Source of the DNA: Mesonia profundi
GTDB taxonomy: Bacteria; Bacteroidota; Bacteroidia; Flavobacteriales; Flavobacteriaceae
Assembly: GCF_031085155.1 (NCBI RefSeq)
Contig: NZ_JAVHUL010000032.1
Span: 1 to 38,127, forward strand
Reading direction: 5' to 3'
DNA: 38,127 nt
Shown: piece by piece, positions 1-38,127 of the stretch
How positions within the stretch are numbered: the first letter of the stretch is position 1
Layout: every line of letters begins with the position of its first letter
Notes under the pieces: generated by a model
Databases searched by the model: none
What the model saw: only the letters and a program-made list of their open reading frames with translations
Told to the model about the DNA's origin: nothing
Made by a program: the position numbers and the translations under genes

Positions 1-8
1 TATAAATC

Positions 9-43
9 AAAAAAGCTGAACAATGAAGTCATTGTTCAGCTTT
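9..43 (-). terminator. Rho-independent terminator of the small lipoprotein pair
   Basis: A perfect 15-bp inverted repeat (12-26 with 29-43) has a 2-base centre. Read on the minus strand it is followed by six T (complement of A9-A14). It lies 65 bases past the stop of the 108-401 gene, so it should end transcription of the two lipoprotein genes. Confidence 0.8.
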
Positions 44-107
44 AAATATTAAATTTAATCCTTTATTAATCTGTATCAATTATTTAGGACTAGACAAGGA
101 AAAAGGA

Positions 108-401
108 TTAGATATCGTCGTTACCTTCAACTTCGTCTTCTACATCTTTTGCAGCTTTATCGATAGCATCACCTGTATCGTTAGCAGCATCTTCAATAGC
201 GTCACCCGTGTCGTTAGCGGCATCTTCGATAGCATCACCTGCATCGTTAGCAGCGTCTTTAATATCGTCACCTACTTCGTTCATTTCACTTTCTGCGTCA
301 TCTACGTTTAATTCAATTTCTTTTTTGTTTTCTTCTCTACAAGAAGTAAAAGCGGTTGAAACTGCAAATAACATCGCAAGCATGATTACTGATTTCTTCA
401 T
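108..401 (-). CDS. Small lipoprotein with acidic 11-residue repeats
   Basis: The ATG at 401 was chosen over the one at 458 because it starts directly with a lipoprotein signal (MKKSVIMLAML..., lipobox AFTSC, Cys21); the extra 19 upstream residues would bury it. The 97-residue product is strongly acidic after Cys21. Residues 49-92 are four 11-residue units: DAANDAGDAIE, DAANDTGDAIE, DAANDTGDAID, KAAKDVEDEVE. The 11-residue period is typical of amphipathic helices such as those in LEA-type proteins, but I do not assign a function. It probably sits anchored to an envelope membrane. It lies 31 bases downstream of another small lipoprotein gene on the same strand, so the two probably form an operon, ended by the hairpin at 12-43. 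Confidence 0.75.
   Translation of the reverse strand: MKKSVIMLAMLFAVSTAFTSCREENKKEIELNVDDAESEMNEVGDDIKDAANDAGDAIEDAANDTGDAIEDAANDTGDAIDKAAKDVEDEVEGNDDI
126..257 (-). repeat. Imperfect 33-bp tandem repeats inside the lipoprotein gene
   Basis: Four consecutive 33-base units encode residues 49-92 of the small lipoprotein. The two central units are nearly identical at DNA level (GATAGCATCACC / AATAGCGTCACC type variants on the plus strand). Because 33 is divisible by three, copy-number change would lengthen or shorten the helix without a frameshift. Confidence 0.7.
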
Positions 402-432
402 AATTTTTGGTTTTGTGTATTTAGTATTCAAT

Positions 433-666
433 TTAATTATCGTCTCCGATTTTTTCAATCTCTTCGTTCACTTCTTTGTTTACTTCTTTGTCTACCTTCT
501 CTGCAGTGCGTTCTAAGATACCTTTACTCTCTGGCTCTACTTCAACTTCTTCCACTTTCTCTACTTCCACTTCTCTAACTACTTCTTTTGTTTCGGTTTC
601 GTTTCTACAAGAAGAAAGTACAAGTACTGTGGTCAATAGACCTAATGCTAAAAATGATCTTTTCAT
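433..666 (-). CDS. Small charged lipoprotein
   Basis: This 77-residue protein starts MKRSFLALGLLTTVLVLSSC, a complete lipoprotein signal with lipobox LSSC (Cys20). The rest is almost wholly charged: a run of Val/Glu/Lys alternation (about residues 27-46) followed by an ERTAEKVDKEVNKEVNEEI-type helical segment. It resembles its downstream neighbour in architecture (signal, lipobox, short charged repeats) but not clearly in sequence. Function unknown. It is first in a probable two-gene unit with 108-401. The family cannot be named from sequence alone. Confidence 0.7.
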   Translation of the reverse strand: MKRSFLALGLLTTVLVLSSCRNETETKEVVREVEVEKVEEVEVEPESKGILERTAEKVDKEVNKEVNEEIEKIGDDN

Positions 667-737
667 TTGTTCCTACAATTTTTGGTTAATGTGGGCGCTA
701 AATTATATATTTTAACAACACTAGGAAGGAAAACTTT

Positions 738-765
738 AATAAATTTTTCTTAAAAGAAATTTATT
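738..765 (-). terminator. AT-rich hairpin downstream of waaA
   Basis: AATAAATTT (738-746) pairs with AAATTTATT (757-765), with further pairing inside. It lies 22 bases past the waaA stop on the minus strand and is followed by a short T-rich stretch. Its AT-only stem makes it a weak terminator candidate. Confidence 0.35.
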
Positions 766-787
766 TTTAGGAGGTTAACTTCCTTTT

Positions 788-2029
788 TTACATCATTTTA
801 CCTCCAATTAGGCTAAGGATTCTTTTTTGTGCGCCTCTGTTTTTCTGAATAAATTGAAAAGAATTTTCGCCTGTGCTCAACCTAAAAGAAGTATCAGTGA
901 TAAGTTTTGTGACGATTCGATTGAGTTCTTCTTTGGAAGCTACACTAAACAAGGCCTTTTCTTCTAACAATAATTTTGCTTCTGGAAACTTGCTGTGGTT
1001 TTTTCCTATAAGAATAGGAATCCCAAAAGTGGCTGGTTCTAAAATATTATGCAGACCGGTGTTTCCCGCAGCGCCACCTACGTAAGCCAAATCCGCGTAA
1101 GCGTAAAGTTGAGAAAGCAATCCTATAGTATCTATAATAAGGACTTGAGTTTCTTTTAAATTAGCATTGGTAAGTTGAGAATGCAGTACATAAGAGGTGT
1201 TGAGCTTTTGGGTTAAAGCCTGAATTCTTTTCTCCTCCACTTCATGCGGCGCGATAATTAACTTTAAATCTGGATGTTTGTTGATAACTTCCAGTAAGAG
1301 GTCTTCATCTTCTGGCCAGGTGCTTCCGCAGACCATACAGAGGTGTTGTTGCTTAAATTCTTCCGCGAAAGCGAAATGATTTTGCATTTGTAATTGCTGA
1401 AAAACCCGGTCATAACGCGTATCTCCGCTTACACTAGCGGTAGAGATTCCTTTCTCTTCCAATAAAGTTAACGAATCTTGATGCTGCACAAAAATATGGG
1501 TAAAGCTTTGCAAGGCCTTGAACATAAACTTTCCTAACGGATGAAATAGAAACTGATTTTCTCTAAAATTAGCCGAAATTAAATACGTAGGAATATGCTT
1601 AGACGCTAGTTCTTCTAGGTAATATGGCCAAATTTCATACTTGATGAATAAAGCCATGTCGGGTTCAATCTCTTGAATAAATTTCTTGGCGTTGTTGGGC
1701 GTATCTAAAGGCAAATAGGTAACGAAGCTCGCATATTCACTATTTTTTTTCACTTCATAACCTGAAGGGGAAAAGAAGCTTAATATAATTTCGCACTTGG
1801 GATTTAATTCTAAAAGTCCTTGCAACACAGGGACGGCTTGCTCATATTCTCCTAAAGAGGCTGCATGAACCCAAATTCTTTGATTGGTTTTGGGAGGAAG
1901 CTTTCGCTGAATTTTCTTGAAAACATCCCTTCTGCCGTTTACAAATAATTTCATCTTCGGACTTATGAACCTCAAACAAGGAAGAAGCAGCTGAAAAAGC
2001 GAAATAAATAAGCGGTATAAAAATTTCAA
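788..2029 (-). CDS. waaA: 3-deoxy-D-manno-octulosonic acid (Kdo) transferase
   Basis: This GT30 glycosyltransferase adds Kdo from CMP-Kdo to the lipid A precursor at the inner face of the inner membrane. The 413 residues match the usual length (about 410-430). An N-terminal hydrophobic segment (about residues 3-22) anchors it. The motif HAASLGE carries the expected catalytic Glu (E61). The nucleotide-binding half shows GDTRYDRV, GSTWPEDE, a PHE motif, and YVGGAAGNTGLHNILEP near the C-terminus, all typical of WaaA. It is transcribed divergently from the DegT-type aminotransferase gene, 94 bases apart. Whether one or two Kdo residues are added cannot be read from the sequence. Confidence 0.93.
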   Translation of the reverse strand: MKFLYRLFISLFQLLLPCLRFISPKMKLFVNGRRDVFKKIQRKLPPKTNQRIWVHAASLGEYEQAVPVLQGLLELNPKCEIILSFFSPSGYEVKKNSEYASFVTYLPLDTPNNAKKFIQEIEPDMALFIKYEIWPYYLEELASKHIPTYLISANFRENQFLFHPLGKFMFKALQSFTHIFVQHQDSLTLLEEKGISTASVSGDTRYDRVFQQLQMQNHFAFAEEFKQQHLCMVCGSTWPEDEDLLLEVINKHPDLKLIIAPHEVEEKRIQALTQKLNTSYVLHSQLTNANLKETQVLIIDTIGLLSQLYAYADLAYVGGAAGNTGLHNILEPATFGIPILIGKNHSKFPEAKLLLEEKALFSVASKEELNRIVTKLITDTSFRLSTGENSFQFIQKNRGAQKRILSLIGGKMM

Positions 2030-2072
2030 AGTCTATTTTTTTGCTAAAATAAACTATTCTTAAGAGAAACAA

Positions 2073-2104
2073 ATTGGGGGAGCTACCTATATTTCGTACT
2101 TTTG
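2073..2104 (+). promoter_or_regulatory. Bacteroidota-type promoter for the DegT aminotransferase
   Basis: ATTG at 2073-2076 and TACTTTTG at 2097-2104 match the Bacteroidota -33 (TTG/TTTG) and -7 (TAnnTTTG) elements with 20 bases between them. The start codon at 2124 follows about 20 bases after the -7 element. Confidence 0.55.
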
Positions 2105-2123
2105 CAAAAAGATATGGTAATTC

Positions 2124-3263
2124 ATGAAAAAGATTCAAATGGTTGACCTTAAAGGTCAATATGAAGAAATAAAAGAGCAGGTAGACACTTCTATGCAAGA
2201 AATTATAGAAAACACCTCTTTTATTAATGGTCCAGAAGTACATCAGTTTCAAAAAGATTTAGAGGAGTATTTAGAGGTAAAGCATGTGATTCCTTGTGCC
2301 AATGGTACAGATGCGTTACAAATTGCGATGATGGGACTTGGTTTAAAACCCGGGGACGAAGTGATTACCGTAGATTTTACCTTTGCGGCGACCGTAGAGG
2401 TGATTGCGCTTTTAAACTTAACTCCTGTTTTGGTAGATGTAGAACCTCATACCTACAATATAAACCCTAAGGAAATTGAAAAAGCGATTACACCAAAAAC
2501 CAAAGCGATTGTGCCTGTTCATTTATTTGGGCAAAGTGCGAATATGGATGAAATTATGAGAATTGCTAAAGCGCACAATCTCTTTGTGATTGAAGATAAT
2601 GCACAAGCGATTGGCGCCAATTATAGATCTAGCGATAAGAGTATTAAAAAAACAGGTACGATTGGAGATGTTGGAACCACGTCTTTCTTTCCTAGTAAAA
2701 ATTTAGGTTGTTACGGAGATGGCGGCGCTATCTTTACTAACGATGATACTTTGGCACATACAATTAGAGGAATTGTAAATCACGGAATGTACGAGCGATA
2801 CCATCACGATGTGGTGGGTGTAAACTCTAGATTAGATAGTTTGCAAGCAGCCGTTTTAAGAGCAAAACTACCCCGATTAGATATTTATAATGAAGCTAGA
2901 AAAGAAGCAGCCTTTAAATATTCGATGGCATTTGAAAACAACAAAAATATTATTACTCCAGAGGTGGTGAGCGATTGTGATACCCACGTTTTTCATCAAT
3001 ATACTTTGCGTATTACGAATGGCAAGAGAGATGCTTTAGTGAAGTACCTACAGGAGAATAATGTGCCTTGCGGAATTTACTATCCTATTCCTTTACACGC
3101 TCAAAAAGCTTACGCCAATGCGGAGCGTTATAACGAAGAGGACTTTAAAGTAACTAATCAATTGGTGAAAGAAGTTATCGCCTTACCAATGCACACGGAA
3201 TTGGACGAAGATCAAATTAGATACATCACTAAAATGATTAATAATTTTGTAGGGAAAGATTAA
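2124..3263 (+). CDS. DegT/DnrJ/EryC1/StrS family sugar aminotransferase
   Basis: This is a PLP-dependent aminotransferase of fold type I that aminates keto-sugar nucleotides, usually for surface polysaccharide or O-antigen sugars. All family landmarks are present in 379 residues: NGTDAL near residue 60 (phosphate binding), EDNAQAIGA with D158 contacting the PLP ring nitrogen, and the Schiff-base lysine K192 in FFPSKNLGCYGDGG. The later HVFHQYTLR and IYYPIPLH segments are also typical. The exact substrate is not readable; WbpE-like UDP-3-keto-GlcNAcA aminotransferases share this form. It faces waaA across a short divergent promoter region and ends at a strong bidirectional terminator. It does not sit in a visible sugar operon here. 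Confidence 0.88.
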   Translation: MKKIQMVDLKGQYEEIKEQVDTSMQEIIENTSFINGPEVHQFQKDLEEYLEVKHVIPCANGTDALQIAMMGLGLKPGDEVITVDFTFAATVEVIALLNLTPVLVDVEPHTYNINPKEIEKAITPKTKAIVPVHLFGQSANMDEIMRIAKAHNLFVIEDNAQAIGANYRSSDKSIKKTGTIGDVGTTSFFPSKNLGCYGDGGAIFTNDDTLAHTIRGIVNHGMYERYHHDVVGVNSRLDSLQAAVLRAKLPRLDIYNEARKEAAFKYSMAFENNKNIITPEVVSDCDTHVFHQYTLRITNGKRDALVKYLQENNVPCGIYYPIPLHAQKAYANAERYNEEDFKVTNQLVKEVIALPMHTELDEDQIRYITKMINNFVGKD

Positions 3264-3280
3264 AGAAAATAATTATAAAT

Positions 3281-3312
3281 AAAAAAGAGGCTTTAGAAAA
3301 AGCCTCTTTTTT
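3281..3312. terminator. Bidirectional terminator between convergent genes
   Basis: A perfect 14-bp stem (3281-3294 with 3299-3312) has loop AGAA, an A-run on its left arm and a T-run on its right. It sits between the convergent DegT gene (stop 3263) and the MG2/plug gene (stop 3340) and can serve both strands. Confidence 0.85.
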
Positions 3313-3339
3313 ATTTATACCTGAAACCTAGAACCTTTT

Positions 3340-5706
3340 CTAAGGCTTGATTCTAATTTTTTCTGAAATAACCTTCCCGTCTTCCGTAAGACCTTCTATA
3401 AAAAATGTAAGCTCTTGGGTAAGGGTATTTATAAGTTTAAAACTTTGTGAGTTTTCATCTTTGAAAAGCAAGGATGGAATCCAATGAATAGTTCCGTAAT
3501 GTTTAAATTCTTCGCTATTATAAGAAGCATACCTTGGCGTATAAAAAACTTTAGAAAACGAAAAACCATCTTGCGCCACATAAGTTTGAAACTTTTGATT
3601 ATACTCTTTCTTTCCTAGCTTAAAAGTTTTCTTGGTGGTAATTTCAATTACTCCTCCAGCACCTCTAGAGCCTTCGCCAACCCCAGAACGATTAAAAACA
3701 ACAGACTCTATTTCCTCTGTTCTAATATTGTTTAAAATATCCAGAAAGCCGTTGCTAATTTCTGAATTATCTAGAAAAACCAAAGTGCTTAAGGAGCCTC
3801 TTAAATTTGAATTTCTTCTTGAGGAAATTGATACAGAGGTTGCGCTTCTTCGTACGTTAAAATGATTGGCTGCTATATAATCTAAGAGAAGGGGATAAGC
3901 AAGATAATCTTTTTCTCCAATCGTCTTAATGTCTTTAAATGTACTGGATCTAGATTTAATAGTATTTAAATTGTCTCCCCTAAGGGTGATGGAATCCAAC
4001 GTTTCTTCATTTATTAAATGATCAAAATTATAAATGAAATTATTATCTTCAGAGTAAAACCTGGACTCATTTCTCAATTTAATGGATTTATTTTTCTTTT
4101 GTATAGGTGTGATACTCATAAAAAGTTGTGGTTTTTTAAGCTTGCCATTCCTTTTTTTGATTGAACCGATGTATAGGGAGTCAGCTTTCTGAACAAATAA
4201 ACTGTCCAGTTTAAACTCACCTTTAGCATTGAGATCTAAAATTTCAAACAAATTGGTTTGGTTGGAATTCATGTAGATCTTATCTACTTTTTTAGGCTTG
4301 TAGTTATTTATCTTTCCGGTTACAGAAAACCCAACTTCCGAAGCATAAAAGTTTTTAGGAGGATTATTAAATATATCTCTCCATTCATATTTGCTCCATC
4401 CTTGAGTAAGCAAAAGTAAATCTAAATCATATAATCGCTTTCGCGGAATTGTTTTATCAAAGTAATACGAGGCGTTTTCAATTTCACCTTTTACATAAGG
4501 TTTTAAAAAGAAGACGGAAGCCGTATTTTGAGTAGAAGTATAAGATTTGGTAAGAGAAGGTAAAACCGAAATACTTAAGCTTCCCTTTTTAACCTTTTCA
4601 TCTAATCTCACCTGAAACTCAAGCGAGTCGATATGATTTTTCTTTAAATAAACCGAAGCATCCAATCTTTTGCTATCAATCTCTTTATAGACCAAACGCT
4701 CTAAAATAGGTTCTTGTTGGTCGTTAAATAAGGTAATGATATTCACTCCGGGGTTAAGGGAAGACTTTTTTATGGGAAGAACCACATTGGTATTATGCTC
4801 AGAGAAAAAAAATTCTATCCCATTCATATTTCCGTTTTGATGTACCAAAACAATATATGGCTTTTGCTGTAGGCTCGCTAAGGTTTTTTCGTTGGTGTTG
4901 ATAGATAAAATGACTTGGGTAGGATGAAGATTATTTACAGATAAGCTAATCCCGGTTGAATTTGCCGATTTTAGGGAAGTCGTAATCTCCTGTCCGTTTT
5001 TTAAGCTAACCATAACTGAATAATCATCTCCCGAAACCGGAGTAAAACTAAACTTACTTAAACCTAGGTGATTAGAGCTAAATTTAGTGAGTACTTCGTT
5101 TTTATTATTTTTAAGTAAAGCTTCAGAGAATTCTACTCCTTTTCCATAAGCATCAAGTAGTTTAACCCCAACCGTATTTGGAGCATCGGCAAGTAAATGC
5201 CCGCCTTCTGGCAATAATTGTAAATCGTAATTCTCTTTTTGAGAAGAATCTATTTCCACTTTAGCGTCATCCCCTAAAATTTCAACAGTTTCATGAAATA
5301 CTAAGTCTTCTTTAAAATTCCTCATAAAGTGAGTAGAAGCCTTAATTTGATAGTTTCCAGGACTTAATTCTAACTCATTGGGATCAAAAAAACCTTCCCC
5401 AATTCCTTCGTAAGTGAATATCACTTTACAAGCAACTTCATCTCCCTCTTCGTTAAAAAGCTTTACGTTTAAGTTGGTCGTTAAGGGATGCGGTAATAAA
5501 TCTCTGCTGCTATAAGCATAAGCAGCAAACCAAATGCCTTCTTGAGGAACAAACTTAGTCTTGTTGAGGTGGAGGTAAATACTCTCCCTATTCAGTTTAA
5601 AATACTTTTTTTGGGCTTCTTTTAGACTTTCAAACGTCTTGAGATTGGTTTGAGAGAAACTGATGCACGTAAATAATAAAACGAATAGGAAGAATAGTTT
5701 TTTCAT
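3340..5706 (-). CDS. Secreted MG2-like / TonB-receptor plug domain protein
   Basis: The 788-residue protein begins with a Sec signal (MKKLFFLFVLLFTCISFSQ, cleavage near residue 19). Residues about 35-145 (ESIYLHLNKTKFVPQEGIWFAAY...) resemble the macroglobulin MG2-type beta domain found in many Bacteroidota exported proteins. Several beta-rich domains follow. Residues about 590-700 look like a TonB-dependent-receptor plug (LVFLDNSEIS..., ending GAGGVIEITTKK). No following 22-strand barrel of normal size is present, so it is not a transporter by itself. It is likely outer-membrane or surface associated. The substrate or partner is unknown. It lies 4 bases downstream of fabD on the same strand and may be co-transcribed. 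Confidence 0.8.
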   Translation of the reverse strand: MKKLFFLFVLLFTCISFSQTNLKTFESLKEAQKKYFKLNRESIYLHLNKTKFVPQEGIWFAAYAYSSRDLLPHPLTTNLNVKLFNEEGDEVACKVIFTYEGIGEGFFDPNELELSPGNYQIKASTHFMRNFKEDLVFHETVEILGDDAKVEIDSSQKENYDLQLLPEGGHLLADAPNTVGVKLLDAYGKGVEFSEALLKNNKNEVLTKFSSNHLGLSKFSFTPVSGDDYSVMVSLKNGQEITTSLKSANSTGISLSVNNLHPTQVILSINTNEKTLASLQQKPYIVLVHQNGNMNGIEFFFSEHNTNVVLPIKKSSLNPGVNIITLFNDQQEPILERLVYKEIDSKRLDASVYLKKNHIDSLEFQVRLDEKVKKGSLSISVLPSLTKSYTSTQNTASVFFLKPYVKGEIENASYYFDKTIPRKRLYDLDLLLLTQGWSKYEWRDIFNNPPKNFYASEVGFSVTGKINNYKPKKVDKIYMNSNQTNLFEILDLNAKGEFKLDSLFVQKADSLYIGSIKKRNGKLKKPQLFMSITPIQKKNKSIKLRNESRFYSEDNNFIYNFDHLINEETLDSITLRGDNLNTIKSRSSTFKDIKTIGEKDYLAYPLLLDYIAANHFNVRRSATSVSISSRRNSNLRGSLSTLVFLDNSEISNGFLDILNNIRTEEIESVVFNRSGVGEGSRGAGGVIEITTKKTFKLGKKEYNQKFQTYVAQDGFSFSKVFYTPRYASYNSEEFKHYGTIHWIPSLLFKDENSQSFKLINTLTQELTFFIEGLTEDGKVISEKIRIKP

Positions 5707-5710
5707 AGGC

Positions 5711-6592
5711 TTATATCTCGGGAGTGTGGGTTAGTATTTTTCGATCTACTTTTTTTACTAAGCCTTGCAAAACTTTCCCCGGACCTACTTCTGTAAAGGA
5801 AGTAGCGCCATCTGCAATCATGTTTTTCACGCTATGCGTCCATTTTACGGGTGCGGTAAGTTGAAAGATAAGATTTTTTTTAATTTCTTCTGGGGAATTT
5901 ACAGCAAAGGTGCTCACATTTTGATAAATAGGACAAATAGGTTTGCTAAAAGTGGTGTTCTCTATGGCTTTGGCTAATTCTTCTCTTGCTGGTTCCATTA
6001 ACGGAGAGTGAAAAGCGCCGCCTACAGGAAGTTTTATGGCTCTTTTTGCTCCGCGGTTTTTAAGTTCTTCACAAGCTCTATCAATCGCATCTACTTCTCC
6101 CGAAATCACTATTTGCCCGGGGCAGTTGTAATTCGCAGCCACTACAATTCCTTCAGTATCTGCGCAAACGGCTTCTACCAATTCATCTTCCAAACCTAAA
6201 ACGGCAGCCATGGTAGAATCCTGCAACTCGCAAGCTTTTTGCATCGCTAAAGCTCTTTGAGAAACCAGTTTCAGTGCATCTTCAAACTTCAGAGTTTTGT
6301 TAGCTACTAAGGCAGAAAATTCTCCTAAAGAATGACCTGCAACCATATCTGGCTTTGCTTGATCTCCTAAAATAGTATGTAATATAACGGAGTGAAGAAA
6401 AATCGCAGGTTGGGTCACTTTGGTTTCTTTCAATTGCTCTACAGTTCCTTCAAACATAATGTCTGTGATAGAGAAACCTAAAATTTTATTGGCTTCGTGG
6501 AACATGTCTTGAGCTTGAGGATATTTTTCATAAAGGTCTAAGCCCATTCCCGAAAATTGAGCGCCTTGCCCAGGGTATATAAATGCTTTCAT
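5711..6592 (-). CDS. fabD: Malonyl-CoA:ACP transacylase
   Basis: FabD moves malonyl from CoA to acyl carrier protein, feeding fatty-acid elongation in the cytoplasm. I start it at the ATG at 6592 (MKAFIYPGQGAQ), because the 27 extra residues of the longer frame (from 6673) do not belong to the family and run through a terminator hairpin. The resulting 293 residues fit. Signature features are GQGAQ at residues 8-12, the nucleophile S88 in GHSLGE, and H195 in GGAFHSPLM, completing the Ser-His pair. The following gene (MG2/plug) begins 4 bases after its stop. No other fab genes are nearby. Confidence 0.95.
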   Translation of the reverse strand: MKAFIYPGQGAQFSGMGLDLYEKYPQAQDMFHEANKILGFSITDIMFEGTVEQLKETKVTQPAIFLHSVILHTILGDQAKPDMVAGHSLGEFSALVANKTLKFEDALKLVSQRALAMQKACELQDSTMAAVLGLEDELVEAVCADTEGIVVAANYNCPGQIVISGEVDAIDRACEELKNRGAKRAIKLPVGGAFHSPLMEPAREELAKAIENTTFSKPICPIYQNVSTFAVNSPEEIKKNLIFQLTAPVKWTHSVKNMIADGATSFTEVGPGKVLQGLVKKVDRKILTHTPEI

Positions 6593-6624
6593 AATATTTT
6601 TTTTGATTGAAAAGCAAATGTAAT

Positions 6625-6660
6625 AAAAAAGGTTCAAGTACAAACAAATGTACTTGAACC
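6625..6660 (-). terminator. Terminator of the PNPOx-like gene
   Basis: GGTTCAAGTAC (6631-6641) pairs perfectly with GTACTTGAACC (6650-6660) around an 8-base loop. On the minus strand it is followed by six T (A6625-A6630). It ends the gene at 6691-7191 and separates it from fabD. Confidence 0.8.
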
Positions 6661-6690
6661 TGACTTGAGGCAAAAAGGGGGAACCTAATT

Positions 6691-7191
6691 TTATAAATTC
6701 AACTTTCCTTTTTCTCCTATATCTTGTTCATTTCCGGTAAGGCTGGCAACTCCCATTTTTAAGAAGCTGATGTATTTATTGGTTTTGGTATCCCAATAAT
6801 ACGCTTCTTTAGGCTGAAACTTAATTGCGGTAAGATTGGGATCATCAACGCCATTAAACCAATTGTCTGAAACGTTAGAGTATAAATCTTCCAATATACT
6901 TTGATCCGTAATAATACGTGCATCTCCGTAAACGCTAACAAATTTTTTATCGGCAGGGCTACTGTAAAGTAACTGTGACTTGCTATTTTGAGTAATATTT
7001 TTATTGTGATCGCTATCTCCAGAACTTAAAAACCAGATATTGCCGTGATCATCAATTTTCTTTTGGGTCATGGGAATAGCTTTTAGAGGAGCTTTACCAA
7101 GATTGGTTACCAAGATGCTAGTCTCTATACTGTTGGTCATTTCCTTTAACTTCTCTAAAGCCTTCTCGTTTTTCTTATTTTTTGTACTCAT
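6691..7191 (-). CDS. Pyridoxamine 5'-phosphate oxidase-like FMN-binding split-barrel protein
   Basis: The 166-residue protein belongs to the general-stress-protein-26 branch of the PNPOx-like split-barrel family, which bind FMN or F420-like cofactors. Visible landmarks are a leading helix (ALEKLKEMTNSIETSILVT), the barrel strand APLKAIPMTQKKIDDHGNIWF, SSGDSDHNKNI, then QLLYSSPADKKFVSVYGDARI and a late WFNGVDDPNLTAIKF segment. The enzyme reaction is not known for this branch; it is not the vitamin B6 enzyme PdxH, which is longer and has an extra C-terminal block. It is a single gene with its own terminator at 6625-6660. The start at 7191 is the first ATG of the domain. Confidence 0.85.
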   Translation of the reverse strand: MSTKNKKNEKALEKLKEMTNSIETSILVTNLGKAPLKAIPMTQKKIDDHGNIWFLSSGDSDHNKNITQNSKSQLLYSSPADKKFVSVYGDARIITDQSILEDLYSNVSDNWFNGVDDPNLTAIKFQPKEAYYWDTKTNKYISFLKMGVASLTGNEQDIGEKGKLNL

Positions 7192-7310
7192 CTCCTTTTT
7201 TATTTAAAGATAAACAGATAATAGAAGTTTTTCTGCTAAACAAGTATTAAAAAAACAAGAATAGTGTTAAGATTTTTTAGTTTTAATAACGCCTTTTTAG
7301 CTTTTCTTTT

Positions 7311-7365
7311 TTTGTCATCCTGAAAAAATTTGACTGAAAGGAAAGTTTTGTTCAGGATCTCAAGA
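7311..7365. repeat. Dispersed GTCATCCTGAA...TTCAGGATCTC palindrome
   Basis: The 296-base gap between the PNPOx gene and folA holds no gene. It carries a TCCTGAA / TTCAGGA inverted repeat preceded by GTCA and followed by TCTCA. From memory this is the arrangement of a palindrome common between genes in flavobacterial genomes, here with a longer centre than I am used to. The rest of the gap is AT-rich with nothing recognisable. Confidence 0.45.
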
Positions 7366-7487
7366 TAATGTATCTCTTATATTTTAGATGAAACCCGAAA
7401 ATCTGTTTTTCAAAAAGCTTTTTCACTTTTTCAGAAAAAAAATTCAGTATAACATTTATTCAAGGATGGTAATGATGTGAAGACTAT

Positions 7488-7970
7488 TTACTTTCTAGTG
7501 TAAGTATAGTAAGTAAAAGAATACTTGTGGTCTTCATCTTTCTCATGAAAAACTTCTTCTATGAGTTTCCAATTATTTTTATCAAATTCAGGAAAGTAGG
7601 TATCCACATCAAAAGTGCCGTGAACCCGAGTAAGTTCCATTTTCTGTACATAAGGAAGTGCTAAGCTATAAATCTCGCCTCCTCCAATAATAAAAGGCTG
7701 TTTATCATCAGCAGCAAAAGCCAAGGCATCTTCTATGTGATGTACCACTGTGCAATCTTCATTTTTGTATTTCTTATCTCGCGTTAATACAATATGTGTT
7801 CTGTTTGGCAATGGTTTTGGGAAAGACTCAAAGGTTTTTCTTCCCATAATAATGCAATGTCCCGTGGTGAGCTTTTTAAATCGCTTAAAGTCATCAGGAA
7901 GATGCCACACCAAATCGTTATCTTTTCCTAACTCGTTGTTTTTTCCGGCTGCAGCAATAATGGTTAACAT
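7488..7970 (-). CDS. folA: Dihydrofolate reductase
   Basis: DHFR reduces dihydrofolate to tetrahydrofolate with NADPH, regenerating the cofactor oxidised by thymidylate synthase (thyA, about 9 kb away here). The 160 residues match the bacterial norm. Landmarks are MLTIIAAAGKNNELGKDNDLVWHLP (Trp and the following DDFKRFK acid), GRKTFESFPKPLPNR for NADPH, and FIIGGGEIYSLALP near residue 105. The start at 7970 gives the canonical N-terminus. The upstream 2TM gene ends one base before this start, so the two are translated from one message. Confidence 0.96.
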   Translation of the reverse strand: MLTIIAAAGKNNELGKDNDLVWHLPDDFKRFKKLTTGHCIIMGRKTFESFPKPLPNRTHIVLTRDKKYKNEDCTVVHHIEDALAFAADDKQPFIIGGGEIYSLALPYVQKMELTRVHGTFDVDTYFPEFDKNNWKLIEEVFHEKDEDHKYSFTYYTYTRK

Positions 7971-7971
7971 A

Positions 7972-8424
7972 CTATGAATTGATTATAGGGTGATCTGGAT
8001 TTGAAAAATTAGAATCGTCCTGTATACGTTTTGTAGGGGTTGGATTAGGTAAAGGATGTTCTTTTTCAACTTTTAATTGCAGTTGCTCAATCTTTAACTG
8101 TTGCTTTTCTACGAGTTTCTCTAATTGCTTTTCTTCCCAGTCTTTCCCCATAAAAGAATTCACAATAAACACGTTGATAAAATGAATAAGTAAAAAGAAG
8201 AACCAAGCTAAAATGGCCCACACAAACCAATCGGTATTTAAAGGTCTAAAATTCTCTCCAAATTTTAAAACGAGATTAAGAATAATAAAGAGGATGGATC
8301 CCGCCAAGAAAACCACAAAGTGAGCGGTAAGTCGCTTCTTTTGCTTAATTCTTTTCTGTGCGTTTTCAATAAGTTGACGCTGTTCTGGATCTATTTTACT
8401 GGTTTTCTTATCTGTAGAACTCAT
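7972..8424 (-). CDS. 2TM domain-containing membrane protein
   Basis: The 150-residue protein has a charged N-terminus, two hydrophobic helices (about residues 34-53 and 66-91) with a short loop, and a long C-terminal coiled-coil segment (EKQLEKLVEKQQLKIEQLQLKVEKE). This matches the 2TM (PF13239-type) domain widespread in Bacteroidota, sometimes fused to histidine kinases but here free-standing. Function unknown. It is one base from folA and likely the first gene of a two-gene operon. The class V aminotransferase gene is divergent, 54 bases away. Confidence 0.82.
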   Translation of the reverse strand: MSSTDKKTSKIDPEQRQLIENAQKRIKQKKRLTAHFVVFLAGSILFIILNLVLKFGENFRPLNTDWFVWAILAWFFFLLIHFINVFIVNSFMGKDWEEKQLEKLVEKQQLKIEQLQLKVEKEHPLPNPTPTKRIQDDSNFSNPDHPIINS

Positions 8425-8478
8425 AATAACTGTAAATTAGTAGTCTCCAAATTTAACATTTTTTAAATCATTTATTTC

Positions 8479-9561
8479 ATGCTTATGAATAATTTAAGGA
8501 AACACTTTCCTCTTATAGAACAGTATACGTATTTAAATACGGCTGCCGCGGGTCTGCTTTCTGAAGCTGTGTTTGATTACCAACAAGATAAAAATATTGA
8601 TTTCTTGTTGCAAGGAAGTTTAGGCCGAGATAAAGAAGCCAATATTTTAACTGAAGTTAGAGAGAAAATAGCTTATTTTTTTTCTGCGGAAGCTTCGCGT
8701 GTAGCCTTGGTTCCTAACTTCTCCTTTGGTTTTAATACGATTTTGGAAGGATTTAGCGCTGGAACTAAATTTCTACTCTTAGAAAATGATTATCCGTCAA
8801 TTAATTTGGCAGTCGAAACGAGGGATTTCAACATCACCTATGCTCAAATCGATGAGAACTTAGAGCAGAATATTCTGCAAAAAGTAGAGACAGAAAAGCC
8901 TGAAGTCTTGGCGCTGAGTTTGGTGCAATACCTTAACGGAATAAAAATCGACCTTCATTTTATACAAGAACTTAAAAAGAAATTTCCTGAACTGCTCATC
9001 ATCGCCGATGGGACTCAGTATCTAGGAACTGAAGCTTTTAATTTTGCAGCATCGGGAATAGATGTACTTGGCGCGAGTGCATATAAATGGCTCAACGCTG
9101 GTTTTGGAAACGGATTTTTCATGTTCACCCAACAAGCCGAACATAAAATCTCTCCCAAAACCGAAGGATCTGGTTCTCATATGGGGAAATACAAAGAAAA
9201 CGAACTTCATCTTTTAGGAAATTTAGAGCCCGGTCATCTCAATTTCACAACTATGGGAAGTATAAAAATAGCCTTAGAACTGCAAGAAAATATAGGACTC
9301 CAGAAACTAGAACAACATATACAAATGCTTTACGCAGAAGCGAAAAAAGAGTTTGCTAACTTAGGATTGTTAGAAGAAAGTGTGCTAAATAGAAAACAAC
9401 ATTCCCCCATTTTTAACCTAAAAGGAGATAAGAAATTATTTCAGCAACTTACTCAAAAAGATATTATTTGTTCCCAACGCGGGGACGGTATTCGGGTGAG
9501 TTTTCATTATTACAATACCTTTAAAGATTTAGAAATGTTGGTGGGAGTATTGAGAAAATAA
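8479..9561 (+). CDS. Class V aminotransferase (cysteine desulfurase-like fold)
   Basis: This PLP enzyme of fold type I has 360 residues. It opens with the family's YTYLNTAAAGLLSE segment. The cofactor motifs are IIADGTQYLG (D177, Q180) and the Schiff-base lysine K203 in GASAYKWLNAGFG. No active-site cysteine loop of the SufS/IscS type is evident, so a desulfurase role is not supported. It could act as an aminotransferase, isopenicillin-N-epimerase-like enzyme or C-S lyase. EgtE of ergothioneine synthesis has this general fold and egtBD lie about 5.5 kb away, but that link is only a possibility. The ATG at 8485 is an alternative start two codons in. Confidence 0.8.
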   Translation: MLMNNLRKHFPLIEQYTYLNTAAAGLLSEAVFDYQQDKNIDFLLQGSLGRDKEANILTEVREKIAYFFSAEASRVALVPNFSFGFNTILEGFSAGTKFLLLENDYPSINLAVETRDFNITYAQIDENLEQNILQKVETEKPEVLALSLVQYLNGIKIDLHFIQELKKKFPELLIIADGTQYLGTEAFNFAASGIDVLGASAYKWLNAGFGNGFFMFTQQAEHKISPKTEGSGSHMGKYKENELHLLGNLEPGHLNFTTMGSIKIALELQENIGLQKLEQHIQMLYAEAKKEFANLGLLEESVLNRKQHSPIFNLKGDKKLFQQLTQKDIICSQRGDGIRVSFHYYNTFKDLEMLVGVLRK

Positions 9562-9722
9562 CGATAAATCGTTTAGATTTACGTTAACTGCAGCACGATT
9601 AGAAAACTTGTATCAGCGGGAGCATCAGTACTAAACAAATAGAGATTTTCTTTATCAACAATTAACCTTGTCTTAATATAAAACCATTACCTCGTTTGCT
9701 ATCTTTAACAAAAAACAACGAT

Positions 9723-11462
9723 ATGGCAAAGAAAGTAGCAGATTTATTGGTAGAAAATTTAGTGAATGCAGGGGTAAAAAGATTATACGCCGTTACGGGA
9801 GATAGTTTAAATCCTATTAACGATGCCGTAAGAAGAGATGGTAGATTGGAGTGGATTCACGTACGCCACGAAGAAGCAGGAGCCTATGCCGCTTCTATGG
9901 ATGCCGAATTAGATGGTATTGGTTGTTGCATGGGCAGTAGCGGACCAGGTCATGTGCATTTAATCAATGGTTTATACGATGCCAACCGTTCTGGAAACCC
10001 AGTAATTGCCATTGCCACCACCATCAATACCAATAAATTGGGAATGGATAATTTTCAAGAGACCAATGTGGTTAAGCTTTTTGACGATTGCAGTAAATAT
10101 TGTGTGATGGCTAACACTCCTCAACAAGCGGCACACGCATTCCAATCTGCTATTCAGCACGCTATTCAAGATAGGGGGGTGGCGGTAGTAGGTTTGCCCG
10201 GTGATGTTTCAGAGGCTGATGTGGAGCCAATAACAACGGCGAATAAAAATTTCTATACCAACTCCAGACTTATTCCGGGAAAAGAGGAGGTGGAACAATT
10301 GGCAAAAGTCATCAACTCCAATAAAAAAGTAATGTTATTTTGTGGGTATGGATGTAAAGATGCTCAAGAAGAGGCTATGCAACTTTCAGAAAAGTTAAAT
10401 GCCCCTATGGGATTTAGTTTCCGAGGAAAAATATTTTTCGATAAAACAAGCAATCCGTATGCGGTAGGTTTAAATGGTTTACTAGGAAATAAATCTGGGT
10501 TTAAATCCATGCACGAAGCCGATTTGCTTATTTTATTAGGTACAGATTTCCCGTATACAGACTTTTTGCCAGAGGAGAATACCATCATTCAAATCGATGA
10601 TAAACCCGAACGTATTGGTCGTCGCGGAAAAGTGAATTATGGTTTTGCAGGGAAGATAAAAGACACCTTGGAAGCCTTGCTCCCTATGTTAGATAAAAAT
10701 ACCGATGATGAGTTCTTAAAGGAAATGCGAAAATTGCATCAAGAGCAAGAAGAGAAATACGCTTCTTATGTAAAAGCAAAATCTGAAGAGGATAATATTC
10801 ATCCCGAGTTTGTGGCTTCTGTAATTGATGATGTAGCGGCAGATGATGCTATTTTTACGGTTGATACGGGGATGTCTGCGGTTTGGGCTGCCAGGTATAT
10901 TAAGGGAAAACGCAATCGTTACCTCACGGGATCTTTTAACCATGGTTCTATGGCAAATGCCATGCCTATGGCTATTGGCGCAGGCTTATCTAGACCAGAC
11001 CGCCAAGTTATTGCTTTATGTGGCGACGGGGGTATTAGTATGCTCTTGGGTGATTTGATGACGATAAGCCAATATAATATTCCTGCAAAAATTATTATTT
11101 TTAATAACCGCACCTTAGGAATGGTTAAGCTAGAAATGCAAGTAGCTGGATATCCTCAATGGCAAACCGATATGAAAAATCCCGATTTTGCTAAGGTGGC
11201 AGAAGCGATGAATATTAAAGCTTGGAATGTAGACGAATGTCAAGATGTTAAAAGTGTCTTGCAAGAAGCATTTGCGCACGAAGGTCCTGCTCTTGTGAAT
11301 ATTTTTACAGATCCTGATGCTTTGGCGATGCCTCCAAAAGTAGAGTTTGATCAAATGAAAGGCTTTGCAACAAGTATGGGAAAATTAATGTTGAACGGTC
11401 ATGCTGCTGATGTAATTGATACAGCAAAGTCTAATATGAAATATTTAAAAGAATTATTCTAG
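9723..11462 (+). CDS. poxB: Pyruvate dehydrogenase (quinone) / ThDP-dependent oxidase
   Basis: PoxB-type enzymes decarboxylate pyruvate to acetate and pass electrons to quinone using ThDP and FAD at the membrane. I start at 9723 (MAKKVADLLVENLVNAGVKR), nine codons inside the longest frame, because this aligns with E. coli PoxB. The 579 residues fit. Landmarks are VTGDSLNPI, the ThDP-activating Glu in HVRHEEAGAYAA, GSSGPGHVHLINGLYDA, FQETN, a central FAD domain, and the ThDP/Mg motif starting CGDGGISMLLGDL and ending in NN. The C-terminal DVIDTAKSN helix corresponds to the region used for membrane activation in E. coli. Other ThDP enzymes such as acetolactate synthase are less likely given the GDSLN N-terminus. 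Confidence 0.9.
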   Translation: MAKKVADLLVENLVNAGVKRLYAVTGDSLNPINDAVRRDGRLEWIHVRHEEAGAYAASMDAELDGIGCCMGSSGPGHVHLINGLYDANRSGNPVIAIATTINTNKLGMDNFQETNVVKLFDDCSKYCVMANTPQQAAHAFQSAIQHAIQDRGVAVVGLPGDVSEADVEPITTANKNFYTNSRLIPGKEEVEQLAKVINSNKKVMLFCGYGCKDAQEEAMQLSEKLNAPMGFSFRGKIFFDKTSNPYAVGLNGLLGNKSGFKSMHEADLLILLGTDFPYTDFLPEENTIIQIDDKPERIGRRGKVNYGFAGKIKDTLEALLPMLDKNTDDEFLKEMRKLHQEQEEKYASYVKAKSEEDNIHPEFVASVIDDVAADDAIFTVDTGMSAVWAARYIKGKRNRYLTGSFNHGSMANAMPMAIGAGLSRPDRQVIALCGDGGISMLLGDLMTISQYNIPAKIIIFNNRTLGMVKLEMQVAGYPQWQTDMKNPDFAKVAEAMNIKAWNVDECQDVKSVLQEAFAHEGPALVNIFTDPDALAMPPKVEFDQMKGFATSMGKLMLNGHAADVIDTAKSNMKYLKELF

Positions 11463-11642
11463 GAATTATTAGTTAGCTAGCGCTTGTCTGTGATAATATG
11501 GACTATTTAGCACGAGTTGAAAACTCAAATTAGGGTAGAAGCATTAAAAAAATAACGACAAAGTGTTAATATTTTTAGATTAAATAGTTTTATTGTTAAT
11601 TCTTTAACTATATTTATGGAGTATTAACTAACTCACTTATTT

Positions 11643-12766
11643 ATGAAAACTAAATTTATTCCATTTTCACTACCTCACTACCTCACTACCTCACTACCTC
11701 GCTACTGCTGGTCTTGATTTTAAGCTTGTCAAGTTGTGAAAAAGATGACTCTTTTAAAGACCAAGCAGAAGACTCGCAAATAAATGCTACAGAAAGTGGA
11801 TTTTATACAGAATATGTAGAAAGCTCAGCCATCTCAAAAAATGCAAATTTGACAAAACAGCTTTCTAAGTCTTTAACCACCCCAGAACATGTAATGGGTA
11901 AAGGAGAGCGAACAGAGTTGGCCCTACATAACCAAATAGCCAAATACATTAGTAGTGAAGATGGTAGTTACCATTCGTACACCTTTCATGTTTCCAATAC
12001 ACCAGATAGTGTAGGACTAGAAAACATTTTATACGCCTCCTCAGATGGAGGTAAATCTTATAGGATCTATTTATTGGAATATCCCTATACCGAAGAGTAT
12101 ATGATTAATACTTATGGTTTTGGCTCATTTGATTTTAAAGGAAACGATATTATCTACTACCCACTTAACGAAGAAGCAAAAGTTAATACTGTTGATTGTT
12201 TAATCATGCAAGAGACTTCTTGCATGTATAACCTTCACAATGGGGGCTATTTTCCAGACGGACTACAGTGTGATGGTTATGCCACATCCTCCTTTTTAGA
12301 TTGTTCTATAAGCTCTAGCGGAGGTCCTAGTGGTGGGGCAACTGGCCCTTACATCCCTTTTAACCCATCTCCTTTTAATGGTGGTGGTACTGGAACCGGC
12401 GGTGCAGGAAACCCATCTCCAGGAACAGAGGCAACTTCACCAATTTATCTACCCATGAAAAGCGTAATAAGAAAGTTGGCGCCTTATGAAGATGAAGCAG
12501 AAGAAGATCATATAAAACAATGCTTGTCCAATAACTCTATGTTGACGATCCCATTAGACATGTTTTTGGGAGAAAACCCTACGCCAAAGCAAGAAGCTTT
12601 TGGGAAAGAGGCTATAAAAGCTAAGTGTGAGAATTCTAATGTAGATATTGATTTTGAGGATAGAATTTTTGAATTATTTGAAGGAACAAATGCAGATTGC
12701 GTACACGACAAACTAAAAGAAATAGACTTAGAAAATCCAAATATAACTTTGTATCACATAATTTAA
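11643..12766 (+). CDS. Large lipoprotein, N-terminal part; out of frame with its ATG
   Basis: The only plausible ATG (11643, MKTKFIPFSLPHYLTTSLP) reads into TGA at 11715-11717. The body of the protein, in another frame, is open from about 11654 and carries a perfect lipoprotein h-region and lipobox (SLLLVLILSLSSC) after an 8-bp repeat tract. Removing one repeat joins them. The visible body (350 residues from the TTG at 11714) has a Ser/Gly/Pro-rich linker near 200-240 and four or more cysteines, and ends at TAA 12764-12766. One missing T in the run at 12762-12764 would continue it into the next frame. It probably belongs to a flavobacterial family of large exported lipoproteins; function unknown. 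It forms one gene with 12697-13470 in its repaired form (606 residues). Confidence 0.65.
11668..11699 (+). repeat. Four tandem copies of CACTACCT in signal-peptide codons
   Basis: Four perfect 8-base copies run from 11668 to 11699, followed by a degenerate copy CGCTACTG. Eight is not divisible by three, so each copy gained or lost shifts the reading frame. Three copies (or six) would place the ATG at 11643 in frame with the lipobox; the four copies here do not. Confidence 0.9.
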
Positions 12767-13470
12767 ACAATTTTAATGATGCAACAGAAAACTGGTTATT
12801 TTTTGAAGTAGGAGAAATTGGCGACGATTGGGGGCAAACAAGTGGTTATGTTGGGAATAGTGCTAATAGTATTCTTCCAGATGCTTATACAATTGTTATT
12901 GATAACGACTTAAACCAAAATGGGTCTAATCTTGCAATTATGGCAACTTTAGCTCATGAGCTAATTCATGCATACATGTTTGATACCCTTAGTGATGCGG
13001 GAGTGATTACATTTGACCAAAATACAGGAGTGCCCAAGTTAAATGTAATTTGTCAAGATGGGACTAATTATAACAATTTAAATTTGAACACCCTTTCTAC
13101 TTCTGAAAGGTTTGCAGCATTAATTTGTGCCATGGAAGCTAGTAACACGTTAACCCCTCAATGGTCGCACGATTTATTTAATGAAAATGTTTTTTCAGTA
13201 ACCACCTACCAACAACAATTGGCAGATTTTATTTTTGAAAATCATGATTGGAATAGTGAAGATTTTGATTTTAAAAATGATATGATTTCTTATTTTGGAT
13301 CTAACTGGAAACTAAAAACGGCAGAAGCTTGTAGCTGGATTGGATTAACTGATACAACAGAGTATAGTTCTTATAGGGATTCTATTACGAATCCGATGAT
13401 TAAAACTGGATTAATTCAACTTGCAGAATATAGAAATTTTGTAAATGATGCTAATTTTAATTGCAATTAA
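12697..13470 (+). CDS. C-terminal HELIH domain of the large lipoprotein, frameshifted off
   Basis: This open frame has no good start; the nominal one is a TTG with a basic, non-protein-like beginning. From about 12765 it reads as real protein: NNFNDATENWLFFEVG, then a stretch ending ATLAHELIHAYMFDTL. HELIH is an HExxH-type zinc-protease signature, though no third ligand is certain. Adding one T to the run at 12762-12764 gives ...YHIILNNFNDATENW..., joining it smoothly to the upstream body. I infer a single metallopeptidase-like lipoprotein gene broken by a one-base loss. The downstream small gene starts one base after its stop, so they are probably one transcript. Confidence 0.6.
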   Translation: MRTRQTKRNRLRKSKYNFVSHNLNNFNDATENWLFFEVGEIGDDWGQTSGYVGNSANSILPDAYTIVIDNDLNQNGSNLAIMATLAHELIHAYMFDTLSDAGVITFDQNTGVPKLNVICQDGTNYNNLNLNTLSTSERFAALICAMEASNTLTPQWSHDLFNENVFSVTTYQQQLADFIFENHDWNSEDFDFKNDMISYFGSNWKLKTAEACSWIGLTDTTEYSSYRDSITNPMIKTGLIQLAEYRNFVNDANFNCN

Positions 13471-13471
13471 A

Positions 13472-13972
13472 ATGATGAAACAATTAATTATAATTTTTGT
13501 GTTACTTACCGTAAATATAAGTATTTCACAAAATAAAGAATCTTATGATTTATATCTTTTTAATAACGAAAAATGTGAATTGTTTTTTAAAAAATCGGCA
13601 GAAGTTAAAGGCCAAGATTTTTATGTTATTTCCTATTCTTTAAGAATTCCTAACCAACACGATTCAAGATTCGTATTTAATTTTATGAATAAAGACAGTA
13701 CTGATTTAGGATGGACTATAAAAGGAGGTAATGGCTCGGATTATGACTTTAACTTCTTTTACAATAGTAGAGAGCTAGAAACTAAATTTATGAAAGAAGG
13801 CGAGTATATAAAAAACAAAATTTTAATAAGTTATTTGCTATCTTCCAATTTAGAAATTTTGAATAAGGTCTTGGGAAAGGCTAGTAAAATCTATATTCTC
13901 GAAAAAACAGAGAAACCAGAATTTAAATATATTGCTAGGGAAGTCCGATACAGTATAGATGTCAAATTGTAA
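13472..13972 (+). CDS. Small exported protein of unknown function
   Basis: I start it at 13472 (MMKQLIIIFVLLTVNISISQ, signal peptide with likely cleavage after SISQ); 13475 is an equal choice. The longer frame from 13445 would prepend residues before the signal and overlap the upstream gene. The mature part of about 145 residues is mixed alpha/beta with no recognised domain (YDLYLFNNEKCELFF..., later FKYIAREVRYSIDV). It begins one base after the upstream stop, suggesting translational coupling to the HELIH lipoprotein. It may be a partner or inhibitor of that protein, which is only a guess from position. The terminator at 13986-14014 ends the unit. Confidence 0.65.
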   Translation: MMKQLIIIFVLLTVNISISQNKESYDLYLFNNEKCELFFKKSAEVKGQDFYVISYSLRIPNQHDSRFVFNFMNKDSTDLGWTIKGGNGSDYDFNFFYNSRELETKFMKEGEYIKNKILISYLLSSNLEILNKVLGKASKIYILEKTEKPEFKYIAREVRYSIDVKL

Positions 13973-13985
13973 CTGTTTAAAAGTT

Positions 13986-14014
13986 AACCTCTGCTTAAAT
14001 AGGGCAGAGGTTTT
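13986..14014 (+). terminator. Terminator after the lipoprotein/small-protein pair
   Basis: AACCTCTGC (13986-13994) pairs with GCAGAGGTT (14004-14012) and is followed by TT. It lies 14 bases after the stop at 13972. The U-tract is short but the stem is GC-containing. Confidence 0.65.
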
Positions 14015-14040
14015 ATCTCACTACAGAATGGTATTGTTTT

Positions 14041-14109
14041 GCAGAAGAAGCTTTTAAGACTAAGTGTGATGGAGGGGATGTAGACTTCCCCTTTTTAGGA
14101 CGGTGCTAA
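14041..14109 (+). pseudogene. Fragment of a paralogue of the large lipoprotein
   Basis: This stretch reads AEEAFKTKCDGGDVDFPFLG then a stop. It parallels QEAF(GKEAI)KAKCENSNVDIDF of the lipoprotein (about 12589-12657), with a seven-residue gap. At DNA level the shared blocks are AGAAGCTTTT and CTAAGTGTGA. It has no start and no flanking family sequence, so it looks like leftover DNA of a second copy. The match is short and could be chance. Confidence 0.45.
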
Positions 14110-14142
14110 ATTAGAAATAATTTAGCTCATCTTTTCTCTCTT

Positions 14143-15111
14143 TTACTTCTTCTTAAAAATATAGTTTTTATAAAATCCCTGATCGTCCATAAAAAATTCT
14201 TCAATTTTTAAACCAGCTTCATCTGCGAGCCACTCTACGATTTTATCATCATATTTTTGGGAGATCTCGGTATGAATGCTTTCCCAAGCTTTAAAATGAA
14301 CTTGGAGTTGAAGCTCATTAATCCTTACTTCTTGTTCTTTTAAACTCACCAAAAAGCTCTTGGCAGTTCCTGTTTCGGGGTCATAAGTTTCCCAATGTTT
14401 AAAGCTTTCAACGTCAAAATTAGCATCTAATTCGCTATTGATTCTTACCAAGAGGTTTTTATTAAAACGATCTGTGATTCCTGCGGGATCGTTGTAGGCG
14501 TTTAGAATAGTTTCAGGATTTTTCTTTTGATCAAAGCCCATAAATAACATATCTTCCTCACTCATCGCTTGCTGAATGTTTTTCAAAAAGTCGATAGCCT
14601 TACCGTGTCTTAAGTTCCCAATATTGGAACCTAAAACCATAATGGCTTTTTTTCTAGTGTTATAATCGGCTAAACTTTCTAAGATCTTAAAATAAGAACC
14701 TTGTAGCGTCTTTACAGAAACTTCAGGAATCTCCTTTTTTAAAGAGCTTTCTAAATCATCCAAGCTATGCTGACTAATATCTACGGGGCAATATTTAAAA
14801 TCGTAATTTTTATCTGCTAAATGTCGCAATAAAACTTTTGTTTTCTTACCGTCGCCAGCGCCCAGTTCAATCAGGTCAAAACCGTCTTTTCCATTAAAAT
14901 ATTCCGCGATAAGCGGAGTATGTTTTTTAAGAATATTAAACTCACAATTGGTGAGGTAATATTCGGGCATATTCATAATGTCCTGAAATAGTTTATCTCC
15001 TTTTTGATCATAAATAAATTTAGAAGACAAGTATTTGGGATTGTTGCTAAGTCCTTCGCGCACATCTTGTGCAAACTCCGTAGAATAAGTAGTCGTGTTT
15101 TCTTTTTTCAT
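14143..15111 (-). CDS. egtD: L-histidine N-alpha-methyltransferase
   Basis: EgtD trimethylates histidine with three SAM to give hercynine, the first step of ergothioneine synthesis. The 322 residues match EgtD. SAM-binding motif LIELGAGDGKKT is at about 80-91; GSNIGNLRHG, YNDPAGITDRFNKNLL and a late HTEISQKY (the Glu/Ser pair of the histidine pocket in mycobacterial EgtD, from memory) follow. It starts 16 bases after egtB on the same strand, so the two form an operon in reaction order reversed (oxygenase gene first). No egtA, egtC or clear egtE is adjacent. Confidence 0.93.
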   Translation of the reverse strand: MKKENTTTYSTEFAQDVREGLSNNPKYLSSKFIYDQKGDKLFQDIMNMPEYYLTNCEFNILKKHTPLIAEYFNGKDGFDLIELGAGDGKKTKVLLRHLADKNYDFKYCPVDISQHSLDDLESSLKKEIPEVSVKTLQGSYFKILESLADYNTRKKAIMVLGSNIGNLRHGKAIDFLKNIQQAMSEEDMLFMGFDQKKNPETILNAYNDPAGITDRFNKNLLVRINSELDANFDVESFKHWETYDPETGTAKSFLVSLKEQEVRINELQLQVHFKAWESIHTEISQKYDDKIVEWLADEAGLKIEEFFMDDQGFYKNYIFKKK

Positions 15112-15127
15112 AAATTCTAATAGAAAA

Positions 15128-16294
15128 TTATTTGGTTAATCTAAGTCCGTTAAACTGCCATCTTAATTGAGGGTGGAAGAAGTTTCTATAGGTGATTCTC
15201 GTGTGGTTCTTTGCGGTGGCTAAGGAAGCTCCTCTCAGCACTTTTTGATTCACCATAAATTTCCCATTGTATTCTCCTATGGCTCCGTCTGGTTTTTTAT
15301 AATTAGGATAAGGAGAATAGGCGCTTTCTGTCCATTCCCAGCGTTCTCCCCAGTTAAATTTATGCTGTGCAGCTTCCCATTCAAATTCGGTAGGAAGGCG
15401 CATTTTTTTCCATTGGGCGAAAGCAAAAGCTTCATAGTAAGAAATATGGGTAAGCGGAGCTTTTTCCGTTAACGGAATTAATCCGCCAAGGGTATATTGA
15501 TACCATTTCCCATCTACTTGATGCCAGTAGGCAGGCGCTTGAATATTTTCTTGATTAATCCAATCCCAAGCTTCGGCGTGCCATAAAAGTACATTTTTAT
15601 AACCACCAGCTTCCATAAACTCTAGGTATTCTTTATTGGTAATAAGTTTGTTAGAAATAAAGAAATCGTTGAGGTAAACTTGATGTACGCCGCGTTCATT
15701 ATCGTAGCAAAACTCATAGGTGTTGCTATGACCAATAGTATATAAACCTTTGGGAATGCTTAACCATTTTTGAGTGGAGGTATCAATTTCATTTTCTTGA
15801 AAATTCTCATCGTAAACAGGAAGTAAGGGGTTGTTTCCTAAAATATACTTAATATCGGTAAGCAATAATTCTTGGTGTTGCTTTTCGTGATGAATGCCTA
15901 TTTGAATTACATCTTCTAATTCTTTACTGATATCGTTTTCGGTTAAGAAATTAATCAGCATTTTGGTGACATAAGCTCTGTAGTCATAAATCTGTTTTAC
16001 CCCAGGCCTAGATAAATTTCCCCTGTTGGTTCTCACCACTTTTTTGCCTACACTTTCGTAATAGCTATTAAAAACAAAAGCGAAATTTTTATCGAATAAT
16101 TCGTAGCTGGGAGCATTTTCTTTTAATACGAATTGCTCAAAAAACCAGGTGGTATGTCCCAAATGCCATTTAGGCGGAGAAACAAAGTCTGCGGGTTGAA
16201 TTACATAATCTTCAATTTGCAAAGGTTTACAAATCGATTCGGTGGCATTCCTAGTCGCAATTAATTCTTCTAATAAACTTGGAGAAATTTTCAT
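15128..16294 (-). CDS. egtB: EgtB-type hercynine sulfoxide synthase
   Basis: This non-heme iron oxygenase couples hercynine to cysteine or gamma-glutamylcysteine using O2. I start at 16294 (MKISPSLLEELIATR); the longer frame adds ten unlikely residues. The 388 residues contain a DinB-like N-terminal part with the iron ligands in PPKWHLGHTTW (H44/H47 region) and the diagnostic HX3HXE at 136-142 (HEKQHQE), then a formylglycine-generating-enzyme-like sulfatase-modifying domain from about 165 to the end (FISNKLITNKEYLEF, RLPTEFEWEAA, RGASLATAKNHTRITYRN). The fused methyltransferase of OvoA is absent, and egtD supplies it separately. Which thiol donor is used cannot be told from the sequence. Confidence 0.92.
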   Translation of the reverse strand: MKISPSLLEELIATRNATESICKPLQIEDYVIQPADFVSPPKWHLGHTTWFFEQFVLKENAPSYELFDKNFAFVFNSYYESVGKKVVRTNRGNLSRPGVKQIYDYRAYVTKMLINFLTENDISKELEDVIQIGIHHEKQHQELLLTDIKYILGNNPLLPVYDENFQENEIDTSTQKWLSIPKGLYTIGHSNTYEFCYDNERGVHQVYLNDFFISNKLITNKEYLEFMEAGGYKNVLLWHAEAWDWINQENIQAPAYWHQVDGKWYQYTLGGLIPLTEKAPLTHISYYEAFAFAQWKKMRLPTEFEWEAAQHKFNWGERWEWTESAYSPYPNYKKPDGAIGEYNGKFMVNQKVLRGASLATAKNHTRITYRNFFHPQLRWQFNGLRLTK

Positions 16295-16377
16295 AGATGT
16301 GTTTTTTAAACAGCTTCCTCCCAAAGTTACACAATTTTAAACAGCAAAATCTTTAAGCTATGTTAAGGCCAAAAAAA

Positions 16378-16400
16378 AACCTTCCGAGTAGGAAGGTTGG
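16378..16400. terminator. Bidirectional terminator between egtB and the TonB_C gene
   Basis: AACCTTCC (16378-16385), loop GAGTA, GGAAGGTT (16391-16398) is flanked by nine A on the left and TTTTTT shortly after on the right. On the minus strand the nine T that follow make it a good terminator for the TonB_C gene at 16646-17050, 250 bases upstream. Confidence 0.7.
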
Positions 16401-16583
16401 TTTTTTAAAAACATTACAGAATTCTGTTGATTCAATTATAAAAGGCGTTTAGAGTTTTTTTATTAAATGACAGCTTGCTATTAAGTTTATCATGGAAATT
16501 TAAAAATTAATACGTATGCTTAATCAATTTAATCTAATTATCGGGTTATTAATAATCAAGTCTTATATCTTATGTCTTTCAGC

Positions 16584-16617
16584 GCCCGCCCGAACGTACC
16601 GCTTCGGTGCGGGCAGG
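16584..16617. repeat. GC-rich palindrome in the 351-base gap before egtB
   Basis: The gap 16295-16645 holds no gene. Besides the terminator it contains GCCCGC (16584-16589) pairing with GCGGGC (16609-16614), and ACCG CTT CGGT inside. It is far more GC-rich than its surroundings. Related CCCGCC...GGGC hairpins recur at about 20984, 36951, 37769 and 38042. Confidence 0.6.
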
Positions 16618-16645
16618 TCTTAAATCTTAGTCGGACACGACTATT

Positions 16646-17050
16646 TTAAAAAGTAAAAGGGACTTTATATTTTATGGCTCTGGATTTTCCATTAAGATGA
16701 CCCGGTTTCATTTTTGGAATAGCCAAAATGTTACGTTCCGCTTCTTTTTGTAGAAGCTCTCTTCCGCCGCTAGTTTTTAAAATTTTGGTTTCCCCGTTTT
16801 CATCTACTACAAAACTTACAATTACCTTGCTCCCTTTGTCTTCTGCTGTATAGCCTTTGGGGAATTTAAAGTTTTGCTGAATGTGCTTGGCCAACATCTG
16901 GTTAAAACAATTCGATTTTTGTGCGCTATTCTCACATCCTGGCCATACAGGAGCTACTTCTTTAGAAGAAACAGTGTTGCCAGATGCGGTTTGTGAAAAC
17001 CCAAAAGAGGAAGTAAGTAAAACAGTTAAAATGATGACGTATTTTTTCAT
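16646..17050 (-). CDS. Exported TonB C-terminal domain protein
   Basis: The 134-residue protein has a cleavable-looking signal (MKKYVIILTVLLTSSFGFSQ) and then only a TonB_C-type domain: KHIQQNFKFPKGYTAEDKGSKVIVSFVVDENGETKILKTSGG..., with the family's VxFxVDxxG and PxMKPG features. It lacks the Pro-rich spacer and the uncleaved anchor of real TonB, so it is probably a periplasmic relative rather than an energy transducer. A cysteine pair (PGCENSAQKSNCF) is seen. It lies 11 bases after thyA on the same strand, likely co-transcribed. Such small TonB_C proteins are common in Bacteroidota and mostly uncharacterised. Confidence 0.85.
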   Translation of the reverse strand: MKKYVIILTVLLTSSFGFSQTASGNTVSSKEVAPVWPGCENSAQKSNCFNQMLAKHIQQNFKFPKGYTAEDKGSKVIVSFVVDENGETKILKTSGGRELLQKEAERNILAIPKMKPGHLNGKSRAIKYKVPFTF

Positions 17051-17061
17051 AGGATATTTTT

Positions 17062-17886
17062 TTAAATCGCAACCTTAGCTTTAATGTGAGGGTGCGGGTT
17101 GTAGTTTTCTAGTGTAAAGTCTTCAAAAACAAAGCCAAAGATGTCTTTCACCTCCGGATTTAAGAGCATTTTAGGAAGTTCTCGTGCTTCCCGGCTTAAT
17201 TGTAACTCTACTTGTTCTTGGTGGTTGTTATAAATATGGGCGTCTCCAAAAGTATGTATGAAATCTCCGGCTTCATAACCGCAAACCTGAGCCATCATCA
17301 TGGTAAATAAGGCGTAAGAAGCAATGTTGAAAGGCACGCCCAAGAAAATATCGGCGCTGCGTTGGTACAACTGACAAGATAATTTTCCGTTGGCTACATA
17401 AAACTGAAAGAACGCATGGCAAGGCGGTAAGGCTGCTTTTCCGTTGGCTACATTTTCATCAAAAGAAACCGACGTGTCTGGCATCACACTAGGATTCCAA
17501 GCCGAAACCAACATTCTTCTGCTATTGGGATTCTTTTTTAAGGTATCTACAATATCTTGAATCTGATCGATTTCTTCGCCGTTCCAATTTCGCCATTGAT
17601 GACCATACACCGGACCTAAATCGCCATTTTCATCTGCCCATTCGTTCCAAATACGTACCCCATTTTCTTGTAAATACTTTACGTTGGTGTCGCCTTTTAA
17701 AAACCATAAAAGCTCGTGTACAATAGATTTTAAATGAAGCTTTTTAGTGGTAACCATAGGAAATCCTTCGCTTAAGTCAAATCGCATTTGGTAGCCAAAA
17801 ACACTCTTGGTTCCTGTTCCTGTACGGTCTCCCTTTTCGTTTCCGTGTTCTAAAACGTGCTTCAGTAAATCGTGGTATTGCTTCAT
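17062..17886 (-). CDS. thyA: Thymidylate synthase
   Basis: ThyA methylates dUMP to dTMP using methylenetetrahydrofolate and leaves dihydrofolate for FolA. The start at 17886 ([15 protein letters not shown]) is preferred to the 15-codon extension, which runs into a dispersed repeat. The 274 residues include RTGTGT (phosphate), [31 protein letters not shown], the nucleophile C156 in [11 protein letters not shown], and [19 protein letters not shown] short insertion before the nucleophile ([17 protein letters not shown]) is present, longer than in E. coli ThyA. It heads a probable operon with the TonB_C gene. Confidence 0.96.
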
Positions 17887-17926
17887 AGTTTCTTTTTTAT
17901 AGACGTGTTCTAGGGTCGCGTTTTCT

Positions 17927-17986
17927 GGCACTTGCTTTTTTATTTCGTTCTCGATTGAATTCGAATTGACAAAACAAAAAGAGCTC
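17927..17986. repeat. 60-bp dispersed repeat, copy 1 (upstream of thyA)
   Basis: From GGCACTTGCTTTTTT to GACAAAACAAAAAGAGCTC this stretch aligns end to end with 20724-20784; the last 19 bases are identical. It sits 41 bases upstream of thyA. The 291-base gap between thyA and the YceI gene holds no other recognised feature except the promoter element at 18145. Confidence 0.65.
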
Positions 17987-18144
17987 TAATAAATCCTTAA
18001 GACCAAACACAAAAGTATGATTTTATAAGATTATACAATTAAAGTAAAGCGTTAAATCTATTTTTTGAAATTTTAAAAACTTCGAGGTCTTAAATCTTTA
18101 GAGTAACACTGACTTTTGTCATCTATAAGCCTTTATGATCTCCG

Positions 18145-18152
18145 TATTTTTG
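18145..18152 (+). promoter_or_regulatory. -7 element upstream of the YceI gene
   Basis: TATTTTTG matches TAnnTTTG, 25 bases before the ATG at 18178. The nearest TTTG (18115-18118) is 26 bases away, longer than ideal, so the -33 element is uncertain. Confidence 0.4.
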
Positions 18153-18177
18153 TGGTATAAAATCAAAACAAGCAGTT

Positions 18178-18732
18178 ATGAGAAATTTAGCAGTATTTAT
18201 CCTATTTATTTTTCAAGTGGGACAAGCAACTTCACAAAACTTTATAGCAGATGCGGCTAGTTCTAAAATGAGTGTCTCTGGCACCTCTTCTTTGCACGAT
18301 TGGGACTGTCCTGCAGATACTTTTACAGGCAAGTTAAATGCTAATATGGAAAACGGAAAGCTTCAAAGTATCACGAGCTTCCACTTTGAACTGAAAGCAG
18401 AAAGCTTAAAAAGCGGAAAGTCTTTAATGGATAAAAAGATGTACAATGCCCTAAAGACCGATAAAAATCCGCGTATTATTTTTAAAGGGGATGAGGTAGA
18501 GTTAAACGGAGATCAAGTCATTTTTAAAGGAAAAATGACGATCGCAGGAGAAACAAGATCAATCGAAGCTCCCGTAAAAATAAATTATAAAAATGAGGTG
18601 CTTTACGTACAAGGCGAAAAGGCATTTGATTTGACCAGCTTTAAAATTGATCCGCCCAAAGCTATGCTGGGAACCATTAAAACAGGAGATGAAGTAGTGA
18701 TTCATTACAACATTCAACTTAATAATCAGTAA
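18178..18732 (+). CDS. YceI family periplasmic protein
   Basis: YceI proteins form an extended lipocalin-like barrel that can bind isoprenoid or other lipids. The 184 residues begin with a signal peptide (to about SQ at residue 20), then SSLHDWDC, LKSGKSLMDKKMYNALKTDKNPRIIF, MTIAGETRSIEAPV and a C-terminal FKIDPPKAMLGTIKTGDEV, all typical. The porin gene starts 11 bases downstream, so they are probably co-transcribed, and a divergent relative follows at 20136. Ligand unknown. Confidence 0.9.
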   Translation: MRNLAVFILFIFQVGQATSQNFIADAASSKMSVSGTSSLHDWDCPADTFTGKLNANMENGKLQSITSFHFELKAESLKSGKSLMDKKMYNALKTDKNPRIIFKGDEVELNGDQVIFKGKMTIAGETRSIEAPVKINYKNEVLYVQGEKAFDLTSFKIDPPKAMLGTIKTGDEVVIHYNIQLNNQ

Positions 18733-18743
18733 AAAACAATAAA

Positions 18744-20030
18744 ATGAAAAAGTTCAGTAACTATTTGGTAGTCGCTTTAGTAGCATTAATGGCTACCTCT
18801 ATTCAGGCACAAAAAATAAATTTTGATCGGGATTTAGATAATTTTAGATATCCAGATCAAAGGGGAATCAACGTTTTTGAGTCTCCAAAAGATACTACAA
18901 GTACTTTTGATGGAGTAAATGTTAGAGTGGGAGGGGCTTTTGCGCTTCAATTTCAAGCCATATCGAATGAGAATGCGAACCTTGCAGGCTATGAAATTAA
19001 ATCTGCCGGAGATAATTTTAATTTAGCTACCGCAAATATGGATTTAGACGTAGAGCTTTACGATGGGTTGAGATTGCATTTACGTACCTATCTATCTTCA
19101 CGTCATCACAATGAACCTTATGTAAAAGGAGGGTATTTGTTAATAGATAAGTTAGACTTTGTAAGTGAAGGTTTTTTAGAAGAATTTATGCAGTACACGA
19201 CTATAAAAGTTGGGCATATGGAAAACAACTATGGTGATGCTCACTTTAGAAGATCTGATAATGCACAAGCGCTTTACAATCCTTTTGTAGGAAACTTAAT
19301 TATGGATGCTTTCACGACGGAAGTTGGGGCAGAAGTTTATTATAGAAGAGAAGGATTTATAGGAATGCTTGGGTTTACTAACGGAAAATTAAACCAGTCT
19401 GTAGAAGAAAATGCTAAGGGTAAAACGGGTGGAGCTTCCTTTTTGGCTAAACTAGGCTACGATAAGCAAATCAATAATGATCTGCGTTTAAGATTAACGG
19501 GGTCTCTATACAATACAGGTTACGTTCCCAATTCTTACTTATATAGTGCAGATAGAGCAGGAGCTAGATATTATGGCTTAATGCAAGGTGCAGCCGCAAG
19601 TGGAGATGACTTTAGAGCTTCACGTTACGATCCAGCATTAGCCAATAAGATTACAGCGGTAATGATTAATCCTTTTGTGAAATATGGCGGATTAGAATTC
19701 TTTGGAACCATAGAAATGGCAAAGGGTAAAGCAGCTGCCGAGGCAGAAGAAAGAACCGTAAATCAATATGCAGGAGAGCTTATTTATAGATTCGGAAATA
19801 ATGAAAATATTTATGTGGGCGGAAGATATAACTTGGTTGATGCCGAAGATATTTCTGGAGAAGATGTGACTATAGATAGAATTCAATTCGCGGCAGGCTG
19901 GTTTATGACTAAAAATATTTTAGTAAAAGCAGAGTATGTGATTCAAAATTATAATGACTTTGGAGCCAACAGTATCTTGAATGAAGGTAAATTTGACGGA
20001 GCTATGTTAGAAGCGGTCATCTCATTTTAA
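18744..20030 (+). CDS. Outer-membrane porin-like beta-barrel protein
   Basis: The 428-residue product has a signal peptide (MKKFSNYLVVALVALMATSIQAQ, cut near residue 23) and alternating beta-strand composition throughout (DGVNVRVGGAFALQFQA, LRLHLRTYLSSRHH, NIYVGGRYNLVDAED, NILVKAEYVIQNYND), ending in ...LEAVISF with a terminal Phe, the usual outer-membrane insertion signal. It resembles phosphate-selective-porin-like Bacteroidota barrels, but the substrate cannot be read. It lies in a unit with the upstream YceI gene. A hairpin at 20047-20083 follows. Confidence 0.82.
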   Translation: MKKFSNYLVVALVALMATSIQAQKINFDRDLDNFRYPDQRGINVFESPKDTTSTFDGVNVRVGGAFALQFQAISNENANLAGYEIKSAGDNFNLATANMDLDVELYDGLRLHLRTYLSSRHHNEPYVKGGYLLIDKLDFVSEGFLEEFMQYTTIKVGHMENNYGDAHFRRSDNAQALYNPFVGNLIMDAFTTEVGAEVYYRREGFIGMLGFTNGKLNQSVEENAKGKTGGASFLAKLGYDKQINNDLRLRLTGSLYNTGYVPNSYLYSADRAGARYYGLMQGAAASGDDFRASRYDPALANKITAVMINPFVKYGGLEFFGTIEMAKGKAAAEAEERTVNQYAGELIYRFGNNENIYVGGRYNLVDAEDISGEDVTIDRIQFAAGWFMTKNILVKAEYVIQNYNDFGANSILNEGKFDGAMLEAVISF

Positions 20031-20046
20031 TCCATTTTATGATAAA

Positions 20047-20083
20047 CACAAGCAGTACAGGTATAGCGCTTGTACTGCTTGTG
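20047..20083 (+). terminator. Hairpin after the porin gene
   Basis: A 13-bp perfect stem (20047-20059 with 20071-20083) has an 11-base loop, 16 bases past the porin stop, followed by CTTTAAT. The T-tract is weak, so it may only partly terminate or stabilise the message. Confidence 0.5.
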
Positions 20084-20135
20084 CTTTAATACCAATTCTA
20101 TTTTAATAAAATTGATATAACTCAACTAAAAACTT

Positions 20136-20663
20136 ATGAAAGCAATTTTTTTTCTTCTAGGTTTATTTTTCATGGGTCTTGGGGTTCAAGAAATCAAGGC
20201 GCAAGCAGAGGTCGTAGTGAATATCAAAACGAACGTCAATCAGTTTAGTTGCGAGAGCAAGGGCTTAACTAAAGAACATTTAAGCAAATACGAATGCTAT
20301 CATGAAATTTTGATTCCTGTAATTGATTTTGATTGTCCCAAAAAAATGATGGAACGTGATCTCCAAAAGCTTTTCGAAGCCCATAAATATCCCGAAATCC
20401 AGCTATTTCTAGAGCCTCAACCCATCAATTCAGCATCTCCAAAAACAAAAATTGCTATACGCATTAAGGAAATTTTGCAGAAATATGAAGTGGACTTAAT
20501 CAAAACCACCACCAACGGAAAATCTTTTTATACCGGCAATCAGGTGATTTCTTTGGCCAATTATGACTTAGAACCGCCTACCAAAGCCTTGGGTTTGGTA
20601 AAAGTGAGCGATGAGGTGAAGATAGAATTTAAAATTCCAGAACACTTCTTGGTTCATCCTTAA
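20136..20663 (+). CDS. Divergent YceI-like exported protein
   Basis: The 175-residue protein has a signal peptide (to about KAQ, residue 23). Its tail DLEPPTKALGLVKVSDEVKIEFKI aligns with KIDPPKAMLGTIKTGDEVVIHYNI of the YceI protein two genes upstream. FDCPKKMMERDLQKLFEAHKYPEIQLFL matches the YceI region with LMDKKMYNALKTDKNPRIIFK. The SSLHDW motif is replaced by VNQFSCESKGL. I infer a diverged YceI-fold protein, perhaps working with the same porin. It may be expressed through the porin terminator or from its own start region. Confidence 0.7.
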   Translation: MKAIFFLLGLFFMGLGVQEIKAQAEVVVNIKTNVNQFSCESKGLTKEHLSKYECYHEILIPVIDFDCPKKMMERDLQKLFEAHKYPEIQLFLEPQPINSASPKTKIAIRIKEILQKYEVDLIKTTTNGKSFYTGNQVISLANYDLEPPTKALGLVKVSDEVKIEFKIPEHFLVHP

Positions 20664-21107
20664 TTTTTAGGAATGAATTTTTTGGGCGTTCCATCGGGCT
20701 TCTCAGCCCTCTGGCGGGCTTTCGGCACTCGCTTTTTTGTTTTGTTTCTCGACTCCGCTCGAAACGACAAAACAAAAAGAGCTCAAACAAAGCCTCAATC
20801 CCTAACGCAAACTCTAGCTTGAAACCTAAGAAAAGATAAAATTTGAGCTAAGAACTCACAAGATAAATGCTGAAAATTCCGCGAAAGCGATGTTGTTTTA
20901 AAGATGTTTATTCTTTTATTACATATCCGTTTAGTGTCCAGTGTAATAAAATAATAGTGTTAATGTCACTTCGAGCCTTTCGTCTTCCCGCCAGAATAAA
21001 TTCTTTCGGACTGGCGCTCTCCCGAAGCTTCGGGAGTGACAAAAACTAGTTTGAGGAATGAAAGCGGATATACAATTCTTTTATATTAAGAAACGAAAAT
21101 AATAAAA
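20664..21107. other. 444-base repeat-rich spacer without a gene
   Basis: No credible gene is present; a 60-codon frame at 20867 is only repeat DNA. It contains GGGCGTTCCATCGGG (from about 20687) with a GGCGGGCTTTCGGC stretch, the 60-bp repeat copy at 20724-20784, and, from about 20964, GTCACTTCGAGC ... CTCCCGAAGCTTCGGGAGTGAC, a long imperfect palindrome. It looks like several short dispersed elements that accumulated between two convergent units. Confidence 0.7.
20724..20784. repeat. 60-bp dispersed repeat, copy 2
   Basis: This copy aligns with 17927-17986. Here it is strongly palindromic: TTTTTGTTTTGT (20734-20745) pairs with ACAAAACAAAAA (20767-20778), with CTCGA...TCGA inside. Confidence 0.65.
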
Positions 21108-22796
21108 TTACCCAATAATCATCCCAGCAATCGTAGCTGAAAGCAGCGAAGCTAAAGTTCCTCCAATCACGGCTTTTAATCCGAATTTAGAAAGGGTTTT
21201 ACGTTGTCCTGGCGCTAAAGAGCCAATTCCTCCTAACTGGATCCCGATAGAGGCAAAATTCGCAAATCCGCAGAGCATATAAGTCGCCATAATAATCGAC
21301 TTCTCATAAGTAAGACTCAGGGCTGTTGTAGGATCTTTTAAATCGGCCAATTGAATGTAACCTACAAACTCACTTGCAGCAAGCTTGATTCCTAAAAGTT
21401 GTCCCATAAGCATAACGTCTTCTTTGGCAACACCCACCAACCACATGAGCGGAGAAAAAACAGTTCCTAGAATCGCTTCTATAGAAAAACTTTTATACGG
21501 AGTATTAGCCGCTAAAAACGGATTGATATGCGTCCATTCCCCAATTTTCCCAAAGCCGTAATTGATCATTGCGATTAACGCGACAAAAACCAAAAGCATC
21601 GCGCCTACATTGGCTGCGAGTTTAAGACCTTCGGTAGTTCCATTAGCAATGGCATCTAAGATATTGGTTCCTATTTTGTCTTCAGAAACTTCTACGTTGG
21701 TATTGATTTTTTCTTGTTGGGGATATAATATTTTTGAAACAATAATTGCTCCGGGTGCCGCCATCACCGATGCGGCTAATAAATGCTTCGCAAATTCTAA
21801 GCGAACCACAGGATCGTCGCCGCCTAAAAAACCAATGTAGGCTGCTAACACTCCACCGGCTACAGTGGCCATTCCTCCAACCATCACCAAAAGAATTTCA
21901 GATTTGGTCATGCGTTCTAGGTAAGCTTTAATCATAAGAGGAGCTTCGGTTTGTCCCAAGAAAATGTTTCCTGCAACACTTAAACTCTCTGCACCAGAGA
22001 TGCCCATTAATTTGGTAAGAACCCACGCCAAGCCTTTAACCACCACCTGAATCACTCCTAAATAAAAAAGTATAGAGGTTAAAGCCGAAAAGAAGATCAC
22101 AGTAGGTAAGACCTGAAAGAGGAAAATAAAACCAAAACTTTCTACATCCATCATTCCGCCGAGTAAGAATTCACTTCCGGCAGCGGTAAAATCTAATATT
22201 TTCACGAATATTTTTCCGACAAATTCAAAAGTAACTTGTACCCAATAAACTCTTAAAACTCCGTAAGCCAATAAGAGCTGAATGGCTAAGCCCACTCCAA
22301 CAGTTTTCCAGTTGATGGCTTTTCTATTGCTGCTTAGTAGGAAGGCTATCAGTAATAAGGAGAGCATTCCTAGGGCTCCGCGCCAAAAACTTTGAAACGT
22401 AAAGCCTTTACTTTTAATAATATTTTTAGAAGGGGTAAGAAGTGTTTGTTTAGCGACAGAATTTACTTGAGAAAGCTGTATTTCTTTGTTGTTCTCCATC
22501 AGCGTAAGCGTAGAATCTGTAAGCGTAGAAATTTTAAATTTCCTGATGCTATCTTGTGGCTGATCGTAAAAAAAGAGCAAGAGTTTATTTTGCAAAAGGT
22601 AATTTCCCTTTGCAGAAAGGCTGTCGTTATCTTTAAAACGGTACTGAAAAACGCCACTTTCAAGATTAAGTTGATCAAAATCTACCGCTGCGTTTTGGGT
22701 ATCACTGATTTCCCAATCTTTTTCTATACTTTGTGCTTGGGCAAAACCTAAGCTCAACATAGAAAAGAAGAAAATAATTTGTAATTGTCTTCTCAT
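21108..22796 (-). CDS. Concentrative nucleoside transporter (NupC family) with N-terminal exported domain
   Basis: CNT family members import nucleosides with Na+ or H+. The start at 22796 (MRRQLQIIFFFSMLSLGFAQAQ) gives a signal-like N-terminus, preferred to nine extra codons. Residues about 25-130 form a small beta-rich, lipocalin-like exported domain (FDQLNLESGVFQYRF, SAKGNYLLQNKLLLFF, LTDSTLTLMENN). The transporter part follows from about 145, with the CNT signatures NIFLGQTEAPL and MLCGFANFASIGIQLGGIGSLAPGQR. At 562 residues it is longer than plain NupC (about 400) because of the extra domain. It begins 4 bases after the bifunctional nuclease gene and should be co-transcribed. Confidence 0.9.
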   Translation of the reverse strand: MRRQLQIIFFFSMLSLGFAQAQSIEKDWEISDTQNAAVDFDQLNLESGVFQYRFKDNDSLSAKGNYLLQNKLLLFFYDQPQDSIRKFKISTLTDSTLTLMENNKEIQLSQVNSVAKQTLLTPSKNIIKSKGFTFQSFWRGALGMLSLLLIAFLLSSNRKAINWKTVGVGLAIQLLLAYGVLRVYWVQVTFEFVGKIFVKILDFTAAGSEFLLGGMMDVESFGFIFLFQVLPTVIFFSALTSILFYLGVIQVVVKGLAWVLTKLMGISGAESLSVAGNIFLGQTEAPLMIKAYLERMTKSEILLVMVGGMATVAGGVLAAYIGFLGGDDPVVRLEFAKHLLAASVMAAPGAIIVSKILYPQQEKINTNVEVSEDKIGTNILDAIANGTTEGLKLAANVGAMLLVFVALIAMINYGFGKIGEWTHINPFLAANTPYKSFSIEAILGTVFSPLMWLVGVAKEDVMLMGQLLGIKLAASEFVGYIQLADLKDPTTALSLTYEKSIIMATYMLCGFANFASIGIQLGGIGSLAPGQRKTLSKFGLKAVIGGTLASLLSATIAGMIIG

Positions 22797-22800
22797 GAAA

Positions 22801-23442
22801 TTATTTCCTTTTTGAAATCTCATCTCTTAATCGTGCGGCTTCTTCATAATCTTCTTTCTTTACCGCTTTTTCTAAATCCTTTTCTAATTCTTGAATTGAT
22901 TTTTTTGGGGTAGCACTTTCGGGAGTAACATCTTCAATATTGCTATCTTCATCAAAGTCTTCATTGATGATGAGTTCGGTATCTTGTAGGGGATCTTTAT
23001 CTAGATCATCATCTTCTTCGTCCTCATCGGTTTTAAGATAAATCCCTGCTTTTTCAAGTATATTCTGATAGGTAAAAATAGGTGCTTTAAATCTTAACGC
23101 TAAGGCAATCGCATCGCTAGTTCTCGCATCTATAATTTCTTCAATTTTATCACGTTCACATATAAGACTAGAGTAAAAAACCCCATCTACCAATTTATGA
23201 ATGATAACCTGTTTTACTTTTATAGAAAAGCGATCTGAAAAACTTTTAAAAAGATCGTGCGTTAAAGGTCTTGGTGGTCTTATGTCTTTCTCTAAAGCAA
23301 TGGCAATAGATTGTGCCTCAAATGCACCAATGACTATAGGGAGCTGCCTTTTACCATCCATTTCACTTAGCAATAATGCATAAGCGCCATTTTGGGTTTG
23401 GCTGTAAGAAATTCCTTTAATAGTTAAACGCACTAAATTCAT
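22801..23442 (-). CDS. Bifunctional nuclease (DUF151) with C-terminal UVR motif
   Basis: The 213 residues start with the DUF151 domain (about 1-135): QNGAYALLLSEMDGKRQLPIVIG, IALEKDIRPPRPLTHDL, DARTSDAIALALRFKAPIFT. An acidic linker follows (EDEEDDDLDKDP...). The tail IQELEKDLEKAVKKEDYEEAARLRDEI is a UvrB/UvrC (UVR) interaction motif. Relatives in plants and bacteria have reported RNase and DNase activity; the role here is unknown. It is first gene of a pair with the nucleoside transporter, which could suggest nucleotide salvage, but this is inference. Confidence 0.9.
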   Translation of the reverse strand: MNLVRLTIKGISYSQTQNGAYALLLSEMDGKRQLPIVIGAFEAQSIAIALEKDIRPPRPLTHDLFKSFSDRFSIKVKQVIIHKLVDGVFYSSLICERDKIEEIIDARTSDAIALALRFKAPIFTYQNILEKAGIYLKTDEDEEDDDLDKDPLQDTELIINEDFDEDSNIEDVTPESATPKKSIQELEKDLEKAVKKEDYEEAARLRDEISKRK

Positions 23443-23461
23443 ATCTCAAAAAATAATAAAT

Positions 23462-23502
23462 AAAAAAGCGGTCTAAATAAGGACATAACATATTTAGACC
23501 GC
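23462..23502 (-). terminator. Terminator of the etfBA operon
   Basis: GCGGTCTAAATA (23468-23479) pairs perfectly with TATTTAGACCGC (23491-23502). On the minus strand it is followed by six T (A23462-A23467). It lies 29 bases past the etfA stop and ahead of the nuclease gene. Confidence 0.85.
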
Positions 23503-23531
23503 CCTTTAAATCAGGGCACAATTTATAAAAA

Positions 23532-24500
23532 TTATGCGTTATTCGCCTTAAATTCCTTTAATTTTTCTATAAGTTTAGGTACAACTTCAAAAGCATCACC
23601 CACAACTCCATAATCTGCCGCCTTAAAGAAAGGAGCTTCTGGATCGTTGTTAATCACTACTTTGGTTTTGGAGGCACTAATTCCTGCTAAGTGCTGAATA
23701 GCACCAGAGATTCCTACTGCGATATACAAATTAGAAGCTACAGGTTTTCCTGTTTGCCCTACGTGTTCCCCATGAGGTCTCCAGCCCATATCACTTACCG
23801 GTTTAGAGCAAGCGGTTGCAGCTCCAAGAACTTCGGCAAGCTCTTCAATCATTCCCCAATTTTCGGGACCTTTTAAACCTCTACCTCCAGAGACTACAAT
23901 TTCTGCATCTGCAATCGTTACTTTATCTGTTGCTTTATCTACCGACTGTACATTTACGGTGAAATCTCCTTCGGCTAAAGAAGGGGAAAAGTCTTCTATA
24001 GTTGCTTCGGTATTGTCTTCTTTTAATCCGTAGGCATTTTTAGAAACGCCAATAAGCTTTACATCTGTAGTGATGTTGGTAAAATTGAATGCTTTATTGG
24101 TAAAAGCAGTTCTCTTTACTTGAAAAGGCTCTGTGCTTGTAGGTAATTCTACCACGTTAGAAGCATAACCTGCTTCTAAATCTACCGCCAAAATTGGAGC
24201 GATATACTTATCGTTTGCAGTTTGTCCTATGACAACTACCTTAGCATCTTCATTTTTTGCCGCTTGTGCAATCGCATCCGCGTAAGCTTCAGCATTAAAT
24301 TTAGCTAACTTATCACTAGATACATTTAATACTTTAGCAACTCCGTAAGTTCCTAAGGAAGCATTATCCTCTGCATTGATGCTTATGGCAGTAACGCTAG
24401 TGCCTAATTGATCTGCAACTCCTTTTGCGTAAGAAGCAGCTTCATAAGAGGCTTTTTTAAATTTTCCGTTTTCGGATTCTATATATACTAAAACTGACAT
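23532..24500 (-). CDS. etfA: Electron transfer flavoprotein, alpha subunit
   Basis: EtfA binds FAD and with EtfB carries electrons from acyl-CoA dehydrogenases to ETF:quinone oxidoreductase. The 322 residues include the FAD-binding C-terminal domain with SGGRGLKGPENWGMIEELAE, ...GEHVGQTGKPVASNLYIAVGISGAIQHLAG and INNDPEAPFFKAADYGVVGD. The gene lies 51 bases after etfB on the same strand and is closed by the terminator at 23462-23502. Confidence 0.96.
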   Translation of the reverse strand: MSVLVYIESENGKFKKASYEAASYAKGVADQLGTSVTAISINAEDNASLGTYGVAKVLNVSSDKLAKFNAEAYADAIAQAAKNEDAKVVVIGQTANDKYIAPILAVDLEAGYASNVVELPTSTEPFQVKRTAFTNKAFNFTNITTDVKLIGVSKNAYGLKEDNTEATIEDFSPSLAEGDFTVNVQSVDKATDKVTIADAEIVVSGGRGLKGPENWGMIEELAEVLGAATACSKPVSDMGWRPHGEHVGQTGKPVASNLYIAVGISGAIQHLAGISASKTKVVINNDPEAPFFKAADYGVVGDAFEVVPKLIEKLKEFKANNA

Positions 24501-24551
24501 GTTTTTATTTTTAAAGTTTATAAAATTAATTGATTTAACGCACTCAAAAGC

Positions 24552-25298
24552 TTAGATTACTTTTGCTTCGTTATGCAACAAGTCAACTAATTCGTCAAGA
24601 TTATCTTCCGCAACTAATTTTATATCTCCTTTAGGAGCAGGTTTTTCAAATTTTTCAGAAGAAGTATAGGTGTGGGCGCTTGCAGGCTCAACTACGTTTA
24701 AAGGTTTTTTCCTAGCCATCATAATTCCTCGCATATTTGGAATCTTAAGATCGCTTTCTTCTACCAATCCTTTTTGACCTCCAATCACCAAAGGTAAACT
24801 TGCCGTAAGGGTTTCTTTACCGCCGTCAATTTCTCTAATTGCAGTCGCTTTATCCCCTTCTACTTCTAAGCTTACGCAGGTATTTACGAAATTAGCTTCT
24901 AAGATTTTGGCCATCATTCCCGGTACCATTCCTCCATTGTAATCAATAGATTCTCTTCCTGCGATGATTAAATCATAAGCGCCGTCTTTGGCTACTTTTG
25001 CTAATTCTTTAGCGACTTGAAAGCCATCTTTAGCTTCGGTATTTACTCTAATTGCATTATCTGCACCAATGGCAAGTGCTTTTCTTAATGTAGGCTCCGT
25101 TTCGGCTCCACCAACATTAACAACATCTACACTGGCTCCTTGTTTTTCTTTGAACCACATCGCGCGAGTTAGTCCAAACTCATCGTTAGGGTTAATTACA
25201 AACTGAACGCCATTAGTGTCAAACTTGGTATCCCCATCAGTGAAATTTATCTTTGATGTGGTATCTGGTACGTGACTTATACAGACTAATATTTTCAT
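24552..25298 (-). CDS. etfB: Electron transfer flavoprotein, beta subunit
   Basis: EtfB pairs with EtfA and binds AMP. The 248 residues start MKILVCISHVPDTTSKINF and contain FVINPNDEFGLTRA, LAIGADNAIRVN, the AGRESIDYNGGMVPGMMA motif for AMP and PNMRGIMMARKKPL near the end. It is the first gene of the etfBA operon and is divergent from pdhB, 167 bases away. Confidence 0.96.
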   Translation of the reverse strand: MKILVCISHVPDTTSKINFTDGDTKFDTNGVQFVINPNDEFGLTRAMWFKEKQGASVDVVNVGGAETEPTLRKALAIGADNAIRVNTEAKDGFQVAKELAKVAKDGAYDLIIAGRESIDYNGGMVPGMMAKILEANFVNTCVSLEVEGDKATAIREIDGGKETLTASLPLVIGGQKGLVEESDLKIPNMRGIMMARKKPLNVVEPASAHTYTSSEKFEKPAPKGDIKLVAEDNLDELVDLLHNEAKVI

Positions 25299-25426
25299 GT
25301 GTTCTATAGTTTTTTTTTGTAAAATTTAAAAATTGTATTGCGAAGATAAGAAAATATACTTAAAAATACTATGCTTGCATAACAACTTTTTCCTGAAAAG
25401 TTATAGTATTTAGGCATGTGAATGTT

Positions 25427-25434
25427 TACTTTTG
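25427..25434 (+). promoter_or_regulatory. -7 element upstream of pdhB
   Basis: TACTTTTG matches TAnnTTTG and lies 31 bases before the ATG at 25466. I see no clear TTTG at the expected -33 distance. Confidence 0.45.
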
Positions 25435-25465
25435 CGTTGGTTAAAAATTATAGACAACAGTTATC

Positions 25466-26443
25466 ATGAGGACAATTCAATTTAGAGAGGCGGTTTGCGA
25501 AGCTATGAGCGAAGAAATGCGTCAAGACGAAGCCGTTTATTTAATGGGAGAAGAAGTTGCTGAATATAATGGAGCATATAAAGCATCTAAAGGAATGTTA
25601 GATGAATTTGGTGCAGATAGGGTAATTGACACTCCTATTTCTGAAGCTGGATTTAGCGGAATAGGCATAGGTTCTACCTTGGTAGGAACGCGTCCTATTA
25701 TTGAGTTTATGACCTTTAATTTCTCATTGGTAGGAATAGATCAAATCATCAATAACGCTGCGAAAATTAGACAAATGTCTGGCGGACAATTTAATTGTCC
25801 TATCGTTTTTAGAGGGCCAACAGGATCTGCAGGTCAATTAGGAGCAACCCACTCACAAGCTTTTGAAAGCTGGTATGCGAACTGTCCTGGTTTAAAAGTA
25901 ATTGTTCCTTCAAATCCTTACGACGCCAAAGGACTTTTAAAGTCAGCGATTAGAGATGATGATCCGGTAATCTTTATGGAGAGTGAGCAAATGTATGGGG
26001 ATAAAGGAGAAGTACCAGAGGAAGAATATACGATTCCTATTGGGAAAGCAGATGTAAAAAGAGAAGGAGAGGATGTAACCATTGTTTCTTTTGGAAAAAT
26101 TATTAAAGAAGCTTACGCTGCCGCGGAAAAATTAGAAGAAGAAGGAATTTCTTGCGAGGTAATCGATTTAAGAACGGTAAGACCATTAGACTATGAAACC
26201 GTAATCACTTCCGTAAAGAAAACCAATAGATTAGTAATCTTAGAAGAAGCATGGCCTTTCGGAAATGTCTCTACAGAGCTTTCTTACCAAGTGCAAGAAC
26301 AAGCCTTCGACTTTTTAGATGCGCCAATACTTAAAATTAATACGGCAGATACACCTGCTCCCTATTCACCAGTTCTGTTAAAGGAATGGTTGCCAAATAG
26401 TGAAGATGTTGTTAAAGCTGTAAAAAAGGTAATGTATAAATAA
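25466..26443 (+). CDS. pdhB: Pyruvate (2-oxoacid) dehydrogenase E1 component, beta subunit
   Basis: This is the beta chain of heterotetrameric E1, which with the alpha chain binds ThDP and decarboxylates pyruvate for the PDH complex. The 325 residues show MGEEVAEYNGAYKASKGM, DTPISEAGFSGIGIGSTLVGTRPIIEFMTFNF, the QLGATHSQAFESWYANCPGLKV segment and LRTVRPLDYETV, all standard. Its alpha subunit is not in the window. It ends in a terminator that overlaps the leader of the DUF5686 gene. Confidence 0.93.
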   Translation: MRTIQFREAVCEAMSEEMRQDEAVYLMGEEVAEYNGAYKASKGMLDEFGADRVIDTPISEAGFSGIGIGSTLVGTRPIIEFMTFNFSLVGIDQIINNAAKIRQMSGGQFNCPIVFRGPTGSAGQLGATHSQAFESWYANCPGLKVIVPSNPYDAKGLLKSAIRDDDPVIFMESEQMYGDKGEVPEEEYTIPIGKADVKREGEDVTIVSFGKIIKEAYAAAEKLEEEGISCEVIDLRTVRPLDYETVITSVKKTNRLVILEEAWPFGNVSTELSYQVQEQAFDFLDAPILKINTADTPAPYSPVLLKEWLPNSEDVVKAVKKVMYK

Positions 26444-26464
26444 AATTATACGCTTATATTTGAG

Positions 26465-26494
26465 GCCTTATCTTATTTGATAAGGCTTTTTTTT
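26465..26494 (+). terminator. Terminator whose T-run abuts the next start codon
   Basis: GCCTTATC (26465-26472) pairs with GATAAGGC (26479-26486), followed by eight T (26487-26494). The ATG of the DUF5686 gene is the very next base, 26495. Confidence 0.8.
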
Positions 26495-28990
26495 ATGAAA
26501 ATAAACTTATTACTTCTTATTCTATGCTCTTTAAGCTCCATTGGGTTTGCTCAAACCAAAATAGGAGGTTATGTTAAAGATACAAACGGAGAAGCTATTC
26601 CGTTTGTAAACGTTGTTTTTGCAAACTCTTCAGAAGGAACCATTACCAATGATGATGGTAGCTTTTATATACAATCTGATAAAAGCTATGAGCAGGTTGT
26701 TTTTTCTTTTATTGGTTTTCAGTCCAAGACGGTAGAGCTAGAGAGTTCTACGACCTATAAAATGGAAATCGTTTTAGAGGAAGAAGAGAACGCCTTGTCT
26801 GAAGTAGTGATTTACCAGGGTAAAACCTCTAAGAAAAACAATCCCGCCATAGATATTCTAAAGAAAATTTGGGAGAACAGAAGGGAAAATGGAGTGAAGA
26901 AATTTGATCAATACCAATTTAAAAAATACGAAAAGCAAGAATTCGATTTAAATACCATCGATAGCGCGCTTGTAAACAGCAGGATTTTTAAGGGTATGGA
27001 GTTTATCTTCGATCAAACCGATACCAATAGCGTTACCGGAAAGACGTACCTGCCTATTTTTATCAATGAAGCCGTTTCTAAAGTTTACGGAGATAATAAC
27101 CTGAATAAGGAAAAAGAAATTCTCTTAGGAAATAAAAATTCAGGGTTTAGCGATAACCAGACCTTAATTGCCTTTATAAAAGACCTCTATTCAGAATATA
27201 ACGTATACGATAACTACTTACAGTTTTTTGATAAAAGTTTTGTGAGTCCGCTAAGTACTACGGGAGTCGACAATTATAACTATGTGTTGGCAGACAGTAC
27301 TTTTATCGATAATAAATGGTGTTATAAAGTAGTGTATTATCCTAGACGTAAAAATGAACTTACGTTTAAAGGAGATTTTTGGGTAAATGATACCACCTGG
27401 GCAATCAAGAAGATAAAGCTTCAAGTGACCAAAAGTGCTAACATTAACTGGATAAAAGAAATTTATATAGAACAAGATTTTAAGGTTTTAAACGATTCGG
27501 TTTTCTTGATCACCAGAGACCACTTTATGTCAGATTTTGCTTTCAATAAAAAGGAAGAATCTCACGGTGTTTACGGTAAAAGAACCACTCTCTATGATGA
27601 GTATGAATTTGATATAGAGAAAGGATCTGCTTTTTATAGCAAGCGCGCCGACCCCTATCAAGAATATGTGTATGATCGAGATACTACCTTTTGGGAAAAC
27701 AATAGGCTGGAGCACCTTAATAAAGATGAGAAGCAAGTCTACAGCATGTTAGATACCTTACAAACGGTAAAGGCGTTTAAAAGGTTGTATAATATAGGAA
27801 GTGTCTTGGCTTCGGGCTATGTGGAGTTTGATGGTTTTGATTTCGGACCCATATTTTCCACTTTCGGCTTTAACGATGTAGAGGGAGTACGAGTGCGTGT
27901 GGGAGGAAGAACTTATTTTGGTAGAAATGACCCTTGGCGGATTGAAGGGTACACCGCTTATGGTTTTAAAGACAATAAATTTAAATACGGAATTGCTGGA
28001 AAGTGGCTTTTAGATCGAAGAAACCGCTTGATTATCTCTGGAGGAAACCGAAGGGATGTAGAGCAATTAGGAGCGAGTCTAACCAATACTAACGATGTGT
28101 TGGGGAGAAGTTTGGCGTCCTCTTCTTTGATTACTGTCGGCTCTAACACCAGTTTAACCAATATTAACTTATCTACGCTGGCTTTGGAATTGGAGCCTTT
28201 TAAGAATTTTAATATAAGAATAGGAGGATCCTACCGAACCTTAGAAGCGGCTTCCAATAAATTTAGCTTGGCTTATTTTACAGATGAGGCACGTACCCAA
28301 ACGGCCAACTCCATTAAGCAAACTGAAATTTCTACGAGTTTTAGTTATTCTCCCGGGAGGAAGACCACGGGCTATGGCGTAGACAGGACCATTATTAACG
28401 ACGGAGATTTTGCGCAGCTATTCTTTAATTATTCTCTAGGGGTTAAAGGTTTTATCGAAAGTGATTTCGATTATAAGAAAGTTCAACTTTTCTATAGACA
28501 ACCTTGGCAAGTGGGTGGTTTTGGTAAATTAACCTCTACCATAGAAGTAGGAAAGACTTTTGGAGAGGTTCCGTTAGGATTACTAAATGTGGTTCCTGGG
28601 AATCAAACCTTATTCTCTATTTATGGAAGTTTTCCTTTGTTAGATTTTTACGAGTTTGTTACCGATTCTTATGCGAGTTTTCATGTAGAACATAACTTTA
28701 ACGGAAGATTTTTTAGTAGAATTCCCATTGTGAGAGACTGGAACTTAAGAGAAATTGTATCTGTTCGCGGAGTAGTGGGAGATATTTCTGAAGCCAATCA
28801 ACTTTTAAACGCCTCTACTTCCAATCCGGTTTTATTTGCTCCAGATGAGCAGATGTATTGGTCTTACAGTGTTGGAGTGGGGAATATTTTTAAAGTATTT
28901 CGTATAGATGCACACTTCCGTGGAAATTATTTTGACAATCCTGGTGCTAGAAGTTTTGGAGTTACGGGATCCTTCGGATTTTATTTCTAA
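26495..28990 (+). CDS. DUF5686 family outer-membrane protein with carboxypeptidase-like domain
   Basis: I start at 26495 (MKINLLLLILCSLSSIGFAQ, signal peptide); the longer frame reads through the upstream terminator. The 831 residues have a carboxypeptidase-D-like regulatory domain at about 22-100 (IGGYVKDTNGEAIPFVNVVF, FIGFQSKTVEL) followed by the DUF5686 body, beginning NPAIDILKKIWENRREN and including WVNDTTWAIKKIKLQV. The C-terminal half is rich in amphipathic beta strands and the protein ends FGVTGSFGFYF, as an outer-membrane barrel would. The family is common in Bacteroidota and its function is unknown. Confidence 0.88.
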   Translation: MKINLLLLILCSLSSIGFAQTKIGGYVKDTNGEAIPFVNVVFANSSEGTITNDDGSFYIQSDKSYEQVVFSFIGFQSKTVELESSTTYKMEIVLEEEENALSEVVIYQGKTSKKNNPAIDILKKIWENRRENGVKKFDQYQFKKYEKQEFDLNTIDSALVNSRIFKGMEFIFDQTDTNSVTGKTYLPIFINEAVSKVYGDNNLNKEKEILLGNKNSGFSDNQTLIAFIKDLYSEYNVYDNYLQFFDKSFVSPLSTTGVDNYNYVLADSTFIDNKWCYKVVYYPRRKNELTFKGDFWVNDTTWAIKKIKLQVTKSANINWIKEIYIEQDFKVLNDSVFLITRDHFMSDFAFNKKEESHGVYGKRTTLYDEYEFDIEKGSAFYSKRADPYQEYVYDRDTTFWENNRLEHLNKDEKQVYSMLDTLQTVKAFKRLYNIGSVLASGYVEFDGFDFGPIFSTFGFNDVEGVRVRVGGRTYFGRNDPWRIEGYTAYGFKDNKFKYGIAGKWLLDRRNRLIISGGNRRDVEQLGASLTNTNDVLGRSLASSSLITVGSNTSLTNINLSTLALELEPFKNFNIRIGGSYRTLEAASNKFSLAYFTDEARTQTANSIKQTEISTSFSYSPGRKTTGYGVDRTIINDGDFAQLFFNYSLGVKGFIESDFDYKKVQLFYRQPWQVGGFGKLTSTIEVGKTFGEVPLGLLNVVPGNQTLFSIYGSFPLLDFYEFVTDSYASFHVEHNFNGRFFSRIPIVRDWNLREIVSVRGVVGDISEANQLLNASTSNPVLFAPDEQMYWSYSVGVGNIFKVFRIDAHFRGNYFDNPGARSFGVTGSFGFYF

Positions 28991-29018
28991 AATAAAGCCC
29001 TCATTCAAAGTTATTTGT

Positions 29019-29026
29019 TAAATTTG
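29019..29026 (+). promoter_or_regulatory. -7 element upstream of the soluble pyrophosphatase gene
   Basis: TAAATTTG matches TAnnTTTG, 40 bases before the ATG at 29067. The -33 element is not clear. Confidence 0.4.
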
Positions 29027-29066
29027 CAGTCTTGTTTTTTTAAAATAATTAATACAATAGAGTATA

Positions 29067-29576
29067 ATGACATTTGATGTTTTAGTAGAAATTCCTAAAG
29101 GAAGTAGAAATAAGTACGAATACGATTTTGAATTAAAAAAACTTCGTTACGATAGAATGATTTTTTCTTCTATGATGTACCCTGCAGATTATGGCTTTGT
29201 TCCAGAAACATTAGCTTTAGATGGAGATCCTTTAGATGTATTGGTCTTAGTAACAGAACCTACTTTTCCTGGTTGTGTGATTGAAGTAAAACCAATTGGT
29301 GTTTTTCATATGACCGATGAAAAAGGTCCCGATGAGAAAATTATCTGTGTACCTGTAAGTGATCCTATTTGGAATAAATACAACGATTTAGATGAATTAA
29401 ATCCGCACCGTATTAAAGAAATTGAACATTTCTTCCAAGTATATAAAGATTTAGAAGAGAAGAAAGTAGATGTTGGTGGATGGGGAGATGCTAAAGAAGC
29501 AATAGACATCGTTAACCAATGTGTAAAACGTTATGAAGATAGCGATGTACCAAAAGAAGAAGTAAGTATCAAGTAA
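29067..29576 (+). CDS. ppa: Soluble inorganic pyrophosphatase, family I
   Basis: The enzyme hydrolyses cytoplasmic pyrophosphate to phosphate, driving biosynthesis forward. The 169 residues match bacterial family I. Landmarks are the opening EIPKGSRNKYEYD, YPADYGFVPETLALDGDPLD with the metal-binding D-x-D-P-x-D signature, and the HRIKEIEHFFQVYKDLEEKK region near the end. A terminator lies 24 bases past the stop. The membrane pyrophosphatase follows as a separate unit. Confidence 0.96.
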   Translation: MTFDVLVEIPKGSRNKYEYDFELKKLRYDRMIFSSMMYPADYGFVPETLALDGDPLDVLVLVTEPTFPGCVIEVKPIGVFHMTDEKGPDEKIICVPVSDPIWNKYNDLDELNPHRIKEIEHFFQVYKDLEEKKVDVGGWGDAKEAIDIVNQCVKRYEDSDVPKEEVSIK

Positions 29577-29598
29577 ATTGATAGCAGCTCATATCCTA

Positions 29599-29629
29599 AA
29601 AGCAACACTCCACAGTGTTGCTTTTTTTT
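29599..29629 (+). terminator. Terminator after ppa
   Basis: AGCAACACT (29601-29609), loop CCAC, AGTGTTGCT (29614-29622) and a T-run to 29629 form a textbook intrinsic terminator between ppa and hppA. Confidence 0.88.
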
Positions 29630-29735
29630 ATGTCTTAGAATGAGGCTTTGCATGGTATGAAGTGAAAGGTTTAAAATTGAAAATAAGGCAATTATAAGTA
29701 AAAATTTTTGTGTTTTTTGCTGAATTTTCACAGAT

Positions 29736-29766
29736 AAGATTTAAATTTAACAAAACTTTAAATCTT
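29736..29766 (+). promoter_or_regulatory. Perfect hairpin in the leader of the membrane pyrophosphatase gene
   Basis: AAGATTTAAA (29736-29745) pairs perfectly with TTTAAATCTT (29757-29766) around an 11-base loop, ending 8 bases before the ATG. It could be an operator or an mRNA structure controlling initiation; no known regulator motif is recognised. Confidence 0.45.
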
Positions 29767-29774
29767 TTACTTCT

Positions 29775-32090
29775 ATGGAATCTAATATTATCTTCCTTCC
29801 CATTGGCATCGCCGTCTTGGGAATTATCTTTATGATGATTAAAGCAAATTGGGTGAAAAAGCAATCTCCCGGAAGCCAGAAAATGCAAGACATATCTAAA
29901 AGTATTAAAGAAGGCGCGCTAGCATTTCTACACGCCGAATACCGCTTGCTTCTTATTTTTGTGGTCTTAGCTTCTGTAGCTTTATTTACGGTTTCTTACG
30001 CTGTAGACACCACCAGTTGGATGATTATTCCTGCGTTTATTATTGGTGCCGTATTTTCTGCCCTAGCGGGGAACATAGGAATGCGTATCGCTACCGAAGC
30101 GAATTCACGAACCGCAGAAGCTGCCAAAACCAGTCTCCCCAAAGCCTTACAAGTTTCTTTTAGCGGAGGAACCGTAATGGGACTTGGTGTAGCGGGATTG
30201 GCCGTATTAGGACTCAGCTTACTGTTTCTTTTCTTTGTGGGGCAATTTATCACTCCAAACGGAACGTTCTATGTTGATATGACCATCGTGTTAGAAACCT
30301 TAGCTGGATTTTCGCTTGGCGCGGAATCCATTGCGTTATTTGCTCGTGTAGGAGGCGGAATTTATACCAAAGCCGCCGATGTAGGTGCCGATTTGGTAGG
30401 AAAAGTAGAAGCAGGAATTCCTGAAGATGATCCTAGAAATCCTGCAACCATTGCCGATAATGTAGGAGATAATGTAGGTGATGTAGCCGGGATGGGCGCC
30501 GATTTATTTGGAAGTTACGTCGCGACCGTTTTAGCAGCTATGGTGTTGGGAAATTATTTGATTCGGGATATGTCTATGTCTGCTGAGGTTCCATTTACCG
30601 ATGCCTTTAATAATATGGGGCCTATTCTTTTGCCTTTAGTGATTGCCGGAGTGGGAATTTTAGCTTCTATTTTAGGCACATTTCTAGTAAGTATCAAATC
30701 CAATGACGCTAAAGAAAGTAAGGTGCAAGCCGCTTTAGATCGAGGAAATTGGGGGGCTATTTTCTTGACGTTAATCAGTAGTTGGTTTTTAATTAAATGG
30801 ATGCTTCCTGCGACCATGAATATGCAGTTTTTTGGAGAAGGCGTTAAAGAAATCCCTTCCATCAATGTGTTTTGGGCTGCGGTGATTGGTTTGGCTGTAG
30901 GCGCATTAATTTCGGTGGTGACGGCTTATTATACAAGCTTGGGAAGTAAGCCAGTGATGAATATTGTTAAAAATAGTTCTACGGGAGCGGCCACCAATAT
31001 CATTGCTGGACTTGCTGTAGGAATGAAATCCACGTTCTTATCGGTCTTGTTATTTGCAGCGGCCATTTATGGTTCTTATGAGTTTGCAGGATTTTATGGA
31101 GTGGCATTGGCTGCTTCGGCGATGATGGCGACTACGGCGATGCAATTGGCCATTGATGCGTTTGGACCCATTGCCGATAATGCAGGAGGGGTGGCCGAAA
31201 TGAGTAATCTACCCGATGAGGTTCGTATGCGTACCGATATTTTAGATTCAGTAGGAAATACGACTGCAGCAGTAGGAAAAGGTTTTGCCATCGCTTCAGC
31301 AGCCTTAACGGCTTTAGCTTTATTTGCCGCTTATGTTACGTTTACCGGAATTGATGGGATTAATATTTTTAAAGCCGATGTTTTAGCCGCACTTTTTGTA
31401 GGCGGAATGATTCCTGTGATTTTTTCCGCTTTAGCGATGGAATCTGTAGGGAAAGCAGCCATGGAAATGGTGGAAGAAGTAAGAAGACAGTTTAGGGAAA
31501 TTCCCGGAATTATGGAAGGCACCGCGACACCAGAATATGCGAAATGTGTAGACATTTCTACCAAAGCAGCATTGCGCGAAATGATTTTACCCGGATTAAT
31601 CACCATAATTTCTCCTATTATCGTCGGACTTGTATTTGGCGCCGAACCTTTGGGTGGCTATATGGCAGGCGTTTGTGTGAGCGGCGTGATGTGGGCTATT
31701 TTTCAAAACAATGCAGGGGGAGCTTGGGACAATGCTAAAAAATCTTTTGAAGCTGGCGTAGAAATCAACGGAGAAATGACCTATAAAGGAAGTGATGCTC
31801 ACACAGCGGCGGTTACAGGAGATACGGTAGGCGATCCTTTTAAAGATACTTCTGGGCCTTCTATGAACATCTTAATTAAACTTACGTGCTTGGTAGGTTT
31901 GGTGATTGCGCCCATCTTAGCAGAAAACTCTAATGAAGCCGAAATTCGAACTGCAGAAAAAGAGAATACCATAGAGGTTCTTCAAAAAGAAGACTTAACC
32001 AAAGTGAGATTTACAACCAATACTTCGGAAGAATCAGAAAAAGAGAAAGTGGTTTTTTATTCAGAAAAAGAAATGGATACGAATGAATAA
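29775..32090 (+). CDS. hppA: Membrane-bound ion-pumping pyrophosphatase
   Basis: This integral membrane enzyme hydrolyses PPi and pumps Na+ and/or H+ outward. The 771 residues contain about 16 hydrophobic segments and the catalytic motif [20 protein letters not shown] followed by [28 protein letters not shown] second conserved block is [20 protein letters not shown]. The residue after GNTT is Ala ([13 protein letters not shown]) rather than Lys, which marks the K+-dependent class; Na+ versus H+ specificity is not settled by this. [22 protein letters not shown] near the end is also standard. A hydrophilic tail of about 45 residues ([17 protein letters not shown]...) extends beyond the usual end. 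Confidence 0.95.
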
Positions 32091-32220
32091 AGTTGAAATG
32101 CTTCTGAAAAGTTAATAAACATTATAAGAAAGTTGTTTCCAAAGATAGATTTGTCAGTCTAAATTTATCTTTCGAGTCTCAAATGGTTTGTAAATCATTT
32201 TCTTGAGATTCTAAAATAGG

Positions 32221-32255
32221 CCCTGTCTTTGCCGGGCAGACCAGCAAAGACAGGG
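32221..32255. terminator. Hairpin between convergent hppA and the RHH gene
   Basis: CCCTGTCTTTGC (32221-32232) pairs perfectly with GCAAAGACAGGG (32244-32255), loop CGGGCAGACCA. There is no good T-run on either strand, but its place between convergent stops (32090 and 32279) fits a shared terminator. Confidence 0.5.
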
Positions 32256-32278
32256 TATAACATCTTATTTATACACGA

Positions 32279-32449
32279 CTAATTGTCTTTTGTTTTATTT
32301 TTTGGATTGCGTTTGGCTTCTTTTAGGGACTTATTCAGCATCCATTCAATTTGCCCATTGGTGCTTCTGAATTCATCAGCCGCCCATTTCTCTATGGCTT
32401 TGAGCATTTTTTCATCAACTCTTAAAGCGAATGCTTTTTTAGTACTCAT
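32279..32449 (-). CDS. Small ribbon-helix-helix (Arc-type) DNA-binding protein
   Basis: This 56-residue gene starts at ATG 32449 and stops at TAG. Its product begins MSTKKAFALRVDEKMLKAIE, a beta strand followed by helix A, and continues KWAADEFRSTNGQIEWMLNK for helix B, the Arc/MetJ RHH layout, then a basic Lys/Asn tail. It starts 38 bases after the SPFH gene on the same strand, so they form an operon. The same neighbour pair is familiar to me from Bacteroidota genomes, suggesting it regulates that operon or acts with it; this is inference. Confidence 0.85.
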   Translation of the reverse strand: MSTKKAFALRVDEKMLKAIEKWAADEFRSTNGQIEWMLNKSLKEAKRNPKNKTKDN

Positions 32450-32487
32450 GGTATTTAGTTTTCAGATTTCATAAAAAACCTTCATTC

Positions 32488-33348
32488 TTAATGATTAAGT
32501 GTTCCAGCATTTACTATGGGGCTTGCATCTTTATCGCTGCAAAGCACCACCATTAAATTGCTGACCATAGCCGCTCTGCTTTCAGGATCTAAGTCGACCA
32601 AATTCTTTTCACTCAATTGATGAAGCGCCATTTCTACCATGCTTACCGCACCTTCTACAATTTTATGTCTTGCCGCAACAATGGCGGTAGCTTGCTGACG
32701 CTTAAGCATGGCGCTAGCTATTTCGTTGGCGTAGGCCAAATAACCAATACGAGCTTCCAAGACCTCGATTCCTGCAATATTGAGGCGTTCTTCTAGTTCT
32801 TTTTCTAGGGCGTCACTTACTTCGTTTACGCTTGATCGTAAGGTAATATCCTCATCCAAACCTTCATCGGCAAAATTATCATAAGGATACATACTGGCCA
32901 GCTTTCTTACTGCTGCATCGGTTTGAACCACCACGAAATTTTCAAAATTATTCACATCAAAAGAAGCTTTATAGGTGTCCAGTACGCGCCAAACCAAGAT
33001 GGTACTAATCATAACGGGATTACCGAGTTTGTCATTCACCTTTAAGCGTTCACTATCAAAATTTCTAGCCCGTAACGAAATTTTTTTCTTAATGTAAAAA
33101 GGATTGACCCAAAAGAGTCCGTTTTGTTTTATGGTGCCTTTGTAATCTCCAAAAAGCAAAAGCACTCTAGCTTCATTGGGATTGACTAAGATGAGTCCCG
33201 GGAGTAAAAAAAGGGCAATAAATATCCCGGCAATAAACCAAGCATAATTTAATAATACAAAGCCTAAAATGCTTCCGAAGAATAAAATGAGAAAGACAAA
33301 CAGCATCATATAACCGTTTGAACCTTTGATTTCTTTTTCTTGATCCAT
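32488..33348 (-). CDS. SPFH (stomatin/prohibitin) domain membrane protein
   Basis: The 286 residues have two N-terminal transmembrane segments (about 13-33 and 36-55) and then an SPFH/band 7 domain (NPNEARVLLLFGDYKGTIKQNGLFWVNPFY, ...ISLRARNFDSERLKVNDKLGNPV, ELEERLNIAGIEVLEARIGYLAYANEIASAMLKRQQA). It is likely a membrane microdomain scaffold. It precedes the RHH gene by 38 bases. Start at 33348 leaves a short hydrophilic tail before the membrane segments, as in relatives. Confidence 0.9.
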   Translation of the reverse strand: MDQEKEIKGSNGYMMLFVFLILFFGSILGFVLLNYAWFIAGIFIALFLLPGLILVNPNEARVLLLFGDYKGTIKQNGLFWVNPFYIKKKISLRARNFDSERLKVNDKLGNPVMISTILVWRVLDTYKASFDVNNFENFVVVQTDAAVRKLASMYPYDNFADEGLDEDITLRSSVNEVSDALEKELEERLNIAGIEVLEARIGYLAYANEIASAMLKRQQATAIVAARHKIVEGAVSMVEMALHQLSEKNLVDLDPESRAAMVSNLMVVLCSDKDASPIVNAGTLNH

Positions 33349-33783
33349 AATGTTGAGAATTAGTTGATATTAAATTGATATCATAAATATATCATATTAA
33401 ATTCAATAAAAAAATTAAAAGAGAAAAAATGTTAACATCCTCTTTGTGTGGTTAAGTAATTTTTTTCTCCTATAAAAGTACCTTTGCTGAGCTCTAGCTC
33501 GAAAAAATCATTTTAGTGGGAAGAGGAAGAGTGGGTGTCTGAATGATTACTTTGGGCAAGAGTGTGAAAAGTGTTTCAATTAAAAACTTTCAAATCTTAA
33601 GCTTGGTTTTACACACCCCTGATTTTCTTCGGAATATATTCCGCACAAAATCTTCTTCTCTTTTTAAAGAGGATTTTTTCTTAGAATGTTTTTCTACTTA
33701 GACGCTTATGTTTAGATCAAATTTATATAGCTTTCGGCTTGTTTCTAATTTGACTCTGGCCAGACTCTTGGCATTTCTAATTA
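33349..33783. other. 435-base spacer with palindromes, possible leader or small RNA
   Basis: No gene is evident. A TACCTTTG (33479-33486) matches a -7 element on the plus strand, without a clear -33. Further on are a perfect 14-base palindrome CGGAATATATTCCG (33630-33643), enclosed by GATTTT and AAAATC, and a hairpin CTCTTT/AAAGAG (33658-33671) followed by GATTTTTTC, which looks like a weak terminator. The order promoter, palindrome, terminator-like hairpin could be a small RNA of roughly 190 bases or a long leader of the App1-like gene. Confidence 0.4.
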
Positions 33784-34809
33784 ATGAGAAATATGTTTTC
33801 AAAATTTTTTAAAAAAGATCCTTTGCAGGTTATTACGTTTCAGTCTTACGGAACTAATACCCATTTGTATGCTAGGGGTAGGGCCTTAGAAGATGAGTCT
33901 ATCAATTTAGATTCTAAAAATTGGTTTCAGCTTTTAATTAATTCTTGGAAGCGTTTTGAAACCGATGAAATCAAGTTTACGGTACTCAATATAAGATTGT
34001 CAGATGATACCGTATTTAAAGTAAAAACAAATCATAGAGGATATTTTACCATTAATGAGCCTTCTAATTCTTTAGCCAAACTTTGCAATGAAGAAGGCTG
34101 GTTGTCTTATGAGGTTGCCTATGATGATGTAGATGTGTTGAAGAAAATTACTTCTGAAAATAGATTTCCAGGACAAATTTTAATTCCGAAAGAATCTACA
34201 GAATATGGCGTAATCTCAGATATTGATGATACTATTTTACAAACAGGAATCACGTCTTTCTTAAAGTTACGAGTCTTATTTAATACCTTTTTTAAGCCCG
34301 CCAGTAGCAGAATTCCTTTAAAAGGAGCGGCAGAGTTTTACCATCAATTGCACCGTGGAAGCACGGGAAACGAAAGCAATCCTATTTTTTATGTGAGCCA
34401 CAGTCCGTGGAATTTATACCGTTATTTAAAGCTCTTTCTTCAGCATAATAACTTTCCCAAAGGTCCCATTTTACTTCGGGATTTTCCCAAGCCTTTTTCG
34501 GGTAAAAAAAGTCTGCAAGACAAAAAGCCACAGAAGCAACATGAGATTGTCAATATTTTTAAAATGTATCCTAAGCTCAATTTTATTCTTATTGGGGATA
34601 GTGGGGAGCACGACGGAGATATTTATATAGAAATCACGAATCAATTCCCCGGCAGAGTGCTTGCGATTTATTTACGCAGTGTGAATAATAAACGTAAAAT
34701 GGAATATGTGAAACAGTTAATGCAAAACTATGATCAAACTCCTTTTCTATTGGTTAAAGATTCGCAAGAAGCTATTATTCACGCAAGAGGAAATGGGTTT
34801 ATTTCATAA
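33784..34809 (+). CDS. App1-like HAD phosphatase (DUF2183)
   Basis: The family is named after yeast App1, a phosphatidate phosphatase; bacterial members are uncharacterised. The 341 residues have an N-terminal region of about 135 residues (beta-rich, FTVLNIRLSDDTVFKVKTNHRGYF) and the catalytic DUF2183 part with DxDxT (D146-I-D148-D-T150) in YGVISDIDDTILQTG, then FYVSHSPWNLYRYL, GPILLRDF and ILIGDSGEHDGDIY. No signal peptide is seen, so it is cytoplasmic. Whether lipids are the substrate here is not known. A second ATG three codons in (MFSKFFKK) is an alternative start. Confidence 0.85.
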   Translation: MRNMFSKFFKKDPLQVITFQSYGTNTHLYARGRALEDESINLDSKNWFQLLINSWKRFETDEIKFTVLNIRLSDDTVFKVKTNHRGYFTINEPSNSLAKLCNEEGWLSYEVAYDDVDVLKKITSENRFPGQILIPKESTEYGVISDIDDTILQTGITSFLKLRVLFNTFFKPASSRIPLKGAAEFYHQLHRGSTGNESNPIFYVSHSPWNLYRYLKLFLQHNNFPKGPILLRDFPKPFSGKKSLQDKKPQKQHEIVNIFKMYPKLNFILIGDSGEHDGDIYIEITNQFPGRVLAIYLRSVNNKRKMEYVKQLMQNYDQTPFLLVKDSQEAIIHARGNGFIS

Positions 34810-34932
34810 AAACAGAACTCATTAGGATCCTGAATTTGAAATCTCTTGTGCTTGTATGTAGTGATGTATTTTGGTTTAGAAAAGACCTAGCTATTTTATA
34901 TACCTTAGTACAACCATGTTTTTCATTTTTAA

Positions 34933-35658
34933 TTACGAAAGGTCTTCAGCTACCTGCAATTCTCCAACATACGTTCCGATGATCGTGCCAAAATCATTCG
35001 TTTCAAACGTGTAATTTAAGGTGTAGACACCATTTGTCATTTGTATCGTCATGCTTCCACTAGTAATTTGGTTTTCACTTATTGAATCTGAACCGGTTAC
35101 ACAATTGTCTGATACGATAATATTTGTAGAGATATTTGTTTCATTTAGCGATGACTCGAATGTGCTAAGTTCGTATTCGTAAGTGCCAGCTTCTAAATTT
35201 GAAATAGATGTTGAACGGATGTTGAAAATCGCCCCTTGAGTTAAATCATTGGAGAAATCACATCCTTGCCCATAAAATTCATTATTTATTAATGTACCAT
35301 TTATAAGATATATGGCGTGTACGCTGTTGTTTGTTCCATCAAAATCTGAAATAATATATCCATTTGGGGTAGGATATTCGGTACTTTCTATCGTAAAGTT
35401 TGAAGTGTTTTCGTCATTGCCATCGTCGTTTCCGTCGTTGTCATCTCCGTCATTGTTGCCATTGTCATCTTGATTATCTCCATCATCATTATTGTCGTCA
35501 TCACCATCGTTGTCTCCATCTTGATTATTTGGATTTTCATCCTCTGTTGGGTTCTGAGTTACAGATGAAAACTCTCCTTCTAATGGTTCGTTATCACAGC
35601 TTGATAATGTAAAGGTTAATAGTAGAATGGATAAGAGTGTAAGTTGACGAATGTTCAT
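34933..35658 (-). CDS. Lipoprotein with Asp/Asn-rich linker
   Basis: The 241-residue protein starts MNIRQLTLLSILLLTFTLSSC (lipobox LSSC, Cys21). Residues about 35-85 are a low-complexity Asp/Asn/Gly run (GDNDGDDDNNDDGDN...), like a calcium-binding or flexible acidic spacer. The C-terminal part (about 90-235) is beta-rich with two cysteines (YGQGCDFSND, VSDNCVTGS) and resembles other small Bacteroidota surface domains, but I cannot name it. It stands alone, convergent with the App1-like gene. Confidence 0.7.
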   Translation of the reverse strand: MNIRQLTLLSILLLTFTLSSCDNEPLEGEFSSVTQNPTEDENPNNQDGDNDGDDDNNDDGDNQDDNGNNDGDDNDGNDDGNDENTSNFTIESTEYPTPNGYIISDFDGTNNSVHAIYLINGTLINNEFYGQGCDFSNDLTQGAIFNIRSTSISNLEAGTYEYELSTFESSLNETNISTNIIVSDNCVTGSDSISENQITSGSMTIQMTNGVYTLNYTFETNDFGTIIGTYVGELQVAEDLS

Positions 35659-35769
35659 TTTTTATATTAAATTAGTTTAATGTGTTTTTATCTTTTCTTC
35701 TCAAAAGTCCACCGAAGAACTACTGCGACCAAATTTAAAAAATAAAAAGCAGAGTAAATTAAAAATTTT

Positions 35770-36087
35770 AACGAGCTCGCAATAATGCTAGAATTTCATC
35801 ATCCAAGGGTAAAGCAATGAAGGGCAAGCGGCAGAGCACGGTAGAGCCTGTTTTTGGGGCGCTTACTCTTACGCAAGATAAACACGCTAGGAATACAATG
35901 TGCAAATAAGGTAATGCATCTCTCTGCAATGGTATATAACCTTAAAAAATACTTGAAATTTGTTCAAAAACAAGTTAAAAGAGGGGCAAGTCTACTAGTT
36001 TTTGATTTTAGGATAAAAAGCACTTCACTAAAACTATTTAAATTGTATATAAGCCAATATTATCAAGATGTTTTGATACCCTGTTAA
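35770..36087 (+). pseudogene. IS1182-type transposase remnant (C-terminal end)
   Basis: In one frame from about 35803 it reads KGKAMKGKRQSTVEPVFGAL; the next frame continues LLRKINTLGIQCANKVMHL and YNLKKYLKFVQKQV. The pattern STVEPVFG(T)L...GLRKxNTxGxxxANK...YNLKKYLKF is the C-terminus of Bacteroidota IS1182-group DDE transposases. The N-terminal two thirds are gone and there is a +1 frameshift near 35850, with a few residues lost. The rest of the 523-base gap (35659-36181) is AT-rich DNA without a gene. Confidence 0.7.
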
Positions 36088-36181
36088 AAATAATAACGCT
36101 CTTAAAATGGCGCTATTAGAATAGTATTTTTTAGAATTACGGGGTTGTGCAACGGTTACCGGTGTTGCCCACAGTTATTTT

Positions 36182-36808
36182 TCACAGTTTGATTGTCGCA
36201 AATATTCCGAGTGAAGTAAAACTTTTATGTCTTTGTTCATCATTCAAATTTGAATTACTTGTAGTTTCAAAACTATTAAAATCAGATTGAACATTAAGAT
36301 TAATTCCAAATCCTAATCGTTCATCAAATTGATAACCTATACCTAAACCTAATTGAGCTCCAAAATTAAATCCCTCGTAAACATCCTTGTCGGTTCGATT
36401 TAGATATTGAAATTCATCTTTTACAATTGTCTGCCCATATAATCCAAAATTTGCGGTCATTATTAAATTTTCCGCAATCGCTTGGTTTATCGAAAATAGT
36501 ACAGGGATTTTAATTAGCGTACGCTCTTAATAAAAATTTCCGTTTGAGTTAAATCCGCTACCACTCAAAACTGAATATCCAATTCCAGTAGCTAAACCTA
36601 TTTTGTCCCAAGCTTTATAATTTAATAAAACCTCGCCAGTATTTACATTCAAATCATAATCTGGTTCGTTGTCATTTTTCACTTGAGTATAACCTATTCC
36701 GCCATAAGCATAAATGCTAAACTTAGAAGTTTGATTTTCTTCTTGTGCTTGAACAAAAGAAATGGAAAAGAGCAAAATTCCAGCTAAAATAAAATTCAGT
36801 TTTTTCAT
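36182..36808 (-). pseudogene. Outer-membrane beta-barrel protein interrupted by one in-frame TAA
   Basis: A gene of 209 codons starts at 36808 (MKKLNFILAGILLFSISFVQAQ, signal peptide). It reads as one frame except for TAA at 36527-36529: ...GSGFNSNGNFY, stop, ERTLIKIPVLFSINQAIAEN, and on to ...SLGIFATIKL. Frame and sequence sense are the same on both sides. It is a porin-like OMP_b-brl-type barrel (FSIYAYGGIGYTQVKN, FGINLNVQSDFNSF). It lies between the transposase remnant and a 221-bp direct repeat, and I infer a recent nonsense mutation. Confidence 0.8.
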
Positions 36809-36856
36809 AAAATTATTTGTTTTAAATTTAGTTCGGTTTTTTTTCATAATTGTGTA

Positions 36857-37077
36857 CAATGGTTTTGTACATGGCTCGTAACGTGCAAATTAGCGATAAT
36901 TATTCGGTTGAGCACGAGCCGTCCCAAAGCTTCGGGATTAATTTCCCGCCCGAAAGTACCTTTTCGGTATGGCTGGTCTTATTACCTTTTTTTCTAATAA
37001 GCCAAATTAAAAAATTTGGCGGACTTCGCAAATATGCCTGAACTTCCGATGAATCAACTACATAGCTATGAGCTATA
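36857..37077. repeat. Long direct repeat A, flanking the TA module
   Basis: It matches 37691-37896 over its whole length, from CAA(T/C)GGTTTTGTA to GAGCTATA. It contains GGCTCGT/ACGAGCC, CTTATT/AATAAG and GCCAAATT/AATTTGGC hairpins. Compared with copy B it carries an extra segment containing CCCAAAGCTTCGGG after the first hairpin. It lies 49 bases upstream of the OMP gene start and just downstream of the toxin stop. Confidence 0.85.
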
Positions 37078-37097
37078 CTTTGTTGTGCTTCGTACTT

Positions 37098-37403
37098 TTA
37101 CTCGATATCAGTTTTTAGTTTATCAGGATTTTGTCTTGTATCAAATATTGTGATAATCTCTATTTCATTTACTTTATTTAATATTCTGAAGTAAAAAGTA
37201 GTTTGTTTTGTTACTACGCATTTATAAAGTCCGTTAAATTCAGTTGATTTAGGACAACTATTTGGTTGATAGGATATCTGTTTTATTTTGTCAGTTAACT
37301 TTGAGATAAATTTATCACGAATTTTTAGGCTCCAGTTTTCTAATAAGTACTCGGATAATTTAGTAAGTTTTGATTCGGCAAGTTCAGATAAAAATACTTT
37401 CAT
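37098..37403 (-). CDS. RelE/ParE family toxin
   Basis: The 101 residues fit ParE-like toxins: MKVFLSELAESKLTKLSEYLLENW, then KFISKLTDKIKQISYQPNSCPKS, LYKCVVTKQTTFYFRILNK and IEIITIFDTRQNPDKL. ParE poisons gyrase and RelE cleaves mRNA; which applies is not certain. The start codon overlaps the antitoxin stop (TAATG), the classic TA arrangement with the antitoxin first. The pair lies between two direct repeats. Confidence 0.88.
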   Translation of the reverse strand: MKVFLSELAESKLTKLSEYLLENWSLKIRDKFISKLTDKIKQISYQPNSCPKSTEFNGLYKCVVTKQTTFYFRILNKVNEIEIITIFDTRQNPDKLKTDIE

Positions 37404-37621
37404 TAAGAAATTTTCTTCAAAAAGGATTCATACGATATTCTTTTTCCACTATTCAATTCGTCAATTCCTTGTTTAATTTCTTTTTGCTCAGACAGACTTA
37501 ATTCGTTCCAGAAATCAGTTTTTTCTTTTTTAACAAAATCTGCAACTTTTTGGATAAAATCAATATTTTCATTATCCATTATAGTTTTTAATAGTTCAAG
37601 TTTGGTTGTTCGAATATCCAT
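37403..37621 (-). CDS. Antitoxin of the ParE-type module
   Basis: The 72 residues (MDIRTTKLELLKTIMDNENI, ...DFVKKEKTDFWNELSLSEQ, ...LNSGKRISYESFLKKIS) match the small antitoxin that accompanies RelE/ParE toxins in Bacteroidota. No clear DNA-binding motif is seen. It is translated just before the toxin. A -7 element lies at 37641-37648. Confidence 0.85.
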   Translation of the reverse strand: MDIRTTKLELLKTIMDNENIDFIQKVADFVKKEKTDFWNELSLSEQKEIKQGIDELNSGKRISYESFLKKIS

Positions 37622-37640
37622 TTTTAATATGCTTTAATTT

Positions 37641-37648
37641 CAAATTTA
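37641..37648 (-). promoter_or_regulatory. -7 element of the TA operon
   Basis: On the minus strand TAAATTTG matches TAnnTTTG, about 20 bases before the antitoxin ATG at 37621. The promoter lies inside the unit, not in repeat B. The -33 element is unclear. Confidence 0.5.
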
Positions 37649-37690
37649 CGAAAAATTTCGTTCAGTTCAGATTTTTTCTTGTATGAAGCA

Positions 37691-37896
37691 CAACGGTTTT
37701 GTATATGGCTCGTAGCGTGTGAATTAGCGATAAATATTCGGTTATGCACGAGCCAAATTTTTTAATTTCCCGCCAGAATGACTTGTCGGGCTGGTCTTAT
37801 TATCTTTTCTTTTCAATAAGCCAAATTCAAAAATTTGGCGGACTTCGTAAATATGCCATAACTTCCGATGAATCAAATACATAGATATGAGCTATA
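37691..37896. repeat. Long direct repeat B, flanking the TA module
   Basis: This copy aligns with repeat A (36857-37077). It starts 70 bases upstream of the antitoxin start and has the same hairpins, for example GCCAAATT (37820-37827) with AATTTGGC (37832-37839). It lacks the extra CCCAAAGCTTCGGG segment. Confidence 0.85.
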
Positions 37897-38127
37897 AACG
37901 TCTTAAGTTTACAATTCATTACTTTTAGAACATAAACAGAAAAGACAAAAGAGAGGAATAAGGTTAATATATACGCAGAAGCTTAGACTTCTTCAACATT
38001 GTAAATCCCCTCTCTTTTCTACACAGATTTCGAACAGTTCCCCGCCTGAACGGACGGGCAGGTGTGAGGCTTTTAGACCTCGATTTTAAGTCGTTGAAAC
38101 TCGCGTAGTATGTCCTTTCAAAAACAT
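37897..38127. other. Right-end spacer with a long structured hairpin
   Basis: No gene is supported. AAAAGAGAGG (37947-37956) pairs with CCTCTCTTTT (38009-38018), with a nested AGAAG/CTTCT hairpin (37977-37981 with 37988-37992). A CCCGCCTGAACGGACGGGC palindrome follows at about 38042. A 13-codon reading on the minus strand from the very edge (MFLKGHTTRV...) may be the tail of a gene beyond the window or chance. Confidence 0.5.

What the first reader, a model, noticed from the sequence alone, without database searches (positions are those of the whole stretch)
11643..11750. 8-bp repeat switch in a lipoprotein signal peptide
Four perfect CACTACCT copies lie between the ATG and the hydrophobic core of the signal peptide. 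With four copies the ATG frame meets TGA at 11715-11717. Deleting one copy gives MKTKFIPFSLPHYLTTSL joined directly to LLVLILSLSSC, an ideal lipoprotein signal. Each unit shifts the frame by two, so copy number would toggle expression (3 or 6 ON, 4 or 5 OFF). This is the layout of known slipped-strand contingency loci, here on an exported metalloprotease-like lipoprotein of a flavobacterium.
Basis: partly seen in the sequence, partly recalled or inferred. Interest (0 to 1): 0.8.

Follow-up and report, generated by a model that had tools for sequence, protein, structure and literature searches.

The report
Repeat-switched toxin-like lipoproteins in flavobacteria
A short repeat right after the start codon puts this exported, toxin-like protein out of frame, and a number of relatives carry different repeats at the same place, which suggests that these bacteria switch such proteins on and off by repeat slippage.

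Summary
In detail: four perfect CACTACCT copies (11668-11699) follow ATG 11643; the ATG frame stops at 11715-11717; the lipoprotein frame is open downstream. Chance does not explain the array.

Relatives support a slippage switch. Two paralogues in the genome carry another 8-bp unit, x4 and x5, at the same place; one unit is their only indel in 622 aligned bases. Of 196 relatives examined (182 with a lipobox), 20, in 16 genomes, have an array between ATG and lipobox with units of 4, 5, 7, 8 or 14 bp; 17 of the 20 are out of frame, against 14 of 162 without one.

The gene is not simply a metalloprotease lipoprotein. Its family looks like polymorphic toxins: shared lipoprotein N-terminus, exchangeable C-termini, a small ORF behind, an orphan C-terminal cassette. 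Change of copy number within a strain could not be tested; toxicity is inferred. New variant of a known kind.

The parts
11643..11717 (+). ATG frame as it stands: 24 codons and TGA (out of frame with the lipoprotein)
11667..11700 (+). perfect 8-bp tandem array, four full CACTACCT units at 11668-11699
11654..12766 (+). lipoprotein frame, stop to stop; signal core and lipobox, Cys codon 11735-11737
11735..12664 (+). conserved N-terminal domain and linker shared with paralogues on C25 and C39
12697..13470 (+). second ORF in another frame: zincin-like C-terminal part with HELIH (12955-12969); 41% identity over 190 residues to the C-terminus of L037
13472..13972 (+). small ORF starting 2 nt after the stop of the second ORF, with a signal-peptide-like start (MMKQLIIIF); immunity-like by position only
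   Evidence: listed from the earlier ATG 13445
14017..14109 (+). short open stretch that resembles the linker of the family (EEAFKTKCDGGDVDF), perhaps a remnant of a C-terminal cassette
   Evidence: compared by eye only

Best explanation
A repeat-based ON/OFF switch in the signal-peptide start region of a member of a polymorphic-toxin-like lipoprotein family. Gain or loss of repeat units by slippage at replication would change the frame between ATG and lipobox, so that only part of a population makes and exports the lipoprotein. The shared N-terminal domain would anchor or deliver, the exchangeable C-terminus (here zincin-like) would be the toxic part, and the small ORF behind would be the immunity protein. 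Shown: array, frames, recurrence at the same place with different units, whole-unit differences between close copies, exchangeable C-termini, downstream ORFs, constraint on frames that are out of reach of their ATG. Inferred: slippage in living populations, surface display, toxicity, immunity. The window copy has a second frame break (lesion or assembly error) and may be non-functional whatever its array; the C25 and C39 paralogues have none after the lipobox.
For: Array and frames. Paralogues C25 and C39: same place, other 8-bp unit, 5.25 and 4.25 copies, single indel of one unit in 622 aligned bases with 34 substitutions. C26 and C39 units differ at two positions through the full copies (by eye). 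20 of 182 lipobox members with start-proximal arrays; 17 of 20 out of frame against 14 of 162 without array, p 7e-13, relatedness not corrected. G319 pair differs by two ACAAA units; G517 and G957 copies have 5 and 8 AAAC units with near-identical flanks. Open frames of 535 and 618 codons, 0 of 200 shuffles stop-free, dN/dS 0.25-0.42. SusD control: 1 of 30 with an array, a frame-keeping 9-bp one, against 11 of 35 in the first family set, p 0.004. Family anatomy; Tox-MPTase3 in L024.
Against: No reads or strains of one species: copy-number change within a strain not seen. Second frame break in the window copy. Arrays are a minority: 6 of 104 lipobox members in the g127 set, 0 of 23 members examined in family f5. 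Against SusD the contrast weakens in the wider sets: 14 of 78, p 0.063; 20 of 182 against 0 of 30, p 0.085. 14 members without an array are also out of frame or lack an ATG, so some copies are simply broken. One further array inside a signal region, L204, has a 9-bp unit, x2.0. The window's own C-terminal part matches no named toxin family above cut-off.
Confidence: 0.72

Rival explanations
1. Decay: the genes are dying pseudogenes and the arrays are passive relics that happened to expand at broken starts.
For: All three copies in the genome are out of frame, the window copy has a second break, and some relatives have stops or lost starts.
Against: C25 and C39 stay open for 535 and 618 codons, dN/dS among the three N-terminal parts is 0.25-0.42, three array-bearing relatives are in frame, and 19 of the 20 arrays lie in genes whose match is recorded without internal stops; out-of-frame state goes with arrays (17 of 20 against 14 of 162).
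Confidence: 0.15
2. The switch is real but the protein is not an interbacterial toxin: a variable surface antigen, phage receptor or secreted peptidase with a partner gene behind it.
For: No toxicity data; the window proteins match no named toxin or defence family above cut-off; surface-exposed proteins are the usual targets of phase variation (PMC3711429, passages).
Against: Exchangeable C-termini, an orphan cassette, ORFs close behind the stop in 71 of 80 members and Tox-MPTase3 in L024 fit polymorphic toxins.
Confidence: 0.2
3. The frame change is corrected during expression (ribosomal or transcriptional slippage at the array), so the gene is made at a low constant level.
For: Most arrays sit out of frame in the assemblies (17 of 20) while the downstream frames stay open.
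Against: Units of 4, 5, 7, 8 and 14 bp with no shared slippery motif; 148 of 162 array-less relatives have an ordinary in-frame ATG.
Confidence: 0.06

Closest known systems
Slipped-strand contingency loci with start-proximal repeats (Haemophilus, Neisseria; e.g. PMC2651432, PMC5084427, search listings only)
   Same: Short tandem repeats in the 5' coding region with units that change the frame; copy number would give ON and OFF
   Different: Here the repeats sit in the signal peptide of a polymorphic-toxin-like lipoprotein family, with different units in different lineages; switching itself not observed
Polymorphic toxins with lineage-specific N-terminal domains: MAFB-N, Microscilla-N, Amoebophilus APD1/APD2 (PMC3482391, section 37 read)
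   Same: Conserved N-terminus behind a signal peptide or lipobox, polymorphic C-termini, standalone cassettes
   Different: N-terminal domain matches no Pfam or NCBIfam model here; no repeats of this kind described in the section read
SitA lipoprotein toxins of myxobacteria (PMC5562445, passages read)
   Same: Lipoproteins with diverse C-terminal toxin domains and an immunity gene directly downstream
   Different: SitA has the sitB gene upstream and is moved by outer membrane exchange; the window gene follows a TPP-enzyme gene; delivery here is unknown
Tox-MPTase metallopeptidase toxins (Pfam PF15639 for type 3)
   Same: L024, a relative with a short ACAAA array, ends in Tox-MPTase3 (E 6.4e-10); the window part has HExxH
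   Different: The window C-terminal part does not match this family; only SprT-like below cut-off (E 0.0044, 17.3 bits against 25.6)

Membership tests
Repeat-driven phase-variable (contingency) locus | Perfect short tandem array in the 5' coding region, beyond chance | tested here: met
Repeat-driven phase-variable (contingency) locus | Unit length changes the reading frame | tested here: met
   8 bp here; the 20 counted arrays have units of 4, 5, 7, 8 or 14 bp; excluded: L204 9 bp x2.0, L236 9 bp x3.1 before the ATG, L115 12 bp x2 with no ATG found, L097 lipobox misplaced
Repeat-driven phase-variable (contingency) locus | Unit number varies among cells or strains | tested here: inconclusive
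   Paralogues and copies in related species differ by whole units; no reads or strains of one species available
Repeat-driven phase-variable (contingency) locus | Reversible ON/OFF expression | not testable with these tools
   needs culture or reads
Polymorphic toxin system | Conserved N-terminus with exchangeable C-termini | tested here: met
Polymorphic toxin system | Adjacent immunity gene | tested here: inconclusive
   ORF of 60 codons or more starting within -60 to +25 nt of the stop in 71 of 80 rows (counted by eye); immunity function not shown; no family match for the window one
Polymorphic toxin system | Standalone C-terminal cassettes | tested here: met
   L009:7672-8487 on C39 matches the C-terminus of C25
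Polymorphic toxin system | Recognised toxin domain | tested here: inconclusive
   Tox-MPTase3 over cut-off in one of 20 relatives scanned (L024); window part only below cut-off
MafB (Neisseria) | MafB N-terminal domain | tested here: not met
   no Pfam match of the N-terminal part
SitA lipoprotein toxins | Upstream sitB and delivery by outer membrane exchange | not tested
   no search for SitB or TraA was made; upstream neighbour is a TPP enzyme

The most novel reading that the evidence does not exclude
Flavobacteria keep a shuffled set of polymorphic lipoprotein toxins whose exported form is switched by start-proximal repeats that arose repeatedly with different units, so that at any time only some cells are armed while the downstream immunity gene need not follow the switch: phase-variable kin competition, with most assemblies caught in the unarmed state.
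Probability: 0.45. Interest if true: 0.75.

Novelty: new variant of a known kind. Interest (0 to 1): 0.62.

Why it matters
Repeat-driven phase variation and polymorphic toxins are both known, but nine searches of the held library listed no report of a polymorphic toxin family with recurrent frame-shifting repeats in its export signal; subscription journals and preprints were not covered. If true, it gives a simple, testable way in which such weapons are bet-hedged in a large group of environmental bacteria, and it warns that gene callers would mis-start or drop these genes because most array-bearing copies are out of frame in the assemblies.

Tried and rejected
No result or weak: Pfam, NCBIfam and PADLOC on window proteins apart from weak SprT-like matches; contig scan with P0001 (none); contig scan with A2 gave one distant relative, from Flavobacterium sp. 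JAS, array-less and in frame; plasmid collection with one N-terminal query (none); genus of G332 (only G332 itself among 2); structure models of the N-terminal domain and of the second ORF (mean pLDDT 65.4 and 64.0) and Foldseek against the PDB (none with E <= 0.001); PDB sequence search (best hits E 0.002 biofilm surface protein, 0.005-0.007 Spartan for A4; papain 0.011 for A3).

Rejected: chance; start downstream of the array; a general trait of lipoprotein genes (SusD control: 30 of 77 matches tested, those with loci; in about eight of these rows the Cys picked by the script is not a convincing lipobox). A second control, 156 ATG-started ORFs of 150 codons or more in all loci then held, had 2 arrays, one a family member (L047), one the SusD gene L073; that scan cannot see out-of-frame genes.

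Rows and counts: members examined = 38 of 39 matches (orphan cassette left out), 5 new of 8, 43 of 54 (7 already seen, 4 fragments left out), 109 of 131 (7 already seen, 15 partial or late-starting left out), and L050; 196 in all, 182 with a lipobox by script. At least L142, L149 and L183 seem to have a lipobox that the script missed. Script hits not counted as start-region arrays, by hand: L097 (lipobox misplaced; its real signal is array-less and in frame), L115 (12 bp x2, no ATG found), L204 (9 bp x2.0; it does lie in the signal region, so with it 20 of 21 units would not be multiples of three), L236 (9 bp x3.1, before the ATG). L024 (12-nt ACAAA array, under the 18-nt limit), L018 (T9 tract) and L043 (Cys misplaced by the script) stay among the array-less, out-of-frame rows. 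In frame means an ATG at least 14 codons before the Cys; GTG and TTG were not counted.

Full report
What is in the sequence. At 11643 an ATG opens a frame of 24 codons that ends at TGA 11715-11717. Between the ATG and the hydrophobic core lies a perfect 8-bp array of 34 nt (11667-11700; CACTACCT x4 at 11668-11699). The lipoprotein frame, with LLVLILSLSSC and Cys codon 11735-11737, is open from 11654 to 12766 and has no ATG of its own upstream. It is the only perfect array of 18 nt or more (period 4-30) in the window; 100 Markov resamplings gave 0.52 per window, the longest 26 nt.

The part with HELIH (12955-12969) is in another frame (ORF 12697-13470) than the lipoprotein ORF. This second ORF is 41% identical over 190 residues to the C-terminus of a relative in G275 (L037), where one open frame spans both parts. 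So the window copy has a second frame break, a true lesion or an assembly error, and the array alone does not decide whether the whole protein is made.

Same-genome relatives. The N-terminal part has paralogues on C25 (78% identity) and C39 (66%), and a further piece on C39. Both paralogues have an 8-bp array at the same place, unit TACATCGC, 5.25 and 4.25 copies. Over 622 aligned bases they differ by 34 substitutions and one indel, a single 8-bp unit. The C26 and C39 units differ at two of eight positions, through the full copies (by eye), as repeated loss and gain of units would produce. All three genes are out of frame with their ATG. Yet after the Cys the C25 and C39 frames run 535 and 618 codons without a stop (0 of 200 shuffles each), and dN/dS among the three N-terminal parts is 0.25-0.42. 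That speaks for a protein that is made at times.

Relatives elsewhere. A four-sequence profile found the domain in 28 of 397 genomes of the family; a 25-sequence profile found it in 5 of 6 genomes of genus g107, 29 of 395 drawn from the order and 86 of 398 of genus g127. I examined the 5' ends of 196 members, 182 with a lipobox by script. Twenty carry an array of at least 18 nt between ATG and lipobox, in 16 genomes: 8 bp (three in G000), 14 bp (G009), 5 bp (G121, G319, G1058), 4 bp (G375, G517, G641 twice, G957, G1000 twice, G1141) and 7 bp (G377, G246, G332, G275, G932). None of these units is a multiple of three; L204, 9 bp x2.0, was left out and would be the exception. Seventeen of the 20 are out of frame and three in frame (L047, L150, L243), against 14 of 162 members without such an array (Fisher p 7e-13; relatedness not corrected). 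Random unit numbers would put two thirds out of frame; 17 of 20 is no clear excess (p 0.06).

Unit number changes between relatives. Besides C25 and C39, two paralogues of G319 that are identical from the array onwards differ by two ACAAA units, and copies in two genomes of genus g127, G517 and G957, have 5 and 8 AAAC units with nearly identical coding flanks (counted by eye). In G641 two copies differ by one base in the AAAC array and by two in a T tract, which is not whole-unit change. Reads or strains of one species were out of reach, so switching within a population is inferred.

Controls and results against. SusD-type lipoprotein genes from 18 of the same genomes: 1 of 30 tested (of 77 found) has an array, 9 bp x2.2, which keeps the frame, against 11 of 35 in the first family set (p 0.004). 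In wider sets the contrast weakens: 14 of 78 against 1 of 30 (p 0.063); 20 of 182 against 0 of 30 frame-shifting arrays (p 0.085). Arrays are a minority trait: 6 of 104 lipobox members in the g127 set and 0 of 23 members examined in family f5.

What the protein is. Members share a lipoprotein N-terminus of roughly 230-300 residues; their C-termini fall into several groups that do not match each other. In 71 of 80 rows an ORF of at least 60 codons starts within -60 to +25 nt of the stop; in the window one with MMKQLIIIF at its start begins two bases behind the stop of the second ORF. C39 has an orphan C-terminal cassette homologous to the C-terminus of C25 (L009:7672-8487; dN/dS 0.16). Of 20 relatives scanned, one, L024 in G319, ends in Tox-MPTase3 (E 6.4e-10, over cut-off), a domain defined in polymorphic toxins (PMC3482391, passages). 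The window and C25 zincin parts match SprT-like only below cut-off. This is the anatomy of a polymorphic toxin system; toxicity and immunity are not shown.

Compared with what is known. Zhang et al. describe N-terminal domains behind a signal peptide or lipobox with polymorphic C-termini (MAFB-N, Microscilla-N, APD1/2; PMC3482391, section 37 read); SitA are lipoprotein toxins of myxobacteria (PMC5562445, passages). The present family works like these, with an N-terminal domain that no Pfam or NCBIfam model matched here. Nine library searches (listings, plus passages of PMC3848433, PMC4287609 and PMC3711429) showed no report of a polymorphic toxin family with such repeats in its export signal.

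Verdict. Observation confirmed. Interpretation partly supported: a slippage switch is the best reading, on a family of toxin-like lipoproteins rather than a plain protease, in a copy with a second break.

Noticed in passing
L009:7672-8487 (G000:C39): Orphan C-terminal cassette with HEYIH, homologous to the C-terminus of the C25 paralogue, behind another toxin-like gene and its small downstream ORF.
   Followed up: partly
window 14017-14109: Short open stretch behind the immunity-like ORF that resembles the family's linker; perhaps a remnant of an older cassette.
   Followed up: partly
L018 (G155) and L136/L138 (G641): Homopolymer T tracts in the signal core (T9 in L018, out of frame; T7 and T9 in the G641 pair), a possible second kind of slippage site.
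   Followed up: partly
window 14143-16324, - strand: Histidine-specific methyltransferase and FGE-sulfatase/DinB_2 genes side by side; ergothioneine-type pair by recall.
   Followed up: no
window 158-273: 33-bp imperfect tandem repeat (3.4 copies) in a short open frame near the window's start.
   Followed up: no
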